Origin: Syntrophomonas sp.
GTDB lineage: Bacteria > Bacillota > Syntrophomonadia > Syntrophomonadales > Syntrophomonadaceae
NCBI GenBank assembly: GCA_016841875.1
Contig: JAENYG010000003.1
Coordinates: forward strand, 103,121 to 166,050
Length of the DNA stretch: 62,930 nt
Direction: 5' to 3'
Part shown: positions 1 through 62,930 of the stretch, in pieces
How the letters are laid out: each line of letters opens with the position of its first letter
How positions within the stretch are numbered: the stretch's first letter is position 1
The notes under the pieces: model-generated
Databases searched by the model: none
The model's input: only the letters and a program-made list of their open reading frames with translations
Told to the model about the DNA's origin: nothing
Program-made: the position numbers and the translations under genes

Positions 1-425
1 ATAATGTAACGGCTTTTGCTGATGGCTACCTGGATGATTCACAGTCAGTAAGCGTGAATGAGGGTGGAAATATTACTGCCAACTTCACCCTTACTGCTGA
101 TGAAGATGAGGAACAGTTGGCAAGAGTGAAGAATATCTCATATAAAAACCGTATTTTATATTTAATGATAACACCAACGATAGTTGATGCTTCAGGACAT
201 GCTATTGAGAATGCACTGGTTTCCATAAATGTTTATCTAAACGATGATTTGTATTATAGCGGAAGTGGCAGAACCGGTTCCAAGGGAACAGTATCATTGA
301 AGTTAACTGGTCCCTCCGCAGGCACATACAAAACTGTCATTGAAGATGTAGAGGCAGATGGATACCTATTTGACGGCATTACCCCGAATAATTCTTATAC
401 CTTAATAGGGAAGTTTTTTAGATAG
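1..425 (+). CDS. C-terminal part of a secreted protein with carboxypeptidase-regulatory/Ig-like repeats (5' end outside window)
   Basis: The frame is open from base 3, before any start codon, so the true start lies upstream of the window. The visible 140 residues hold the end of one beta-sandwich repeat (AFADGYLDDSQSV ... ANFTL, typical of the carboxypeptidase regulatory-like fold) and a second unit beginning near IVDASGHAIENALVSI and ending in NSYTLIGKFFR. Such domains are stalk or adhesion modules of exported Gram-positive proteins; no catalytic residue is seen. A GTG at 54 is internal to the frame and is not the start. The domain call is by pattern only. The large SLH proteins elsewhere in the window suggest a similar cell-surface role, which is inference. 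Confidence 0.6.
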   Translation, partial: NVTAFADGYLDDSQSVSVNEGGNITANFTLTADEDEEQLARVKNISYKNRILYLMITPTIVDASGHAIENALVSINVYLNDDLYYSGSGRTGSKGTVSLKLTGPSAGTYKTVIEDVEADGYLFDGITPNNSYTLIGKFFR

Positions 426-467
426 AAGATGATGACTCAATAAGAGATAATAGATTGAATTCGAAAT

Positions 468-501
468 TTAAGAGAGAGCTGCTGTAGGCTCTCTCTCTTA
501 A
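468..501 (+). terminator. Hairpin after the first gene
   Basis: An inverted repeat of about 11 bp (TTAAGAGAGAG / CTCTCTCTTAA) lies 43 bases after the stop codon. It is not followed by a clear T run, so termination is only possible. Confidence 0.35.
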
Positions 502-554
502 GTTCATATAATAAAAAACATAAGCCATACGCATAAGAGCTGCAAAGAAATTGA

Positions 555-598
555 AAGCACTAGACTGTGTTGATAACAGGCTAGTGCTTATTTTATGT
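555..598. terminator. Bidirectional rho-independent terminator
   Basis: A 9-bp stem (AAGCACTAG 555-563 / CTAGTGCTT 581-589) is followed on the + strand by TATTTTAT. It lies directly downstream of the minus-strand gene ending at 599, whose transcript meets TTTC after the same hairpin, so it can serve both strands. Confidence 0.6.
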
Positions 599-1039
599 TT
601 ACACTTCTCTTATGGTGATGTTGACGTTATAATTCGAGTTTGAAGTATGTAACATGTCTTCTAAAGATTTCAGAATCGCGTTGACTACTTGAGGGGATTC
701 CTGAATAGATAGCGAAAACGACATCTTTTCTCTTGTTTCATACGTTTCATAGGCCAGCGAAATAGGTGTTTCTTCAATCTCTAGCGGAGCAACATTATCC
801 GTCGCCATTCTGTTAGGGGCAGCAGCTGCTTCAGAGTTTCCCTTGGTTATATTTTCAGGTTCAGGATGATTATTATCGTTCAACTTTAATTTTTTTACCA
901 GGTAATAGTACTTGCTCCGAGTAAGATTCCACTTTTTAAGTATTCCGTTGATCCCCATACTCTTCTTCATCTCCTTATGAATATCAAGCTGTTGATCCCT
1001 TGGAAGACTATTGAACTTCTCCAGTGATACAGCAGTCAT
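599..1039 (-). CDS. Hypothetical protein with possible helix-turn-helix-like N-terminus
   Basis: Protein of 146 residues. The start at 1039 (MTAVSLEKFN) is chosen because AGGAGG lies 8 bases upstream; a GTG at 1048 is overlapped by that site. The first 55 residues are basic and probably helical (KEMKKSMGINGILKKWNLTRSKYYYLVKKL), resembling a small DNA-binding head, with GINGILKKWNLTRSKYYY as a possible recognition helix region. The middle is low-complexity and polar (PEPENITKGNSEAAAAPN). The last 50 residues alternate hydrophobically (SFSLSIQES ... YNVNITIREV) and may form an oligomerising beta unit. No family is recognised and no partner gene is adjacent; the DNA-binding idea is inference. 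Confidence 0.6.
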   Translation of the reverse strand: MTAVSLEKFNSLPRDQQLDIHKEMKKSMGINGILKKWNLTRSKYYYLVKKLKLNDNNHPEPENITKGNSEAAAAPNRMATDNVAPLEIEETPISLAYETYETREKMSFSLSIQESPQVVNAILKSLEDMLHTSNSNYNVNITIREV

Positions 1040-1412
1040 AAACTGCACCTCCTGTTTTAATTGATGATAAAATTATTCACTTAAAATACAACCTGTAAAC
1101 CTATGAATATGGTTTTTCCCGACTAAACAGAATTCTTAGATCACAAATTTTTATGCCTCTTGTTTAAACAAACACTTAATAAACCTGTTCATCAATTTTG
1201 TATCTTGCCTAAGGTTGGATTGATAGTGACCTAATTCGCTGATCATCATTTACATAATTTGGTGTAAAATATATGAAGAGCTTTGACCGCACCCGTTAGC
1301 TTAAGACTTAATCGAATACTTAACTTGTTGACTTGTTGAATCACTATGTAACTGTAAAATGTCAGACTAATTTTCCGAACCTGCAGCAATATTTTAAGGA
1401 GGACATTACCAC
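1040..1412. other. Intergenic region between divergent genes
   Basis: AT-rich spacer of 373 bases that must hold promoters for the divergent genes starting at 1039 and 1413. No convincing -35/-10 pair, riboswitch or coding remnant was recognised. Confidence 0.4.
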
Positions 1413-2093
1413 TTGCTTAAACAAACCCTGCTGTCCCAAAAGACCAAGTTTGTTTTACTGATGTTAGTAATTCTGCTATGTACTACGTTTTTAGCAGTGA
1501 ACTGCTATGTTGTAAATATAGGAAAGAAAAGTATTTATACTGCTGATACTGTTCCCGATGCTGATGCCATTCTTGTTTTGGGTGCTTATGTCTACCCGGA
1601 TGGAACATTGTCTAATATGCTTAACGATAGGCTTATAACAGGTTATGAACTCTGGAAACAAGACAAGGCTCCCAAAATCATTGTCAGTGGGGACCATGGG
1701 CGTACCCAATATGATGAAGTAAATGCCATGAAGAGCTTCATGATGGATAAATGTGTTCCTGGTAAAGATGTTTTTATGGATCATGCCGGTTTCAGTACTT
1801 ATGAAAGTATTTATCGCGCCAGGGATATCTTTCAAGTAAAGCGGGTAGTGATCGTGACGCAAAATTATCATCTTTCGAGAGCCGTTTTTATTGCCCGTGC
1901 ATTAGGTCTGGAAGCATATGGAGTCGCATCAGATAGACAGGATTATGGACCAGTAATGATTCAGTATCAATTAAGAGAAACTGCAGCACGAAACAAGGAT
2001 TTCTGGCTGGCAGCTATCATCAAACCTGAACCTACATTTTTGGGAGAGGCTATTCCCGTATTTGGGGATGGTGGCGCGACTGATGACCAATAG
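1413..2093 (+). CDS. YdcF/SanA-like (DUF218) membrane-anchored protein
   Basis: Protein of 226 residues starting at TTG 1413, 10 bases after AAGGAGG. A single N-terminal membrane segment (about residues 13-32, FVLLMLVILLCTTFLAV) precedes a DUF218 domain. Family features seen are ADAILVLGAYVYPDG near 50-64, RLITGYELWK, KIIVSGDHG, DEVNAMKSFMM, and VVIVTQNYHLSRAVFIARALG near 145-165. SanA/YdcF proteins act at the envelope, and SanA affects permeability to vancomycin in enterics; the biochemical reaction is not established. Most of the protein should lie outside the membrane. Family assignment is good; the substrate is unknown. Confidence 0.85.
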   Translation: MLKQTLLSQKTKFVLLMLVILLCTTFLAVNCYVVNIGKKSIYTADTVPDADAILVLGAYVYPDGTLSNMLNDRLITGYELWKQDKAPKIIVSGDHGRTQYDEVNAMKSFMMDKCVPGKDVFMDHAGFSTYESIYRARDIFQVKRVVIVTQNYHLSRAVFIARALGLEAYGVASDRQDYGPVMIQYQLRETAARNKDFWLAAIIKPEPTFLGEAIPVFGDGGATDDQ

Positions 2094-2141
2094 TAATGAA
2101 AAAGGCCGGAAAATGAAAATCAATAGAAAGGGGTAAATGAA

Positions 2142-2246
2142 ATGAGCCAGGAAATATTAAGGGTCCTGGAATTGATTCAGGAGGGCAAAGTTAGTGCCAG
2201 CCCCTTTGCCTTTAATAGTGGGGGAGGGGAAGATAAATGGTTTTAA
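2142..2246 (+). CDS. 34-residue SHOCT-like leader/remnant overlapping the next gene
   Basis: A short ORF opens at ATG 2142 behind GAAAGGGG and encodes 34 residues starting MSQEILRVLELIQEGKVSA. That opening matches the small helical SHOCT-like motif found at the N-terminus of YvlB-type and related Bacillota proteins (EILxxLexieeGKIsaeEA), but the sequence then departs (SPFAFNSGGGEDKWF) and stops. Its stop lies 10 bases inside the following membrane-protein gene, so translation is probably coupled. It is either a truncated remnant or a small coupling peptide; the Shine-Dalgarno site and the overlap favour real translation. Confidence 0.5.
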   Translation: MSQEILRVLELIQEGKVSASPFAFNSGGGEDKWF

Positions 2247-2959
2247 CCAAAGCTCTGGAGGCATATGGTAAATACTTCCGTCTGATCGCAGCGATTGTAC
2301 TTCCAGTAGGATTACTTACCGGTTTGATTTTATGTGGAATCAGTAATTCGGAATACATGCCCACGCTGGACTATCTGGTGGTATTTAATATTCCGGGTTG
2401 GCTTTTAAGTCCATTGTGGATTGGAGCCTTGATATATGCTTTATCAATGCTCGAATCAGGGCAGGAATTCACCTACAAAAATGCAGTTGTATATGGCTTA
2501 GCGAAATGGTGGAAACTCGTAATCATAGGTGTTATAGTCATTGGTTTCAAGTATATCCCTGTAGTTGGCAGCAAATTCACATTTGAGCATAGCTTTTTAT
2601 TTTCATATCTACCATTTTTAATTGCAATCTTCATAGTGATGCGATATATCTTTATATTTCCCGTACTTACGCTGGAGAACAGGGGGCCGTTAGAGTCATT
2701 GCGCAGATGTGCAGAATTATCAAATGGCAAACGCCTGAGTATGTTTTTTGAATTTATCGGGCTGTGGTTCTTGCTTAAGGTAGTTAAATTTCTTATGACT
2801 ATGCTCCTTGGTATGGCAGGTAATCTTCTTGGAGGAATATTCTTTACACATGTTTACTTTATTATAGTTATAGGTATGATTGAGCCAGTGATGAATTCAC
2901 TTATCATTGTTTGGATTTACTACTACTATCTTGAGCAGAATAAATCTATCAAAACCTAA
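2237..2959 (+). CDS. Multi-pass membrane protein, unknown function
   Basis: Protein of 240 residues with about six hydrophobic segments (approximately 17-35, 46-70, 93-112, 118-140, 165-190, 205-232). The segment pattern and the motif FVMRYIFIFPVLTLENRGPLESLRRCAELSNGK-like region (about 133-165) resemble the glycerophosphodiester phosphodiesterase membrane-domain/DUF975 group of polytopic proteins with no known catalytic activity. The start ATG is preceded by GGGGGAGGGG. It overlaps the short SHOCT-like ORF, and such ORFs often accompany small envelope-stress membrane proteins. The function is unknown; a role as membrane scaffold or regulator is inference. Confidence 0.7.
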   Translation: MVLTKALEAYGKYFRLIAAIVLPVGLLTGLILCGISNSEYMPTLDYLVVFNIPGWLLSPLWIGALIYALSMLESGQEFTYKNAVVYGLAKWWKLVIIGVIVIGFKYIPVVGSKFTFEHSFLFSYLPFLIAIFIVMRYIFIFPVLTLENRGPLESLRRCAELSNGKRLSMFFEFIGLWFLLKVVKFLMTMLLGMAGNLLGGIFFTHVYFIIVIGMIEPVMNSLIIVWIYYYYLEQNKSIKT

Positions 2960-3172
2960 ATAGTGATTACATATGGTCAGCGTCACGTAATTATAGAGGA
3001 GAATACATTATCTTCTCCAGCCCCATCCAAAATATAGAGAGTATCCTCATCATCATGTCCTCACGAGAAGGCAGCTCTGTTAAGCATAAATAACTTTAAT
3101 AAAACAAAACATATTTGGACAGGCAGGATAGGGAAGTTATATTATGAGATTAACGGATAAGAGGGGGACAAC

Positions 3173-4132
3173 ATGACAGTAATTTATTTGGCAGGTGGCT
3201 GTTTTTGGGGACTGGATAAATATATATCATCCATTCGAGGTGTGCAGTCCACCCAGGTAGGTTATGCCAATGGCAAAACTGAGAATCCCAGCTATGAAGA
3301 TGTTTGCTATAATAACACCGGACATGCAGAAACGGTTCAGGTGGTGTATGATTCCAGTATGGTGACGCTGGACTTTCTCCTGGAATTATTCTATGAAGCA
3401 ATTGATCCTGTCTCGCTTAACCGACAGGGAGGAGATGTGGGTGTACAGTACCGTACCGGAATATATTATGCCAATGAAAATGACCTGCCGCTGATTGAAC
3501 GCTCCATAAACAAACTGCAAAAACACTATGATAAACCTATTGCCATCGAGGTAAAGCCGCTCGATAATTTTAGCCCGGCGGAAGAATACCATCAAAAGTA
3601 TCTTGATAAGAACCCGGGTGGCTACTGTCATATCGGAAGGGATAAATTTGTTAGAGCAGCAGGGGCTATTATTGATCCGGTTGACTACCAGGCACCGGAC
3701 CCGGAAAAGCTGCGGCAATCTCTTACCAGCACTCAGTATGATGTGACACAGAATAATGCCACTGAGCCACCGTTTAAAAACGAGTTCTGGGAATCTTTCC
3801 GACCGGGGATTTATGTGGATATCACTACCGGTGAGCCCCTTTTTGTTTCCACTGATAAATTCGAATCGGGGTGCGGCTGGCCTAGCTTTTCAAAGCCAAT
3901 TGATCCCAATGTATTGCGTAAAAAAAAAGATGCTTCACATGGAATGCTTCGTACCGAGATAAGGAGCCGCGCAGGAAACTCCCACCTGGGTCATGTCTTT
4001 AATGATGGTCCCAGGGAATCAGGCGGCCTGCGATACTGTATCAACAGCGCATCCCTTCGCTTTGTACCGAAAGAAGATATGGAGCAGGAGGGATACGGGT
4101 ACTTATTAGGTTTGGTAAATTTATTGGAGTGA
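3173..4132 (+). CDS. msrAB: Bifunctional peptide methionine sulfoxide reductase MsrA/MsrB
   Basis: Single 319-residue fusion repairing both methionine-S-sulfoxide (MsrA half, about 1-155) and methionine-R-sulfoxide (MsrB half, about 175-315) in oxidised proteins, using thioredoxin-type reductants. MsrA shows the catalytic GGCFWG near residues 8-13 and the late [16 protein letters not shown]. MsrB shows [23 protein letters not shown] and the catalytic cysteine in [11 protein letters not shown] near 289. The zinc-binding CxxC pair of many MsrB proteins is absent ([13 protein letters not shown]), so this is the zinc-free type. No signal peptide is seen, so it should act in the cytosol. Start ATG follows GAGGGGGAC. 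It stands alone as an oxidative-stress gene in an apparent anaerobe. Confidence 0.95.
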
Positions 4133-4314
4133 AGTAATTGCCGACCAACTCGTTAGGCAAGGAATAAAATAGTCAAACTTCTCAGTTACATTGCGATATT
4201 TGTTTTGTAAATTAATATTGGATATAAGTTGAGTAACTAGCTCCGGTAAATGTTATTATTATATATAAGATTGGACTTCAATGAGCAAATTTCTTCAGTA
4301 GGAAGTGATTGTTG

Positions 4315-5847
4315 ATGCATATGTTAACTGAATTAGTTAAGAACAATGAAAATTTTCTATTGAAAAGAACTCTGGCTTATGCCATAAAGCATGATTACGT
4401 AAAATATACCACTACTCTAGCGGAGGCCAGAATATCTTCTATCAACGGATTGTCCCAGGCCTTGCTTACAGCTCTTAGTACTTACCAGGATGTTCCAGAA
4501 CTATATATTGATGAAGACTATTCCCTTGACCAAATTGCTGCCTATGGAATTCTTCAAGCCAGGCGTCATCGTTATCGCGGGATTAATCTGGAGATGTTCC
4601 TGGGTTTGATGATATATTATCGCCAGGCTTACCTGGATCTTGTGCTGGAGAATGATTTCCCTGAAGCAACCAGGAATAAGTATTTACTATTTATTCTTCG
4701 GTTTTTTGATCGCGTAGAAATGGGGTTTATCCGGGAGTGGACCAGTGAGAGCAAGGAAGAATTAATCGAACAGTTACAAATCAGCAATCGAAATATTACC
4801 AACGAAAAGAACAAGTATTTAACCCTCTATGAGAGCATTCCTACCCCTATAATAATTCTCAACCAAGACAATTTAATAGATAACCTTAATCTATCAGCGG
4901 TTGAATTTCTGCAGGGCGCTGCCACGCCTGGGGCGGATTATTACTCTAAAGATAAAGTCAAGCAGAGTGTTGAACAGGTTTTCCCGTGGCTGGTAGAGGA
5001 ATTAAATATTTTTATGGCGGGTGATAATGTTAAGGCCAAGATCGAAAAGGAAATCAATCTCCATGAAAAAGGCATAAAAACCATGTTGATCAGTTTTATG
5101 CGTATGTTGGACGTCAGTGATAAATTTAAAGGTACGGTGATTATTTGTACCGACATTACTGAAAGAAAACAAATGGAAGCTGCCATGAGCCGACTTGATC
5201 GGCTTCATTTAGTAGGTGAAATGGCTGCCAGTATCGGTCATGAACTCAGAAACCCAATGACCACGGTAAGAGGTTATCTACAGATACTCAAGGATAAGGA
5301 CGATTATGTTCAAGATATAGAGTCTTTTGTCTTGATGATTGAAGAGCTGGATAGGGCAAATTCTATAATTACAGAATTTCTTTCCCTGGCAAAAAATAAA
5401 TTGGTCCAACTTGAATACAAAAACCTTAATGACGTCGTGCTAAATATTTTTCCATTGATACAGGTCAAAGCTGTAGCTCAGGATATGATCATTAACCTTA
5501 GATTAGGAAATATACCTGATATATGCATAGATGATAAAGAGATTCGTCAACTGTTACTTAATTTGGTTTACAATGGACTGGAATCAATGTCGTCTGGGGG
5601 AACTCTAGCAATAAAGACATACGTTCGAGATGAAGAAGTCATCTTAGCCATCCAGGATCAAGGCCCTGGAATAGACCCCGACGTCCTGGAAAAGTTGGGT
5701 ACACCCTTCTTGACCACCAAGCCAGAAGGAACCGGTTTAGGTCTGGCAGTATGTTATGGTATAGCTGCCAGACACAATGCTAATATTGATGTAACCACCA
5801 GCAAAAAAGGAACTACCTTTATCGTTCGTTTCCCCGATAGTAAGTAG
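4315..5847 (+). CDS. Soluble PAS-domain sensor histidine kinase
   Basis: About 510 residues. Start ATG 4315 is 9 bases after AGGAAG; TTG 4309 and ATG 4321 are alternatives. An N-terminal helical region (1-165) without membrane segments may be a ligand or partner domain. A PAS fold follows (about 170-285, from YESIPTPIIILNQDN). Then comes the kinase core: H-box GEMAASIGHELRNPMTTVRG with the phospho-accepting His near 306, N-box LLLNLVYNGLESM, G1 QDQGPGID, and LTTKPEGTGLGLAVCYGI. The H-box and GYLQIL context match the sporulation-type/KinE-like kinases of Bacillota. No response regulator lies next to it, so the partner is encoded elsewhere, possibly the Spo0F/Spo0A pathway (inference). Confidence 0.88.
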   Translation: MHMLTELVKNNENFLLKRTLAYAIKHDYVKYTTTLAEARISSINGLSQALLTALSTYQDVPELYIDEDYSLDQIAAYGILQARRHRYRGINLEMFLGLMIYYRQAYLDLVLENDFPEATRNKYLLFILRFFDRVEMGFIREWTSESKEELIEQLQISNRNITNEKNKYLTLYESIPTPIIILNQDNLIDNLNLSAVEFLQGAATPGADYYSKDKVKQSVEQVFPWLVEELNIFMAGDNVKAKIEKEINLHEKGIKTMLISFMRMLDVSDKFKGTVIICTDITERKQMEAAMSRLDRLHLVGEMAASIGHELRNPMTTVRGYLQILKDKDDYVQDIESFVLMIEELDRANSIITEFLSLAKNKLVQLEYKNLNDVVLNIFPLIQVKAVAQDMIINLRLGNIPDICIDDKEIRQLLLNLVYNGLESMSSGGTLAIKTYVRDEEVILAIQDQGPGIDPDVLEKLGTPFLTTKPEGTGLGLAVCYGIAARHNANIDVTTSKKGTTFIVRFPDSK

Positions 5848-6256
5848 CTCTATCTCAATGGGAATTTACTAAGACCCTCCATTGTCGCACTTATAGCTTG
5901 GACTTCCCCATATGCTGGAATATTGTGACCTTTGCAGCCTGCTGTCTTTATTTACTTCGCACCTTGAAATAGTCATAGGGAGTGCCTGATGCAGTTTTCA
6001 GGTAAATTAGTGGATCTTATTTTACTGTATGGGTGGCTCTATTAGATCAAAACATACAACATTCTAAATAAGCAAAGATATTCATCCACTAATTATCATA
6101 TTTTTAATAACTTTTACAAATTCCTGGCCAGCCAACCTCTGTTTTAAGCTTCTTCAACATACCTAACAAAAATTAAATACTATTTCAAAAATTTCCGATA
6201 AATAAAATAGGCCATATTTACTAATTTATATAAATATTTTAATTTATTCATGATAT
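5848..6256. other. 409-base AT-rich intergenic region with a long-range inverted repeat
   Basis: No coding remnant was found. An 11-bp perfect inverted repeat, AATTAGTGGAT (6005-6015) and ATCCACTAATT (6084-6094), brackets 68 bases. The second half is extremely AT-rich and probably contains the promoter of the following cyclase gene. Confidence 0.4.
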
Positions 6257-7918
6257 TTGATTTATGAGGTGAGTAAAATCCAAAATGCTAACAATTATAA
6301 AAAGATAATTATAATATTGTTTCTTATGATTTTGATAGTAATTACATGTAAAAATAAATACGACTCCTTAATCAGCGATTTTGAAAGTGAAGCAAAAGCC
6401 AAGGAAGCCATGATAAATCGGCATATTGATTTAAGCAACAGTTTTATTGATTCATTGGCGATATATGGTAATAATTATTTCAAGCAAAAGGAACATATTG
6501 ATTCGGAGCTTTATAATTATCTTGAATACGACTCCACTTCAAACACCTATAACCTGGATGCAATAGCTGGCACAGAATATCAAAATAATGTGGGCAGCCT
6601 TACTGGACAAGGACCAATTCAGGAAAGCGGCCTTTATAGAGATGAAATAAATCTAGCTCTGGGATATAACCAATACTTCAACAGTTTATATAAATTGATG
6701 CCAGATGTTGCATGGTTATACTATACCAGTGAGAATAATTTCATTAATATATATCCCTGGATTTCATCAAAAGACTTCAGCTACACCGATGAACTTCAAA
6801 AAACAGAGTTCTATACATATGTAACTCCGCAAAACAATCCTTTGCGAAAAGCTCTTTGGACTCCTGTATATTTAGATCAGGCCGGAAAAGGTCTTATGGT
6901 TTCATTATCAAGTCCAATCTATAGTTACAATACTTTTATGGGAGTTATCTCGCTTGACTTAACCAATGTTATGCTCAGCGAGATGATTGCTTCAAAATAT
7001 GAGATATATTTGATTGATTCTACAGACTCGATTATAGCCACAAGTCGCAACATTAAGTTTGATAAGGAAGTTATTAAACTTAATGCGCTGTTGGATGCTT
7101 CCCAGGATGAGATGAACCAACTAAAAGAGGCAGAGAATAAAATACTAAGATTGAAAGATTATTATATCTATTCATTTGATTTTAATAATGCACCCTGGAA
7201 GATGTACCTTCGCGTATCGGTATGGTCGATCATCTATCAATCAATATTATTCACCTTGCCTTTATTGTTGATTTGCATATTTTTGTTATTTACTATTTTT
7301 GAGATTGAAAAACGCAAAAGAGCTGAAGCACAACTTACCAATTCCCTGGAAGAGTTACAGTCATATCAAACACTTCTGGAAAATGCAGCGAAATTTGATT
7401 TTCTTACTTCAACTTACAATAGAAGAGGTTTTAAGCAAGCCTTCGATAAAACTGTAACTGCTAATACTGCAGATAAAACACCAATCTCATTTATACTAGG
7501 TGATATTGATCATTTTAAGGATTTTAATGATACTTATGGACACGCTGCTGGCGATAAGGTACTGATCGAGATTGCCACCCTGATGAAGAGTAATAACAGT
7601 GATGATGATTTGGTTTGCCGCTGGGGTGGAGAAGAATTTCTTATAATGCTGTATAACAAAACATATGAGGAAGCAAAGTTTTTTGCAGAGGATATTCGCC
7701 GACAAATTGAAGCTGTTGTTATTCCGTGGGATAATTCCAAGGTGCTTAAAGTAACCATGACTTTCGGGGTAACAGAATATGACTATGATGGAAGTTATGA
7801 AACTAGTATTTCCGAAGCGGATAGTGCTCTTTATATCGGAAAATTCAAAGGAAGAAACCAGGTAATTATCTATCAAAGCCTGATGGCACACGAGCAGATT
7901 TTGAGATATGAATGGTAA
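6257..7918 (+). CDS. Membrane diguanylate cyclase with extracytoplasmic Cache-like sensor
   Basis: About 553 residues. It makes cyclic di-GMP from two GTP in response to an outside signal. A first membrane segment (about 15-30) is followed by a 290-residue extracytoplasmic region with dCache-like features (VAWLYYTSENNFINIYPW, GVISLDLT), a second membrane segment (about 322-347), a short coiled coil (EKRKRAEAQLTNSLEEL) and a GGDEF domain from DFLTSTYNRRGF. The active-site loop is CRWGGEEF near 455-461, a functional variant. The inhibitory RxxD site expected just upstream reads SDDD, so product feedback is probably absent. The start is uncertain: TTG 6257 and GTG 6269 have no clear ribosome site, although GAGGTGAG lies at 6266. 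Confidence 0.88.
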   Translation: MIYEVSKIQNANNYKKIIIILFLMILIVITCKNKYDSLISDFESEAKAKEAMINRHIDLSNSFIDSLAIYGNNYFKQKEHIDSELYNYLEYDSTSNTYNLDAIAGTEYQNNVGSLTGQGPIQESGLYRDEINLALGYNQYFNSLYKLMPDVAWLYYTSENNFINIYPWISSKDFSYTDELQKTEFYTYVTPQNNPLRKALWTPVYLDQAGKGLMVSLSSPIYSYNTFMGVISLDLTNVMLSEMIASKYEIYLIDSTDSIIATSRNIKFDKEVIKLNALLDASQDEMNQLKEAENKILRLKDYYIYSFDFNNAPWKMYLRVSVWSIIYQSILFTLPLLLICIFLLFTIFEIEKRKRAEAQLTNSLEELQSYQTLLENAAKFDFLTSTYNRRGFKQAFDKTVTANTADKTPISFILGDIDHFKDFNDTYGHAAGDKVLIEIATLMKSNNSDDDLVCRWGGEEFLIMLYNKTYEEAKFFAEDIRRQIEAVVIPWDNSKVLKVTMTFGVTEYDYDGSYETSISEADSALYIGKFKGRNQVIIYQSLMAHEQILRYEW

Positions 7919-7948
7919 AAGGGCTATTACTTGTCCCAGCTTATATGC

Positions 7949-7991
7949 TTGAGTCATCGGGGTCCACGCCCCTCGTTTGATTGCTGCTCAA
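7949..7991 (+). other. Hairpin downstream of the cyclase gene
   Basis: TTGAG (7949-7953) pairs with CTCAA (7987-7991) around an inner GGGG/CCCC hairpin (7959-7972). There is no T run, so a terminator is uncertain; it may be a small RNA structure in the 3' untranslated region. Confidence 0.3.
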
Positions 7992-8049
7992 GAACAGCAC
8001 ACATTATTCTGGCATATTACAAATAGATTTGGGCAGAATATACCAAAAT

Positions 8050-8068
8050 TGAATGCGAAATTCATTCT
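8050..8068. promoter_or_regulatory. FadR/TetR-like palindrome upstream of the FadF-like gene
   Basis: GAATG (8051-8055) and CATTC (8063-8067) form an inverted repeat inside TGAATGCGAAATTCATTCT. It resembles the TGAATGA/TCATTCA operator of Bacillus-type FadR fatty-acid repressors, with one extra spacer base and one mismatch per arm. Another TGAATGAT half lies at 8091-8098, close to the Shine-Dalgarno site of the gene starting at 8125. Confidence 0.35.
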
Positions 8069-8124
8069 GGCAATCCATTAGCAGCAGAAATGAATGATAT
8101 GTGGCAATGGGGGGCGTGTAAAGT

Positions 8125-10251
8125 ATGACCTCTTCCTATCATCCTATCGAGGGCGGATACGATATACCAATGCGTGTGGTCGGAGCAAACATCCCCTATG
8201 AATGGATGATTTATATTCTTATGTTGATCCCCATAGGCATTTTTTTCTATGGTTTTTATCGACGGGTACGGATATGGCGGTTGGGCAAAGGGGATCAGCA
8301 CCGAATAGACCATCCTAGGACACGTATATGGTCAGTGATAAGCAATACCTTCGGACAAAGACAGTTAATCCGCAAGCCTGCGGTGGGTTGGGGACACTTT
8401 TTTCTGTTCTGGGGTTTTGTTTTTCTCTTTTTAGCCACTGCTGCATGGGGCATGTGGAGCAAAATCAATTTCCCGCCCATGGTAGGCAAAACCTATATTA
8501 TTGCCTCTGCTATCGCTGACATTACTGGGTTGTTGGCTATAATTGGCATTCTGGTTTTGGCCATAACCCGGTACTTAGTTAAACCCGATCGCTTAAATGA
8601 TACCAGGGCCATGGATGGGTGGATTCTCCTTTTGATTTTTGCTATTTTATTTACCGGGTATGTTATAGAAGGAGCGCGTATTGCGGCTCAAATCAAGCTT
8701 TCCACCACACTGACTCAGATTGCTTATGAGCAGAGCGCTTCACCGGTGGGGTGGATATTTGCGGGTATGTTCAATGGCAGCAACATGGCCGGCATCCTGC
8801 TCTGGCACCGCTGCCTCTGGTGGTTTCATATGGTGATCGCTTTTCTCTTTATTGCTTCCGTTCCCTTTACAAAACTGTGGCACATTTTCACCGGCATGAT
8901 TGCTTATTATGTCCGCGATCTGGAATCATCCCATGTTCGAATGGTTTACAATATTGAAGAAGCTGAGAGCTTTGGGGTCGAGAATATCGAAGAATTTGGC
9001 TGGAAGGACCTGATGGACCTGGATGCATGCATCCGCTGCGGCCGATGTCAGGAAGCCTGCCCCGGATATAATACGGGCAAAGTTTTAAATCCCAAAATCA
9101 CAGTGATTCAGGCCATGAAACAGCATCTGGATAATAAAGCACCTTATCTATTGAAACCTATCCCTGCCACCGACGATACCCTGGCCATAACCGACGATGA
9201 GGATGCCGTAGTCTCCGGAGCAGCGGATGCTTCATTAATCTATGAGGTGGTGACCCCGGACGTATTGTGGGCCTGTACTAATTGTCGAGGATGTGTTTAT
9301 CATTGCCCCATGTTTATTGAGCATATCGATAAAATTACGGAAATGAGGCGCAATCTGGTCATGTGGCAGGGTGATATGCCCGCAGAAGCCCAGAGCGCTT
9401 TTACCAACATGGAAAGAAACTACAATCCCTGGGGTGTGGGTCGGGCTTCCAGGGCTAACTGGCTGCAAGAGCGGGGCATCAGGGATATGGTCAATCTGGT
9501 TCCGGAAGATGGAAAAGAATTTGAATACCTGCTCTTTGGCGGCTGTGCCGTTGCCTTTGATGATCGTTTTAAACGGGTAGGAGAAGCACTGGTGAAAACC
9601 TTCCACGCAGCAAAGGTCAGCTTTGCTTATCTAGGTACGGAGGAACATTGCTGTGGTGACTCAGCCCGCAGACTCGGCAATGAATATTTATACCAGGCAC
9701 TGGCCGCTAACAATATCGAGACCTTTGAGAAATACGGGGTGAAAAAAATTATCTGCCTTTGCCCCCACGGTTATAATGTAATAAAAAATGAATACCCGCA
9801 GATGAATGGGATATATGAAGTCTATCACTATACCGAGATTCTTCAGAAACTGCTGACAGAAGGAAAATTGAAAATCAATTCGTCCGAACCCATTCGTTTA
9901 AGCTATCATGATTCCTGTTTCCTGGGCAGACATAACGGAATCTACCAAGCACCGCGAGACATACTTGAAGCGGTCGGAGGAAGTATTACCCCACTTGACA
10001 AATCCAAACAATTCGGATTCTGCTGCGGTGCAGGCGGAGGGCGAATGTGGCTGGAGGAAGAAGCAATCGATGGGTTTAAACGGATTAATGAAGCCCGTGC
10101 GGAACAACTGATGAAAGAAAACCCGGAAATGATTGCGACCAACTGCCCCTTCTGTCTGACCATGATCTCTGATGGTGTAAAAGTAACAGATTATAGCGAA
10201 TCACTTAAAGTGATGGATCTTGCTGAGATATTGTTCAGCCACTTGAAATAA
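8125..10251 (+). CDS. FadF/HdrD-like membrane Fe-S oxidoreductase (ETF:quinone-type electron carrier)
   Basis: 708 residues. The N-terminal ~250 residues form about six membrane helices of the nitrate-reductase gamma type, expected to bind heme b and meet the quinone. Two [4Fe-4S] motifs follow: CIRCGRCQEACP (about 302) and CTNCRGCVYHCP (about 384). Two CCG domains follow, with EEHCCGDSARR (about 508), HDSCFLGRHN and GFCCGAGGGRMW (about 630), as in heterodisulfide reductase HdrD. Homologues (DUF224/EMO proteins of Syntrophomonas and Syntrophus) pass electrons from acyl-CoA dehydrogenase via ETF to menaquinone during syntrophic fatty-acid oxidation. No etfAB is adjacent, so partner identity is inference. 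Start ATG follows GGGGGGCG; the upstream palindrome suggests fatty-acid-responsive control. Confidence 0.9.
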   Translation: MTSSYHPIEGGYDIPMRVVGANIPYEWMIYILMLIPIGIFFYGFYRRVRIWRLGKGDQHRIDHPRTRIWSVISNTFGQRQLIRKPAVGWGHFFLFWGFVFLFLATAAWGMWSKINFPPMVGKTYIIASAIADITGLLAIIGILVLAITRYLVKPDRLNDTRAMDGWILLLIFAILFTGYVIEGARIAAQIKLSTTLTQIAYEQSASPVGWIFAGMFNGSNMAGILLWHRCLWWFHMVIAFLFIASVPFTKLWHIFTGMIAYYVRDLESSHVRMVYNIEEAESFGVENIEEFGWKDLMDLDACIRCGRCQEACPGYNTGKVLNPKITVIQAMKQHLDNKAPYLLKPIPATDDTLAITDDEDAVVSGAADASLIYEVVTPDVLWACTNCRGCVYHCPMFIEHIDKITEMRRNLVMWQGDMPAEAQSAFTNMERNYNPWGVGRASRANWLQERGIRDMVNLVPEDGKEFEYLLFGGCAVAFDDRFKRVGEALVKTFHAAKVSFAYLGTEEHCCGDSARRLGNEYLYQALAANNIETFEKYGVKKIICLCPHGYNVIKNEYPQMNGIYEVYHYTEILQKLLTEGKLKINSSEPIRLSYHDSCFLGRHNGIYQAPRDILEAVGGSITPLDKSKQFGFCCGAGGGRMWLEEEAIDGFKRINEARAEQLMKENPEMIATNCPFCLTMISDGVKVTDYSESLKVMDLAEILFSHLK

Positions 10252-10800
10252 TAGAACTATTATTCTATCGGCTTTATAGCCATTACCAATAGACAGCGCC
10301 TTTTCTCGCGGTTTTCTATATTCAGGATGGTCTGGCATTCCGGCAAGAACCTCCAGAAAACTTTTCTTCTGCATATGAATAAAGATTTATAAAATGTATT
10401 TTTGGCAGGGTAGGAAGCATGTATATGGTTGACAATAATTATTATTATGTTAACTAGAGTAAATCAAAAATGTTACGGGGCTAAATGCACCCCTTTATTT
10501 ATTGCTTTTTGTTTATCTCTGTTTCAAGTTCCCATAGCCTCGTTAATATCATGTCACCCTGATTAAAACCGGGGTGGTAATTTTTAAGCCTTCAAAAAAA
10601 CCATCACTCCATTACCCTTCATCTGGGTAACGCCGTGTCCGGCCGACTATCGGCAAAAATACCATTCATAACTTTCTCCCATAAACATACCTGTTTTCGA
10701 TGAGCCACCGCAACGCGGAATGGATATGACAAATAACCAAAAATCGTCTTGAGCATATGTCAATTATCCTATATTCTTTGAATCAATTCTCGACTTGCTG
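10252..10800. other. Intergenic region with a promoter-like sequence and short hairpin
   Basis: No coding remnant was recognised. TTGACA (10429-10434) with TAACTA 16 bases on (10451-10456) looks like a promoter. About 20 bases further is GGGGC/CACCCC (10477-10493) followed by TTTATTTATTGCTTTTT, a weak terminator. If both work, the transcript would be very short; alternatively the hairpin ends the transcript from 8125. Confidence 0.3.
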
Positions 10801-10843
10801 CAACCAATAACATTGGATGGTTGTAATTATCCAATATTGGTTG
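10801..10843. promoter_or_regulatory. Nested palindromic operator of the MocR-type gene
   Basis: Outer arms CAACCAATA (10801-10809) and TATTGGTTG (10835-10843) enclose inner arms ATTGGAT (10812-10818) and ATCCAAT (10829-10835). The block abuts the -35 box of the regulator promoter. Nested direct and inverted ATTGG half-sites fit the multi-site operators of MocR/PdxR-type regulators, and autoregulation is inferred. Confidence 0.6.
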
Positions 10844-10872
10844 TTGATTAGCGGCTAATATACAAATATAAT
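10844..10872 (+). promoter_or_regulatory. Sigma-A-type promoter of the MocR-type gene
   Basis: TTGATT (10844-10849), a 17-base spacer, then TATAAT (10867-10872). It lies 32 bases before the chosen start codon and directly next to the palindromic operator. Confidence 0.7.
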
Positions 10873-10904
10873 GGAATCGGATCAATCCAATGAGGTGGTT
10901 TGGT

Positions 10905-12416
10905 ATGCGAGTTATAATTAACAGAGACTCTAATACACCGGTTTATATTCAAATTTTTGAACAAGTACGGCGCCAAATCTTATCTGGGGAGCTTCTGCCC
11001 GGCTTTCGCCTGCCCGCGGAAAGAAAACTAGCGGAAAGTCTGGGCGTCAATAGAACAACAGTATTAAATGCATACCGTGAACTGAAGGCTGAGGGCTTGA
11101 TAGGCTCCCGCGTTGGAAATGGCACTATGGTACTTTCATATCCCGATGAAGAATTGAGTGCTGACAACTCTTCACGGGAACCTGCATGGAATCAGATCTT
11201 CAGCCAATATGCGAACCGACTGGATTCTTATTTAGTCAAGGATCTGCTGGTACTGGCAAGCAGGACTGATGTTATTTCATTTGCTACAGGTATTGCTTCC
11301 CCTGAAACCGGACCCATACAGGCTCTGGAAGGAATTGAACATGAACTTGTTCAAAGCAGAAACTTTAGAGCTTTGATTCACACTCCTACAGAGGGCCTTC
11401 TATCTCTGCGCCAGGCTATTTGCGGACTTATGCAAAAAAGAGGAGTCTACTGCCAGCCCGATGAGATTATGATGCTCTCCGGCTCCCAGCAGGGGATCGA
11501 TTTGGCCGCACGGATAATACTTGACCCAGGAGATATAGTGGTCGTGGAGGAACCTACCTATTTCCCGGCCATTCAAGTTTTTAGAGCAGCCGGAGCAAGA
11601 GTGATCAGTGTTCCCATTGATGACAAAGGCATGAAGGTCGATGTGCTCGAACAGTTATTGCACCGGTACAGACCAAAACTTATTTATACTATACCGACTT
11701 TCCAGAACCCTTCCGGAACTGTATTGGAACTGGAAAGAAGGAAGCGACTTGTTGAACTGGCCGTTAAATATAATGTCATTATCCTTGAGGACGATGCCTA
11801 TGGCGATCTATGCTATGAAGGCCACCTGCTTCCTATGCTAAAATCTATGGATAACGATGGATATGTTATTTATTTAAATACTTTCTCAAAAAACATTTAC
11901 TCCGGCCTGAGATTGGGATGGATGGTAGCTCACAAAAAGATTATTAAGGAATTTTCTTCGGCCAAACAATTAATGGATCTTCACTCCAACAGTCTATCCC
12001 AATGGATTGTTGAAAGGTTTATTGAGAACGGTTCACTTGAAGCGCATTTGATCAAGACTTGCAATGAGTACCGGACCAGAAGAGATATCATGTATGAGGC
12101 TCTGTCTAAATATGCTCCTAAAGATTTAATTTGGAACAGGCCCAAAGGCGGCTATTATATATGGTGCCGACTACCTGATGGTGTATCAGCATCAAAGCTG
12201 GTAGCAAAAGCAGCCGATTACAAGGTGTCTTTTGTCCCGGGCTCCCCCTTCTTTGCTTCAGAGCAGGGGGATGATCATATCAGACTAAATTTCACCTTCG
12301 CACCTATGAAGGATATTGATGAAGGAATCAAAAGGTTATGTGTAGCAATGAAAGAGCTGCTTAAGGAAAAGGGCAATGATGATTATTCAATGACAGAGAT
12401 CAATCCCATTGTATAA
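10905..12416 (+). CDS. MocR-type regulator: GntR DNA-binding domain fused to aminotransferase fold
   Basis: 503 residues from ATG 10905, 6-7 bases after AGGTGG; an ATG at 10890 is overlapped by that site. Residues 8-75 are a GntR winged helix (QIFEQVRRQILSGELLPG, AERKLAESLGVNRTTVLNAYRELKAEGLI). From about 110 onward is a fold-type I PLP-dependent aminotransferase domain with SGSQQGIDL, PTFQNPSGT, ILEDDAYGDL and the PLP lysine in NTFSKNIYSG near 329. MocR proteins sense PLP or an amino compound through this domain and usually do not transaminate. The next gene encodes a related free-standing aminotransferase and is the probable target. The operator and promoter upstream suggest autoregulation. 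Confidence 0.92.
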   Translation: MRVIINRDSNTPVYIQIFEQVRRQILSGELLPGFRLPAERKLAESLGVNRTTVLNAYRELKAEGLIGSRVGNGTMVLSYPDEELSADNSSREPAWNQIFSQYANRLDSYLVKDLLVLASRTDVISFATGIASPETGPIQALEGIEHELVQSRNFRALIHTPTEGLLSLRQAICGLMQKRGVYCQPDEIMMLSGSQQGIDLAARIILDPGDIVVVEEPTYFPAIQVFRAAGARVISVPIDDKGMKVDVLEQLLHRYRPKLIYTIPTFQNPSGTVLELERRKRLVELAVKYNVIILEDDAYGDLCYEGHLLPMLKSMDNDGYVIYLNTFSKNIYSGLRLGWMVAHKKIIKEFSSAKQLMDLHSNSLSQWIVERFIENGSLEAHLIKTCNEYRTRRDIMYEALSKYAPKDLIWNRPKGGYYIWCRLPDGVSASKLVAKAADYKVSFVPGSPFFASEQGDDHIRLNFTFAPMKDIDEGIKRLCVAMKELLKEKGNDDYSMTEINPIV

Positions 12417-12474
12417 GCAGGCTCTAATAAAAGGTTATTGATTATAATGGCCAATAGAAACTGGAGGCAGGAAA

Positions 12475-13662
12475 ATGGAGTATAAGTTTGCAAACAGGAT
12501 GTCATATTTAAAGGCTTCGGAAATAAGGGAGATTCTAAAGGTAACCGAGAGACCTGATATTATCTCATTTGCAGGCGGTCTGCCTGCACCCGAGCTTTTC
12601 CCAATAGATGAAATTATGGAGGTAAACAGGCAGGTGCTGGCAGAAGATGGCGCATCAGCATTGCAATATACCACCACGGAAGGGTATGCACCGCTCAGGG
12701 AGTGGATAGCAAACAGAATGAATTCTACGCGGGGAACTGATTTTGATGCAGACAATATCCTGTTAACCAATGGATCACAGCAGGCGCTTGATTTGTCAGG
12801 CAAGGTGTTTCTCGATGAGGGAGATACTGTACTTTGCGAAAGTCCTACTTACCTTGCTGCCATCAGCGCGTTCAAAGCTTATGGCTGTAAGTTTGAAGAA
12901 GTACCCACCGATGATGATGGGATGGTTCCCGAAGCTCTTGAGCGTATTATTGAAACTGCCGAAAGAGCAAAAATCATATACATAATTTCTGATTTTCAAA
13001 ATCCCACCGGAAGGTCCTGGAGCCTGGAGAGAAGAGAGCAGTTAGTTAGTATTGCCGCCAAACATGAGCTTATGGTTATTGAAGATAATCCGTATGGTGA
13101 ACTGAGATTCGAAGGTGAAGCCCTGCCGTCTGCGAAGTCGTTTGACAAGACGGGCTGTGTGTTTTGTCTCGGAACCTTTTCAAAAATATTTTGTCCCGGA
13201 TACAGGATCGGGTGGATCGCAGGTGACAAAAGAGTCATAGAAAAATATGCACTTGTAAAACAGGGCGCTGATCTGCAGTGCAATACGATTGCTCAGAGAG
13301 TGATAAATAAATATCTCGAACTATATGATATCGACAACCATATCGAAAAAATACGCCAGGTATACAAAAGGCGGAGAGATATTACCGCTAAAAGCATGGA
13401 GGCTGAATTTCCTCCAGGGATAACATTTACCAAGCCGCAGGGCGGTCTGTTCGCTTGGGTCGAACTCCCTTCTCATATAAACGCCAGGGATGTGCTGGAA
13501 GAATGCCTTAAGAAAAATGTTGCATTTGTTCCGGGCGGTTCCTTTTTCCCCAATGGCGGAAAAGAGAATACTTTCAGAATCAATTTCTCAAACATGCCGG
13601 AAGACAGAATCATCGAAGGCCTAAAGTGTCTGGCGGGGGTTTTAAAAGAATATGATAAATAA
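12475..13662 (+). CDS. PLP-dependent aminotransferase, LysN/2-aminoadipate-type
   Basis: 395 residues of the class I/II fold-type I aminotransferase family, closest in pattern to LysN/ARO8-like broad-range enzymes that transfer amino groups between 2-oxoglutarate and 2-aminoadipate, branched-chain or aromatic amino acids. Seen: SFAGGLPAPELFP near 29-41, TNGSQQALDLSG, SDFQNPTGRSW, IEDNPYGELRF and the Schiff-base lysine in GTFSKIFCPGYRIGW near 237. The start follows GGAGGCAGG. It lies 58 bases after the MocR-type gene on the same strand, so it is probably co-transcribed; a CCAATA half-site at 12450 could allow separate control. The substrate cannot be read from sequence. Confidence 0.88.
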   Translation: MEYKFANRMSYLKASEIREILKVTERPDIISFAGGLPAPELFPIDEIMEVNRQVLAEDGASALQYTTTEGYAPLREWIANRMNSTRGTDFDADNILLTNGSQQALDLSGKVFLDEGDTVLCESPTYLAAISAFKAYGCKFEEVPTDDDGMVPEALERIIETAERAKIIYIISDFQNPTGRSWSLERREQLVSIAAKHELMVIEDNPYGELRFEGEALPSAKSFDKTGCVFCLGTFSKIFCPGYRIGWIAGDKRVIEKYALVKQGADLQCNTIAQRVINKYLELYDIDNHIEKIRQVYKRRRDITAKSMEAEFPPGITFTKPQGGLFAWVELPSHINARDVLEECLKKNVAFVPGGSFFPNGGKENTFRINFSNMPEDRIIEGLKCLAGVLKEYDK

Positions 13663-13711
13663 CCGGGAAACGTAAAACTGAAATGTTCATAGTTGAAGAA
13701 AGCGATCACCT

Positions 13712-14449
13712 CTAACTCAATTCCACCAGGTGTTTCCAATAGCGCTGGGGCATGCATCTTTTTTGCAGACGGGGGTTGATGCGGCTGGATATGGCCATAC
13801 TGTTGTAATACTCTTGCCAGAGTTGCTGGTAATATTCCTCCTCTTTGAGCAGTTCCAGTCGATGCTGCAGAGTAAAGTCAGTGGCAACCCATTCTTTCCG
13901 GTTGAAAACGGCAGCCAGATCCCGGCTCACATCATGAATGACCCAGTTTTGACCCGCCATTCTGGCAGCAAAATGTGGAGCCAGCAGTTCAACGACATTA
14001 TGATCTGGTTCAAGGGCAGCATAATAAATATTTCCACGCAGCAGTTGAAAACGCAGCAGACCCAGTAAACGATGGCGTTCCATACTGACTTTTTGGCTGA
14101 GGCGGTGAATCCTGTGCACCCTCTCGTCGCTGAGCAGCAAGTCCAGTTTGTTTCCCAGTTTCCACCCCAGATGCAGATAGTGGTAAATCCAGATACCGGC
14201 CTCCATATGTTCCGATAAGTAGGCATAATATATATGCCTGAGACTCCTGGAACTTATTTTAGTATCGATGGCTTCATAAACTTTGCCAGCTTTGGTTTCA
14301 TCCGTGATGATTCTTTCTTCCCGAACAAATAGCTTAGGAGTCTGGCCGGGGCTGGACAGCAGTTGCTGGGGAACCTGCCGGCGGTAATATATTTCATAAA
14401 TTGCGGTCAGCAAACCATTGAAACTGCCGTCGTAAACAAAGTCCAACAT
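13712..14449 (-). CDS. TIGR03915-type partner of a DNA-repair radical SAM protein
   Basis: 245 residues starting MLDFVYDGSFNGLLTAIYEIY, the signature opening of the TIGR03915 (DUF4130) family. Its members are fused to, or next to, a radical SAM protein and in proteobacteria are often fused to a uracil-DNA-glycosylase-like domain. Features seen: KVYEAIDTKIS near 80, a basic HRIHRLSQKVSMERHRLLGLLRF, AALEPDHNVVELLAPHFAARM, and a C-terminal IRPRLQKRCMPQRYWKHL-like tail. The start overlaps the stop of the upstream radical SAM gene by one base (TAATG), so the two are translationally coupled. Role: predicted DNA metabolism, biochemistry unproven. No glycosylase domain is present in this copy. Confidence 0.85.
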   Translation of the reverse strand: MLDFVYDGSFNGLLTAIYEIYYRRQVPQQLLSSPGQTPKLFVREERIITDETKAGKVYEAIDTKISSRSLRHIYYAYLSEHMEAGIWIYHYLHLGWKLGNKLDLLLSDERVHRIHRLSQKVSMERHRLLGLLRFQLLRGNIYYAALEPDHNVVELLAPHFAARMAGQNWVIHDVSRDLAAVFNRKEWVATDFTLQHRLELLKEEEYYQQLWQEYYNSMAISSRINPRLQKRCMPQRYWKHLVELS

Positions 14450-15750
14450 TATATTTCTCCGGTTACTGATGAGAATGCATCCTCAGGAGCTATCACATCC
14501 GACGAAAAGCTAAAGAGGCTCGGTTGTTCAGGACCAGCAGTTTTCGGCGGTGATAAAGTCAGCCTGGGCCGCAGCAGATGTTCCTCCATAGCTGTCTGCC
14601 CGCTGTACTTACCCTTGCAGGTTATGAAATACTGGGCTCTTTTCATAGTAATGCCTATCCGCTTCAGATCATCAAAATCCAGAGAATGCATACGACGCGC
14701 CGTCAGTATTTTTCGGGCCGATTTCACTCCGATTCCCGGTACTCGCAAAAGTTTTTCATAATCAGCCCGATTGATTTCCACTGGAAAATAATCGAGATTA
14801 CGCAGAGCCCAGTCTGTCTTGGGATCATAATCCTCGGTAAAATTAGGATTTTTTTCATTAAGCAATTCATCCGCCTGGAAACCATAGAACCTCAGCAGCC
14901 AGTCAGCTTGATAAATACGGTGTTCCCGCAGCAGCGGAGGACTGCTAATATCAGGCAGATGAGGATGATGGCTGACCGGAACGTAGGCAGAATAATATAC
15001 TCTCTTTAAGCCGAAACGCTTATACATATTTTCGGAAAGCTTTAGAATCTGCAGATCAGGGTCAGGAGTAGCGCCAACAATTAGCTGAGTAGTCTGACCA
15101 GCCGGCACAAATGAGGGTGCCTTGCGTGATTTTCTGCGTTCTGCCTTTCGGGCTGCAATATTGGAGGTCAGAAAGGTCATCGGCTTAATAATGGCCTCAC
15201 GTTTCTTTTGAGGCGCCAGTAATCTGAGTCCCCGTTCAGATGGCAGTTCGATATTTACACTCATGCGATCAACATATTTCCCCGCTGCTTCAATCAACAG
15301 ATTGTCAGCACCTGGAATGGCTTTCAGGTGAATATAACCATGAAAATTATGTTCTTCGCGCAACTTTTTTACCGTCTGCAGCAGCATTTCCATAGTATGG
15401 TCCGGGGAGCTGTATATGGCCGTACTCAGAAACAGACCTTCGATATAATTGCGGCGGTAGAAATTTATTGTCAATTCGCACAGTTCATCCGGTGTAAGCG
15501 TAGCCCTGGGTAAATCATTGGAAACCCGGTTCACACAGTAGGAGCAATTGTAGACGCAGTTATTACTCTGCAATATCTTAAGAAGTGAAATGCAACGGCC
15601 GTCGGCGGTCCAAGTGTGGCAGATGCCGCTTGATGCGCTGTTGCCCAATCCGCCAGGTTGATTGGTGCGTTTACTGCCGCTGGAAGAACAGGATACATCA
15701 TATTTGGCCGAGTCCGCCAGGATTTTTAACTTCTTCAAAATTTCCATCAT
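14449..15750 (-). CDS. Putative DNA modification/repair radical SAM protein (TIGR03916 type)
   Basis: 433 residues. The radical SAM cluster motif CVYNCSYC (CX3CX2C) is near residues 64-71, preceded by GRCISLLKILQSNNC. Further family features are YRRNYIEGLFLSTAIYSSPDHTMEM, HLKAIPGADNLLIE and TTQLIVGATPDPD. The C-terminus carries a helix-hairpin-helix, LLRVPGIGVKSARKILTARR (about 335-354), expected to bind DNA. The enzyme should cleave SAM with a [4Fe-4S] cluster to make a 5'-deoxyadenosyl radical; the DNA substrate is unknown. GGGGTGA precedes two adjacent ATG codons (15750, 15747). It forms a two-gene operon with the TIGR03915 partner. The family call is strong, the chemistry inferred. Confidence 0.88.
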   Translation of the reverse strand: MMEILKKLKILADSAKYDVSCSSSGSKRTNQPGGLGNSASSGICHTWTADGRCISLLKILQSNNCVYNCSYCVNRVSNDLPRATLTPDELCELTINFYRRNYIEGLFLSTAIYSSPDHTMEMLLQTVKKLREEHNFHGYIHLKAIPGADNLLIEAAGKYVDRMSVNIELPSERGLRLLAPQKKREAIIKPMTFLTSNIAARKAERRKSRKAPSFVPAGQTTQLIVGATPDPDLQILKLSENMYKRFGLKRVYYSAYVPVSHHPHLPDISSPPLLREHRIYQADWLLRFYGFQADELLNEKNPNFTEDYDPKTDWALRNLDYFPVEINRADYEKLLRVPGIGVKSARKILTARRMHSLDFDDLKRIGITMKRAQYFITCKGKYSGQTAMEEHLLRPRLTLSPPKTAGPEQPSLFSFSSDVIAPEDAFSSVTGEI

Positions 15751-16107
15751 GCTTCACCCCGAACATATATTCTCTTTGCATTCTATCATATAATAACCGC
15801 ACGTACCAAACAAATGTTCTGCACAACGAATAATCAAATATAACGCTATTTCCTCCCATATTTCCTGTGATTAGTAATTGTAAGCAACGATATGGAATAT
15901 AGATCTACCTGGATATTTAACTGCCTCATTTTGGCTGGCAAACCATAGTTATTCACTCCGCCCACAGAATAAAATCAAAATGCATCCCACATATTGCCAT
16001 ATTGATAAACACAATATATTTCTTCGTGTGCATATATATACATATAACCGTAATTGTTTGTCAAAATCACCTGAGTTCAACCGAGTTTGAAAGGGGGCAG
16101 TTGTTGT
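15751..16107. other. Intergenic region between divergent repair and prkA operons
   Basis: 357 AT-rich bases that must carry promoters for both directions. I could not assign a sigma factor: the CATATATATACATATAAC run near 16030 does not fit sporulation consensus spacing. No coding remnant seen. Confidence 0.4.
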
Positions 16108-18033
16108 ATGGATTTTGATTTTCAAGATTTGATAATAAAAGATCGCGGCTCCAAGCAGCATGAACTATTTGAGGGAAGCTTCTTGGAATACTTAAGTATA
16201 GTTAAAGAAAATCCGGAATTAGCCATTCTGGCTCATGAGCGCATGCACAAAATTATTATGGGGAGGGGAGTAGAAGCAATCAAAACCGAGGATAATCAAC
16301 GCTTGAAAAGAATCTATGGAAAGGAAACAATAAAGAGATATAAATTCTTTGAAAATGAATTCTATGGCATTGATAAAACCATAATGGAGATAGTTCGCTA
16401 CTTCCATTCTGCTGCCATGCGGGGGGAGGAATCCCGACAGGTTCTTTATATGGTTGGCCCGGTGGGGTCGGGAAAATCCTCTTTGATGGAAAGCCTGAAA
16501 AGGGCTTTAGAACAGCATCCTCCAATATTTGTTCTTAAAGACTGTCCCATGCGAGAAGAGCCGCTGCACTTGATTCCCAAACATCTAAGGGCAGAATTTT
16601 CAGAAGTTTTAGGGGTGAACATCGAAGGAGATTTATGTCCTGTTTGCCGATACAGATTAATTCATGATTATAAAGGGGAATACGAAAAATTCAGAGTAGT
16701 AAGCAGCAATTTTTCCATCCGCTCACGTAAAGGCATAGCTGTGGTCCCCCCAGTTGATCCCAACAATCAGGATACATCAGTTCTGGTCGGTTCCGTAGAT
16801 ATCTCTAAAATGGATTTGTATCCCGAGGATGATCCAAGAGTTTTGTCATTAAACGGGGCTTTCAATGCGGGCAACCGGGGACTGGTGGAATTCATTGAGA
16901 TCTTCAAAAATGATGTTGAATACTTGCATACCATACTTACAGCTACCCAGGAGAAATCAATTCCCTCTCCCGGTAAAAATTCAATGATCTATTTTGATGG
17001 TATAATTCTGGCCCACTCCAATGAATCTGAATGGAACAAATTCAAAGCAGATCATACCAATGAAGCCATACTGGATCGAATAGTAAAGATTGAAGTTCCT
17101 TACTGTCTGGAGTTAGACGAGGAGGTTAAAATATACCAAAAGATACTCAAAAGAAGCAATTTTAAGGCTCATGTCGCACCTCATACTATCGAAATGGCCT
17201 CTATATTCGCCATCATAAGCCGCCTGACCCGTTCATCTAAAGTGGATGTTATAAGTAAAATGCATATTTATAATGGAGAAGAAGTTTTGCAAAAGGATGC
17301 AACCCAAAGGGTAGATATTAAAGAATTAAGAGAGGAAGCTGGAAGGGAAGGATTTGTGGGGATCAGTACCCGTTTTATAATGAAGGCTATTGATAATGCG
17401 TTTTCGGAATCAGAACACGATTGCATAAATCCGATTATTCTATTGGATTCAATTACCAAGTCGGTTAAGGCCAGTGATTTTGGTGAGGAGGAAAAGAAGA
17501 AGTTACTCGGTTATTTACAGGAGGTTGTAAAAAAAGAATATAACCGGATTCTTGAGAAAGAGGTTACCAAAGCCTTCATCCATGGTTATCGGGAACAAGC
17601 AGAATCACTTTTTAATAACTATTTAGATCATGCCGAAGCATTCGTGAACAAAGTAAAAATCAAGGATATAAATACCGGTGAAGAGCTGGATCCAGACGAA
17701 ATATTTTTGGAATCAATTGAAGCCCAACTAGGTTTGACCGGGAGTTCAGCAAAAGGGTTCCGGCATGATGTAACCGCATATATGTTTACTCTTTTACGAA
17801 ATAATAAAAAAATTGAATATGGGAGCTATGAACCCCTTAAGGAAGCGATTGAGAAAAAACTCACTTCCTCCGTCAGGGAATTATCTCGTATTATCACCCA
17901 GGCTAGAGTAAGAGATAGTGAACAAGGTGAGAAGTATAATAAAATGATTGAAGAAATGAGAAGTAATGGTTATTGTGAACATTGCTGTAACGTTATTCTT
18001 AAATATGCGGCTAATAATTTGTGGAAGGATTAG
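16108..18033 (+). CDS. prkA: PrkA-type serine protein kinase / AAA+ ATPase (YeaG)
   Basis: 641 residues from ATG 16108 (MDFDFQDLII), about 10 bases after AAAGGGGG; an upstream TTG in frame is overlapped by that site. An AAA+ domain carries Walker A VGPVGSGKSS near 115-124 and a Walker B-like MIYFDGIILAHSNESEW region. A C-terminal PrkA kinase-like domain follows from about 390, with a CxxC pair in the last 20 residues (CEHCC). In Bacillus PrkA is linked to sporulation and also described as an AAA+ protease; in E. coli YeaG responds to nitrogen starvation. It is the first gene of the three-gene set with yhbH and spoVR, supporting a sporulation or starvation role. Confidence 0.95.
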   Translation: MDFDFQDLIIKDRGSKQHELFEGSFLEYLSIVKENPELAILAHERMHKIIMGRGVEAIKTEDNQRLKRIYGKETIKRYKFFENEFYGIDKTIMEIVRYFHSAAMRGEESRQVLYMVGPVGSGKSSLMESLKRALEQHPPIFVLKDCPMREEPLHLIPKHLRAEFSEVLGVNIEGDLCPVCRYRLIHDYKGEYEKFRVVSSNFSIRSRKGIAVVPPVDPNNQDTSVLVGSVDISKMDLYPEDDPRVLSLNGAFNAGNRGLVEFIEIFKNDVEYLHTILTATQEKSIPSPGKNSMIYFDGIILAHSNESEWNKFKADHTNEAILDRIVKIEVPYCLELDEEVKIYQKILKRSNFKAHVAPHTIEMASIFAIISRLTRSSKVDVISKMHIYNGEEVLQKDATQRVDIKELREEAGREGFVGISTRFIMKAIDNAFSESEHDCINPIILLDSITKSVKASDFGEEEKKKLLGYLQEVVKKEYNRILEKEVTKAFIHGYREQAESLFNNYLDHAEAFVNKVKIKDINTGEELDPDEIFLESIEAQLGLTGSSAKGFRHDVTAYMFTLLRNNKKIEYGSYEPLKEAIEKKLTSSVRELSRIITQARVRDSEQGEKYNKMIEEMRSNGYCEHCCNVILKYAANNLWKD

Positions 18034-18096
18034 GCACAAAGTCGTTGCTGCGTTAGCCTTTATTTCTCTAGCAAGAATAGATAGGAGGTGATTTAT

Positions 18097-19278
18097 TTGG
18101 CCATTTTCCGTGATTATGATAGTAGTGGAGGAAGAGATAGAAGCGCTGAAGACCGAAGACGTCACCGGCAGCTGGTAGAGGATTCTATAAAGAAAAATAT
18201 CGGCAATATAATTGCCGAGGAGAGCATTATCGGAAAAAGCAAGGATAAGATAATAAAGATTCCCATAAGGGGGCTAAGGGAATACCAATTTATCTTTGGC
18301 AAAAACCGCCCGGGTGTGGTGCCGGGAACGGGCGATGAAAAACGCGGTGACCGGTATGAGGGAGCAGCCGGTTCAGAGGGGCAGGGTACCGGTGAGGGAG
18401 CAGGTACAGCTGAAGGGGAAGATTATTATGAAATAGATATTACTCTCGAAGATCTAGTAGAATACCTGTTTGAAGATCTGGAGCTTCCTCATATGGAGAG
18501 AAAAAAGTTCTCTTATATCGAAACAGAAAAGACCAATAAGCGGTGGGGAATTCAGAGAAAAGGGATTCCTCCGCGATTATCCAAGAAACGTTCTATGCAG
18601 GAAAGAATTAAAAGAAAAAAGATGGTGGAGAGATCATATCGAGAGATGGATGTGGAGATAGATAATGAACGGTTTCCCTTTAGTGAGGAGGATTTACGAT
18701 ATCACAGGATCAAAGAAGAATTGCGACCTCAATCCAATGCGGTAGTAATGTGTCTGATGGATAATTCTGGTTCAATGTATCAAGATAAAAAATATTTGGC
18801 CCGGAGCTTCTTCTTTCTGCTGTATCAATTTGTCAAATATAGATATGTCAATGTTGAACTGGTATTTATTAATCATACCACTACGGCCCAAGAAGTTAAC
18901 GAGGATGAATTCTTTCATCGAAGCGAATCGGGGGGGACCTTTATCAGCAGCGCCTACGAAAAAGCTCTGGAAATAATCCAGGAACGCTATAGCCCTGAAG
19001 TATGGAACATATATGCATTCCATTGCAGTGATGGTGATAACTGGCAGGCAGATACACCCAAAGCCATTATCAAGGCTAATGAATTATGTTCACAATGCAA
19101 TTTATTCGGGTATGGTGAGATCAGATTAACTGGTCGTTATTATCAGAGCTCTGTTACTATATTAGATAAATTTAAAACGAGTATTACAGCTGATAACTTT
19201 ATAGCTGTATCTATCGGCAGTAAAGAAGATATCTGGCCCGCCTTCAAGCAGCTCTTGACCGTTACTGATAAGGAGTGA
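18097..19278 (+). CDS. yhbH: YhbH/YeaH family protein (DUF444) with VWA-like fold
   Basis: 393 residues. Start TTG 18097 (MAIFRDYD) sits 8 bases after AGGAGG; the GTG at 18088 overlaps the site. The N-terminus matches the family (RDRSAEDRRRHRQLVEDSIKKNIGNIIAEESI). A Gly/Glu-rich linker (GDEKRGDRYEGAAGSEG) leads to a C-terminal von Willebrand A-like domain with the metal-site motif MDNSGSM near 222, and GGTFISSAYEKAL. The protein is an accessory of PrkA in sporulation or stress; its mechanism is not established. It follows prkA by 63 bases and its stop overlaps the GTG alternative of spoVR, indicating one transcript. Confidence 0.93.
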   Translation: MAIFRDYDSSGGRDRSAEDRRRHRQLVEDSIKKNIGNIIAEESIIGKSKDKIIKIPIRGLREYQFIFGKNRPGVVPGTGDEKRGDRYEGAAGSEGQGTGEGAGTAEGEDYYEIDITLEDLVEYLFEDLELPHMERKKFSYIETEKTNKRWGIQRKGIPPRLSKKRSMQERIKRKKMVERSYREMDVEIDNERFPFSEEDLRYHRIKEELRPQSNAVVMCLMDNSGSMYQDKKYLARSFFFLLYQFVKYRYVNVELVFINHTTTAQEVNEDEFFHRSESGGTFISSAYEKALEIIQERYSPEVWNIYAFHCSDGDNWQADTPKAIIKANELCSQCNLFGYGEIRLTGRYYQSSVTILDKFKTSITADNFIAVSIGSKEDIWPAFKQLLTVTDKE

Positions 19279-19283
19279 GCAAG

Positions 19284-20633
19284 TTGCTAGAATATACAAT
19301 CGCAGATCTGGAGTATTATAACCATATTATTGAGGAAGCAGCAGACAAATTTGGGCTTGATTGTTATCCCCAGGAATTTGAAATATGCAATTACGAGGAC
19401 ATGCTCAGCTATGAGGCTTATTCAGGCATGCCTTCACGTTACCCGCATTGGAGCTTTGGCAAGGCCTGGGAGAGGAAAAAGACTTTTTATCGTTACAATT
19501 TGATTGGTTTGCCCTATGAAATGGTGATTAATTCTGATCCCTGTCTGGCCTATCTAATGAAAGAAAACACTCTGGCATTGCAGGTTCTTACTATAGCCCA
19601 TGTATATGGACACAATGATTTTTTTAAGAATAATCGCTTATTCAAAAATGGAACCCGGGCTGAATATGCTCCGGAGATGTTTAAATCTCATGCTAACCGA
19701 ATCAGTGATTACATAGCTGACCCTAGTATCGGATATGCAAGAGTAGAGAGAATTCTTGATGCTGCCCACGCTTTGCGTTTTCAGGTTTATCGTATTTCTA
19801 ATGAAAAACATCTATCCCCGGATGAATCGAAAAAAATCCTTATGGATAAGTACTATCAGTCAGAACTAAATGAAAGTCCATTAATTAAGGATAAAAAGGG
19901 GGAAGGAGTGCCAGATTGGGATAAAGTACCACTGCAGCCAGAAGAGGATATTCTCCTATTTTTGCTGCGCTATGCCCGTTTATCTGAGTGGGAGAAAGAT
20001 ATTATTAACATTGTCCGATCTGAAGCACAATATTTTATCCCGCAAATGGAAACCAAAATAATGAATGAGGGCTGGGCCAGTTTTTGGCATTATAAAATTT
20101 TAAATCATTTGAATTTACCCCAATCCATGCATCTCGAGTTCATAAAGAGACATAATCAGGTCATTGCTTCGCATCCGGGAACACTCAATCCATATCACCT
20201 GGGTTTTAAATTGTTTAGCAAACTGGAGCGCGAATCGGAAGATAGCCGGCGGATATTCGATATCAGGGAACAGGAAAGGGATGTTTCTTTCCTCCGCCGC
20301 TACCTGGACGAAGAGCTGTGCCGGGAATTAAATCTATTTGAATTCCAGAAAGATAATGATGATTATGTTATAAGTGAGATTTCTGATGAGCCAGGATGGA
20401 AAAGGGTACGGGATACCCTGATCATGAATGTGGGTCTGAATGGTATACCCATAATAAAAGTTAAGGAAATAGGTTCAGAAAACAATCTCGTTTTGGACCA
20501 TGAATGGGATGGCCGGGAATTATTGGAAGAATACGCCCATCATACCCTCAAATATATCGCACGTCTGTGGGGGCATAAAGTAAGACTTCGTATCCATGGA
20601 GCTTTGAAAGTACTGGTATCTGATGGTGATTAA
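19284..20633 (+). CDS. spoVR: SpoVR family protein
   Basis: 449 residues. Start TTG 19284 lies 8 bases after AAGGAG; GTG 19275 in the same frame is inside that site and overlaps the previous stop. Family features: LGLDCYPQEFEICNYEDM-like opening, YEAYSGMPSRYPHWSFGKAWE near 50, LTIAHVYGHNDFFKNN near 103, and NEGWASFWHYKIL near 263, whose His/Glu residues are invariant in SpoVR. SpoVR is needed for normal spore cortex formation in Bacillus, yet relatives occur in non-sporulating bacteria always with PrkA and YhbH, so the trio is one functional unit. Cytosolic, with no signal peptide. Confidence 0.95.
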   Translation: MLEYTIADLEYYNHIIEEAADKFGLDCYPQEFEICNYEDMLSYEAYSGMPSRYPHWSFGKAWERKKTFYRYNLIGLPYEMVINSDPCLAYLMKENTLALQVLTIAHVYGHNDFFKNNRLFKNGTRAEYAPEMFKSHANRISDYIADPSIGYARVERILDAAHALRFQVYRISNEKHLSPDESKKILMDKYYQSELNESPLIKDKKGEGVPDWDKVPLQPEEDILLFLLRYARLSEWEKDIINIVRSEAQYFIPQMETKIMNEGWASFWHYKILNHLNLPQSMHLEFIKRHNQVIASHPGTLNPYHLGFKLFSKLERESEDSRRIFDIREQERDVSFLRRYLDEELCRELNLFEFQKDNDDYVISEISDEPGWKRVRDTLIMNVGLNGIPIIKVKEIGSENNLVLDHEWDGRELLEEYAHHTLKYIARLWGHKVRLRIHGALKVLVSDGD

Positions 20634-20682
20634 TAGTTATATTACGACATGCCTAAATTTAATTGAGTGATTGAGCAGTGCA

Positions 20683-23600
20683 TCAAAATAATTTCATTAT
20701 TTTTTCAGAAGGTTCAGCATGAACCTCATTTTTCAGGATTGCAACATAGTTTTCATAAATACGTTTGGCCGCTTGTCGTTGGTTCTCAGCAAGCTGTGCT
20801 TTAATCAAAAGATAATAAGCCTCATCCATATAGGGATTGAGTTCAATCAGTTTATAAAGAAGCTGTATCGCCTGAATGTTTTTTGAAGTTTCAAGATAAT
20901 ACTTGCTTACTCTCAGCGTTGCTTTTTCGAAAAGGGTTTCATAAAAGGATCTGCTCTTTTCCAGCCATTCTCTGTCCAGATTATAGAGATATTCCTTGTT
21001 GTAGCAGCTGAGAATGTCTTCCATTAAAGCTATCTCTTTTTCCCCTAGTTTATTGGCATTGGAGAGCATCATCAGGGCGGAGCAATAGTAGCTTTGAATT
21101 GCAAAAAATACATCTTTTTCAACCGTGTACATCCCAATTTCATAGGTAATGTATTCATATCCCGGTTCTATTTTTTGCAATCCTTTACGTAAATTGTATA
21201 GGGTAGCATGGAAAACATTATCAATATTCTTGCTCTGGGAATCGGGCCAGAGTGCTTCGATTATTTCATCTTTGGCAACCTTTTGCCCTTTATGAAGCAA
21301 ATAAATAAGCAATTCCTTCGCCTTTTGGGAAAACAGACCTTTGAGTGTTATTTTGTTGTTATGGTAATAGATTTCAAAGGAGCCAAACATATTAGCCAAA
21401 AAGGGTACTTTCAGGGAGTTTTCATGTAAAGCCTGCAGTATTTTATAGTTGGTTTCTAGCGTATGCTTTTCGGTATTAAATATTTTAGTAATAATATTAT
21501 CTTTTTTACACCGGTCATCCAGTTCCATGATAAATGATTTTTGGGTAAACGTGAGTTTGTCTTCAGGCAGGACCTCAATAACGGGTCTGAACATTTTATA
21601 AAGGGATATACTCATTTGAATAAAATTGTTTGCAGCTGAAAGTTCGATGTAAAGCATTCCATATTTAGTTGAATTGTCATTATCATTTTTCTTAAGAGCT
21701 ATATAAGCCAGGGAGCCATAGAGCATGGTCAGAAAATATTTTGGTTTGGCTGTTTCGATCAATTCCCGGCCCCTGTCTATAAATTTCTCGCCATCTTCAA
21801 ATCTGTTCATCTGCAAAAAAATAATCCCCATAAGCATACAACAGATGGCTTCTATATATCCGCCTTCTTCAATTGCTTCTTTCACAGCCTCTCTGGCTGT
21901 TGCCTTTGCTTTAATAATATTTCCCCTCTTTATGTAACATCGGGACAAAAGCATTTTACTAAGTATCTTGAAAAAAGTTTCCCCGCCAATTTCATCGGCT
22001 GTTGCTATGGATTTATTGTAATAGATTTCGGCTTTATCAAACCGGCCTAAATCAACATAAATATGAGCCAGTTGGTAATAAGCGTAGGGCAAAGTATCCA
22101 GGAGATTGTACCTTTCTTTGATGGCAATGCTGTCTGTGGCAACTTCCAGGGCTTTATCAAGCATACCCCAGTCCTGATAAATGGTGGCCAGACAGCTTCT
22201 TTGAAAATGAGAAAAGTAAATATCATTATCAGACAGGGAAGCGGCTTTATTATACAGGGCAACCGAATTGGAATAATCACCTTTGAGATAATTGAAATGG
22301 GCCATACATACCACTATATGGGCTATCATATTATTATCCATAGTGTTGAGGGCTTTTTTATAGGCTGTTTGCAGGGTTTTTTCTACATTGGCAAAGTCTC
22401 CTATAAACAGATAGGAAAGGGCCGTTTCCATCGGTATGTCAAAGCGTTCCCCGGCTAGTATTTCCATGACATCTTCCAGCTTGGCAATACTTTCCTGATA
22501 TTGGCCCTGGGAGCGTAAGATACGGGCCTCAACGTTCAAGCACCGGGCGTAGCCGACCTGATCCTTTTGGGCGGTATAGAGTTTTTTGGCCGTATATAAA
22601 TATTTCTCCGCCATGTAAACAGAAGAATCATAGACATTTAACTCCGCAGCCAAAATACATAAAAAACCTTTGGAAACAATATACTCATCATCAAAGAAGA
22701 ACATCCAGTTTTTGATTATTTCCCAATTTCCCTGGCGAATCAGCGAAGGGACATGTTTCTCCATCATTTCAGAGGCCTGGTCCAGGAGATTCGCTGCCAG
22801 CAAGTAGTTAATTCCGGTTACGGGACGCTTCATATTGATGTAGGTTTGGGCAGCTTTGTTATTTTGCTTCAGAGGATCGTCCATCTGTTGTTTCAGTGTC
22901 TGAGCAATAAGATCGTGTATTTTATAAGCTCCCACATCTGTTTTATAGAGCAGGAAGTGCTGCTTTTCCAGCTTTTCTAACAGCTCTGCACTGTTGACTA
23001 TATTTAAGTAATTATCACAAATGTCAGGTTCCAACATATCAAAAATGGAGGTATTAATTAGAAAGGATTTGGTTTCAGGAGACAAGGCCTCCATTATTTC
23101 CGAATTTATATAATTGATAATTGATGATATATCGGATATTTTATTAGCTGTAATAATCTGACCGGACAATAACAACAGGTTTACCGAGGCAATCCAGCCG
23201 TTGGTATTTTCATATAACTCATCCAGAGTATCTTCCGAATAACCAATATTCCTTAACTGCAAGTACATATTTAGTTCTTCTCTTGTAAAACGCAGCTCAT
23301 CACCTGAAAACCTGAGCAGACGTCCGCTGGATAATAATTTTTGATCAGACAGGTCTATTTTTTCTCTCGCCGTCAAAATAAAGTTTATCTTGTTCGCACT
23401 TACTGCACAAAGCATATCTGTTAACAACTGCAGAGATTCTGTATTGCTAATAAAATGGACATCATCGAAAATAATGGTCAGTCCGTTTTTGAATTGTTTG
23501 CTGATATGGCGCATGATTATTTCCGCAGTCAGATAGAGCCTGTTCTCCGGAGTTTTAATAAGAATTTCCGATTCACCGGTCAGATACTTCAGGCCCGCTA

Positions 23601-23841
23601 TGATTCCCTGGATCAATACGCGGCTGTCATTATCATTCTCATCAGCACGGTACCAGAAAACAGGTGTATCATGTTTTTGGGCAATCTGATAGGCAAAATA
23701 GGTTTTACCATATCCAGCGGGAGCTTCTATCAAATTGACCGTTGCTTGATTTACCGTATTTAACTTAGAAAGAAGTTTTATCCTTGGTACAGCTTTTTCT
23801 ATTAATGCCGATTCAAATTTGTATTGCCAGACATTGTTCAT
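20683..23841 (-). CDS. MalT/SARP-like large ATP-binding transcriptional activator with TPR and BTAD domains
   Basis: 1052 residues. An NTPase domain (1-330) has Walker A EAPAGYGKTYFAYQ near 39-52 and the Walker B-like LTIIFDDVHFI near 120, as in MalT and AfsR-type STAND ATPases. A long helical TPR region (about 340-790) includes YARCLNVEARILRSQGQYQESIAKLEDV and DLGRFDKAEIYYNKSIA. Near the C-terminus an OmpR-type winged helix (FGSFEIYYHN ... AKELLIYLLHKGQKVAKDEIIEALWP) is followed by a bacterial transcriptional activator domain. STAND regulators bind ATP and an inducer, oligomerise and activate nearby genes. Start ATG follows AAGGAATG. It diverges from a lipoprotein gene, a candidate target by position. 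The inducer is unknown. Confidence 0.88.
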   Translation of the reverse strand: MNNVWQYKFESALIEKAVPRIKLLSKLNTVNQATVNLIEAPAGYGKTYFAYQIAQKHDTPVFWYRADENDNDSRVLIQGIIAGLKYLTGESEILIKTPENRLYLTAEIIMRHISKQFKNGLTIIFDDVHFISNTESLQLLTDMLCAVSANKINFILTAREKIDLSDQKLLSSGRLLRFSGDELRFTREELNMYLQLRNIGYSEDTLDELYENTNGWIASVNLLLLSGQIITANKISDISSIINYINSEIMEALSPETKSFLINTSIFDMLEPDICDNYLNIVNSAELLEKLEKQHFLLYKTDVGAYKIHDLIAQTLKQQMDDPLKQNNKAAQTYINMKRPVTGINYLLAANLLDQASEMMEKHVPSLIRQGNWEIIKNWMFFFDDEYIVSKGFLCILAAELNVYDSSVYMAEKYLYTAKKLYTAQKDQVGYARCLNVEARILRSQGQYQESIAKLEDVMEILAGERFDIPMETALSYLFIGDFANVEKTLQTAYKKALNTMDNNMIAHIVVCMAHFNYLKGDYSNSVALYNKAASLSDNDIYFSHFQRSCLATIYQDWGMLDKALEVATDSIAIKERYNLLDTLPYAYYQLAHIYVDLGRFDKAEIYYNKSIATADEIGGETFFKILSKMLLSRCYIKRGNIIKAKATAREAVKEAIEEGGYIEAICCMLMGIIFLQMNRFEDGEKFIDRGRELIETAKPKYFLTMLYGSLAYIALKKNDNDNSTKYGMLYIELSAANNFIQMSISLYKMFRPVIEVLPEDKLTFTQKSFIMELDDRCKKDNIITKIFNTEKHTLETNYKILQALHENSLKVPFLANMFGSFEIYYHNNKITLKGLFSQKAKELLIYLLHKGQKVAKDEIIEALWPDSQSKNIDNVFHATLYNLRKGLQKIEPGYEYITYEIGMYTVEKDVFFAIQSYYCSALMMLSNANKLGEKEIALMEDILSCYNKEYLYNLDREWLEKSRSFYETLFEKATLRVSKYYLETSKNIQAIQLLYKLIELNPYMDEAYYLLIKAQLAENQRQAAKRIYENYVAILKNEVHAEPSEKIMKLF

Positions 23842-24021
23842 GGTTCATTCCTTTTTTCTTTTTATTAAGTAGTTAGTCTCTTTCTTCCCTTGGTAAATTC
23901 GCTAGTATATAGTTGTAATCCTACAAATAATATGGAATATTTTTTAAAAATTTCAGTTTTTTTTCAGTGCCAGATTATAAACTTCTTTCAAGACGATTTA
24001 TTCTGAAAGGAGTTTCTTATT

Positions 24022-24972
24022 GTGAAGAAAATTATGATTATGGGACTGGTATTAATTTTATTGCTGGGTATAGCAGGATGTGGTAATAGTGACCAAACAA
24101 ATTCAAATGATTCCTCGTCCGATGGCCAAAATAGTGCTGCTAATGGCGTAACAAATGGTGGAAATACTCAACAGTGGCCAACAGATATAGGAAATATACC
24201 GGAATTTACTTATGGTGATATTGATAGGGTTGAAAAGGCATCAGAAATGTATGATGGTGTGAAATTTTTAGAATATCATATCTATTATACCAATATAAAA
24301 GACGGTGCCGGTGATAAATATTCTAGTGATTTGGAAAATGCCGGATTTAGAGAAAGTCAACCTCCAATGGAAAATGAAAGCTCTATAAACGGAGTCACAA
24401 CTATTGAATATGGACATGACATATTTACTTTTGAAACCGAAGATACAATTTATAATATCAATGTTGATCACTGGATAAATAGTGATAATAACGGCGCTGT
24501 TAATATTGATATTCCTGTAAATCCTGAAGGTGGTGGATCAATGGATAACAACAATACTGAAGGAAGCGACGAAGTTGTTGATTCTGATACAGGTGATAAT
24601 GACAGTTCCGGATTCAATTGGAATACCCTAAGCGATAGTGAAATACCGAAGGATTATCCCCATGATATTGTTCCCATTGTTGGTGTAGATGGTGGCGATA
24701 TATTGGGAGCATCTCGCCAAGAAATGGGGGGAATGGGAGTTTCTTATGTAATTGTATTTGGAGTTAACGACTCAGTTGCAAATGTTTCAGATAAAATAGG
24801 TAAAGAATTGAAACAGAATGCATCCAATGCCGGTGGAACATTCAATTCGCTATCAAATCAAGTTTTTATGGGAAAAATTGATAATTATGAATACACAGTT
24901 GCTATTGGAGATGGAAAGGCTGATGGATATACTACCACTGTAGACTATACAGTGATACATTTGGCTGAGTAG
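24022..24972 (+). CDS. Lipoprotein, unknown function
   Basis: 316 residues. GTG start 17 bases after the GAAAGGAG site begins. A lipoprotein signal peptide (MKKIMIMGLVLILLLG) ends in the lipobox LLGIAGC with Cys about 20. A polar Asn/Ser/Gly linker follows, then two related acidic beta-rich units (about 50-155 and 195-316) joined by a second low-complexity linker (GGGSMDNNNTEGSDEVVDSDTG). No enzyme motif is seen. The lipidated cysteine should anchor it on the outer face of the cytoplasmic membrane. The two units have analogous openings (IGNIPEFTYGDIDR / DSEIPKDYPHDIVP), suggesting an internal duplication. Divergent from the MalT-like regulator. Confidence 0.8.
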   Translation: MKKIMIMGLVLILLLGIAGCGNSDQTNSNDSSSDGQNSAANGVTNGGNTQQWPTDIGNIPEFTYGDIDRVEKASEMYDGVKFLEYHIYYTNIKDGAGDKYSSDLENAGFRESQPPMENESSINGVTTIEYGHDIFTFETEDTIYNINVDHWINSDNNGAVNIDIPVNPEGGGSMDNNNTEGSDEVVDSDTGDNDSSGFNWNTLSDSEIPKDYPHDIVPIVGVDGGDILGASRQEMGGMGVSYVIVFGVNDSVANVSDKIGKELKQNASNAGGTFNSLSNQVFMGKIDNYEYTVAIGDGKADGYTTTVDYTVIHLAE

Positions 24973-24988
24973 CGAATGAAGCAAGCAG

Positions 24989-25255
24989 CGTAAAACTGAT
25001 GTAGAAGTTAAAGCGGAGATAGAAGCTGAGAATGGTGAGGCAATAGGAAAGCTATTGGGATTAGAAAAGGCAAAACGATAGAAAATCTTTAAAATGATAA
25101 AGAAAAGTGAAAGTGTAACGCAGCGGCAAATCGCTCTTGGAATAGGACTTAGTCAGAATATGAAACATACCACCAATGAAGCATATGGTATAATTTCCCT
25201 ATGCCAATGGGAGGTAAAAAGAACGTCCTCCTGCTTCCCAAAGGAAATTATTTGA
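24989..25255 (+). pseudogene. Possible remnant of a Y1/REP-associated transposase C-terminus
   Basis: A frame without a start reads EVKAEIEAENGEAIGKLLGLEK, then a TAG at 25079, then KMIKKSESVTQRQIALGIGLSQNM. The SVTQRQIALGIGLSQN part looks like the C-terminal helix-turn-helix of IS200-like (Y1), REP-associated transposases of Bacillota. The frame runs into a palindromic repeat at 25209-25239, the position where such repeats usually sit. There is no catalytic HUH or Tyr part. Assignment is by motif only. Confidence 0.35.
25209..25239. repeat. REP-like palindrome, degenerate copy
   Basis: GGGAGGTAAAAAGAACGTCC and its continuation to GCTTCCC is an imperfect inverted repeat of the same family as 48876-48906 and 49221-49249 (AAAAAGAACGTCC core). 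Confidence 0.55.
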
Positions 25256-25355
25256 TAGTTGTCGAATGCTATAATTTTAACTCTACATTTATCCTTGGAC
25301 CCTTGATTGTATGTTTTTCTGCCACTATCAAACCCGGGAGGAGGGCTGAGCAGAA

Positions 25356-26108
25356 ATGAATGAAGGAAAAATACTTGATCTGGTAGCAGCTATAGGAGCT
25401 ACGGATGATACTGGGCAAATACGCAGTAAGACCCTGGAAATGCTCAGAAAGATAGTCTGGTTTGACACAGCAAATTTTTGGCTGTACCCGCCTTTTGCCT
25501 CCCATTCCGAGCAGGCTCTGGTCACAATGGATTTAACCCAGAGTTGCCTGAATATCTATTTACAGCATTACATGAACCTGGATGAGTTTCATGATGCGTA
25601 TAACCAGAATAGTTTATTGATAGCCCGCAGTACGGACTTGCTGAATTATAGCAGCTGGACGCAGCGAAACGAGTACTATAACGAATTTCTCAAAAGCAAT
25701 TATATCCATTACTTACTGGGTTTTGATATCAAGGATGATTATATGGCTTATGGAGCTATATGCCTGCACCGGGAAAAAAACCTGGGAGATTTCAATGATA
25801 ACGATCTCCTAATGCTGCGTTTGATATACCCGCATCTGGTAAACAGATTAAGGTGGCTTTATGAAAGGCAGTCACTGCTTTCAAGACTGGAAGCCTGCGT
25901 TACTCTCGAAGTCCCTTCTTATAAAATCGATTATTTTGATTTACTTACAGCACGGGAACGGGAAATAGTTCAGCAGGTTTTATTCAGCAAATCAAACCGG
26001 GAAATAGCAAAAAATATGGGTCTTTCTATCAATACCGTAAAGATGCACCTGCAGAATATCTACACAAAACTGGGAATAAAAAGGCGCAGTCAACTGTTTA
26101 CCATATAA
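25356..26108 (+). CDS. LuxR-family transcriptional regulator
   Basis: 250 residues. The N-terminal two thirds (1-180) form a probable sensory domain (FDTANFWLYPPFASHSEQALV ... DYMAYGAICLHREKNLGDFNDND, GAF-like). The C-terminal 65 residues are a LuxR/FixJ helix-turn-helix: LTAREREIVQQVLFSKSNREIAKNMGLSINTVKMHL with IYTKLGIKRRSQL. There is no phosphoacceptor receiver domain, so it likely binds a small ligand. Start ATG follows GGGAGGAGGG. The next gene, 186 bases downstream and co-directional, encodes a large SLH surface protein that could be its target (position-based inference). Confidence 0.85.
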   Translation: MNEGKILDLVAAIGATDDTGQIRSKTLEMLRKIVWFDTANFWLYPPFASHSEQALVTMDLTQSCLNIYLQHYMNLDEFHDAYNQNSLLIARSTDLLNYSSWTQRNEYYNEFLKSNYIHYLLGFDIKDDYMAYGAICLHREKNLGDFNDNDLLMLRLIYPHLVNRLRWLYERQSLLSRLEACVTLEVPSYKIDYFDLLTAREREIVQQVLFSKSNREIAKNMGLSINTVKMHLQNIYTKLGIKRRSQLFTI

Positions 26109-26294
26109 CCCAAAAAGCAGGCTATGGGTCATATCTTGAATAGAATTATTGGCCTAATAGTTTTTCGGCCTAATACTTTTGGGTGTAATATATTCATACC
26201 ATTTCCTCTATAATTAAGTTCTGCTGAAAGCAGCTTGCTTATTAAAGCTGACTTTTTAGGCAGAACTTATTATTTCCAAAGGGAGGGCTTACTT

Positions 26295-28868
26295 GTGATT
26301 AAGAAAATATTTTCCCGAGCAGCTGCAGTGTTTTTACTCGTGATTTTTACAATGACACAAATACTATGTTTGACTCCAGGGATTGCCTCAGCAGAAACCA
26401 CCTGGGAAACTGTTGGAAGCCCGGGATTTTCAGCGGAAGGAGAATGGGGAGCATATGGAACAAAAATAGCATTAGACAGCAACGATACTCCTTATGTGGT
26501 CTATCAGGATAGCGCCAATGATAATAAGGCTACGGTGATGAAATTTGATGGAACTAGCTGGGTAACGGTAGGAGATGCAGGCTTTTCAGAAGGTTATGCA
26601 GGTTACGTTTCTATAGCAATAAACAGCGACGATGTTCCTTATGTAGTATATGTAGATGATGGAATTGACTCCAGGGCTACTGTAGTGAAGTTTAACGGAA
26701 CAAGCTGGGTGACAGTTGGAGAGGCAGGCTTCACACCAGAATCAACAATGAACACTTCAATAGCAATAGACAGCAGCGATACCCCTTATATAGTCTTTGC
26801 AGATAATGACAGTGATGTAAAGGCTACCGTGATGAAATATAACGGAACAAGTTGGGTGACGGTTGGAGATGCCGGCTTTTCAGAAGGCCAGGCAGATTTC
26901 GATTCCATAGCAATAGATAGCAATGATGTTCCTTATGTGGTTTTTAAGGATTGGGGAATAGATCAAAAGGCTTCCGTAATGAAGTTTAATGGAACGAATT
27001 GGGAATCAGTAGGAGAAACAGGCTGTTCTGAAGGCCAGGCAGGTTACACTTCAATAGCAATAGGCAGCGATGATACTCCTTATGTAGTTTTTAGGGATCA
27101 TGCCCACGGAGCCCAAGCTACGGTGATGATGTACAATGGCACAACTTGGGTGCCAGTTGGAGAGGCAGGTTTTTCAGAAGGTAACATAGCATACCCTTCA
27201 ATAGCCATTACCAACGATGATACTCCTTATGTGGTATATGTAGATGATGCCAATGATTCAAAGGCTAGCGTAATGAAATTTAATGGAACAAGTTGGGTAA
27301 CGGTTGGAGATGCTGGCTTTTCTGAAGGAGAAGTAAGCTACACTTCAACAGTAGTAGACAGCGACGGAAATCCTTATGTGGTTTACAGAGATTATGCCAA
27401 CGGTTACCGGGCGACGGTGATGCGGTATGTTGAATTATCAGAAGATGCTGAAACGCCAACCATTATCACCCAACCGGTAGATGATACGTGCACTGTGGGA
27501 GAAGCAGTATACCTGGCAGTGGAGGCCAGCGTTACCGCAGGAGATCTCTCTTACCAGTGGTACAGCAACACTATAGACAGCAACATTGATGGAACCATTA
27601 TCGACGAAGCGACAGACAACAGCTATTCGCCTCCAACCGCAGAAGCGGGAACGACATATTACTACTGTGTGGTAACTAATACCGACGATTCCTCCCCGGG
27701 AAATACCACCGCCACAGCTGCCAGCGATGCAGCCGAGGTAGTAGTCACTGATTCTAACGTTACACCAGCACCCCTGGCTATTACTACCACAAGCCTGCCG
27801 GATGGCAGGGCAAATAGATCCTACAGCATAACTCTGGAAGCCAGCGGCGGCACTGAGCCTTACACCTGGAACATCACCGGCTTGCCCTCCGAGCTGGATA
27901 TCAATACTGTCACCGGTGAGGTCTATGGCATCCCCGAATCTGCAGGTACATCAACCGTAGAGGCCACGGTATATGACAGCAATAGTGCCTGGGACCTGGT
28001 CACTTTCAACCTTACGATTAGAAATGCTTCAAGTCCAAGCTCAAGTGGATCTAGTAGTTCAAGTGTTGAGCCGCTAAAAATAACTACTGATTATTTACCT
28101 GAAGGTACAGTAGGTGAATTTTACGGTCAGACCGTTTCAGCCAGCGGAGGTACGGAACCTTATACATGGAGTGCCACCGGCCTGCCTGAGGGACTTTCCT
28201 TGAGTTCAGACGGGCTGATAAGCGGTATACCTGCCGAAGAAGGAATTTCAACGCTGGTATTAGAGATATCCGATCGCCAGAATCGGAAAACCTCCAGCAC
28301 CTTGACCCTGAGTGTAAACCCGGCTCCACTCAGTAACCCCCCGGAAGTTATTTTAACTGACATTGCCGGCCACTGGGCTGAGAATAATATTAAACAGATT
28401 GTATCAGAGGGCATCATCAGCGGATATCCGGATAAAACTTTTCTGCCGGATAAGGAAATTACCCGGGCTGAGTTCGTGACCATGCTGGTCAAGGCGTTCA
28501 AACTTGAGCAAAAGGATGGACCCAGATTTGCTGACGTTTCCGGTCATTGGGCCTCAGCTGACATAAAAACCGCAGCTTTTTATGGAATAGTCGATGGATA
28601 TGATTCTACCCTCTTCGGTCCCGATGATTTTATTACCCGTGAGCAAGTAGCAGTTATGATAGTAAGAGCCCTGGAACTTATCCAGACAGGGGAAGAAACA
28701 ACCTTCAACGATCGCGGTTCAATATCCCCCTGGGCCAGAACCGCTGTTGCCGCAGCTGTTTGGCATAATCTTATGACCGGCTATCCGGATAATACCTTCA
28801 GACCTTCAGCTTTCACCACCAGGGCTGAAGCGGCGACGATAACTTACAACGCTTTGTACCAGGAATAA
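26295..28868 (+). CDS. SLH surface protein with seven-repeat propeller-like region and Ig-like domains
   Basis: 857 residues from GTG 26295, 7 bases after AAAGGGAGGG. A signal peptide (MIKKIFSRAAAVFLLVIF) ends near ASA-ET. Residues about 37-380 hold seven repeats of ~47 residues (WVTVGDAGFSEG ... IAIDSNDTPYVVYxD ... KATVMKFNGTS), plausibly one seven-bladed beta-propeller. Next come an Ig-like unit (ITQPVDDTCTVGEAVYL, SYQWYSN) and two putative-Ig (He_PIG) units with the shared ASGGTEPYTW motif, separated by a Ser-rich linker. Three SLH domains (about 692-857, with DIAGHWAENNI, ITRAEFVTML and similar) should anchor it to secondary cell-wall polymers. Probably an adhesin or sensor; no enzyme motif. 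Confidence 0.9.
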   Translation: MIKKIFSRAAAVFLLVIFTMTQILCLTPGIASAETTWETVGSPGFSAEGEWGAYGTKIALDSNDTPYVVYQDSANDNKATVMKFDGTSWVTVGDAGFSEGYAGYVSIAINSDDVPYVVYVDDGIDSRATVVKFNGTSWVTVGEAGFTPESTMNTSIAIDSSDTPYIVFADNDSDVKATVMKYNGTSWVTVGDAGFSEGQADFDSIAIDSNDVPYVVFKDWGIDQKASVMKFNGTNWESVGETGCSEGQAGYTSIAIGSDDTPYVVFRDHAHGAQATVMMYNGTTWVPVGEAGFSEGNIAYPSIAITNDDTPYVVYVDDANDSKASVMKFNGTSWVTVGDAGFSEGEVSYTSTVVDSDGNPYVVYRDYANGYRATVMRYVELSEDAETPTIITQPVDDTCTVGEAVYLAVEASVTAGDLSYQWYSNTIDSNIDGTIIDEATDNSYSPPTAEAGTTYYYCVVTNTDDSSPGNTTATAASDAAEVVVTDSNVTPAPLAITTTSLPDGRANRSYSITLEASGGTEPYTWNITGLPSELDINTVTGEVYGIPESAGTSTVEATVYDSNSAWDLVTFNLTIRNASSPSSSGSSSSSVEPLKITTDYLPEGTVGEFYGQTVSASGGTEPYTWSATGLPEGLSLSSDGLISGIPAEEGISTLVLEISDRQNRKTSSTLTLSVNPAPLSNPPEVILTDIAGHWAENNIKQIVSEGIISGYPDKTFLPDKEITRAEFVTMLVKAFKLEQKDGPRFADVSGHWASADIKTAAFYGIVDGYDSTLFGPDDFITREQVAVMIVRALELIQTGEETTFNDRGSISPWARTAVAAAVWHNLMTGYPDNTFRPSAFTTRAEAATITYNALYQE
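26395..27430 (+). repeat. Seven tandem ~141-bp coding repeats
   Basis: In-gene repeats with the recurring phrases GGAACAAGCTGGGT, GATACTCCTTATGTGGT and AAGGCTACGGTGATGAA. Nucleotide similarity between units is high enough to allow copy-number change by recombination. Confidence 0.7.
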
Positions 28869-28890
28869 ACAGTTTTGTAATAGGCTTTTT

Positions 28891-28932
28891 AAAGGGGCTG
28901 TCTCAAGAGTAGAGGCAGCCCCTTTTACCTTT
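28891..28932 (+). terminator. Rho-independent terminator of the SLH gene
   Basis: AAAGGGGCTG (28891-28900) pairs perfectly with CAGCCCCTTT (28916-28925), followed by TTACCTTTT, 22 bases after the stop codon. Confidence 0.85.
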
Positions 28933-29024
28933 TCGCCAAATTTATTTATTTTTACTGCTGCTTTATTGATAGAGCTTACGCATGTTATAAGAAGATACGA
29001 AAAAGCTTGGGGTTAGAACAATAC

Positions 29025-30101
29025 TCAATTTAAGATCGCTGCGTATTGCGGCCAAACACCTGCAGGTACCGTAGCAATTGACTCACTTATCCTGGTATCA
29101 ATGATTGATACTGTATTGCTCCCTGAATTACAAACTACAAGAAATCTGCCATCAGCAGTTAATGCCATCCCTTTTGGTAATTGTTCTACTGTGATCGTTC
29201 CTATTTGCAGGTGGGAAAAAACATCAACAACCTCCACATAATCAGCTGCATAATTGCTGACATAGGCGATATTTTCGCAGAAGTTAAAAACAACATGCCA
29301 GGGTACTCCTCTATCCAAGTCAATATCATTTGGCGAAGCTTCAGCAATGATGGTGTTGATTGCGCTAAGGGTATAACTATTACTGTTTGCTGCCAGGGCC
29401 AGGGTATTTCTCCTGGCAACAGCTATTCCAATCGGAATACGTCCCACATCTATATATTTTAGGGGCAGGTTTACTTTAAGATCGACCACGGCGACCTTTT
29501 TCGTTTCATAGTCGCTCAGGGTTACAAAGGCCAGCCTGCCGTCAGCTGTAATGTCTAGTTCCAAAGGGGCTGACCCATTCGGAAGAGAAACCTCAGTTAC
29601 CACCTGCTTATGAATCGCATCAACAACTGATATATTGTGAGTTGTCTCGTTTACGACATAAATCCATCTTCCGTCAGGTGAGACCTTGACTCCATTGGGA
29701 CGAGCAGCTGTAAAAGAATCTGTATTAAGATTAATTGTATGAACGACCTGATTGATACGGGTAGAGATCACTGACAGGGACTCGTCGCCCATATTTGATA
29801 CATATACAAATCTCCTGTCCGGACTTATAGTTATACCATAAGGATAAGAACCTACCGGTATATCCAGGATTTTAGACTTGGTAGGTATCTCAATCATAGA
29901 TACCGTATGGCTCATAAAATTACTCACATAAGCCAGTGGCCTGCGATAGTATCCAGGGTGCCCGGCACCTTTTTCCTGGCTCGGGGGAGGAGGAACTGCC
30001 GCCTGTATTTTCAAATTTTCGGCAAGCTTTTGCTCAAGTTCACTTCCTTCAATGATCCCCGGCAGTCTGATTGGCACTTCATTTTCTTGGTTCATAGACA
30101 T
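29025..30101 (-). CDS. YVTN-type beta-propeller repeat protein
   Basis: 358 residues. After a 50-residue proline-containing N-terminus there are about six to seven propeller repeats of ~42 residues: PLAYVSNFMSHTVSMIEIPT, RRFVYVSNMGDESLSVIST, RWIYVVNETTHNISVVDA, NIAYVSNYAADYVEVVDV, RFLVVCNSGSNTVSIIDT, each followed by a phrase like PVGSYPYGITISPDG. YVTN/40-residue propellers are usually exported surface proteins, but no signal peptide or anchor is visible here, so location is unclear. AGGAGGAG precedes the ATG. Ligand unknown; most likely a protein-interaction scaffold. Confidence 0.88.
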   Translation of the reverse strand: MSMNQENEVPIRLPGIIEGSELEQKLAENLKIQAAVPPPPSQEKGAGHPGYYRRPLAYVSNFMSHTVSMIEIPTKSKILDIPVGSYPYGITISPDRRFVYVSNMGDESLSVISTRINQVVHTINLNTDSFTAARPNGVKVSPDGRWIYVVNETTHNISVVDAIHKQVVTEVSLPNGSAPLELDITADGRLAFVTLSDYETKKVAVVDLKVNLPLKYIDVGRIPIGIAVARRNTLALAANSNSYTLSAINTIIAEASPNDIDLDRGVPWHVVFNFCENIAYVSNYAADYVEVVDVFSHLQIGTITVEQLPKGMALTADGRFLVVCNSGSNTVSIIDTRISESIATVPAGVWPQYAAILN

Positions 30102-30169
30102 AAAACTACTCCTCCTAGCTGAGCAATTGCTTTACTCAAAAATATGCTTGATTACATTCTTTGGTTACT

Positions 30170-30418
30170 TTAATAATTTTTACCATGCGTGATCTTATAC
30201 TCCTCAGGAATACTGCTTATAGGTAAAGATTTTCCATTTGGTTGGTAATTCGCGTATAATGGTTTGGTAAGCAGCCGGCTATGAACCCTGTGATTTTTGT
30301 GATCCAAATGAACCTTTGCCTGATGATATGTGGAGTACTGATCAGGTAGAAAAATAGGGCAGGGGAAGGTATGCCATCTCGCATTCCCTTTTGCACGAGC
30401 AGGATAATTGGGAGTCAA
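30170..30418 (-). pseudogene. Possible decayed IS21-like transposase fragment
   Basis: An 82-codon frame without a ribosome site contains HQAKVHLDHKNHRVHS, similar in spacing to the AKVHPDYHV segment that precedes the C-terminal barrel of IS21/Mu-type transposases. The downstream part loses similarity, perhaps through frameshift. No start, catalytic DDE residue or partner istB is seen. It could equally be a chance frame. Confidence 0.22.
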
Positions 30419-30660
30419 TGTTGAACGATAAATTGCAGGCTGTCTTTTTGTAATACAGAAGTGATCTCAAATGATTCTTTTAACCTTTTCAACAGAGTTC
30501 TGACCTTGATAATGCTAACCCGAATATTAAGGAATATAGTGACTACCTTTTACCTCCGAAGTAAAAGAAAGTCCATTGGCTTCGCACCAAGAATGCTTAA
30601 TGCAGGGCAAAGTTTTTTATCTGCCGGTTGACTATAATTATTTATAATGGAGGTTTAGTA
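30419..30660. other. Spacer upstream of the 441-residue gene
   Basis: Together with the decayed stretch before it, about 560 bases lack an intact gene. A 7-bp stem CTTTTAC (30547-30553) / GTAAAAG (30561-30567) is present without a T run. The promoter of the next gene could not be placed. Confidence 0.35.
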
Positions 30661-31986
30661 ATGATAGTGACGCCAGAACAAATAATAAAAAAGTATTTTC
30701 CTGAACCGATAGAAACAACCAGGGATCTGTATGCCCGTTTAGGTCTGATTGAATACGGTTATCCCTATTTAAATTGGCTAAAAGACTTGGAAGAACATTG
30801 CCTCTCAAAATATGTGGATGATTCAGAGTACAAAATTCTGCCTGATGACGAGGAAAACTTCTGGATCAGCGAAAAGGCGTTTCGGACTATTATAGAAACC
30901 AGCCCGTCTAAAATAGGTGATGAGATCAGAAATTGCGTGGCATATATCTCCAGAAAAGTTGCTACAGACCCCACCTTTGCAAGACAACTGCAGGACCAAC
31001 TTGATCAAGAAGCTGGCATTGAAAAAGTAACACCCAAAGTTTCCAAAACTCTAAAATCTCAATATAATAAGTCCGGGCAAGATGCCTTTGAATTCTCGGT
31101 TAGAACTGATAACCGGCTTAATATAGATATTGTTTCCGGTTACAATTTCCAGCCAGGGCAGAAAATCAAGGATGCTGGTTTCTTGTTTAAACTTGTAGCA
31201 GAAAACGGTGTTCCTTACCATATAATTGATATTGTTTTATCTCTCACTAACGACCATACACTCTCATATCGGACTGTATGGTGCTGCAGCGAAGAACGCC
31301 AACGATACGGCGCCATCCTTACCAATAGAATCATCAGGGTGAACCTATTTGAAGATAATAAGAAGCTAGTTGATAGTTATAATTATATTGTGGGTCCGTC
31401 TGAGATAAGAACCTTGGAACTTGAACTTGAAAATGCATTAAAACTGCTTCTGGAAATTAACCTGGATGAAATAGATCTTGACCAGCTGGGAGAAAAAATA
31501 TTACTTCGTTACAATCTAAATGATCAGGCTTATGCCCAGGCCATTAAGGCAGTGATCCCCACTATGGCAGAATATCGAGCCAAAGGTAGTGCTGATATGA
31601 TAGAATCTGCATTTCGTGATGCAGTAGATCAATACTGGGAATATTACGTTTTGCGGCCTGATCCTACCAAGGATTTTGCAGATGACCTGGATCAAATGAT
31701 CAAAGATCGTATACCACGGATTACTCTTGCCTTGACAGTCGCAAATATGCTTGATTACGGTGATCTGTTCGATAAATACTTTAAGCACAGATTCACTAAT
31801 AACCAAAAGGAAGCACTCTTGATCGAAGGTAATCTACGGCTAATATATAGCTTGGCAGAAGCAACAGAATTTGACCCAAGCACTGCTCCTGACCAGCGCA
31901 TAGTTGATATGTGTGCCTTTATTATTGATCATCTTGATTTTATGAAAAGAATGTTAATTGAAATGGGTCATTGGCCGAGCAAGTAA
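30661..31986 (+). CDS. Orphan hypothetical protein (441 aa)
   Basis: Start ATG 30661 lies 7 bases after GGAGG; an upstream in-frame ATG at 30628 has no site. The protein is soluble and acidic with no signal peptide or membrane segment. An N-terminal helical part (1-130) is followed by a beta-rich centre (about 140-240, including VPYHIIDIVLSLTNDHTLSYRTVWCC and the Cys-Cys pair) and a long helical C-terminus (about 260-441). I recognise no family or catalytic motif. The stop codon is followed 13 bases later by a very strong palindromic hairpin that probably ends transcription. It looks intact and translated, with ordinary codon use. Confidence 0.65.
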   Translation: MIVTPEQIIKKYFPEPIETTRDLYARLGLIEYGYPYLNWLKDLEEHCLSKYVDDSEYKILPDDEENFWISEKAFRTIIETSPSKIGDEIRNCVAYISRKVATDPTFARQLQDQLDQEAGIEKVTPKVSKTLKSQYNKSGQDAFEFSVRTDNRLNIDIVSGYNFQPGQKIKDAGFLFKLVAENGVPYHIIDIVLSLTNDHTLSYRTVWCCSEERQRYGAILTNRIIRVNLFEDNKKLVDSYNYIVGPSEIRTLELELENALKLLLEINLDEIDLDQLGEKILLRYNLNDQAYAQAIKAVIPTMAEYRAKGSADMIESAFRDAVDQYWEYYVLRPDPTKDFADDLDQMIKDRIPRITLALTVANMLDYGDLFDKYFKHRFTNNQKEALLIEGNLRLIYSLAEATEFDPSTAPDQRIVDMCAFIIDHLDFMKRMLIEMGHWPSK

Positions 31987-31998
31987 TAAGATGTAATA

Positions 31999-32104
31999 GG
32001 GGACACGGGGACAGGTTCCTTGTCCCACAGGTTCAATTTATTGGTGGGACAAGGAACCTGTCCCCGTGTCCCTTTATCCCCGTGTCCCTTTATCCCCGTG
32101 TCCC
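31999..32104. repeat. Long REP-like inverted repeat with tandem tail; likely terminator
   Basis: Two perfect 29-bp arms (32000-32028 and 32044-32072) starting GGGACACGGGGACAGG enclose a 15-base loop. Two direct copies of TTTATCCCCGTGTCCC follow (32073-32104). The hairpin starts just after the gene ending at 31986. It shares the GAACCTGTCCCC core with the copy at 34269-34344. Confidence 0.85.
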
Positions 32105-32136
32105 TTCGAGGTCAATTACCCTCGTTTTCAGTGACC

Positions 32137-32274
32137 TTATTTTTGTTTTTTCCACTTTTTATAAACATCGTCAGGGAGGGGCATATAGAAGTCAATGGCC
32201 CCGGCTGGGTCCTCGATTGGACGAATATCATCATCCATATTGAAGCTGGACCCTGTTTTTTTTCCGCTTTTCAT
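32137..32274 (-). CDS. 45-residue small protein with own promoter, unknown function
   Basis: A complete small gene: AGGAGGTG lies 9 bases before ATG 32274, and a promoter-operator lies about 50 bases upstream. The product begins MKSGKKTGSSFNMDDD, continues IRPIEDPAGAIDFYMPLPDD and ends VYKKWKKQK. It has basic ends, an acidic centre and an aromatic/proline patch (DFYMPLPDDVY). It has no signal peptide or membrane segment and no recognised family. It may be a small regulator, antitoxin-like peptide or protein-interaction peptide. It lies upstream of and convergent with the 441-residue orphan gene, across the palindromic repeat. Confidence 0.65.
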   Translation of the reverse strand: MKSGKKTGSSFNMDDDIRPIEDPAGAIDFYMPLPDDVYKKWKKQK

Positions 32275-32327
32275 TTTAAATATCACCTCCTAATAAGTTC
32301 TGTTATTATTTTGCCCGCGTATTGTTT

Positions 32328-32365
32328 TTTATCTCGCCCACTTTTTGTAAAGTCAACGAGATAAA
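32328..32365 (-). promoter_or_regulatory. Promoter and operator-like inverted repeat for the 45-residue gene
   Basis: On the minus strand TTGACT (32356-32351), a 17-base spacer and GATAAA (32333-32328) form a sigma-A-type promoter. A perfect 9-bp inverted repeat, TTTATCTCG and CGAGATAAA, covers 32328-32336 and 32357-32365; one arm includes the -10 box and the other abuts the -35 box. Confidence 0.6.
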
Positions 32366-32555
32366 CCATTCAGAACAGATCAGGAATCAATTTATTTAGT
32401 TTAAATTTAGGCATTTACAGAGGGAGAATATTAGGGGGACGGGGTTGTTGACAACTTTTCAATTCTCAGGCAACTATACTCTGGGGTAACAAGAATAATT
32501 AAAGGGATCTATCCTACCAAAAAACTCGGTTCTTTCAAGGTATTACCCAACTTCA

Positions 32556-33437
32556 TTAAATTACTGCTACCGTATTGACCAGTCTCCCTATCCCTTCAAT
32601 ATAGCATTCGACTATATCGCCATTATTAAGGAACTTATGAGGCTCGAAACCCATACCGACTCCGCTCGGTGTTCCCGTGCAAATAATGTCTCCTGGTTTA
32701 AGAGTCATACCTTTGGATAGGTCGCTGATGATATAAGGTATATCAAAAATCATATTACCGGTATTAGAGTTCTGTCTTAATTCGCCATTGATACGGCATT
32801 GAATATTCAGTTCCACCGGAAAAGGAATTGCATTTTTATGGACTAGGGCTGGGCCCATGGGACAAAAAGTATCCAGGCTTTTTCCTTTATACCATTGCTT
32901 GTGTTTTCCTTGCAGATCACGAGCAGTAACATCATTGACTATGGTATAGCCCCAGACATATTCTTCGGCTTCGTCCGCTTTAATGTTGGTTCCTTCTTTG
33001 GCAATAACTACGGCCAGTTCAACTTCATAATCGACCTGGCAGGTATTTTGACAGGAAAACCTTATATCATCACCATGAGCTATGGCCGGCGATGCCATCT
33101 TGGTAAAATAAATGGGAGCGCTGGGTATTCCAGTATCTGATATTTTAGTCATCTTGATCTCCCGGGCGTGTTCCTCGTAATTTTTACCCAGGCAGATAAC
33201 ATTTCTTCTTGGATAGGGAATCGGGGCCAAGAGTTTAACAGAATCTACTGGAAGCGAGGTTATTTTATTATCAACCATTATACTTTCAATTTCATCCAAT
33301 AAATCCGCTGTCGTATTCTCTATTAAATCGAGCATGGAATTGATCTTTACACTTAGATTATTTTGTAATGGGATCACTTTATCTCCTGCCAATACGCCAA
33401 CTTGCTCACCCCTGGAAAAGTAACTTATAAACTTCAT
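32556..33437 (-). CDS. Fumarylacetoacetate hydrolase (FAH) family protein
   Basis: 293 residues from ATG 33437, 8 bases after GGAGG; an upstream in-frame GTG at 33452 overlaps that region. FAH-fold features: NVICLGKNYEEHAREI near 80-95, the metal ligands in the QVDYEVELAVVI segment (E-x-E), WGYTIVNDVTARDLQ, KSLDTFCPMGPALV and CTGTPSGVGMGF. Members hydrolyse, hydrate or decarboxylate beta-diketo or 2-oxo acids with a Mg2+/Mn2+ ion (fumarylpyruvate, 2-hydroxyhepta-2,4-diene-1,7-dioate, oxaloacetate). The substrate cannot be inferred because neighbours are unrelated. Cytosolic, stand-alone gene. Confidence 0.9.
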   Translation of the reverse strand: MKFISYFSRGEQVGVLAGDKVIPLQNNLSVKINSMLDLIENTTADLLDEIESIMVDNKITSLPVDSVKLLAPIPYPRRNVICLGKNYEEHAREIKMTKISDTGIPSAPIYFTKMASPAIAHGDDIRFSCQNTCQVDYEVELAVVIAKEGTNIKADEAEEYVWGYTIVNDVTARDLQGKHKQWYKGKSLDTFCPMGPALVHKNAIPFPVELNIQCRINGELRQNSNTGNMIFDIPYIISDLSKGMTLKPGDIICTGTPSGVGMGFEPHKFLNNGDIVECYIEGIGRLVNTVAVI

Positions 33438-33751
33438 TTTAGCTTCCTCCACATTGTGAATTATTTATGTCCTGATAGCCGAGATCTTAACAATTAGTAT
33501 ATTTCCTATTTTATTTTACCGTATTTTGCCTCAACTAATCTCCAAAGCGTTATGTATACTAATTAGCAATATAAAATAGATGATTGATTAAAGGTAATTA
33601 ATTGTTTTATCGAGATAAGAAAATAGACGATAACTTGGCTTAAAAGCCTGACCTGGTAAAATATAGAAATACCTAAAGCTATTGAGCAACGAGCGATAAC
33701 AAGAGAACCGTCTCCTGTCGTATACAAGGACAAATACCGGAGGGAATGCAT
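33438..33751. other. Intergenic region between divergent genes
   Basis: 314 bases with no coding remnant or recognised regulatory motif beyond general AT richness; promoters of both flanking genes should be here. Confidence 0.35.
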
Positions 33752-34270
33752 TTGGAAAAAGTACTTGTGGTGAATGACAGTCGCTTAGAACGACTTGTAT
33801 TGAAAGACCTCATCAGCAGTATGGGCTATGCGGTAGAATCCAGCGATGATATCAATAGTATCGCCACCATAGAAGGTTATCGTCCAGATATAATCATTGC
33901 TAATCAAACCATGAATTATATACAGGGGATTGACCTGATTCGTCTTGTTAAGGATAAATATACGGGTATTCGTTGTTATCTTTCTTCGTGTAGTGTTCTC
34001 CCGGAGTCTACTCTAGCTAATGACATAGAAGGCTACTTCCAGACTCCCATTAGCCCTAGGGATTTGGAACAGATTTTGAGGGAGGAAGTTCAAAGCACCG
34101 CTAATTCCGCTGATAAAAACTCCACTTTCTTAAACCAGCACAGGGTATCCAGCAAGGAAGAGATACTTACTAAGAATAGCTTATCCTTTTGTCCATTTTG
34201 CGGAGAGCGTCTCCCTGATCACTCCCGCACCTTTACTTTTTGTTCTTTCTGTGGTGCCAGGTTGCCTTAG
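33752..34270 (+). CDS. Degenerate response-regulator receiver fused to zinc ribbons
   Basis: 172 residues. TTG 33752 is 8 bases after GGAGG; ATG 33746 is too close to that site. Residues 1-115 have the CheY-like order (VLVVNDSRLERLVLKDLISSMGY ... PDIIIANQTMNYIQGIDLIRLVK), but the phosphoacceptor Asp is Asn (IIANQTM), the usual acidic pair reads ND, and the conserved Lys-Pro is TP (FQTPIS). So it is a pseudo-receiver that should not be phosphorylated. The C-terminus carries two CxxC pairs (CPFCGERLP and CSFCGARLP) that would bind one zinc ion. Role unknown; probably a protein- or nucleic-acid-binding adaptor. The stop codon begins a palindromic repeat. Confidence 0.75.
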   Translation: MEKVLVVNDSRLERLVLKDLISSMGYAVESSDDINSIATIEGYRPDIIIANQTMNYIQGIDLIRLVKDKYTGIRCYLSSCSVLPESTLANDIEGYFQTPISPRDLEQILREEVQSTANSADKNSTFLNQHRVSSKEEILTKNSLSFCPFCGERLPDHSRTFTFCSFCGARLP

Positions 34271-34344
34271 TGGGAAACGGGGACAGGTTCCTTTTCCCAG
34301 TTCCGATAACTAGTGGGAAAACGAACCTGTCCCCGTTTCCCACT
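34269..34344. repeat. REP-like inverted repeat
   Basis: Arms 34269-34299 and 34313-34344 (AGTGGGAAACGGGGACAGG ... with the reverse copy ending GTTTCCCACT) pair almost completely. It shares the ACAGGTTCC/GAACCTGTCCCC core with 31999-32104, and sits between convergent gene ends. Confidence 0.8.
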
Positions 34345-34362
34345 GTTAACATTGACCTATGT

Positions 34363-34491
34363 CTAATTGATAAATATAGTCTTGGATTCTCCATCCCACC
34401 TAACATCTGCTCCTAAACTTTCTGCAAGAAAAACATACAACCATTCCCATCTTGCACTATCAATAAGTGGCAAGGCAGGGGAGGAAACCAT
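34363..34491 (-). pseudogene. Remnant of a copper-amine-oxidase N-terminal-like (stalk) domain
   Basis: A 42-codon frame ends LAESLGADVRWDGESKTIFIN followed by TAG. This is the typical end of the copper amine oxidase N-terminal-like domain of Clostridia exported proteins (compare IAEALGAEVEWDEENQVV in the gene at 43342). The upstream part of the domain (VPVRF and before) is lost, and no strong ribosome site precedes the ATG at 34491. The rest of the 34345-34707 interval shows nothing else. Confidence 0.5.
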
Positions 34492-34707
34492 CAGCCCTGC
34501 GCCATTTTAGAAATTTGTACCTTGTTCAACGGAAGGCGGTCCATGGTATAATTTACCTATAATATGTCTAAAATTTGTGGAATTACTTGGTAAGCATCAG
34601 GTGTGGTTTTCACTTGAAATGTGTTGCCTAATTATACATTCTGACATACTTTTAGCAGCCCTGGTAATATGTAATACCCAGTAATTTCTCGAAAGGAGAT
34701 GGCCACT

Positions 34708-35721
34708 ATGCCCCTGAAAATAATTCGGAATGATATAAGCAAAATGCCGGTTGATGCCATTGTTAACGCGGCGAACACCGCATTAAAAATGGGCGGTGGA
34801 GTATGCGGAGCGATCTTCGCTGCTGCCGGAGCTGATAAACTGCAAAAAGACTGCGACCAGATAGGGAAGTGTGCTGTTGGTGAGGCAGTCATCACAAATG
34901 CTTACAACCTGCCCTCCAGGTATGTGATCCATGCAGTTGGTCCTATATGGCACGGTGGCAGTCATGAGGAGGCACACCTGTTATATAACTGCTATGCCAA
35001 CTCCCTGATTCTTGCCTGGCAGCATGAGTGCCAATCTATCGCTTTTCCCTTGATCTCGTCGGGAATTTATGGGTATCCAAAGGATCAGGCTTTACAGATT
35101 GCCATTTCTGCTATCGGTGAATTCCTTCTAAACTACGAAATGATGGTTTACCTGGTTGTCTATGATAAGAAGACCTTTGTTGTCAGTGAAAAACTCTTTT
35201 CTGCTATTGAAAAGTATATTGATGACAACTATGTTGAAGAACACCGTCTCAGTGAACGCCGCCGAGGCATAGAGCCTTACGAAATTCCGCAGCTTGAAGA
35301 AATGCCCGAACCTTTTGATATTTGTGCCTCTATGCCTGCAGTAGAGGTAAAACCAAGTCTTGAGGATCTCGTCAATCAACTGGATGAATCTTTTTCGCAA
35401 ATGCTCCTGCGGCTTATTGATGAAAAAGGTATGACCGATGTAGAAACTTACAAGCGGGCCAATATCGACCGCAAGCTGTTTTCAAAAATTCGCAGCACTA
35501 AAGGGTACAATCCCAGCAAGGTCACAGCCATAGCTTTTGCCATTGCCCTCGAACTGAATTTGTACGAAACCTGTGATTTGCTTGGTAAAGCCGGATACAC
35601 TCTATCTCATAGCAATAAATTTGATGTAATTATTAAATATTTCATTGAAGAAGGCAATTACAACATCTATGAGATAAACGAGGCCTTGTTCGCTTTTGAC
35701 CAGGTTCTGCTCGGGGCATGA
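34708..35721 (+). CDS. Macro domain protein with C-terminal helix-turn-helix-like extension
   Basis: 337 residues. Start ATG 34708 lies 9 bases after AAAGGAG; ATG 34699 is inside the site. Residues 1-170 are a macro domain: DAIVNAANTALKMGGGVCGAIFAAAG, AVITNAYNLPSRYVIHAVGP and FPLISSGIYGYPKDQAL, the ADP-ribose-binding loops of O-acetyl-ADP-ribose and protein-ADP-ribose hydrolases. After an acidic linker (about 185-225) comes a helical domain (about 230-335): TYKRANIDRKLFSKIRSTKGYNPSKVTAIAFAIALEL, resembling an Xre-like fold. The next gene, 76 bases on, encodes a von Willebrand A protein; the pair recurs in Bacillota. Predicted removal or sensing of ADP-ribose; target unknown. Confidence 0.88.
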   Translation: MPLKIIRNDISKMPVDAIVNAANTALKMGGGVCGAIFAAAGADKLQKDCDQIGKCAVGEAVITNAYNLPSRYVIHAVGPIWHGGSHEEAHLLYNCYANSLILAWQHECQSIAFPLISSGIYGYPKDQALQIAISAIGEFLLNYEMMVYLVVYDKKTFVVSEKLFSAIEKYIDDNYVEEHRLSERRRGIEPYEIPQLEEMPEPFDICASMPAVEVKPSLEDLVNQLDESFSQMLLRLIDEKGMTDVETYKRANIDRKLFSKIRSTKGYNPSKVTAIAFAIALELNLYETCDLLGKAGYTLSHSNKFDVIIKYFIEEGNYNIYEINEALFAFDQVLLGA

Positions 35722-35797
35722 TTGTCGCTTCGCAAGCGACCAGTCAGCCTCCTGAAATTGTTATCCTGTAATCATAAAAAAAACGGAGGATGACAAA

Positions 35798-36475
35798 ATG
35801 AAAACAAACATAAGCGAACTGGTATTTATCTTGGATAAGAGCGGTTCTATGTCAGGACTGGAGAGCGACACCATCGGCGGCTATAATGCAATGCTAAAGA
35901 AACAGCAGGAAGAGCCTGGTGAAGCCATTGTCACCACGGTACTTTTCGATGACAACTACGAGCTTCTGCATGATAGAATCAACATCAAGGGTATCTGCCC
36001 GATCACAGAAAAAGAATATTTTGTCGGCGGTTGTACTGCACTGTTGGATGCCATTGGAAAGACCATTCATAAGATTGGAAATGTACAGCGGCACACCGGC
36101 GAAAAGCAACGGGCAGATAAGGTAATGTTCGTGATCACAACCGATGGCATGGAAAACGCCAGCCGAGAGTACACTCCTGAAAAGATCAAGGAAATGGTTG
36201 AACGGCAAAAAGAAAAATACGGATGGGAATTCATATTCCTGGGAGCCAATATTGACGCCATTTCTACCGCGGCCAGATTTGGCATCAGTGCCGACCGAGC
36301 TGCCAACTATCATGCTGATAGTGCGGGCACGAGATTGAATTACGAGGCAGTCAGCCATGCAGTCAGCGAGCTTCGTGCCAGCAGACCAATAACAGATAGC
36401 TGGAAAGATGAGATTGATGAAGACTTTGCACGCCGGAATAAAAAGGGCAAAAGACCAGACCCCCATCCGCAATAA
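35798..36475 (+). CDS. von Willebrand factor A domain protein
   Basis: 225 residues. ATG follows CGGAGGATG. The whole protein is a cytosolic VWA domain with the metal-ion site DKSGSMSG near 13-20, GGCTALLDAIGKTI near 77 (Thr of the site), and VITTDGMENAS near 111. This subclass (TerY-like) typically interacts with other proteins through Mg2+. A basic tail (RRNKKGKRPDPHP) ends it. It is co-directional with the macro-domain gene, so the two probably act together, for example in ADP-ribose-linked stress response (inference from neighbourhood). Confidence 0.88.
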   Translation: MKTNISELVFILDKSGSMSGLESDTIGGYNAMLKKQQEEPGEAIVTTVLFDDNYELLHDRINIKGICPITEKEYFVGGCTALLDAIGKTIHKIGNVQRHTGEKQRADKVMFVITTDGMENASREYTPEKIKEMVERQKEKYGWEFIFLGANIDAISTAARFGISADRAANYHADSAGTRLNYEAVSHAVSELRASRPITDSWKDEIDEDFARRNKKGKRPDPHPQ

Positions 36476-36632
36476 ACCAAGTGAAGGCGGGGATATTCAG
36501 CCGCAGCCTTAGACCTTTTCTAGCCGGCTTCACCTGGGTATCCCCCGGCATCAAATCACGCAGGAACATAGCGGTCTGGTTAATCAGGAGACTCACAACC
36601 TTTAATGGTGTGAATCAAGAAGACCGAAATGT

Positions 36633-36941
36633 TTAGTGCTGATCCATCTTTTCCTGCACAGATTTTAGTTTCTGTTCTATAGATGCAGATTTGTCCCGCC
36701 GATCATCGATCCGAATAGTTGTTGATACCCGCATAGCCCCATTGTCAAAAGGTACCTCATGCATTTTTCTAACCGCGGCCAAGATGATATCTAAATCACC
36801 TTCTAAAACTGAACCCATAGGGGTCAATACCAGTTTTATGCTCTTTTCATATTCCAGAACTTTGTGGCAGTCGGCAACATACTGGCTGACACTGGTACTG
36901 CCGGTTCCTATGGGTATGATTGCCACTTCAACAATAGCCAT
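36633..36941 (-). CDS. MTH1187-family thiamine-binding protein (UPF0045)
   Basis: 102 residues. MAIVEVAIIPIGTGSTSVSQYVADCHKVL and LTPMGSVLEGDLDIILAAVRKMHEVPF match the ferredoxin-like MTH1187/YkoF-type family, members of which bind thiamine or pyrimidine precursors as homotetramers. The conserved PMGS loop is intact. AGAGAGGTGAG precedes the ATG. No transporter or thiamine-biosynthesis gene is adjacent, and no TPP riboswitch was seen upstream. Ligand assignment is family knowledge. Confidence 0.85.
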   Translation of the reverse strand: MAIVEVAIIPIGTGSTSVSQYVADCHKVLEYEKSIKLVLTPMGSVLEGDLDIILAAVRKMHEVPFDNGAMRVSTTIRIDDRRDKSASIEQKLKSVQEKMDQH

Positions 36942-37014
36942 AAAAGCTCACCTCTCTTAAAATACTACGTAAAAATATTATCACAAAATCGTTATAACTA
37001 AATCCAACGTAATA

Positions 37015-37683
37015 TTACAAGAATATTTTAGCAGCTGAGTTAATAAGCATGTGCAGGATTACTGCTAATATAAAATATCTTATCCTTTGCGTGGTTACAG
37101 CTTTAAAATTTATCAAACTAAGACCCAGGTGTAATGCAACAGCCACCAGTCTAGTTAGGAAAGGGATTATTAACATAGGAATTAGGCCTGTGAAGGGGAT
37201 AGGCATTATCGCAAGATTGACCCCATATACAACAGCTTCAGTTGCTCCGAAGGCAACCCCGAAAATTACCACTTCCTTATAATCCCTCTCTAAGTAGTTC
37301 TTTATCGGTAGGTATTTGAATAGTTCTTCCAGAAATGCTACGAGCAACAATTTAAATGGAATAAATAAAGAAACATTGGTGATTATAACTTGAAAAGGCT
37401 GAAAAGGGATGAAGGCCATAAAAAATAATATCAGTCCTTCCAGGACGATGGCAGTGAGAAAAGCAATCGTACCAGTAATGACAATTTTATATGGTACTTT
37501 CCCAAACATTTTTTTAAGGATCAATATCATAAGGGGATAGATTAGAATTAGTATGAGGGACTGAGTGAATACCTGAGTGAATCCCGGATTAAGAGTCAAT
37601 ATCTCTGGTTTAATCATATAATGCGCCCCTTTAAATAATATGCCAATAATTTCCTTTAATTTATCAGATAATAGCTCTTTCAT
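37015..37683 (-). CDS. PrsW-like intramembrane protease
   Basis: 222 residues with about six membrane segments. The catalytic pattern of the PrsW group is visible: LEELFKYLPIK near 118-128 (EExxK), FGATEAVVYG near 143-152, and HLGLSLINFK near 190. PrsW proteins cut anti-sigma factors or other small membrane proteins within the bilayer during envelope stress. ATG 37683 is taken, with TTG 37686 as alternative; AAGGA lies 12 bases upstream. No anti-sigma gene is adjacent. Divergent from the MutS-like gene. Confidence 0.72.
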   Translation of the reverse strand: MKELLSDKLKEIIGILFKGAHYMIKPEILTLNPGFTQVFTQSLILILIYPLMILILKKMFGKVPYKIVITGTIAFLTAIVLEGLILFFMAFIPFQPFQVIITNVSLFIPFKLLLVAFLEELFKYLPIKNYLERDYKEVVIFGVAFGATEAVVYGVNLAIMPIPFTGLIPMLIIPFLTRLVAVALHLGLSLINFKAVTTQRIRYFILAVILHMLINSAAKIFL

Positions 37684-37824
37684 CAAGCTGTTCTGATCCT
37701 TGTTCTGGCTAATGAGGTTTAAATGTACCAGGTCGGGGTTGATTTTTGGCAGGCAAAATGCTGATCAAATGTATGTTATAATTCACCTTAGAAATTGTCC
37801 AATTGAAAACAAGGATGTATATAT

Positions 37825-39627
37825 ATGAACGACTCAGGGGCCAGATATCTAGAACGCTGCGAACACTTTTTGGCCAGGAAAATGCGGCTGGAAAAATCAT
37901 CAAATGTAATAAGCAACTTGCGCTTGGCAACTGTTCTCAGTGGAATTCTTTTGACGGTGCTGACTTATTATTATGCGTCAAAACCATTATCATATGTTCT
38001 GTTCTGTGTTTCACTGATATTTTTCATTTTCCTGGTGGTACGTCACGATAGAATAACTAAAGAAATTAGTATTTATAATAGTTTGGCAGAGATAAATAAG
38101 GCATGTCAGCAAAGAATTGCAGGCGATTGGACTCATTTTGCAGATGATGGCCAAGAATTTATGGATTCCAAACATCCATATTTAAATGATTTAGATATTT
38201 TTGGTCATGGTTCACTGTTTCATTGGATCAACACCGCCAACTCCTACCATGGGAGAGAATTCTTAAAGGATATGCTTGCCAACCCTCTGAAAGATGTTGA
38301 CAGTATTAAAAGAAGACAAAAAGCTGTTAAAGAATTGGCAGCCAAATTAGATTTTGGTCAATATCTGCAGTGCAGGGGAATGGCCGGCAAGGATATCTCC
38401 AATAATCCTGAGAATTTAATAATATATGCAGAAAGCAATAGCAGCTTGTTTCCTTCAAATTCGCTGAATTACCTGTTATATATACTGCCGGGGATAACTA
38501 TAGTTTCCTTTGGTCTGTACCAATTCTTTGGATATTCATTATATATACCCCTTGGCAGCTTAATCCTTCAGATAATTATAAATATCGCAGGCGCCTTAAA
38601 GGTAACCCATATTATAGCCAGCCTCTATTCCCATAAAAACAAGATCGAAGTGTACCAGAAAATGCTGGAAGTCATAGAGAAAGAAGAATTTGATGATGAA
38701 TATTTATCAGACTTACAAGCGGTTTTGTTTCATAATACTAAAGCCGCCTCCCAGCAAATAAAAATTCTGGACAACATGGTGGGAGCACTATCTTTCCGGA
38801 CCAATCCCTTCATTCATGTCATTATCAATAACATCTTTTTTTGGGACTTTCACTGGGTCCTGGCCCTGGAGAGATGGAAGGAAACATCCGGACGTTCCTT
38901 TAGAAGCTGGATTCACACCTTAGGGACATTCGAAGCTCTATGCAGCCTGGCTTTAGTTGCTCAGCTTAACCCGCAGTGGAGCTATCCCACTTTCGATCTG
39001 AATGGATTGTTGATAAAAACAACGGATATGGGCCATCCCCTCATTAATGATAAAGCCAGAGTTGTAAATGATTTCGAAATCAATAATCAGATATGCATTG
39101 TCACCGGCTCAAATATGTCAGGGAAAACCACCCTTTTGCGTACTATTGGTATAAACCTGGTGTTAGCCTATGCCGGTGCTGCTGTTTGTGCCAGGGATTT
39201 TAAGTGTTCAATCCTGGATATCTATACTTCAATGAGGGTAACCGATGACCTTAACGCCGGAATATCAACGTTTTACGCAGAACTATTACGTATTAAAATG
39301 ATAATTGAGTACAGCCAAGCAAAGCAGCCCATGCTGTTTTTGATTGATGAAGTTTTTAGAGGAACTAACTCCCGGGATAGAGTAGTCGGAGCCAGGAATG
39401 TGCTGATGAATTTGAATAAGAGCTGGATATTAGGACTAATATCTACCCATGATTTTGAGCTCTGTGATTTTGAAAACGATAATAGCGGCAGAATTATCAA
39501 TATGCATTTTACTGAAACCTATTCCGAAGGAGAGATTAGCTTTGACTACCAATTAAAGCCGGGAAGGTGTCAAACTGCCAACGCCAGGTATCTAATGAAG
39601 ATGGTTGGTATAGATATCATAGATTAG
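37825..39627 (+). CDS. Membrane-anchored MutS-like ATPase
   Basis: 600 residues. The C-terminal third is a MutS domain V ABC-type ATPase: Walker A TGSNMSGKTTLLRTIG near 425-440, Walker B LFLIDEVFRGTNSRDR near 510 and ISTHDFELCDF. The N-terminal part lacks the mismatch-recognition domain and has two hydrophobic pairs (about 30-72 and 210-258), so the protein is probably membrane-bound. Between them a MutS core-like helical region is present (HWINTANSYHGREFLKDMLANP). This family is widespread in Bacillota and Bacteroidetes, but its substrate is unknown, and classical mismatch repair is unlikely. Start ATG follows AAGGATG. Confidence 0.85.
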   Translation: MNDSGARYLERCEHFLARKMRLEKSSNVISNLRLATVLSGILLTVLTYYYASKPLSYVLFCVSLIFFIFLVVRHDRITKEISIYNSLAEINKACQQRIAGDWTHFADDGQEFMDSKHPYLNDLDIFGHGSLFHWINTANSYHGREFLKDMLANPLKDVDSIKRRQKAVKELAAKLDFGQYLQCRGMAGKDISNNPENLIIYAESNSSLFPSNSLNYLLYILPGITIVSFGLYQFFGYSLYIPLGSLILQIIINIAGALKVTHIIASLYSHKNKIEVYQKMLEVIEKEEFDDEYLSDLQAVLFHNTKAASQQIKILDNMVGALSFRTNPFIHVIINNIFFWDFHWVLALERWKETSGRSFRSWIHTLGTFEALCSLALVAQLNPQWSYPTFDLNGLLIKTTDMGHPLINDKARVVNDFEINNQICIVTGSNMSGKTTLLRTIGINLVLAYAGAAVCARDFKCSILDIYTSMRVTDDLNAGISTFYAELLRIKMIIEYSQAKQPMLFLIDEVFRGTNSRDRVVGARNVLMNLNKSWILGLISTHDFELCDFENDNSGRIINMHFTETYSEGEISFDYQLKPGRCQTANARYLMKMVGIDIID

Positions 39628-39680
39628 TACGGGGTCAAATTACCGATAAGAGCCCGATAATTATATGGATAAAGAAACTC

Positions 39681-39989
39681 TTATTTAAATAGTTGTGAAT
39701 ATTTCGATGCCCCATTGGCTATATGATATACATAGACAACTTCGCCAATTAATCTATATAGGCATACATATTGGCCGCACACCAGCATTCTGTAGTCAGC
39801 ATCTCTAAGCTCCGCATCAGGTGCATATGGACAGGATAAAGGAAAATCCTCAAGCCGAGAAAGTGCATCCAGTATTTTATCAGTTATTTTCCTTGCGGAA
39901 GCAGATCCCACCACATGAAAATGATAGCTAGCAATCTCATCCAGCTCTTGCCAGGCAGGTAATAAGATTTTCAGCCTGAATTTATTCAT
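39681..39989 (-). CDS. ParE/RelE-family toxin
   Basis: 102 residues with the ParE/RelE fold pattern: FRLKILLPAWQELDEIASYHF, KITDKILDALSRLEDFPLSCP, YRMLVCGQYVCLYRLIGEVVYVYHI. Such toxins poison gyrase or cut mRNA on the ribosome. The start lies 8 bases inside the antitoxin gene, so translation is coupled. With the upstream antitoxin it forms a complete type II toxin-antitoxin locus. ParE is favoured over RelE by length and the PAWQELDEI opening, but activity is not certain. Confidence 0.88.
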   Translation of the reverse strand: MNKFRLKILLPAWQELDEIASYHFHVVGSASARKITDKILDALSRLEDFPLSCPYAPDAELRDADYRMLVCGQYVCLYRLIGEVVYVYHIANGASKYSQLFK

Positions 39990-40245
39990 TATACTTTTTC
40001 TCCAGGCGTTTCCTAGCTTCTTCTATAGTAATAGTAGTATCTCCCGATAATCTGGACTGTTCCGCTATGGCTATCTTTGAGCGCAGTTTCAATAACTGCT
40101 CTCTTTTCTCAAATGCTTCAATGCTCATTACAACAAGATCACCCTCGCCATTTTTTGTAATATATATAGGCTCTTCCACTTCATGGGCAAGGGCTGATAT
40201 AGTATTATAATCGTTTCTGAGTGTTGTTGAAGACTTAATAATCAT
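39982..40245 (-). CDS. Phd/YefM-family antitoxin
   Basis: 87 residues from ATG 40245, 7 bases after GAGGTGA; an in-frame ATG at 40263 lies upstream of that site. MIIKSSTTLRNDYNTISALAHEVEEPIYITKNGEGDLVVMSIEAFEK is the DNA-binding Phd fold, and the C-terminal helix (EEARKRLEKKYNE) should wrap the toxin. It normally neutralises the toxin and represses the operon. Gene order antitoxin-toxin is standard. The upstream 267-base spacer, with AT-rich palindromic stretches, should hold the autoregulated promoter. Confidence 0.9.
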   Translation of the reverse strand: MIIKSSTTLRNDYNTISALAHEVEEPIYITKNGEGDLVVMSIEAFEKREQLLKLRSKIAIAEQSRLSGDTTITIEEARKRLEKKYNE

Positions 40246-40512
40246 CAATAAATCACCTCGCATTAATTATTCTGATATTATTATATGTTAATTCTGCCAT
40301 ATAATAAATGTTTTCTATGTTTCCATTGATATAATCTTCATTCATTTCATTTTAATAAAATTAAGATATGGATTTATAACTAAATGTTTATGATTTAGAT
40401 ATGATGCTGACAATTCATTGCCTTATAATTAAATCATAGTTAGAATAACAGAAGTAAAATTTAAATACAGAGGATTATAAAATCACAGCTTAGGTCGCGA
40501 GGTAGGTATATT

Positions 40513-42456
40513 TTGAGCAAGAAATTATACATTACAGAAAAACCATCGGTAGCTGGCAGCTTTGCCAGCGTGTTAGGAATAGAAATATCCAAATCCGATA
40601 AAAACAGGGGATATGCGGAAAATGACATAGCCATCATCAGCTGGTGCTATGGTCACCTGGTGACTATGGCTTATCCGGATACATACGATCCTGCCTATAA
40701 GTCATGGCGGATAGAGCATCTGCCTATTATTCCCCAGGAATATAAATATGAGATTATTGATCATGCAGGTACAAGAAAACAGTATGAAGTGATAAGGAAA
40801 CTGATGCATCGTAATGACGTTGATATGATTTACTCCTGTACAGATAGCGGACGTGAAGGCGAGTATATATTCCGTCTGGTCTATCAGGAAAGCGGAACAA
40901 ATAAACCTGCCAAACGGGTATGGATATCTTCTCATACTGAAGATGCAGTGAGAAAAGGAATCGATGAATCCAAAGATATCTCTGAGTACGATTCCTTGTC
41001 CCGGGCGGCCTATTGCAGAGCTAAAGAGGATTGGCTCTTTGGTATGAATTTCAGCAGAATATACACCTGTCAATATGGCAAAGATTTAGCAGCTCGATTA
41101 AAAGAAAACAAGCGTTCAGTTATTGCCATTGGGCGCGTGATGACCTGTGTCCTGGGTCTGGTTGTGGAAAGAGAACTGGAAATCAGGAACTTTGTACCCC
41201 GGGTTCATTATGGGATCATAGCCAGCTTTATCTCTCAAGAAAGCAGCATTGCTTATAAGGGCAAATGGCAGCCTAAGAAAAAAAAGGGGCCAGCACCAGC
41301 TGATGAACCTGATAGCGAAGAAAAATATCTCAGCCAGGAAGATGCCCTGGCGATTATTGAAAAGTTGAAGGGGCATGAAGCCGCTATAAAAAAGGTGGAT
41401 ATCAAAGTCAAGAAAGAACCGCCCCCCCTGCTTTTCAATCTGGCTGAACTGCAATCGGAAGCCAACAAAAAATACAAACTTCCCGTTGATAAAACTTTGG
41501 AAATTGCTCAGAACCTTTATGAGAAAAAACTTATATCTTACCCCAGAACTGACAGTCGTGTGTTGTCCACAGATATTATTCAAGAGATACCCAAAATCCT
41601 TAATGGCTTATATAAAAATGCCGCTTTCAAGGACTCTGTTATTAGAATTAAAGATTTTGGCAAGCTGGCCATTGATAAATCCAGCAAAAGATTTGTGGAT
41701 GACAGTAAGGTGACTGACCACTATGCTATCATTCCCACCTATGTGGCGACTGATTTGTCCAGGTTGGATGCAGACACCCGAAATTTATACAGCCTGATTG
41801 TCAAAAGGTTTCTGGCTATTTTCTATCCGGCTGCAGAGTATAATACCGTAAAGATAGAGACGGAAATTACAGGTGAAATCTTTGTAAGCAATTCCAAAAC
41901 ATTAAAAGAGCCCGGTTGGAAAGAGGTCTATGAAGTCACCCCTGCTAAAAACGAGGAGGAAATGTCCACCTCGCCTATTCATTTGCTCGTCAAAAAAGAA
42001 AAGTGTGACACCACGGCCCTGGATTTGGAGCAAAAGGAAACGAAGCCACCTTCCCGATTTTCCGATGCTGCATTGATTCTGACTATGGAAAAAGCGGGGA
42101 AGTATATCGAGAACGAGGAACTGCGGGAGCAGATCAAGACATGCGGTATAGGTACTTCAGCCACGCGTTCGGGGATTATTAAGAAGCTTACGGATATTGG
42201 CTATATTAAAATTAATTCCAAGACCCGGATTGTTTCCCCCGAGCCTAAAGGAGAGGCGATTGTGGAACTGGTCCGCCTATCAGCCAGGGAACTGTTAAAT
42301 CCGATCCTGACTGCCAGTTGGGAAAAGGGCTTGTTCATGATTCAGAATAAAGAGATCACCGAAGAAGTATTTGAAGAAAAGCTGAACAGCTATATCACCC
42401 GAACCATTGAAAAGGTTAAGAAGAATAGAGGTGCGGCACTTCGGGTTAATAATTAG
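40513..42456 (+). CDS. topB: DNA topoisomerase III
   Basis: 647 residues. Type IA topoisomerase that relaxes and decatenates DNA by single-strand passage. Toprim features: KLYITEKPSVAGSFA at 4-18 and YSCTDSGREGEYIFRLVYQ near 110. The catalytic tyrosine lies in KLISYPRTDSRVLS near 342. GIGTSATRSGIIKKLTDIGYI is near 550. The C-terminal zinc-finger domain of many TopB enzymes is missing; it ends in a short basic tail. A Lys-rich insert (KKKKGPAPADEPDSEEKY) near 260 is unusual. TTG start after AGGTAGG. Zinc-less TopB variants are common on conjugative elements, but no conjugation genes are in the window. Confidence 0.93.
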   Translation: MSKKLYITEKPSVAGSFASVLGIEISKSDKNRGYAENDIAIISWCYGHLVTMAYPDTYDPAYKSWRIEHLPIIPQEYKYEIIDHAGTRKQYEVIRKLMHRNDVDMIYSCTDSGREGEYIFRLVYQESGTNKPAKRVWISSHTEDAVRKGIDESKDISEYDSLSRAAYCRAKEDWLFGMNFSRIYTCQYGKDLAARLKENKRSVIAIGRVMTCVLGLVVERELEIRNFVPRVHYGIIASFISQESSIAYKGKWQPKKKKGPAPADEPDSEEKYLSQEDALAIIEKLKGHEAAIKKVDIKVKKEPPPLLFNLAELQSEANKKYKLPVDKTLEIAQNLYEKKLISYPRTDSRVLSTDIIQEIPKILNGLYKNAAFKDSVIRIKDFGKLAIDKSSKRFVDDSKVTDHYAIIPTYVATDLSRLDADTRNLYSLIVKRFLAIFYPAAEYNTVKIETEITGEIFVSNSKTLKEPGWKEVYEVTPAKNEEEMSTSPIHLLVKKEKCDTTALDLEQKETKPPSRFSDAALILTMEKAGKYIENEELREQIKTCGIGTSATRSGIIKKLTDIGYIKINSKTRIVSPEPKGEAIVELVRLSARELLNPILTASWEKGLFMIQNKEITEEVFEEKLNSYITRTIEKVKKNRGAALRVNN

Positions 42457-42644
42457 GGAAGGACATTTTGACAGTAGCATTACTAGGTTGCAGGAATAAG
42501 CATAAATACGGACTAATGGAAATATTCGATTGACTCCAGATTCAAAATATTTAATACAAAACCCACCGAGATTGTAAATAACATAATTGTTTCTAAATTT
42601 TTCCTGTGTTACTGTAAGTAGAAAAGGTGGTGCGGAAAAGCTAA

Positions 42645-43241
42645 ATGGTTGAAAAGACAACGAGAGTGATTGGCATCATTACTATACCGCCCCTATTCGT
42701 TTTGCTAGTGGTTAGCTGGATATGGGTCTATGGTGGTGTAGAAGGATTTAGCTGGATCTGGTATCTTATAACTCTGGCACTGCTAGCCGTCGTTCCAATA
42801 CTGGCTTACCCACTGAGTTGGGTCTTGCCGAAGATACGTGCTCATGGACGGGAAGGGCAACGCAAACTGGCTTTCATTCTTTCACTGATCGGATATATAA
42901 CTGGCGTTGTAGTCGGGCAGGTGGGCGGTGCTCCCATGCTAATCCTATACCTATTCTGGGGTTATTTGCTTTCGGGTTCAACACTGGCGTTCATTAACCG
43001 GATTCTCCATTACAAGGCCAGCGGTCATGCCTGTGGCTTGGCCGGGCCGATTACCTTCCTGGCGGTCGTGAGCGGTGGCAGGTTATGGTATTTATTTCTG
43101 CTGCTGCCTTTTGTATTCTGGGCCCGGATAAAACAGGATCGACACACTATTGGCAACATGTTAGCCGGGACTCTGGCGGGATTATTACCCACTGCAATGG
43201 TGTTCTTTTTCTATATAAGCAACTATCACTATCACTTATAA
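42645..43241 (+). CDS. PAP2-like integral membrane protein
   Basis: 198 residues with five to six membrane segments. The PAP2 (phosphatidic acid phosphatase type 2) pattern is partial: YKASGHACGLAGP near 124-136 (SGH motif) and RIKQDRHTIGNMLAG near 166-180 (RxxxxHT), but the first KxxxxxRP motif reads KIRAHGREGQRKL and the last Asp is not obvious. Family members dephosphorylate lipid phosphates on the outer membrane face. Activity is plausible but not certain. The ribosome site is weak (GGAAAAG). Two bases separate it from a frame leading into the next exported-protein gene. Confidence 0.68.
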   Translation: MVEKTTRVIGIITIPPLFVLLVVSWIWVYGGVEGFSWIWYLITLALLAVVPILAYPLSWVLPKIRAHGREGQRKLAFILSLIGYITGVVVGQVGGAPMLILYLFWGYLLSGSTLAFINRILHYKASGHACGLAGPITFLAVVSGGRLWYLFLLLPFVFWARIKQDRHTIGNMLAGTLAGLLPTAMVFFFYISNYHYHL

Positions 43242-43341
43242 AATGTTAAGGCCAAGAGAAGGAGGTACTTTTTGTTGGCCTATTCTTATCGGCAGTGCCA
43301 TAGCAATCGATCTGGTACGTTTATTTATGGAGGTATTCCCA

Positions 43342-44181
43342 ATGAAAATGAAATCCTTAGTTGTTGTCAGTGCCGCTGTACTGATCTGTATCTTTGCTGC
43401 TGCAGCGTTGGCCAGTAATCCTATTAAGCTATTGGTAAATGGTCAAGAGATAGTGTCAGACGTACCGCCCCAAATTGTTGATAACCGAACCATGGTGCCG
43501 GTGCGATGGATTGCAGAGGCACTGGGGGCAGAGGTCGAGTGGGATGAGGAAAATCAAGTGGTCAATATAAATAAGCCCTATTTTGTTTCTAGTTTGCCGG
43601 AAGCTGAAGCCAAATTATATCCATTTGAAGAGATAAATGGAATGTATGATGGATTCATACTGGAAGTTCAAGGGAAACGCCAATATTTTGATTGGAAAAA
43701 CGTCAGCAATCCTACCTTTGCTCCTGAGCTTCTGTTTAATGACATTAACCAGGATGAGGAAAAAGACCTGATAATTATCTTAACTAACGGGACAGGCACC
43801 GGAGTTCATACCGAAGACATTCATGTATTAAACCCGGATACTTTTTCAGAGATAGATGTAGAAGATCCGGCTGATATTGTTAAACAGAACGTAAAAACGA
43901 AGATTGAACTTAATGGAGATCAGGCAGCCATCCAAATCATAATAGACGATGAAGAAACGATTATTTACAAAGATAAGGAAGATGCTGCTTTATGGTTCGA
44001 TTATGTAGGTTTCGGAAGCAGCTACCGTTATGAAGTGATTGATGATAAATTGATGATCAATATCCGTGCGCAAGTGTCTCCAGGGATGTTTGTCGGAGAA
44101 ATCCAAGCTGATTACGTTCTTAATGAAGGTAAGTATAAGGCAGAAACAATTAACTTTGAAGGTCAAGATAAGGGTAATTAA
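43342..44181 (+). CDS. Exported protein with copper-amine-oxidase N-terminal-like (stalk) domain
   Basis: 279 residues from ATG 43342, 8 bases after GGAGG; the frame is open 33 codons upstream but that part lacks a ribosome site at its start. A signal peptide (MKSLVVVSAAVLICIFAAAA) is cleaved near ALA-SN. Residues about 25-75 are the stalk domain: IKLLVNGQEIVSDVPPQIVDNRTMVPVRWIAEALGAEVEW. The remaining 200 residues are acidic beta-rich (FNDINQDEEKDLIIILTNGTGTGVHTEDIHVLN), resembling integrin-like/VCBS-type sequences. Role at the cell surface is probable; no enzyme motif is seen. Confidence 0.82.
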   Translation: MKMKSLVVVSAAVLICIFAAAALASNPIKLLVNGQEIVSDVPPQIVDNRTMVPVRWIAEALGAEVEWDEENQVVNINKPYFVSSLPEAEAKLYPFEEINGMYDGFILEVQGKRQYFDWKNVSNPTFAPELLFNDINQDEEKDLIIILTNGTGTGVHTEDIHVLNPDTFSEIDVEDPADIVKQNVKTKIELNGDQAAIQIIIDDEETIIYKDKEDAALWFDYVGFGSSYRYEVIDDKLMINIRAQVSPGMFVGEIQADYVLNEGKYKAETINFEGQDKGN

Positions 44182-44221
44182 ATGTGTAAAAATTCTAAGC
44201 ATTTACAAATTCTATGATTCC

Positions 44222-44356
44222 ATGTACGAAATCATAGAAACTACCAGTGTGGAGATGGTAAACGGCGGTGTTGCCGTTAAACGGCCGATTACTCTTTTGG
44301 TAGATTTAGTCGGAGACCGCTGCCTTATCACGGTTGTTAACATTGGTAATGGCTGA
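44222..44356 (+). CDS. Possible 44-residue ORF before the phosphoesterase
   Basis: A frame from ATG 44222 encodes MYEIIETTSVEMVNGG and VKRPITLLVDLVGDRC and ends at 44356, overlapping the N-terminal alternatives of the next gene. Hydrophobic patterning looks protein-like, but the ribosome site is poor. It may be a real coupling ORF or the end of a decayed gene. Confidence 0.3.
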   Translation: MYEIIETTSVEMVNGGVAVKRPITLLVDLVGDRCLITVVNIGNG

Positions 44357-44366
44357 GGAGAATGGT

Positions 44367-45203
44367 TTGATAAAAACAAGGAAATATTGGCTTATCACAG
44401 GTCTGTTAGTAGTCTTATTATTTGCCGCTTTTTATAATGGTCTGGTGGTCAAGAAATACATCATAAATACTAATAAATTGGATGCAGATCAGTCTGTAAG
44501 GATAGTTTTGATTAGTGATCTGCACAACCATGTTTATGGAGAAAACCAGAGTAAAATCATTTCGTCAATCCGCAAGCAAAGTCCGGACATTATCGCACTG
44601 ACAGGAGATATCGCCGATGATGAGATGCCAATTGAGGGTACCGAACAGTTCCTGGCTGGCATTCAGGGAATTGCTCCCACATACTACGTGTCCGGGAACC
44701 ATGAATATTGGTCCAATGATATCCAAAACATAAAAAATACCATTCGCCAATATGATGTTACGATTCTGGAAAACACTTACCAGCAGATCAAGGTTAACAA
44801 CTCATCGATTATCATTGGCGGAGTTGATGACCCGGATATTGTTAAATATGAGAAACCAGGTTTCGATTGGGAGGGCGAACTCTATAAAGCTTTCCTGGAA
44901 TTGCAGGATAAGCCTGACTTTAAAATACTCTTGGCTCACCGCCCGGAATTGATAGAAATATATAAAAGAAGCGATTTTGACCTGGTACTATCAGGCCATG
45001 CCCATGGAGGCCAGGTTAGAATCCCCTTCATACTTAATGGACTTTATGCTCCTGATCAAGGCTGGTTTCCCCAATATGCCGGTGGGGAATATAAGCATGA
45101 TTCCTTGATTCATATAGTAAGCCGTGGTGTTTCATTTAATCCTCGTTTACCACGGGTATTCAATCCTCCTGAGATAGTAGTTGTAGACATCAAGGGGGAA
45201 TAA
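44367..45203 (+). CDS. Membrane-anchored metallophosphoesterase (YkuE-like)
   Basis: 278 residues from TTG 44367, 6 bases after GAGGAG; ATG 44349 is a longer alternative. An N-terminal membrane helix (YWLITGLLVVLLFAAFY) precedes a calcineurin-like phosphoesterase: VLISDLHNHVYG (DxH), LTGDIADD (GD), VSGNHEYW (GNHE), ILLAHRPEL and LSGHAHGGQVRIPF (GHxH). All five metal-binding blocks are intact. YkuE-type enzymes of this shape cleave phospholipid or UDP-sugar phosphoesters at the membrane. It follows a PAP2-like protein and an exported stalk protein, so an envelope-lipid task is plausible (inference). Confidence 0.9.
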   Translation: MIKTRKYWLITGLLVVLLFAAFYNGLVVKKYIINTNKLDADQSVRIVLISDLHNHVYGENQSKIISSIRKQSPDIIALTGDIADDEMPIEGTEQFLAGIQGIAPTYYVSGNHEYWSNDIQNIKNTIRQYDVTILENTYQQIKVNNSSIIIGGVDDPDIVKYEKPGFDWEGELYKAFLELQDKPDFKILLAHRPELIEIYKRSDFDLVLSGHAHGGQVRIPFILNGLYAPDQGWFPQYAGGEYKHDSLIHIVSRGVSFNPRLPRVFNPPEIVVVDIKGE

Positions 45204-45540
45204 GGACACCGTTAATGCATCTTTACAAGCAGAGGCCAGATGCTGGTCAGGCGTTACTGCCAACATTGCTGCCTCGCCTTCCATCAACAATCCCCAATAT
45301 TATCGATTCACACTGGATCAAGCCTACTGGAAAACCATACACCCAAAAATGTCTAATGATATAATGCCCGCTGGAATTTGTATAATAATGTAATTTCACA
45401 ACATATTAAAAGGTAATATTTAGCATTGTGTGGAAATAATTTAATAATTAAGGTTATGGATCGGAAATTAGGATAAATAACCGTTTCAATTTGAATATGT
45501 GGACTACGGTTACAATGAATTGTACAGCTGTCACGTAGTG
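45204..45540. other. Intergenic region with a possible coding remnant
   Basis: A start-less frame (45205-45393) reads AEARCWSGVTANIAASPS and YYRFTLDQAYWKTIHPK, protein-like but unidentified. The rest is AT-rich with no recognised signal, up to the flank of the IS91-like element. Confidence 0.25.
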
Positions 45541-45554
45541 GGTAATGTCTAGCA

Positions 45555-45654
45555 AATTATCCGAAGTTAGGCGTAAAAAAAGCTCAAACCCGAATTAAGA
45601 TTTGAGTTAATTAACAGAAGAGTTCTGAGGGAGAATTCCTAACTTTGGATAATT
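45555..45654. repeat. 17-bp inverted repeat pair at the 3' side of the IS91-like element
   Basis: AATTATCCGAAGTTAGG (45555-45571) and CCTAACTTTGGATAATT (45638-45654) match at 16 of 17 positions and bracket 66 bases. The inner arm contains the stop region of the 46-residue ORF. They may be recombinase or transposase binding sites at an element end. Confidence 0.6.
45575..45606 (-). terminator. Rho-independent terminator after the IS91-like genes
   Basis: On the minus strand CTCAAA and TTTGAG (45583-45588 and 45601-45606) form a short stem followed by seven Ts. It lies inside the inverted-repeat pair, downstream of all three minus-strand element ORFs. Confidence 0.5.
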
Positions 45655-45793
45655 ACATTGCACGAAACCGCGGTGTGTAGTGCTTATTGATATGGGGATT
45701 GAACACCTCATCTCCGGTCAAATCATATGACTTTAAGGAAAAATTGGTAGCAAAATGTATCAAAGCAGCGTTAATCATGCTAAAAATAGACAT
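45653..45793 (-). CDS. 46-residue ORF at the end of the IS91-like element
   Basis: GGGGAGGGGGAAGCT precedes ATG 45793. The peptide begins MSIFSMINAALIHFATNFSL, continues SYDLTGDEVFNPHINKHYTP and ends RFRAM. It starts 30 bases after the transposase stop on the same strand, and its stop codon lies in the inner arm of the terminal inverted repeat. A hydrophobic first half and basic end are seen; no family is recognised. It could be an accessory peptide of the element or a chance frame with a good ribosome site. Confidence 0.5.
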   Translation of the reverse strand: MSIFSMINAALIHFATNFSLKSYDLTGDEVFNPHINKHYTPRFRAM

Positions 45794-45823
45794 AGCTTCC
45801 CCCTCCCCATAACATGGCAACTT

Positions 45824-47020
45824 TTAAACACATGCAGTTTCACTAGTGATAGGGGGAGATTTACCCAGATACAAAAACCGTTTGGGTTTTTCCGATCCGC
45901 AGATAGGGCATTTAGATAAATCTATTCCAGTAAGCTTCTGGATGAGTTGAAGCGTAGAAACTTTTTCTTTGGTTAAAAAAGGCGTATGGGTAAGCTGTTT
46001 GCAAATCTTCAGTTTAATTGTCTTGTTACGATTGCCTAGAAAACCGTAGTGCCTGATTTTCATAAAGCCACTCGGAAGGATGTGAATAAGAAATCTGCGT
46101 ATAAATTCATCGGTGGAAATCGTCATCACCTTATGTTTATTGGCATCCTTGTAATCGCGCCATTTGAAGGAAACAGTATCATTTTCAATGCTAACGATAC
46201 GTTTATTGGATATAGCCACTCGATGAGTATATCGACCCAGGTATTCAACAACGCAAGCTGCATTTTTAAACGGTGGTTTGCAGTAAACAATTCATTCCTT
46301 GCCATAGAGAGAGGAAAGCAGCTTTTCAAATTCCTTTTCATCGGAAAGATATGTTTGACTGCCGTGAAATTCAAGCTTATTTTGGCCGTAGAGTTGTTTA
46401 AGATAATACAGAAACTTGCCTCGGAACTTGCGGGATAATACCTTAACCGGGATGAAAAATTTATTTCTGCTATTCACCCATTTTCCGATGGAGGATAATC
46501 CCCCTCCAGGTACAATACAGTGAATATGCGGGTGGTGCATGAGGTTTTGTCCCCAAGTATGCAAAACAGATGTAAAGCCAATCTTGGCACCGAGATATTT
46601 TTTATCAGAAGCTAATTCGGCAAGTGTTTCAGCAACAGCCTTAAACAAAAGGGTATATACTGTTTTTTGATTTTGATAGGCCATTGAATTAAGCGTATCA
46701 GGGATTGAGAATACCACATGGAAGTATCCAACATTGAGCAGATTGCTTGTCTGGTTTTCAATCCAGCGTTCTTTGGCAAGAGCTTGGCATTTGGGGCAGT
46801 GCCTGTTGCGGCAAGAATTGTAAGAAATTCGAGTATGCCCACAACTGTCACAAACCTCCTTATGACCGCCTAACGCTGACGTTCTGCATTTTTCAATGGC
46901 CGACATCGCTTTATGCTGTACAAGAGTGAGTTTGTGGTTGGTTCGATAGTTTTTGCCGTATTTTAGGAAGATATCTTGAACCTCAGCCATTGGTTTTTTC
47001 CGATTCAGCAATCTGATCAA
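45824..47020 (-). pseudogene. IS91-family Y2 transposase interrupted by an in-frame TGA
   Basis: One frame runs 45824-47020 with a single TGA at 46294-46292. The first 242 codons hold the zinc-binding head (CDSCGHTRISYNSCRNRHCPKCQ) and the HUH motif HHPHIHCIVPGGGL. After the stop the frame continues IVYCKPPFKN, the catalytic Y2 motif EYLGRYTHRVAISNKR, and a final CPICGS zinc knuckle. IS91 relatives have Trp at the stop site (YGKEW), so TGG to TGA explains the break. The HUH half lacks both tyrosines, so the enzyme is inactive unless the stop is read through. The likely start is ATG 46990 (MAEVQDIF). It overlaps the recombinase gene end. Confidence 0.88.
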
Positions 47021-47845
47021 GCGGACTTGTTACGTTAAGAGATTCAATCTTAACCAAATGCAAATAAACGCAAGTCGTGTTGATATTTGAGTGACCAAGC
47101 AGTTGCTTAATGTGGTAAATACTTGTGCCGGATTCCAGCAGGTGAGTGGCAAAACTATGTCTTAGCGTATGGACCGTAACATTTTTAGTAATTTTAGCCT
47201 TATTTATATATTTGCGAAATAGATTTTGTACAGCTCTGGGTGTTATATGTGTGCCGGTATGATTTCTGCTTAAAAAAGCCACTCTTTGGGGCGATAAGCT
47301 TTCCAATAAGCGCGTAGCACCTCGAGAATGGCTTGAGAAAGTATGGCATATCGATCTTTACTGCCTTTAGCGTTGCGGATGAATAACTGCATTTTATCGC
47401 TCTGGATATCTGAGACTTTCAGAGAGGCCACTTCGCTTAGACGGAGCCCAGCACCATAAAGGGTCATGAGAATGCATTTATCTCGTAAGTTGTCGCAGGC
47501 GTTAAAAAGGGTTTGTATCTCTTCTTTGGTAAGGATGTCAGGGAGTTTGTGTGGTTTGCGGTGGCGGGGGATTTGTCTCGGGTTTAAGCTAGCGTTCAAA
47601 GTTACCCCATACAAAAAGCGGAGACCACTGTTGTAGCTATTAACCGATTCAGGAGCAAGATTCTTAACTGTAGAAAGATAATGAAGAAACTGTCTAACAT
47701 CTTCAACATCAAGCTCGGTCGCAGGTTTATCAAAGTAATCCTGAAACAGCTTAGCTTTAGTTAGATACTCATCCAGGGTGGATTTGCTTAACCCCCTGAG
47801 TTCAACATCGAATTTAAGCTTGGCTAAAACCTCTTCTTTAGTCAC
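46983..47845 (-). pseudogene. Tyrosine recombinase/integrase of the IS91-like element, frameshifted
   Basis: Two frames together give a full XerD-like recombinase. 47270-47845 (GTG start, AAAGGAG upstream) holds the SAM-like head (STLDEYLTKAKLFQDYF) and first catalytic Arg region (LYGAGLRLSEVASLKVSDI), ending RPKEWLF at TAA. 46983-47306 continues in another frame SRNHTGTHITPRAVQNLF, TVHTLRHSFATHLLESGT (HxLRH) and LGHSNINTTCVYLH with the catalytic Tyr. The junction is a run of six T; one more T restores the frame. It may be a true mutation, a sequencing error, or slippage. Two-gene IS91 elements with this recombinase are known. Confidence 0.85.
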
Positions 47846-48288
47846 GGCACAAACATCTCCTTTAAAATAAAGTAGCTATATTGTAAAGGAGACCAATAAA
47901 AAAAGAACTATATTTTTACAGATCGGTTCGGGGCAATCGATTTGGTAGATGATACAGGAACCACCGCGCCAGCGGTTTAGTGCAATGTCTATTAGGCGAA
48001 CCTAATATGAAGTGCAATACTTTCGGTTATAGCAATAATGCGAAGCCTTTTGTAAATAAGTAGGGCAGATTCTATAGGAGTTAAGCATAAGGAGTTTTTA
48101 TTGGTGGAGATGAAAAATTATGAGTAAAAAAGTATACAAGAAAAAATATAGGAAAATTTTATTAACCATTTCAGAATAAGTTATTTGCTAAAATTGGAGA
48201 GCTTAAAGTGGTTATCCCCGTATACCGTCACAATATAGCCGCGAACGCATATCATATAGTGAAAGCACTTTGAAGGAGGCAACCTGAT
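47846..48288. other. Upstream flank of the IS91-like element
   Basis: 443 bases. TCTCCTTTA (47856-47864) and TAAAGGAGA (47884-47892) form a 9-bp inverted repeat at the recombinase ribosome site. Further on is ATTAGG-CGAA-CCTAAT (47991-48006) between two AGTGCAAT copies (47979-47986, 48011-48018). On the minus strand the CGCCTAA...TAGACATT order at 47983-48000 is repeated at 45545-45573. No gene is seen. Confidence 0.4.
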
Positions 48289-48834
48289 ATGTATAATAAC
48301 GGACTGTGCCTGCCTCAAACTGTCAGCGTGCCCATGTCGCTGTACAAATCGAAGCAGGGTAAATATTTCGATGGCTATGCGGGAAAACTCTTTTTTACGG
48401 GCCCGGACATGAGGGCATGGGCGGGCCTTTTCAATCCGCCTGATTCACGGGTCAACCTGTACATTAGCGCGTGGGCGGCCACAAGCCTGTACAGCGATTT
48501 CCGCATCCAGATATGGTTCAACCCGGTGCTGCCCGGCAGCCCTTACCTATCTGATAGAGTATCGACAACAAATTTCACGCTGAAGCCACAGCCGCAGCCG
48601 AAGGTTCAGCTGCTGTATGCTTCCAACGTTAACGGTAAACCGGAGGGCGGTATGGAGGCATTTTCATTTCGCGGAGGACCGCAGAACACGATATATGTGC
48701 AGGAAAACGGAAAGTTCATCTTCCCCCCGGGCGGCTCATTCGCATTGGTTTTGGCGCACCCAGAGGATCCTGATGCACGGGCGGAGGGGCGCGTTGCCTT
48801 CGGCTGGTATGAGGAGCCGGTAAGGAAGCGTTGA
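48289..48834 (+). CDS. Hypothetical protein (181 aa), possibly DUF6143-like
   Basis: 181 residues. ATG follows GAAGGAGG. The protein is soluble and beta-rich with regularly spaced aromatic and proline residues (YKSKQGKYFDGYAGKLFFTGPDMRAWAGLFNPPDSRVNLYI, then RIQIWFNPVLPGSPYLS, ENGKFIFPPGGSFALVLAHPED and VAFGWYEEPV). This layout suggests a single jelly-roll or Ig-like sandwich, as in small spore- or coat-associated proteins; the DUF6143 label is from memory and uncertain. GC content is clearly higher than in the flanks, consistent with transfer or strong codon bias. A palindromic REP-like repeat 42 bases downstream probably ends its transcript. Confidence 0.65.
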   Translation: MYNNGLCLPQTVSVPMSLYKSKQGKYFDGYAGKLFFTGPDMRAWAGLFNPPDSRVNLYISAWAATSLYSDFRIQIWFNPVLPGSPYLSDRVSTTNFTLKPQPQPKVQLLYASNVNGKPEGGMEAFSFRGGPQNTIYVQENGKFIFPPGGSFALVLAHPEDPDARAEGRVAFGWYEEPVRKR

Positions 48835-48875
48835 CGGAGCGGCCGCGGCCACCATTTTGGGCACCTTCCGGATCA

Positions 48876-48906
48876 GGGAAGCAAGGGGACGTTCTTTTTG
48901 CTTCCC
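48876..48906. repeat. REP-like palindrome acting as terminator
   Basis: GGGAAGCAA and TTGCTTCCC (9-bp stem) enclose GGGGACGTTCTTT; TTTCTAT follows. It is the inverted counterpart of the copy at 49221-49249. Confidence 0.75.
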
Positions 48907-49220
48907 TTTCTATCTATAAAAGTTCAAACCTAGAAGGCTAGGCTTTGATTAAAAACGGTTACCCGAGTTATTTGCTTTTATGTAGCCCACTTGACATGAT
49001 TAATCTATCTAGAAGTTTATTTTGTTTTTGTTTATCAATGTTTGAAGTAACGTTACCGGGTTCCCATTCAGCAATGCCTGATATTCTAAACTAGGGTTTC
49101 TGTTGGCATTAGTCTTTGTTATCCTAAGTAATAAATTCCTGGAATTGTTAAATTGCCTCAGTTTTATCTGAGTTGAAGAGCCCTAATATTAAACTGATAT
49201 TGGTTTTTAGAACTCGGGAA

Positions 49221-49249
49221 GGAAGCAAAAAGAACGTCCCCTTGCTTCC
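49221..49249. repeat. REP-like palindrome, inverted copy
   Basis: GGAAGCAAAAAGAACGTCCC and onward to GCTTCC is the reverse complement of the 48876-48906 copy. The two face each other across 314 bases without genes. Confidence 0.75.
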
Positions 49250-49411
49250 TACCTTTGAGTTACCCTCTAATGAACATAACAAAGGTGATGCGCAGTAGGC
49301 TAATAACACGAACCTGTTGTGCTTCCTGTTATGCATATTTAGTACTGCGCAGTCTGTTAATTATGCGCAACAAACGACTGAAAGCTGATTGCTCTTGCTG
49401 CTAACGGCTAG

Positions 49412-49633
49412 ACTGGTCTTGTCCCAGATGCAGATCTTTTAAACTTATCTAGTCTGAGAGTTGCCGAATTGGAGGGATCAGTTACGAAATCGTCAGCACA
49501 AATCATTGACACTGGAAAGGTTAAATTCGATTATTTGAAGCAGTCAGAGAATATGGCCGCGGTTATCAAATATGTTATGACCTACTTCAATGAGTACCTG
49601 ACATTGGAAACTTGTGACGCAGAACGTCGCTAA
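49412..49633 (+). pseudogene. Unidentified gene remnant
   Basis: A 73-codon open frame without a usable start reads SLRVAELEGSVTKSSAQIID, GKVKFDYLKQSENMAAVIK and YVMTYFNEYLTLE, which is strongly protein-like. The rest of the interval 48907-49777 shows no gene. The family is not recognised; it is probably the C-terminal end of a lost gene. Confidence 0.35.
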
Positions 49634-49777
49634 CGATGCTCCACTGGAAGAATTGGTAGACAATATGCTGCGCGCAGACTTTGCGTTTTAGGTCTCTTCA
49701 AAGGCTAAATATCTTACCGAAAATAGTGTATCCGGTTTCCATACACAGAAAATATTTCAGACCCATGAAGTTTCAAA

Positions 49778-51019
49778 TTAGCATAATGGTAACGCTACAA
49801 AAAAACTGTTGCCATTTTCGTCGTCGCTCTCCACCCATATTTTCCCTCCGTGTTCTCTTACAATACTCTTCGCTATGGCAAGTCCCAAGCCAAAACTGCC
49901 ATGGGTGCTTCTTGATTTATCAATGCGGTAAAACCGCTGAAATATTCGTGGGATTTCTTCCTTCGGAATAGGCTCTCCGTCATTGAAAACCGAAAGCAAA
50001 GCATTTTTTTTATCTATTTCTTTCAAGTTAATCGTTATTAATCCTCCCGAAGGGCAGTATTTAACCGCATTATCCAGCAAGATAGATAAAAGTTGTTGTA
50101 AACGCTGTGCATCTCCGGCTACGAAGATCTTATCCTGCACTTCATAAGTCAATTTTTTTCTATCGTCAAAAACAATTGGCTCAAAAGTGAGAACCGTGCT
50201 CGTTATTAAAAAACTGAAATCAACACGTTCCCGAACCATTGTGCCTTTCGTGCTATCCGTTTTGGCCAGCGTGAGCAAATCATCTATCAGTTTTTTCATG
50301 CGCGCGGCCTCGGCTCGGATATGCCCCATCCTGCGGGACTTTTTTTCATCTGTAAAAGTCCCGTCGGCGCTCAGCATTTCGGCGTTGGAAAGGATGACCG
50401 TCAGTGGTGTCTTAAGCTCATGGGAAGCATCGGCGACAAACTGCCGCTGCTTTTTCCATGCAAGTTCCACTGGGCGCACTGCCCAGCGCGATAAAAAAAT
50501 ACTAACAAAAAAGAATACCGCAAGCGCCGCGCCACCGATCATGAGTGAATTTATGATCAGGCTCCGCAGCATCGCCCGTTCCATGGATATGTCAGCGAGT
50601 GCGATACGGACTCCATCATCCGATTTTTGAAAGCGCAACTCGTAGTTTTGCAGTATTCCGGAGCCCTCCTCGGCGTTCATAGCCGCCCGAACAGCGGATT
50701 TCGCTTCATCTTCTTCAATAAAGTACAATTGATTAGTCAGGAATGATATTGTCCCATCGGCGCCGATTTCAGCCACCATAATGGGCATACGGGTACCAGG
50801 CGAAACCGCGCCGACCGGATTCCGCCCGTCTTCGACTTGCGGCGGTCGCAAGCTCTGTAGTGGCGACTGCATTTTGAGTGCCTGCTGGAGCATGGTTTCA
50901 CTCATACGCTGTGTGTTACTTGATGTTGAAAGAAGCATGGAAACAAAGACAGCGAGCAGAATGAGCGTGACTACACTCATAAGAATGAATATAAATTTGC
51001 GCCGCAGCTTTTGTATCAT
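49778..51019 (-). CDS. Sensor histidine kinase of a two-component system
   Basis: 413 residues. Two membrane segments (about 8-32 and 155-177) enclose an extracytoplasmic sensor of about 120 residues. The kinase core has the H-box FVADASHELKTPLTVILSN (His near 199), a DHp region ending RMGHIRAEAARMKKLIDDLL, N-box LLDNAVKYCP, G1 FNDGEPI, F-box FQRFYRIDKSRS and G2 GSFGLGLAIAKSIV. It is an OmpR-type partner (VanS/CutS-like). The ATG overlaps the stop of the response regulator gene (ATGA), so the pair is co-translated. The VTC-DUF4956-CotH operon diverges from it and is the likely target. Confidence 0.92.
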   Translation of the reverse strand: MIQKLRRKFIFILMSVVTLILLAVFVSMLLSTSSNTQRMSETMLQQALKMQSPLQSLRPPQVEDGRNPVGAVSPGTRMPIMVAEIGADGTISFLTNQLYFIEEDEAKSAVRAAMNAEEGSGILQNYELRFQKSDDGVRIALADISMERAMLRSLIINSLMIGGAALAVFFFVSIFLSRWAVRPVELAWKKQRQFVADASHELKTPLTVILSNAEMLSADGTFTDEKKSRRMGHIRAEAARMKKLIDDLLTLAKTDSTKGTMVRERVDFSFLITSTVLTFEPIVFDDRKKLTYEVQDKIFVAGDAQRLQQLLSILLDNAVKYCPSGGLITINLKEIDKKNALLSVFNDGEPIPKEEIPRIFQRFYRIDKSRSTHGSFGLGLAIAKSIVREHGGKIWVESDDENGNSFFVALPLC

Positions 51020-51690
51020 TCCAATACCTCCAATTTGTAGCCTACCCGCCGAACAACGGAAATCTTTACTCTTGATCCGACATGTTCAAGCTTTTTACGC
51101 AGAAAACTCAGGTATACCTCAACGATACTGTCATCTGCTTCGCTATCATACCCACAAATCTTTAAGAAGATATTTTCTTTGGAGAGTAAAATACCTTTGT
51201 TCGCAATTAATAGCCGCAGAAGTTCCAGTTCCCTCACATTCAGTTTAACAGACCGATTCCCGCAAACCAGTTCGCTTGCGGCGATATCAATGCAGATATC
51301 GCCAAACTCAGGCAGCTCGGGCCTGATTTCATCTCCGCGCCGCAGGATCGCCCGAAGGCAGGCCAATAGTTCAGCTGTTTCAAATGGCTTGGTTAGGTAA
51401 TAATCCGCTCCGTGATCAAGCCCTTTTACCCGGTCTGCAAGCTCCGATTTTGCAGTGAGCATTAGTATAGGCGTTTTTATATTTTTTCTTCTGAGCTCGC
51501 GAACAATCTCAAAACCGTTGATTTTAGGAAGCATTACGTCAAGTATGATTGCGTTATATATTCCGCTCAGAGCGTTGTCCAATCCTATTTCCCCATCGAA
51601 CGCTATATCGGCGATATCTTTATTTTCCGTGATAATATCGGCAAGCGTTTCCGCAAGTCTTTTTTCATCTTCCACGATTAAAATCCGCAA
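51016..51690 (-). CDS. OmpR-family response regulator
   Basis: 224 residues from TTG 51690 (MRILIVEDEKRLAETL), 9 bases after AGGAG; an ATG at 51699 abuts that site. The receiver has the acidic pair ED near 8-9, phospho-Asp in IILDVMLPKINGFEIV near 51, and the YYLTKPFETAELLA switch Lys. The winged helix has ELVCGNRSVKLNVRELELLRLLIANKGILLSKE and SIVEVYLSFLRKKLE. It should bind 11-bp-spaced direct repeats; such repeats lie in the divergent region at 51740-51808. With the kinase it forms a standard two-component pair. Confidence 0.93.
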   Translation of the reverse strand: MRILIVEDEKRLAETLADIITENKDIADIAFDGEIGLDNALSGIYNAIILDVMLPKINGFEIVRELRRKNIKTPILMLTAKSELADRVKGLDHGADYYLTKPFETAELLACLRAILRRGDEIRPELPEFGDICIDIAASELVCGNRSVKLNVRELELLRLLIANKGILLSKENIFLKICGYDSEADDSIVEVYLSFLRKKLEHVGSRVKISVVRRVGYKLEVLE

Positions 51691-51739
51691 GCGACTCATC
51701 TCCTCTAATAATAATGATAATTATATTATGCACAACAAA

Positions 51740-51808
51740 CTTAATCAAAACTTAATGCCAATTTTTTGTGTTCACAAAATTTCATAGGCGAATTAAGCTT
51801 CGATTAAG
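51740..51808. promoter_or_regulatory. Symmetric direct-repeat operators between the regulator and the CotH operon
   Basis: CTTAAT occurs at 51740-51745 and 51751-51756, and ATTAAG at 51792-51797 and 51803-51808; each pair has an 11-base period and the pairs face opposite genes. The centre is TTTTGTG-TT-CACAAAA (51764-51779). This is the arrangement expected for OmpR-family dimers activating both directions. Confidence 0.65.
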
Positions 51809-51846
51809 TTTACCACCGTAAGATGCAGACAAAGGAGCTGATGCAC

Positions 51847-52533
51847 ATGAACGAATTGAAATACAGGCATGAATACAAGCATGCAATCAATCTTCTTGAC
51901 TACCACTCGCTAAGGCAGCGTGTGAGAGTTGTGGCAAGAGTTGATTCAAATGCCGGAACAGATGGACGTTACCATATTCGCAGCCTCTATTTTGACAATG
52001 ACGACGATAAGGCGCTCAGGGAAAAGATATACGGACTGCCCAATCGGGAAAAGTTTCGCATACGCCTCTATAATAACGACGATGCCTTTATTCGTCTGGA
52101 AAAAAAGAGCAAGAGAAACGGGTTGTGCAATAAGCAGTCAACCGCACTCACTCGTGAGCAAACGCAGCGGATATTAGATGGTGATCTCGCTTGGATGGCT
52201 GAGTCAAACGAACCGCTCATTGTGGAGTTTTACAGCAAGCTACGCTTTCAGAGGCTTAGGCCCCGAACCATTGTGGATTATTGGCGCGAAGCGTATATCT
52301 TCCCTTATGGCAATGTCCGCGTAACATTTGATTCGGGTCTACGTACAGGACTTTACTCCACGGGACTTTTTGACAGCAGTATGCCAACATTAAGCGTCGG
52401 CGAGCCGGGAGTGCTGTTGATGGAAGTGAAGTACGACAACTTCCTGCCGGACATCATGCGTGACCTGATCCAGACAAATACGCGTCACCCGGGGGCATTT
52501 TCAAAATACGCGGCCTGCCGCATTTATGGATAA
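51847..52533 (+). CDS. VTC-domain protein (polyphosphate polymerase-like)
   Basis: 228 residues from ATG 51847, 9 bases after AAAGGAG; ATG codons at 51823 and 51841 are less well placed. The VTC tunnel fold is shown by YRHEYKHAINLLDYHSLRQRV, YHIRSLYFDNDDD, KFRIRLYNND, IRLEKKSKRNGLCNK, PRTIVDYWREAYIF and VLLMEVKYDNFLPDI. In yeast, Vtc4 of this fold makes polyphosphate from ATP; bacterial copies always sit beside DUF4956 and CotH proteins, as here. Substrate in bacteria is unproven. Cytosolic by sequence. First gene of a three-gene operon controlled, by position, by the divergent two-component system. Confidence 0.88.
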   Translation: MNELKYRHEYKHAINLLDYHSLRQRVRVVARVDSNAGTDGRYHIRSLYFDNDDDKALREKIYGLPNREKFRIRLYNNDDAFIRLEKKSKRNGLCNKQSTALTREQTQRILDGDLAWMAESNEPLIVEFYSKLRFQRLRPRTIVDYWREAYIFPYGNVRVTFDSGLRTGLYSTGLFDSSMPTLSVGEPGVLLMEVKYDNFLPDIMRDLIQTNTRHPGAFSKYAACRIYG

Positions 52534-52538
52534 GGAGA

Positions 52539-53222
52539 ATGAATACGAATATGAATTTCAACGATTTGTTTAAATCAAGTTTCTTAGAAAATATCACGAG
52601 CTTTTCGGCCCTTGACATGGCCATCGCCATGGGGCTTGCCTTTGTTGTAGGGCTTTTTATCTTCTTTGTTTATAAGAAGACCTACACAGGTGTCATGTAT
52701 TCGGCGGGCTTTGGCATTTCGCTCATCGCAATGTCATTGATTACCACATTAGTTATCCTCGCCGTGACCTCCAACATCATTCTGTCACTCGGAATGGTCG
52801 GCGCGCTGTCCATCGTCCGTTTCAGAACGGCCATCAAGGAACCGCTTGACATTGCGTTTTTGTTTTGGTCAATCGCTGTGGGCGTCGTTCTGGGCGCGGG
52901 GCTTTTACCGCTCGCCATACTCGGTTCTGTCTTTATCGGAGTTATCCTCGTGCTGTTTGTCAACAGGAAGAGCGTGGATTCTCCCTATATTCTTGTCATC
53001 AGCAGCGAAGGAGAAAAACAGGAGGATGAAATAATGAGGCAAATCGCCCAGAGCGTGAAAAAGCATTCCGTAAAAGCAAAGACTGTTTCCGATTCCGGCA
53101 TGGAGTTAACGCTTGAGGTTCGCCTGAAAGAAAGTTCCACAAAGTTTGTCGGTGCAATTAAGGCGATCCCCGCCGTGAGAAGCGCGGCGCTTGTTAGCTA
53201 TAACGGCGACTATATGTCATAA
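52539..53222 (+). CDS. DUF4956 membrane protein
   Basis: 227 residues. Four membrane segments (about 25-48, 55-80, 100-120, 122-140) precede a 75-residue cytosolic tail with a ferredoxin-like pattern (SPYILVISSEGEKQEDEIMRQIAQSVKKHSVKAKTV). The conserved DUF4956 centre SLGMVGALSIVRFRTAIKEPLDIAFLFWSIAVG is present. It begins 5 bases after the VTC gene. AAGGAG is very near ATG 52539; ATG 52551 in the same frame is an alternative. DUF4956 proteins pair with VTC and CotH proteins and are thought to be the membrane part of that system; mechanism unknown. Confidence 0.9.
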   Translation: MNTNMNFNDLFKSSFLENITSFSALDMAIAMGLAFVVGLFIFFVYKKTYTGVMYSAGFGISLIAMSLITTLVILAVTSNIILSLGMVGALSIVRFRTAIKEPLDIAFLFWSIAVGVVLGAGLLPLAILGSVFIGVILVLFVNRKSVDSPYILVISSEGEKQEDEIMRQIAQSVKKHSVKAKTVSDSGMELTLEVRLKESSTKFVGAIKAIPAVRSAALVSYNGDYMS

Positions 53223-53237
53223 GGAGGCGAAACCGTC

Positions 53238-55193
53238 ATGATTAAGCACAAATGGATCGGTGCAATCGCGGCGCTGCTCATGGCGGTCGCCGTGCTTGTC
53301 ACAGGTTTTGCATACATGAATCCTTCGGCATTCGTCGGGGTTACGGGAACGGCTGAACCGGCCTATGTTGCGGCCATGGATAAAAATCAGATTATGGATA
53401 TCCAGATCATTGCCGATGAAAAAGAATGGGCAAATATGCTCGAAAATGCAACGGCGGAGGAATATATACCCGCGACGGTTGTTATCAACGGAACCAAAAT
53501 TGATAATGTCGGCATCCGTCCAAAGGGGAACTCCAGTCTGAGCACGGTAGCGCAGGACGATACAACTGACCGTTTCAGCTTTAAAATTGAGTTTGACCAC
53601 TACATCACCGGGCAAACATGGCTGGGGCTTGACAAAATTGTGATTAACAACATGCAGGGCGATGCATCCTATATGAAAGAGTATCTGTCTTACGATATCA
53701 TGGATTATGTCGGCGTTGAGTCTCCGCTGTATGCGTTCGCGGATATTTCGGTCAACGAGGAAGTGTGGGGTTTCTATCTTGCTGTTGAGGGCCTCGATGA
53801 CAGCTACGCCCAGCGCATTTATGGCAACGATCATGGTGAACTGTACAAACCGGAGAGCATGGGAATGCGCGGCGAAGGGAAGATGAACGAGTTTATAAAC
53901 GGTGACGAGAATGCGGAGCAAGCGCAGAACAACCGACAGGCGCAGGAGCAGCCGCAAGCTCCAGCGGTAAACAATGAAAATCCGCAAAATGCAGCAGACA
54001 ACCCCGTAGGCGGGTTTGGCGGCGGAGGAATAGGCGGCATGTCATCAAGCGGCGTATCACTCCAATATATTGATGAAGAATCATCAAGCTACTCATCAAT
54101 TTTTGACAATTCGGTGTTTGATACAACCGAAAAAGATTACAATCGTGTGATAGAAGCGCTTCGAAAACTCTCCAATGGGGAGGATTTGGCAAACACCGTC
54201 GATGTGGAGGCGGTACTGAAATATTTTGCCGCCCACACGGTCGTCGTAAACCTCGACAGCTATATTGCCAATATGGGACATAACTATTATCTGTACGAAG
54301 ACGGCGGGCAGCTGACTATTCTTCCTTGGGACTACAATCTGGCTTTTGGCGGCTTTCAGTCGGGAAGCGCTTCGGATGTCGTCAATTTCCCGATTGACAC
54401 GCCTGTATCAGGCGTAAGCCTTGAAGACAGACCGCTGCTTGGAAAGCTGCTGGAAGTGCCGGAATATATGGAGATGTATCACGGCTATTTGCAGCAAATC
54501 GTCGACGGCTACTTCAACAGCGGCTTGTTTGAACAAACGATGGATTCTATGGATACGTTAATTTCTTCCCATGTAGAAGCCGATCCGACTGCGTTTTACG
54601 ACTATGATGCGTATAAGACAGCGTTTTCCGAGCTAAAAGAACTTGGGCTGCTTCGCGCGGAAAGCATTGAGGGGCAGCTCAACGGTACAATTCCCTCCAC
54701 AAGCGATGGGCAGAGTGCGGATTCGAGCAAACGGGTTGATGCTTCCAGCGTTAATCTCTCTGTGCTCGGCGACATGGGCGGCGGCATGGGCGGCGGCGCA
54801 GATCGGGGAGCGGGAGGTATGGGCGGAATGCAGGGTGCTGACATGGAAACGATGCAAAAAGCCATGGAAATCATCCAGTCCGCAGGCGAAAATGAGCTAA
54901 GCGAAGAGCAGCTTGCCCAGCTCAAAGATCTTGGCTTAACCGACGAACAGATAGCGCAGTTCAAAAATATGACACGAGGCGGTTTCGGCGGTATGGGCGG
55001 GCGGCTCCCGGGAAACGCGCAGGGCGGTGGAAATAACGTAACTGCCGGGCAAAATCCTGGCTTTGAAAATCCAGCGTCGGTCATAACATCGGGATTCGAT
55101 GTAACCGCATGGTTGTTTGTCGGAGGTTGTACAATTCTTCTTTTGGCAGGATTGTCGTTTGTGGTTTTGTTTAAAAGAAGGCGTGGTGCGTAA
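53238..55193 (+). CDS. CotH kinase family protein, membrane-anchored
   Basis: 651 residues. ATG follows AAGGAGGCG. Signal/anchor segment at 6-27; CotH domain about 45-470 with IGIRPKGNSSL-type entry (VGIRPKGNSSLSTVAQDD), KIVINNMQGDASYMKEYLSYDIM, LYKPESMGMRGEGK, and the metal-binding LPWDYNLAFGGF near 360. Two Gly/Met-rich low-complexity stretches interrupt it (about 215-275 and 510-610). A C-terminal membrane helix (AWLFVGGCTILLLAGLSFVVLF) ends in RRRGA. CotH of Bacillus phosphorylates spore-coat proteins; this anchored form with VTC/DUF4956 partners probably acts on surface proteins. Last gene of its operon. Confidence 0.92.
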   Translation: MIKHKWIGAIAALLMAVAVLVTGFAYMNPSAFVGVTGTAEPAYVAAMDKNQIMDIQIIADEKEWANMLENATAEEYIPATVVINGTKIDNVGIRPKGNSSLSTVAQDDTTDRFSFKIEFDHYITGQTWLGLDKIVINNMQGDASYMKEYLSYDIMDYVGVESPLYAFADISVNEEVWGFYLAVEGLDDSYAQRIYGNDHGELYKPESMGMRGEGKMNEFINGDENAEQAQNNRQAQEQPQAPAVNNENPQNAADNPVGGFGGGGIGGMSSSGVSLQYIDEESSSYSSIFDNSVFDTTEKDYNRVIEALRKLSNGEDLANTVDVEAVLKYFAAHTVVVNLDSYIANMGHNYYLYEDGGQLTILPWDYNLAFGGFQSGSASDVVNFPIDTPVSGVSLEDRPLLGKLLEVPEYMEMYHGYLQQIVDGYFNSGLFEQTMDSMDTLISSHVEADPTAFYDYDAYKTAFSELKELGLLRAESIEGQLNGTIPSTSDGQSADSSKRVDASSVNLSVLGDMGGGMGGGADRGAGGMGGMQGADMETMQKAMEIIQSAGENELSEEQLAQLKDLGLTDEQIAQFKNMTRGGFGGMGGRLPGNAQGGGNNVTAGQNPGFENPASVITSGFDVTAWLFVGGCTILLLAGLSFVVLFKRRRGA

Positions 55194-55198
55194 TCAAG

Positions 55199-55240
55199 CG
55201 AGCCGATCAGGTTAAGTTTCCTGTTCGGCTCGTTAAATTA
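55199..55240 (+). terminator. Terminator of the VTC-DUF4956-CotH operon
   Basis: CGAGCCGATCAGG (55199-55211) pairs with CCTGTTCGGCTCG (55220-55232), one mismatch, followed by TTAAATTATT, just after the CotH stop codon. Confidence 0.75.
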
Positions 55241-55568
55241 TTGAGTTGCGTGCAAATGACCAAATCTTCTTCTCTTCTGTTCTTGGGAAGAGGCCGGGAG
55301 TGCGAGGACAGCACCCTCACAAAAACTTCTGACAAGCATCGGGCCAGCGGAGCCGATTTCGCCGTAGATTGAAGCTGCGGCAAAAATCCGGCCTATCAAT
55401 GGTTTATCGTTGATACAATGCCATGTTGGGTACTGCGAAATTCGGGCCTTCATTGTAAAGATACCGTATATATGAACGGAAGGGGTTAGGGATAAGCGTT
55501 TTTCTGTATATAGTACCGATGATTCAGAAGCCCTACTATAGCTTATCAAAGAATTGGGGGGAGTTTAT
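55241..55568. other. Intergenic region, no supported gene
   Basis: A minus-strand frame (55238-55549, containing MLVRSFCEGAVLALPASSQEQ) is open but has no ribosome site and begins inside the terminator. It looks like repeated noncoding sequence or a remnant and is not called as a gene. Confidence 0.3.
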
Positions 55569-56009
55569 TTGCCAAAGAAATCAATTCTGACACTAATTTC
55601 ATCAATTTTATTTATGCTAATCTTCTTCACTGGATGCAGCAGTGAAAATACCCAAGATAAAATTAATGATGGATTAAATGTTTATAATTGGAGTTCAGCA
55701 TTAGGTTCGGTTAGCGAAACTGATTTAGATAAAACCAGATTGTCTTATTCAATCAATTTAACTAATGAAAGTAACAAGAATATCTTCATAAAATCCATTC
55801 AACCCTCAATCAATGAATCATTAAAAGATAAGATTTTAAGCGAAGAAATATTGCTTACTGTAAATAAAGAGGTAAAACCCAAGGAGACTATTCAGATCGA
55901 TGGCGAAATTATTCTTGATACAAAAGGATCAACAAAATCGGATTTAGATAAACTTAGTCTATTTATTACGGATATTAGGGTCACTTCAGAGGAAACTATA
56001 AAATTGTAA
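55569..56009 (+). CDS. Small lipoprotein, unknown function
   Basis: 146 residues from TTG 55569, 5 bases after GGGGGAG. A lipoprotein signal (KKSILTLISSILFMLIF) ends in lipobox FFTGC with Cys near 21. The mature part (about 125 residues) is beta-rich and polar: TRLSYSINLTNESNKNIFIK, a segment typical of small Ig-like or FxLYD-type domains that ends KETIQIDGEIILDTKG. It would be tethered outside the membrane. No operon partner is obvious; the next gene starts 69 bases on in the same direction. Confidence 0.78.
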   Translation: MPKKSILTLISSILFMLIFFTGCSSENTQDKINDGLNVYNWSSALGSVSETDLDKTRLSYSINLTNESNKNIFIKSIQPSINESLKDKILSEEILLTVNKEVKPKETIQIDGEIILDTKGSTKSDLDKLSLFITDIRVTSEETIKL

Positions 56010-56078
56010 TTATTGCGTGTAATAATAAGGCCCCGGTATGAGATAATAGGAATTAGCAAGACAGGGGAGTGGTTATAA

Positions 56079-56396
56079 ATGATAAAGGTCTTCGTGTATG
56101 GCACCTTTACGAGAGGTGGTCGTTATCATCAATATTGTCTGCAGGGAAAGAAATTCCTGGGTAAAGGTTTTATCGAGGGATACACAAAATATATCCTGGG
56201 TGGCTTGCACGGTATCCTTCCTGAAAAGGGGAAACGTGTGCAGGGCGAAGTGTATGAAATTGACCCGGCGACGCTTACCAGACTAGACTTTATTATGAAT
56301 AATGGACCTGCCTTTACCAGAAGGATTGTTGACGTGGAACTGGAAAACGACGAGACTTTACAGGCTGAAGTTTATATCTGGAACGGATCAGTTTAG
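56079..56396 (+). CDS. Gamma-glutamylcyclotransferase-like (AIG2/YtfP family) protein
   Basis: 105 residues. MIKVFVYGTFTRGGRYHQYCLQG is the substrate-binding YGTL/YGSL loop of the family, then FLGKGFIEGYTKYILGG, GEVYEIDPATLTRLD and the C-terminal AEVYIWNG. ATG follows ACAGGGGAG. Relatives cyclise gamma-glutamyl amines to 5-oxoproline; the catalytic Glu of the family should lie in the segment after LTRLDFI, which here reads MNNGPAFTRR and seems to lack a clear Glu, so activity is doubtful. Cytosolic and possibly co-transcribed with the lipoprotein gene. Confidence 0.8.
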   Translation: MIKVFVYGTFTRGGRYHQYCLQGKKFLGKGFIEGYTKYILGGLHGILPEKGKRVQGEVYEIDPATLTRLDFIMNNGPAFTRRIVDVELENDETLQAEVYIWNGSV

Positions 56397-56446
56397 CAAG
56401 GGCTGCTTTGGAAGCAAGCAGAACCATATTTCTTGCTGCAATCAGA

Positions 56447-56628
56447 CTATGCTTTCAACCTGGCAGTAGCCTTGACCCCGACCCTTAAAGTCTCAACATA
56501 GTCAATACTGAATTTCTTGACCCGGTACAGTACAGCTATATCCCCAGAGGCATATCCTTCTTCATCATGCAGTCTTATAATCTCGCTGATAATGACGCTC
56601 CAGGATACTGACCATAAATTATAGAAAC
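56447..56628 (-). pseudogene. Remnant of a UvrD/PcrA-like helicase
   Basis: A minus-strand frame ending at TAG 56447 reads SEIIRLHDEEGYASGDIAVLYRV, then KKFSIDYVETL. This is the helicase domain 2A motif of UvrD/PcrA proteins (EIxxLheeeGxxxsDIAVLyR). Nothing upstream or downstream extends it: it stops after about 20 more residues and is preceded by intron sequence. The presence of IAVLYR is good evidence for the family; the rest of the gene is deleted. Confidence 0.55.
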
Positions 56629-56783
56629 AGTCGGGCCGGAGATTTGCTGCCGACTTCCTTCAGCCTGTACCCGTAATGGTGATTCTGAGTCACCGCAGAC
56701 ACCCTTGTCTTAAACTAACGGTTACTGCTACCTTCACCGTTCGGGACTTTCACCCTATAGTCAGCGCCCAAGGCCGGGCGCGC
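56629..56783 (-). ncRNA. 5' fragment of a group II intron
   Basis: On the minus strand, starting near 56783 with GCGCGCCCGGCCTTGGGCGC, then CTATAGGGTGAAAGTCCCGA, GTAGCAGTAACCGTTAG, CAAGGGTGTC, GAAGGAAGTCGGC and CAAATCTCCGGCC. This is the well-conserved first ~155 bases (domain I) of bacterial group II introns, usually GTGCGCCCGGC at the 5' splice site; here the second base is C. Domains II-VI and the reverse transcriptase gene are missing, so the intron cannot splice. It ends against the helicase remnant. Confidence 0.8.
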
Positions 56784-57226
56784 TAAAGTAATGGATAGCC
56801 TAGTAAGCAGATTATCAAGTAATCAATATGCAAAAGTTTCATTTTAACATATTGTATTTTCTAATAAATTTACTTCTAGCATTAATAAATACTTTGTTAT
56901 AGAATATTAATAATTATGGTCTGACCATCAGGACACCTGCTTATTTGGGATGAGGTTATTATTTGTGTCAAGACTGTCTTTTTGTAAATACTTTAATATT
57001 ATTGCCAGCAGCTTTGGAAGTGGGAAAAGTGAGTATTAGATAAATCTTGCAAACCCTCAACTTTTCTGAACTGGGAAAGGAATTGTTTGCCTGGCGCTGC
57101 TGCTCCAGGCATTTACCGCCAGGTGATGAAAGCTGCGGCTATAATCTTTTGACGCTGGTCAATCCTTTTCGCCCCTATACCAGAAGTATAGATGGCATAA
57201 GTATCACGGAAGAATGGAGGATCAAT
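56784..57226. other. Leader of the oxidoreductase operon
   Basis: 443 bases upstream of the gamma-subunit start. Seen: the TGGTCTGACCA palindrome (56917-56927), a hairpin TGCCTGG/CCAGGCA (57088-57094 and 57105-57111), and an open frame from 57047 lacking its own ribosome site. A -35-like TTGTTA (56894) is present, without a clear -10. Confidence 0.4.
56917..56927. promoter_or_regulatory. GntR/FadR-type palindrome upstream of the oxidoreductase operon
   Basis: TGGTCTGACCA is a perfect 5-bp-arm palindrome matching the TGGTNNNACCA core recognised by PdhR/LldR-type GntR regulators of pyruvate and lactate metabolism. Confidence 0.4.
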
Positions 57227-57784
57227 ATGTTAGAAATGAGAATCAACGGGTTTGGCGGGCAGGGCTCCGTTACCCTGGCTCATTTATTAGCGCAGGCTGC
57301 GCTGGAAAACGGTGAGCAGGGGCAAGCTTTGCCTTTCTTTGGTGTGGAACGCCGCGGAGCTCCGGTCCGGGCAGCAGTGCGCATGTCTCCCACCACTATC
57401 CACGCGCACAGTCAATGCGAACTGCCGGATTATGTGGTGGTGATGAGCGAAAAGCTCACCGAAGCGGCGGTCAGTGAAGGCATTTCTGAGATCGGCACCG
57501 TGATCATCAATGCTCCCCACGCCGTAGCCGTACAGAAGTACCCTACCTGGCACGTGGACGCCGACGCTATCGCCCACGAAGCCGGATTATTTTCGGCCGA
57601 CGGACCCTTAATCAATATTCCACTGTTTGGTGCGGTATGCCGGGTGCTAAACATCCCACAAAATATTATGGAACAAACCATCATGAATAAATGGCCGGGC
57701 AACGGCGAACGCAATCTGGATGCCGCTGGCAAGGCTTATAACACCGTAACGCAGATTAGCGTGAAGCGCGCTGTTAGCGCATAG
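57227..57784 (+). CDS. porG: 2-oxoacid:ferredoxin oxidoreductase, gamma subunit
   Basis: 185 residues from ATG 57227, 6 bases after GGAGG (the frame is open 60 codons upstream but without a ribosome site). MRINGFGGQGSVTLAHLLAQAAL is the nucleotide/CoA-side loop of the family, followed by FFGVERRGAPVRAAVRMS near 44-61 and PLFGAVCRVLNIP. The gamma subunit binds CoA at the interface of the four-subunit enzyme. First gene of the gamma-delta-alpha-beta operon. Small-subunit POR versus VOR/KOR cannot be resolved from this subunit alone. Confidence 0.93.
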   Translation: MLEMRINGFGGQGSVTLAHLLAQAALENGEQGQALPFFGVERRGAPVRAAVRMSPTTIHAHSQCELPDYVVVMSEKLTEAAVSEGISEIGTVIINAPHAVAVQKYPTWHVDADAIAHEAGLFSADGPLINIPLFGAVCRVLNIPQNIMEQTIMNKWPGNGERNLDAAGKAYNTVTQISVKRAVSA

Positions 57785-57822
57785 CGCGCCCTTATTTGTA
57801 TTAGCGAAAGGAATGTAAATAA

Positions 57823-58083
57823 ATGCAATCAGTTACTAAAGCCTACCGGCCAATTTCCTGGCCGATGAAGGGATCCGGCGGTGACACCGGTTCCTGGCGA
57901 ACGCACCGTCCGGTCGTTGACCATCAGATATGCAATAAATGCCAATTTTGCTGGGTATATTGTCCGGAAGCGGTCATTGACCGCAATGAAATTACTATTG
58001 ATTACACTTACTGTAAGGGCTGCGGCGTATGCGCCGTAGAATGCCCCACCGGCGCAATCACCATGGTAAAGGAGGATGAGTAG
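57823..58083 (+). CDS. porD: 2-oxoacid:ferredoxin oxidoreductase, delta (ferredoxin) subunit
   Basis: 86 residues with two [4Fe-4S] clusters: CNKCQFCWVYCPEAV near 43-57 and CKGCGVCAVECPTGAI near 64-79. It carries electrons from the TPP/iron-sulfur core to external ferredoxin. An N-terminal 40-residue extension contains WPMKGSGGDTGSWRTHRPVVD, typical of PorD. ATG follows GAAAGGAATG. It lies between gamma and alpha genes, the normal order for archaeal and clostridial POR. Confidence 0.95.
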   Translation: MQSVTKAYRPISWPMKGSGGDTGSWRTHRPVVDHQICNKCQFCWVYCPEAVIDRNEITIDYTYCKGCGVCAVECPTGAITMVKEDE

Positions 58084-58087
58084 CAGT

Positions 58088-59218
58088 ATGAAAGCAGCGC
58101 AAGTTATAATGGATACCGGCACCCATGCCGCCGCGCTGGCCGTGAAAAGCGCCCGGGTGGACGTAATACCCGGCTACCCCATCACTCCTCAAACCAGCAT
58201 TATGGAAGCGATAGCTGGCATGGTTGAAAATGGCGAGCTGAACGCCCGCTTCATTCCGGTGGAAGGCGAACACAGCGTTCTGGCCGCTGCCGTGGCCGCA
58301 TCCGCTGCCGGCGCCCGCGTTTTCACGGCCACCTCGGCCAACGGCCTGCTGTATATGCACGAAGTTTTACATATGGCTTCCGGTGGACGTTTGCCGGTGG
58401 TAATGTGCAACGTCAACCGCGGTGTTTTTGCTCCCTGGACCCTGTGGGCCGATCATCAGGACTCATTTGCCCAGCGCGATACCGGCTGGATTCAATATCA
58501 TTGCTCCTCCAATCAGGAGGTATTCAACACCATTTTGCAGGCCTTCCGCGTGGCCGAACAGATCAACATCCCTGTGATGGTCAACTTTGACGGCTTTGCC
58601 ATCTCCCATTGTCTGATGCCCCTCACCCTGCCGCCCCAGGAGGATATTGACCGTTTCCTGCCCCCGCATAAACCAGAATGGCGGCTCGACCCGGCTAATC
58701 CCTCTTCCTTCAGCAATGTGACCATGGCGGCCGAATACGCAACTTTCCGCCAGTTGCTGTCCGACGATATCATGGCCTCCATCCCGATGGTAAAGCAGGC
58801 TGCGCAGGAATATAAGGAGATCACCGGCATGTGGGATGGCGACACCATCGACACCTATCGGCTGGAAGACGCCGAAGTGGTAGCCTTTGCTGTCAACAGT
58901 ATGGCGGCGGAATTAAGACTTTCTATCGATATGCTTCGCGAGCAGGGTATCAAAGCCGGCCTGTTACGGCCGCGCCTGTATCTGCCTTTCCCGACCGAGG
59001 ATATCATCAGCGCACTGCCAAAAAATGCGCAGGTGATGGTACTGGATCGCAACTATAACTACGGCCACCCCGGCGGCATTTTGGCTTCAGAGCTGAAAAG
59101 CGTGCTATATGGCCGACGCAACGACATCACGGTTAAAAACCGGGTAATGGGCATTGGAGGCATCGATCTGACCCGCCGCTTCATGGCCTCCGAGATTCGT
59201 GCCATGATGGATGAATAA
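58088..59218 (+). CDS. porA: 2-oxoacid:ferredoxin oxidoreductase, alpha subunit
   Basis: 376 residues from ATG 58088, 12 bases after AAAGGAGG; an ATG at 58076 abuts that site. Features: DVIPGYPITPQTSIMEAIA near 22-40, PVEGEHSVLAAAVAASAAGARVFTATSANGLLYMHEV (pyrimidine-binding Glu in EGEHS), ALPIVMCNVNR-type segment (LPVVMCNVNRGVFAPW) and DHQDSFAQRDTGWIQ. It forms the catalytic heterodimer core with beta and decarboxylates pyruvate or another 2-oxoacid to acyl-CoA. Anaerobic carbon entry or, reversed, pyruvate synthesis from acetyl-CoA. Subunit length is in the PorA range. Confidence 0.93.
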   Translation: MKAAQVIMDTGTHAAALAVKSARVDVIPGYPITPQTSIMEAIAGMVENGELNARFIPVEGEHSVLAAAVAASAAGARVFTATSANGLLYMHEVLHMASGGRLPVVMCNVNRGVFAPWTLWADHQDSFAQRDTGWIQYHCSSNQEVFNTILQAFRVAEQINIPVMVNFDGFAISHCLMPLTLPPQEDIDRFLPPHKPEWRLDPANPSSFSNVTMAAEYATFRQLLSDDIMASIPMVKQAAQEYKEITGMWDGDTIDTYRLEDAEVVAFAVNSMAAELRLSIDMLREQGIKAGLLRPRLYLPFPTEDIISALPKNAQVMVLDRNYNYGHPGGILASELKSVLYGRRNDITVKNRVMGIGGIDLTRRFMASEIRAMMDE

Positions 59219-59252
59219 ATAAGATAGACCATGAAAGGAATGGATATAAGAT

Positions 59253-60191
59253 ATGGCTACCAGTATTAAAAAATTACCGGATATTGAGCAGGTTTTAAGC
59301 GGCAACGGGGCCTGCGGCGGCTGCCCCGCCACAATGGCGCTGCGCATCGTGGGCAAGGCTTTGGGGCCAAATGCCATCATGCTGCTGACCCCCTCCTGCT
59401 CAGTAGCCAGCATGGGCATGACCCCCAAGCTGGGCTACAACTGGCCGTGTATTAATATAACCTTCGCGAGCGCTGGCTCATCTGCCTCGGGTATTACCCA
59501 CGCAGTTGAAATAATGAAGGAAAAGGACCGCCTGCAGGGCGAGCTGCCTACCGTATTCAGCTGGGTGGGCGATGGCGGCACCTATGATATCGGCTTCCAG
59601 GCGCTTTCAGCCGCAGCCGAGCGCAACGATAATATGATTCACTTTTGTTATAACAACGAAGCCTACAGCAACACCGGTGTGCAGCGCAGCGGTGCTACGC
59701 CGCGCGGCACCTTCACTACCACCACTCCCACAGGCAAGCGCCAGCCCAAGAAAAACATGCCCCTGCTGATGCTGGAGCATAATATTCCCTACGTAGCTAC
59801 CGCCACCGTGGCTTACCCCGGTGACCTGTACGACAAGGTGGTAAAAGCTAAAAACATCCAGGGCATGAAATATATCGAAATTCTGGCCCCCTGCTATTTA
59901 GGCTGGCAGTTCGATATGCCCGAAACCGTGCAGATGAGCCGTATGGCTGTTCGCAGCGGTGCCTGGTTGTTATGGGAAGCAGAAAATGGCAAGATCAACT
60001 TTAATAACCCCAGTTCGCAAATCATCAGCGGCAAAAAAGAAGCTGAACCGGTGGATGAATATGTAATGAAGCAGGGTCGCTTCAACCGCCTGCTTAAAGG
60101 CCCTGACGCTGCACAGCGCATCGCCGAAATTCAAGGCGACATCGATCGCGAGATCGCTTTTATGCGGGAACGGGCGAAGATCACGATTTAG
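59253..60191 (+). CDS. porB: 2-oxoacid:ferredoxin oxidoreductase, beta subunit (TPP-binding)
   Basis: 312 residues. ATG follows GAAAGGAATGG. The TPP site WVGDGGTYDIGFQALSAAAERNDN (GDGG...N) is near 103-126, preceded by a CGGCPATMAL Cys pair (about 21-30) and CSVASMGMTPKLGYNW that ligate the proximal [4Fe-4S] cluster. Other motifs: FCYNNEAYSNTGVQRSGATP and YVATATVAYPGDLY. It completes the four-subunit enzyme. A pyruvate or general 2-oxoacid substrate is consistent with all four subunits; the order supports POR. Confidence 0.93.
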   Translation: MATSIKKLPDIEQVLSGNGACGGCPATMALRIVGKALGPNAIMLLTPSCSVASMGMTPKLGYNWPCINITFASAGSSASGITHAVEIMKEKDRLQGELPTVFSWVGDGGTYDIGFQALSAAAERNDNMIHFCYNNEAYSNTGVQRSGATPRGTFTTTTPTGKRQPKKNMPLLMLEHNIPYVATATVAYPGDLYDKVVKAKNIQGMKYIEILAPCYLGWQFDMPETVQMSRMAVRSGAWLLWEAENGKINFNNPSSQIISGKKEAEPVDEYVMKQGRFNRLLKGPDAAQRIAEIQGDIDREIAFMRERAKITI

Positions 60192-60229
60192 TTTTCACTA
60201 CAGTTTTTACTAGCCCTTCATAGTCATGA

Positions 60230-60249
60230 CCACCGGTGGTAACCGGTGG
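60230..60249 (+). other. Palindromic hairpin after the oxidoreductase operon
   Basis: CCACCGG (60230-60236) and CCGGTGG (60243-60249) form a strong short stem without a T run; possible transcript stabiliser. Confidence 0.35.
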
Positions 60250-60324
60250 CATGCACACGCCCTATCAGGACATAATACCAGTATTTCCTTAATGCACACT
60301 GGAAGTCCGCCAACCATATAGTAT

Positions 60325-60603
60325 CTATAAGCTGCCCCATAAAGGGGCAGCTTTAACTACTGGCTTATTGCTTTTTTCATATATAGCCTTTGTTCTTTCA
60401 GCTTGCTTAAGCTCTTCGATAACTGACTGTAACTGCTCAAATTTAATTTCTGCAGGTAACTGTACCGGCGATACCTTGGAACCCCATAGCGCTTCGCTAA
60501 TATCTTCTCCCCGCCTTACTGAAACACCAGCCAGGTACATTTCAATCAAAGCTTCTTCGACCGATCTTTCCCTACGCCTTTATCGTTTGATAATAGCGGT
60601 TTC
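60325..60603 (-). pseudogene. IS256-family transposase fragment
   Basis: The minus frame reads RRRERSVEEALIEMYLAGVSVRRGEDISEALWGSKVSP, characteristic of IS256/mutator transposases; a TAA stands where Tyr is expected just before RRRERS. After KVSP similarity ends and a helical stretch (FEQLQSVIEELKQAERTKAIYE) runs to a stop at 60325, so the fragment is fused to other sequence by a deletion. Only about 35 transposase codons remain and no DDE residue is present. Confidence 0.7.
60329..60356 (+). terminator. Hairpin with T-rich end
   Basis: AAGCTGCCCC (60329-60338) pairs with GGGGCAGCTT (60344-60353); TTAACT follows. It lies about 140 bases after the oxidoreductase operon and also encodes the last residues of the transposase fragment on the other strand. 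Confidence 0.4.
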
Positions 60604-60814
60604 AAATGCTAAACCTTAAAGTTAATTTATTCGAAGATAATAAGAAGCGGTTTATTTTGTTTCAGTTTGGATACCACATTTTATTTACGGTTGTTAAAAA
60701 AGGAATATATAGTAGAAACTCCGAAATTCAAGATAAAAGAGCAACCTTTGAGAAGCAGAGATATGACACTGACAAATAGATTTAGTTATTAAAAAGTTAA
60801 TAGGAGGTTAAAGT

Positions 60815-62930
60815 TTGAGAACAAAGATAAAGTTGAACTGTTCCATGTTACTGGCATTTATAATCGCTGTCATTTTCAGTACTGTTCCAATAGGAACATA
60901 TTCTGCAGCACAACTCACTGACATTCAGGGGCACTGGGCACAGCAAGCCATTCAGGAAATGGTTGACCAGGGCACAGTAACCGGAATGCCTGATGGCAGC
61001 TTCAAACCCGATAGCAGTATCAGCAGAGCCGAATTTACAGCTGTGCTAGTTAAGGCCTTCAAGCTGGATAACACTAGCGGCATAATATTTAATGATATCA
61101 ATGAACATTGGGCCAGAGATTACATAATTACAGCCAATGCCTATGGTATCGTAAACGGCTATAGCGATACTGAATTCGGACCTGATGATCCTGTCACACG
61201 TGAGCAAATGGCAGTAATGGTAGTGAAGGCAGCTAATTTGCGTAGCAGCGGTACATCTTTAAGCTTTAGCGATAATGCAATAATCTCTAGTTGGGCTAAT
61301 GATGCTGTAGAAATTGCCAGTGAAAATAAAGTTATTACTGGATTTCCTGACGGAAGTTTCAGGCCACAAGCAAGCGCTACAAGAGCACAAGCAGTACTAA
61401 CAATCACTAATGCACAGAAAATTATTACGGATAATACCCCGTTAATAAATCCCATTAACTATGAGCAGGCAGGAACTTATGGACCTGATTCCGGGACAAC
61501 AACTATCAATAATGATGTAATTATTTCAGCATCTGAGGTTACATTACAAAATATGATTATTGAAGGTAAATTAGCAGTAGCTAAATCAGTTGGAGAAGGT
61601 ACCGTAATATTGAAAAATATCGTTGTCAATGGCAATACATACATCAACGGCGGTGGAACTCACAGCATATACTTCATAGATTCCCAAACCGGTAAGACCT
61701 ATGTATTTAAAGATGAAGGACCCGTACGTATTGTTATTTCTGGAACAACTGAAATAAGTGAATTAATAGCACAATCGAGTGCAAATATACAGGAAGTTGA
61801 CTTAACCGGCAAAGGTCTGGATGGTGTCGTAGTCAGCAGAAATACTGATGATGGGATAATAGTTAACTTGACAGGTATTGTAGTAAATAGCTTGAGCGTC
61901 GAGACTGACCAAGTCACTATAATCACGGATAGCCATACTACTATAAATAATTTTACCGCAAATGCACAGGTAGCAGTAACCGGTACTGGAACCGTTGAAA
62001 GTGCAACGATTAATGCCAGTGGTGTAACTTTTGTCACCCAACCAACATCGCAGACAGTAGCTGCAGGAGTAGATGCACCTACTATAACCGACACATCTGA
62101 CGACGATGATAGCGATAGCAGTTCAACTTCACTGGTTGCTATCAGTAATATTACTGGTATTGCTCAAACAGGCTCAGTATTAACAGCAGGTACATTGACA
62201 CCAGCCGGAGCAACAGCGAGTTATAAGTGGCAAATATGTGCTGCGGCAGATGGAATATACGCTGATATTGCGGGAGCGACAGCAAGCACATACACACCAG
62301 TTGCAGGTGATGCCGGCAAGTACATCAGAGTAGCAGCAACTGGTACCGGCAGTTATTCCGGCACTGTAAGCAGTGCAGCTACCTTAATAGAAACACCCAC
62401 TCAGGCTACACCGACATTCAGTCCAGCCGCAGGAGCAGTTCCATTCGGAACCGCAGTAACGATTACATCGGAAGGCGCAGATGCAATATACTACACAACC
62501 GACGGTTCAGATCCAACTATAGCGTCAACCAATCAAGCCACAACACCCTTGGTAATCAATGCAGAAATCACAGTAAAAGCCATCGCTGTAAAAGCAGGTC
62601 TCACCAACAGTGCTACTGCCAGCGCATCCTATACCCAGGCAGAAGCAACAGCACCAGCCTCTATAGTATTGGCAGCAGGCAGTACAACCCCAGTTGGCGG
62701 AGTCACCAACGTAACTATTCCAGCAGCAGGGGATACTGATGCCACCGGCGCAGTAAGCGACTGGGTAACAGGTACCAATGATCAGATTACCTTTACCGTA
62801 AGCGATGCCGGTGAAGCAGCATCAACAATCACCATCAATGGTTCAGACTATACCAGCGGAACCGATTATACCATTGCGGCGGCTGCCCCGCTTACAATAG
62901 TAGTAACCACCAGCGAAGCCAACCGGGCTG
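60815..62930 (+). CDS. Large SLH surface protein (3' end outside window)
   Basis: At least 705 residues; the frame is open to the window edge. TTG 60815 lies 8 bases after TAGGAGG. A signal peptide (LLAFIIAVIFSTVPIGTYSA) is followed by three SLH domains (about 34-205: LTDIQGHWAQQAI, ISRAEFTAVLVKAF, VTREQMAVMVVKA, ATRAQAVLTI). A beta-helix-like part comes next (about 215-410: TLQNMIIEGKLAVAK, NITGIVVNS-type). After an Asp/Ser linker (about 430) come Ig-like TGIAQTGSVLTAGTL...ASYKWQ, then a chitobiase/BNR-like FSPAAGAVPFGTAVTIT...IYYTTDGSDPT, and the start of another domain. SLH domains at the N-terminus anchor it to the wall; function unknown. Confidence 0.9.
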   Translation, partial: MRTKIKLNCSMLLAFIIAVIFSTVPIGTYSAAQLTDIQGHWAQQAIQEMVDQGTVTGMPDGSFKPDSSISRAEFTAVLVKAFKLDNTSGIIFNDINEHWARDYIITANAYGIVNGYSDTEFGPDDPVTREQMAVMVVKAANLRSSGTSLSFSDNAIISSWANDAVEIASENKVITGFPDGSFRPQASATRAQAVLTITNAQKIITDNTPLINPINYEQAGTYGPDSGTTTINNDVIISASEVTLQNMIIEGKLAVAKSVGEGTVILKNIVVNGNTYINGGGTHSIYFIDSQTGKTYVFKDEGPVRIVISGTTEISELIAQSSANIQEVDLTGKGLDGVVVSRNTDDGIIVNLTGIVVNSLSVETDQVTIITDSHTTINNFTANAQVAVTGTGTVESATINASGVTFVTQPTSQTVAAGVDAPTITDTSDDDDSDSSSTSLVAISNITGIAQTGSVLTAGTLTPAGATASYKWQICAAADGIYADIAGATASTYTPVAGDAGKYIRVAATGTGSYSGTVSSAATLIETPTQATPTFSPAAGAVPFGTAVTITSEGADAIYYTTDGSDPTIASTNQATTPLVINAEITVKAIAVKAGLTNSATASASYTQAEATAPASIVLAAGSTTPVGGVTNVTIPAAGDTDATGAVSDWVTGTNDQITFTVSDAGEAASTITINGSDYTSGTDYTIAAAAPLTIVVTTSEANRA

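Follow-up and report, generated by a model that had tools for sequence, protein, structure and literature searches.

Minor SASPs are hydrophilic, lysine-rich and often monocistronic. They are very short, have a narrow phylogenetic range and are easily lost or gained (PMC3533761). Most are reported absent from clostridia. The small gene analyzed here, f1, is likewise very short and phylogenetically narrow when set beside the Bacillus minor SASPs (SspH-SspP, Tlp), but it differs from them in matching no Ssp or Tlp model in Pfam or NCBIfam and in carrying a strong extra box upstream of its putative promoter, and its expression in the spore is a prediction. With the alpha/beta SASP (PF00269) genes of the same genomes f1 has in common a -10-like box, GGNNANAATA, at 16-17 nt from an ideal Shine-Dalgarno (SD) sequence; those genes, in contrast, have a GCATA -35 element at 14 nt and no T[TGA]ACARAAARTGG box, and their proteins are unrelated to f1. 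A Pfam scan of f1 found no SASP domain (PF00269), the true SASPs being separate genes. Small regulatory peptides with an autorepressor operator offer another comparison: they resemble f1 in the short ORF and in a palindrome over a promoter-like stretch, but the f1 palindrome is not conserved along with the gene.

The f1 gene lies on the minus strand of the window, a stretch of 62,930 nt (G000:C27:103121-166050) from a 3.97-Mb Syntrophomonas genome, G000. It occupies positions 32137..32274, with an ATG at 32274 and a stop codon ending at 32137, and its 45 codons encode MKSGKKTGSSFNMDDDIRPIEDPAGAIDFYMPLPDDVYKKWKKQK. The original prediction of an undescribed, conserved and presumably regulated small protein held up: homologues are found in 10 other genomes, the reading frame is kept, and no family match was obtained. 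Over the full length of f1, mean pS is 0.61 and mean pN is 0.24; in the C-terminal half the values are 0.68 and 0.15. All indels among the homologues are multiples of 3, and the start codon is ATG, GTG or TTG. The conserved C-terminal motif reads NPxGAIDFYMPLPDDVYKKWK, and M1, I17, P23, I27, D28, M31-D35 and W41 are invariant across the alignment. By these substitution and indel patterns, f1 is under clear purifying selection and is a real protein-coding gene that encodes a selected protein. An AlphaFold model (pLDDT 64) has a C-terminal helix at residues 35-44, the remainder being of low confidence. Scans of nine f1 members against Pfam and NCBIfam gave no relevant family match, and a profile search found no PDB relative; profile matches to designed TIM barrels in the PDB were discarded, as their i-E-values exceeded 100 per domain. 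The antitoxin suggested earlier was not borne out, f1 being a solitary gene with no partner and no match in PADLOC or PHROG.

In a translated search of 61 relatives, G001, G002, G003, G004, G009, G014, G029, G032 and G035 each had one f1 homologue, and a profile search of 54 Syntrophomonadaceae genomes added G068, so that f1 is present, always as a single copy, in 11 of the 54. Nothing credible was found outside the family in 398 genomes of the phylum, where matches with E values of 0.01-0.1 were short stretches, mostly within other frames, and were rejected. Judged by homology, f1 is thus an undescribed, lineage-restricted small-protein family. The homologous loci come from Syntrophomonas sp., Syntrophomonadaceae bins and Syntrophomonas palmitatica JCM 14374. 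In the S. palmitatica copy the frame changes at VYKxW and no leader could be detected, so that this copy is probably decayed or mis-assembled.

When f1-bearing stretches were compared, no constant neighbours were found; only G003 and G004 have flanking genes in common near f1, and the neighbourhood varies even inside the genus. These differences imply that the transcription unit either relocates as a whole or has frequently been lost and reacquired. The f1 copies showed no transposase or repeat in common. In G002, which belongs to the same genus, a homologue of the window's 452-residue gene (84% identical) adjoins a homologue of the gene at 34699 (92%), and f1, the adjacent FAH gene (PF01557) and the 33746-34270 gene are all absent between them; the f1 gene of G002 is on a different contig. 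The f1-FAH block has been either inserted or deleted next to the gene at 34699-35721, whose product appears macro-domain-like by eye. The 452-residue protein, encoded at 30628-31986, has no Pfam family and was present in 10 of the 16 family genomes that were tested; the gene neighbours f1 in the window and f2, a second small-protein gene, in S. palmitatica (L077/L203), possibly by chance.

The most conserved part of the f1 loci, above the protein itself, is the 71 nt that end in the SD (32282..32352, minus strand), with 89% mean column identity in an alignment of ten intact f1 loci. The homologues in 10 other genomes, the pS/pN values and this identity place the ORF and its leader far beyond chance. 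Farther upstream the sequence is random-like, with 26-29% identity between most genomes. Within the leader, the spacing between blocks is constant in nine of the ten loci, G014 having a 2-nt gap. The ribosome binding site, AGGAGGTGAT (32282..32291), has GGAGGTGAT invariant in f1 leaders. The most conserved box, GGGCAAAATA (32307..32316), a proposed forespore-type -10, fits GGNNANAMTR and lies 16 nt before GGAGG. The upstream box, TTTACAAAAAGTGGGCGAGA (32332..32351), is a proposed contact site for an activator or sigma factor; most leaders of f1 and f2 carry it as T[TGA]ACARAAARTGGNCGA.

An inverted repeat and a promoter had been the core of the control region originally proposed. The strings described are all present on the minus strand, and the ribosome site (32291-32282) is indeed ideal, but the control region was misread. 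TTGACT (32356-32351) and GATAAA (32333-32328), 17 nt apart, were taken for a promoter; we rejected a sigma-A promoter here, since the hexamers are not conserved, and the pair is also absent from the list of a sigma-70 scan. TTGACT is found in two of ten f1 loci (G000 and G001 only), with TAGACT or TAGGCT in three others, and GATAAA is absent in G003, G004, G009, G014 and G029. The string that is conserved, T[T/G/A]ACA, overlaps TTGACT but begins four bases downstream, and no TATAAT-like partner was found for it at 16-18 nt.

The inverted repeat has perfect 9-bp arms (32328-32336 and 32357-32365) in a 38-bp near-palindrome (32328..32365) whose 17-nt arms, 32328-32344 and 32349-32365, are 82% complementary. 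A 9-bp repeat alone is ordinary, as the window contains 19 clusters of inverted repeats with perfect 9-bp arms and spacers of 3-30 nt; it also holds seven near-palindromes of equal quality. The 3' arm sits within the leader and is retained in some form at every f1 locus. The 5' arm is kept in a subset (9/9 in G000 and G068, 8/9 in G001 and G035, a near-match in G002) but is missing in G003, G004, G009, G014 and G029, that is, at five of the ten f1 loci, and at all f2 loci, so the repeat cannot be a general operator. On the comparative evidence, the core control element is the 71-nt leader rather than the 9-bp repeat. In G000, G001, G035 and G068 the segment 32353..32381 (minus strand) is 86% identical, against 28% for the adjoining 60 nt upstream, and it is therefore probably functional in this group; there the repeat might serve as an additional site or as an RNA stem.

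We searched the 54 family genomes with R1, a sequence-only model of the f1 leader. It recovered all ten f1 leaders (E 1e-14 to 1e-22) and seven further full-length or near-full-length matches, each directly 5' of an ORF of a second family, f2 (E 1e-5 to 1e-8 in G025, G071, G072, G029 and G032, 6e-7 in G009 and 0.002 in G001). The f2 ORFs, of 44-46 residues, occur in seven genomes and have the consensus MKKAKxxAKNRMxPDPSVLEGIPAxDPHAEFAKKDAxFKxRRGAQR. Most of the seven are followed by a G+C-rich hairpin. The alignment behind a second model, R2, has wrong bases at columns 1-2 of six f2 rows (CTTGACA for CCTGACA and the like); the conclusions here rest on R1 and on true sequence. No Pfam or NCBIfam match was found for f2, and hhalign detected no protein homology between f1 and f2 (probability 1.7%), leaving the leader alone in common. 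Both genes are present in G001, G009, G029 and G032. Apart from one orphan half copy, full-length leaders precede solely f1 and f2. We conclude from these matches that f1 and f2 make up a set of two families whose defining element is one conserved leader.

The orphan half leader (L002:255-324) is in G000, which has f1 without f2; it carries the 22-nt pattern with no mismatch and precedes a terminator-like hairpin instead of an f1 ORF, as in a decayed gene or a short RNA. Other R1 or R2 targets, which fit part of the leader or fit poorly, were set aside: a SpoIID-domain lipoprotein in G016, a DUF2512 gene in G012, a 57-residue ORF in G001, a ribosomal-protein-like gene in G002 and two identical repeat copies in G025. 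The G001 ORF (L124:923-1200), unannotated and encoding MDYKNSAMKKMMQQDKVDPGTFSFLEPGWWALHATVITAIWVVADRMAKNSSHRNGV, has GGGCAAAATA upstream and is a possible further member of the promoter class. In G016, GTTATA-N14-GGGCAAAATA stands before a SpoIID-domain (PF08486) lipoprotein gene (L055, near 1501), which suggests that GGGCAAAATA serves sporulation genes of this family as a -10 box.

The reading that we favor, at somewhat less than an even chance, is that f1 is a monocistronic small protein driven by a forespore sigma factor, resembling minor SASPs and lying outside the described SASP families. The main SASP genes of the family have a near-invariant promoter of forespore type, GCATA-N14-GGNNANAATA. 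In the loci read (L088-L094, L130-L154) it is preceded by AAAATACTTCTA, and in several genomes gpr adjoins the main SASP gene. The f1 and f2 boxes have the form GG[GA][CT]A[AG]A[AC]TA, G014 having GGGCAACATA, and 16 of the 17 leaders match GGN[CT]A[AG]A[AC]TA, including the A/C alternation at position 8. The distance from box to GGAGG is 16-18 nt for f1 and f2 (14 in G014) and 16-17 nt for SASP genes. The -35 region is a poor fit: SASP genes have GCATA at 14 nt, and the leaders just ATA at 13 nt, not in all cases. A SASP-trained matrix gave most leaders p values of about 0.04-0.4 against shuffles, with G001 alone at 0.007; the six f2 rows in this scoring have the same wrong bases at their first two positions, outside the boxes scored. 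A plain sigma F/G promoter would have no counterpart of the strong T[TGA]ACARAAARTGG box. The family genomes are equipped for sporulation, with SASPs in 51 of 54 and gpr in 15 of 15; SASPs also occur in genomes without f1 or f2, which makes co-occurrence with sporulation uninformative. The forespore assignment is thus one that we infer, from the box, its distance to the SD and the kind of small protein, rather than a result. Literature searches on the leader motif and on sporulation in Syntrophomonas gave nothing specific.

Under the forespore reading, the leader would act chiefly as a promoter, with sigma F or sigma G polymerase taking GGGCAAAATA as its -10; in C. difficile, sigma F and sigma G recognise similar sequences (PMC3789822, PMC7438776). 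The weak -35 (GAGATA in f1, TGATGATA in f2), 13 nt upstream of the -10, would be assisted by a protein bound at T[T/G/A]ACARAAARTGGNCGA, and in G000, G001, G035 and G068 the upstream repeat half could provide a further operator. Transcripts would begin about 25-30 nt upstream of the start codon, and their perfect SD would allow a strong burst of synthesis. The product, a lysine-rich and mostly disordered protein of 45 residues, is predicted to end up in the spore like minor SASPs. Through its C-terminal helix, the product might bind DNA, an enzyme or another spore protein.

Alternatively, the leader could be an operator-promoter through which f1 and f2 form a small regulon for vegetative growth or stress, served by a lineage-specific transcription factor or an alternative sigma and unconnected with sporulation. 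The regulator would read the boxes TGGGCGAGA and CGGGCAAAATA, about 22 nt apart, that is, two helical turns. The f1 leader does contain two similar direct-repeat boxes spaced 22 nt apart, conservation of the upstream box equals that of the -10-like box, and a leader confined to f1 and f2 is what a tiny dedicated regulon predicts. Against this, the analysis found neither a third target gene nor a linked regulator, the f1 neighbours differ in almost every genome, and the downstream box is compatible with a forespore -10 in its sequence and in its spacing to the SD. We regard this alternative as possible and on balance doubtful. A composite of several elements, in which f1 and f2 form a dedicated regulon whose leader is read by an unknown factor, travel as a mobile cassette and have an SD-hiding fold in one group, seems unlikely to us; such a small-protein control system would, to our knowledge, have no counterpart.

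The leader, largely unstructured, might instead act as RNA, recognised by a protein or an sRNA, the upstream segment of the G000/G001 group hiding the SD in a translational switch. The G000 RNA folds with z scores of about -4.2 to -4.4 (G001, -2.6) into UUCCUGAU/AUUAGGAG over the SD, GUUCUG/CAGAAC and the hairpin of the inverted repeat; 92% of cells are paired, compared with at most 51% in a sliding control, and 32353-32381 is conserved in four genomes. However, z is near 0 or positive in G002, G003, G004, G009 and most f2 loci, compensatory changes occur in none of 30 pairs, and the switch presupposes a promoter located upstream of 32381, in sequence that shows no conservation. RNAalifold likewise gave no meaningful common structure for the f1 leaders, no consensus fold emerged, no covariation was found in the leader, and Rfam had no match within it. 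An RNA function is accordingly improbable. Least likely is a toxin, antitoxin or peptide gene forming a small cassette, selfish or defensive, that moves between sites, for which speak the non-syntenic positions of f1 even within the genus and the insertion or deletion of f1, FAH and the 33746-34270 gene as a block relative to G002, but against which stand the invariably single copy, the missing partner gene, the lack of a visible transposase or shared repeat and the absence of PADLOC or PHROG matches.

The two tiny-protein families, neither with a family model, are thus linked by one cis element in syntrophic fatty-acid degraders. Should the forespore reading prove true, they would add lineage-specific spore proteins to the clostridia, where most minor SASPs are missing, and offer a sporulation marker for bacteria whose sporulation is poorly studied. 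Should another factor read the leader, an undescribed regulator would exist, and the leader would supply the exact binding sequence for its capture.

In most genomes f1 has its own terminator. In the window, the stem CGAGGGTAATTGACCTCG (32107..32124, minus strand) is the counterpart of the AAAACGAGGG...CCCTCGTTTT terminators at other f1 loci, and its 3' side is truncated by an adjoining repeat made up of a palindrome (32000-32072) and three 16-bp repeats. Rfam MIR/mir matches here correspond to the GGGACACGGGGACAGG palindrome and were dismissed as chance, spurious miRNA matches. The whole repeat region (32000-32108), which abuts the f1 terminator, contains a 29-bp perfect palindrome, GGGACACGGGGACAGGTTCCTTGTCCCAC, and three 16-bp tandem units, TCCCCGTGTCCCTTTA.
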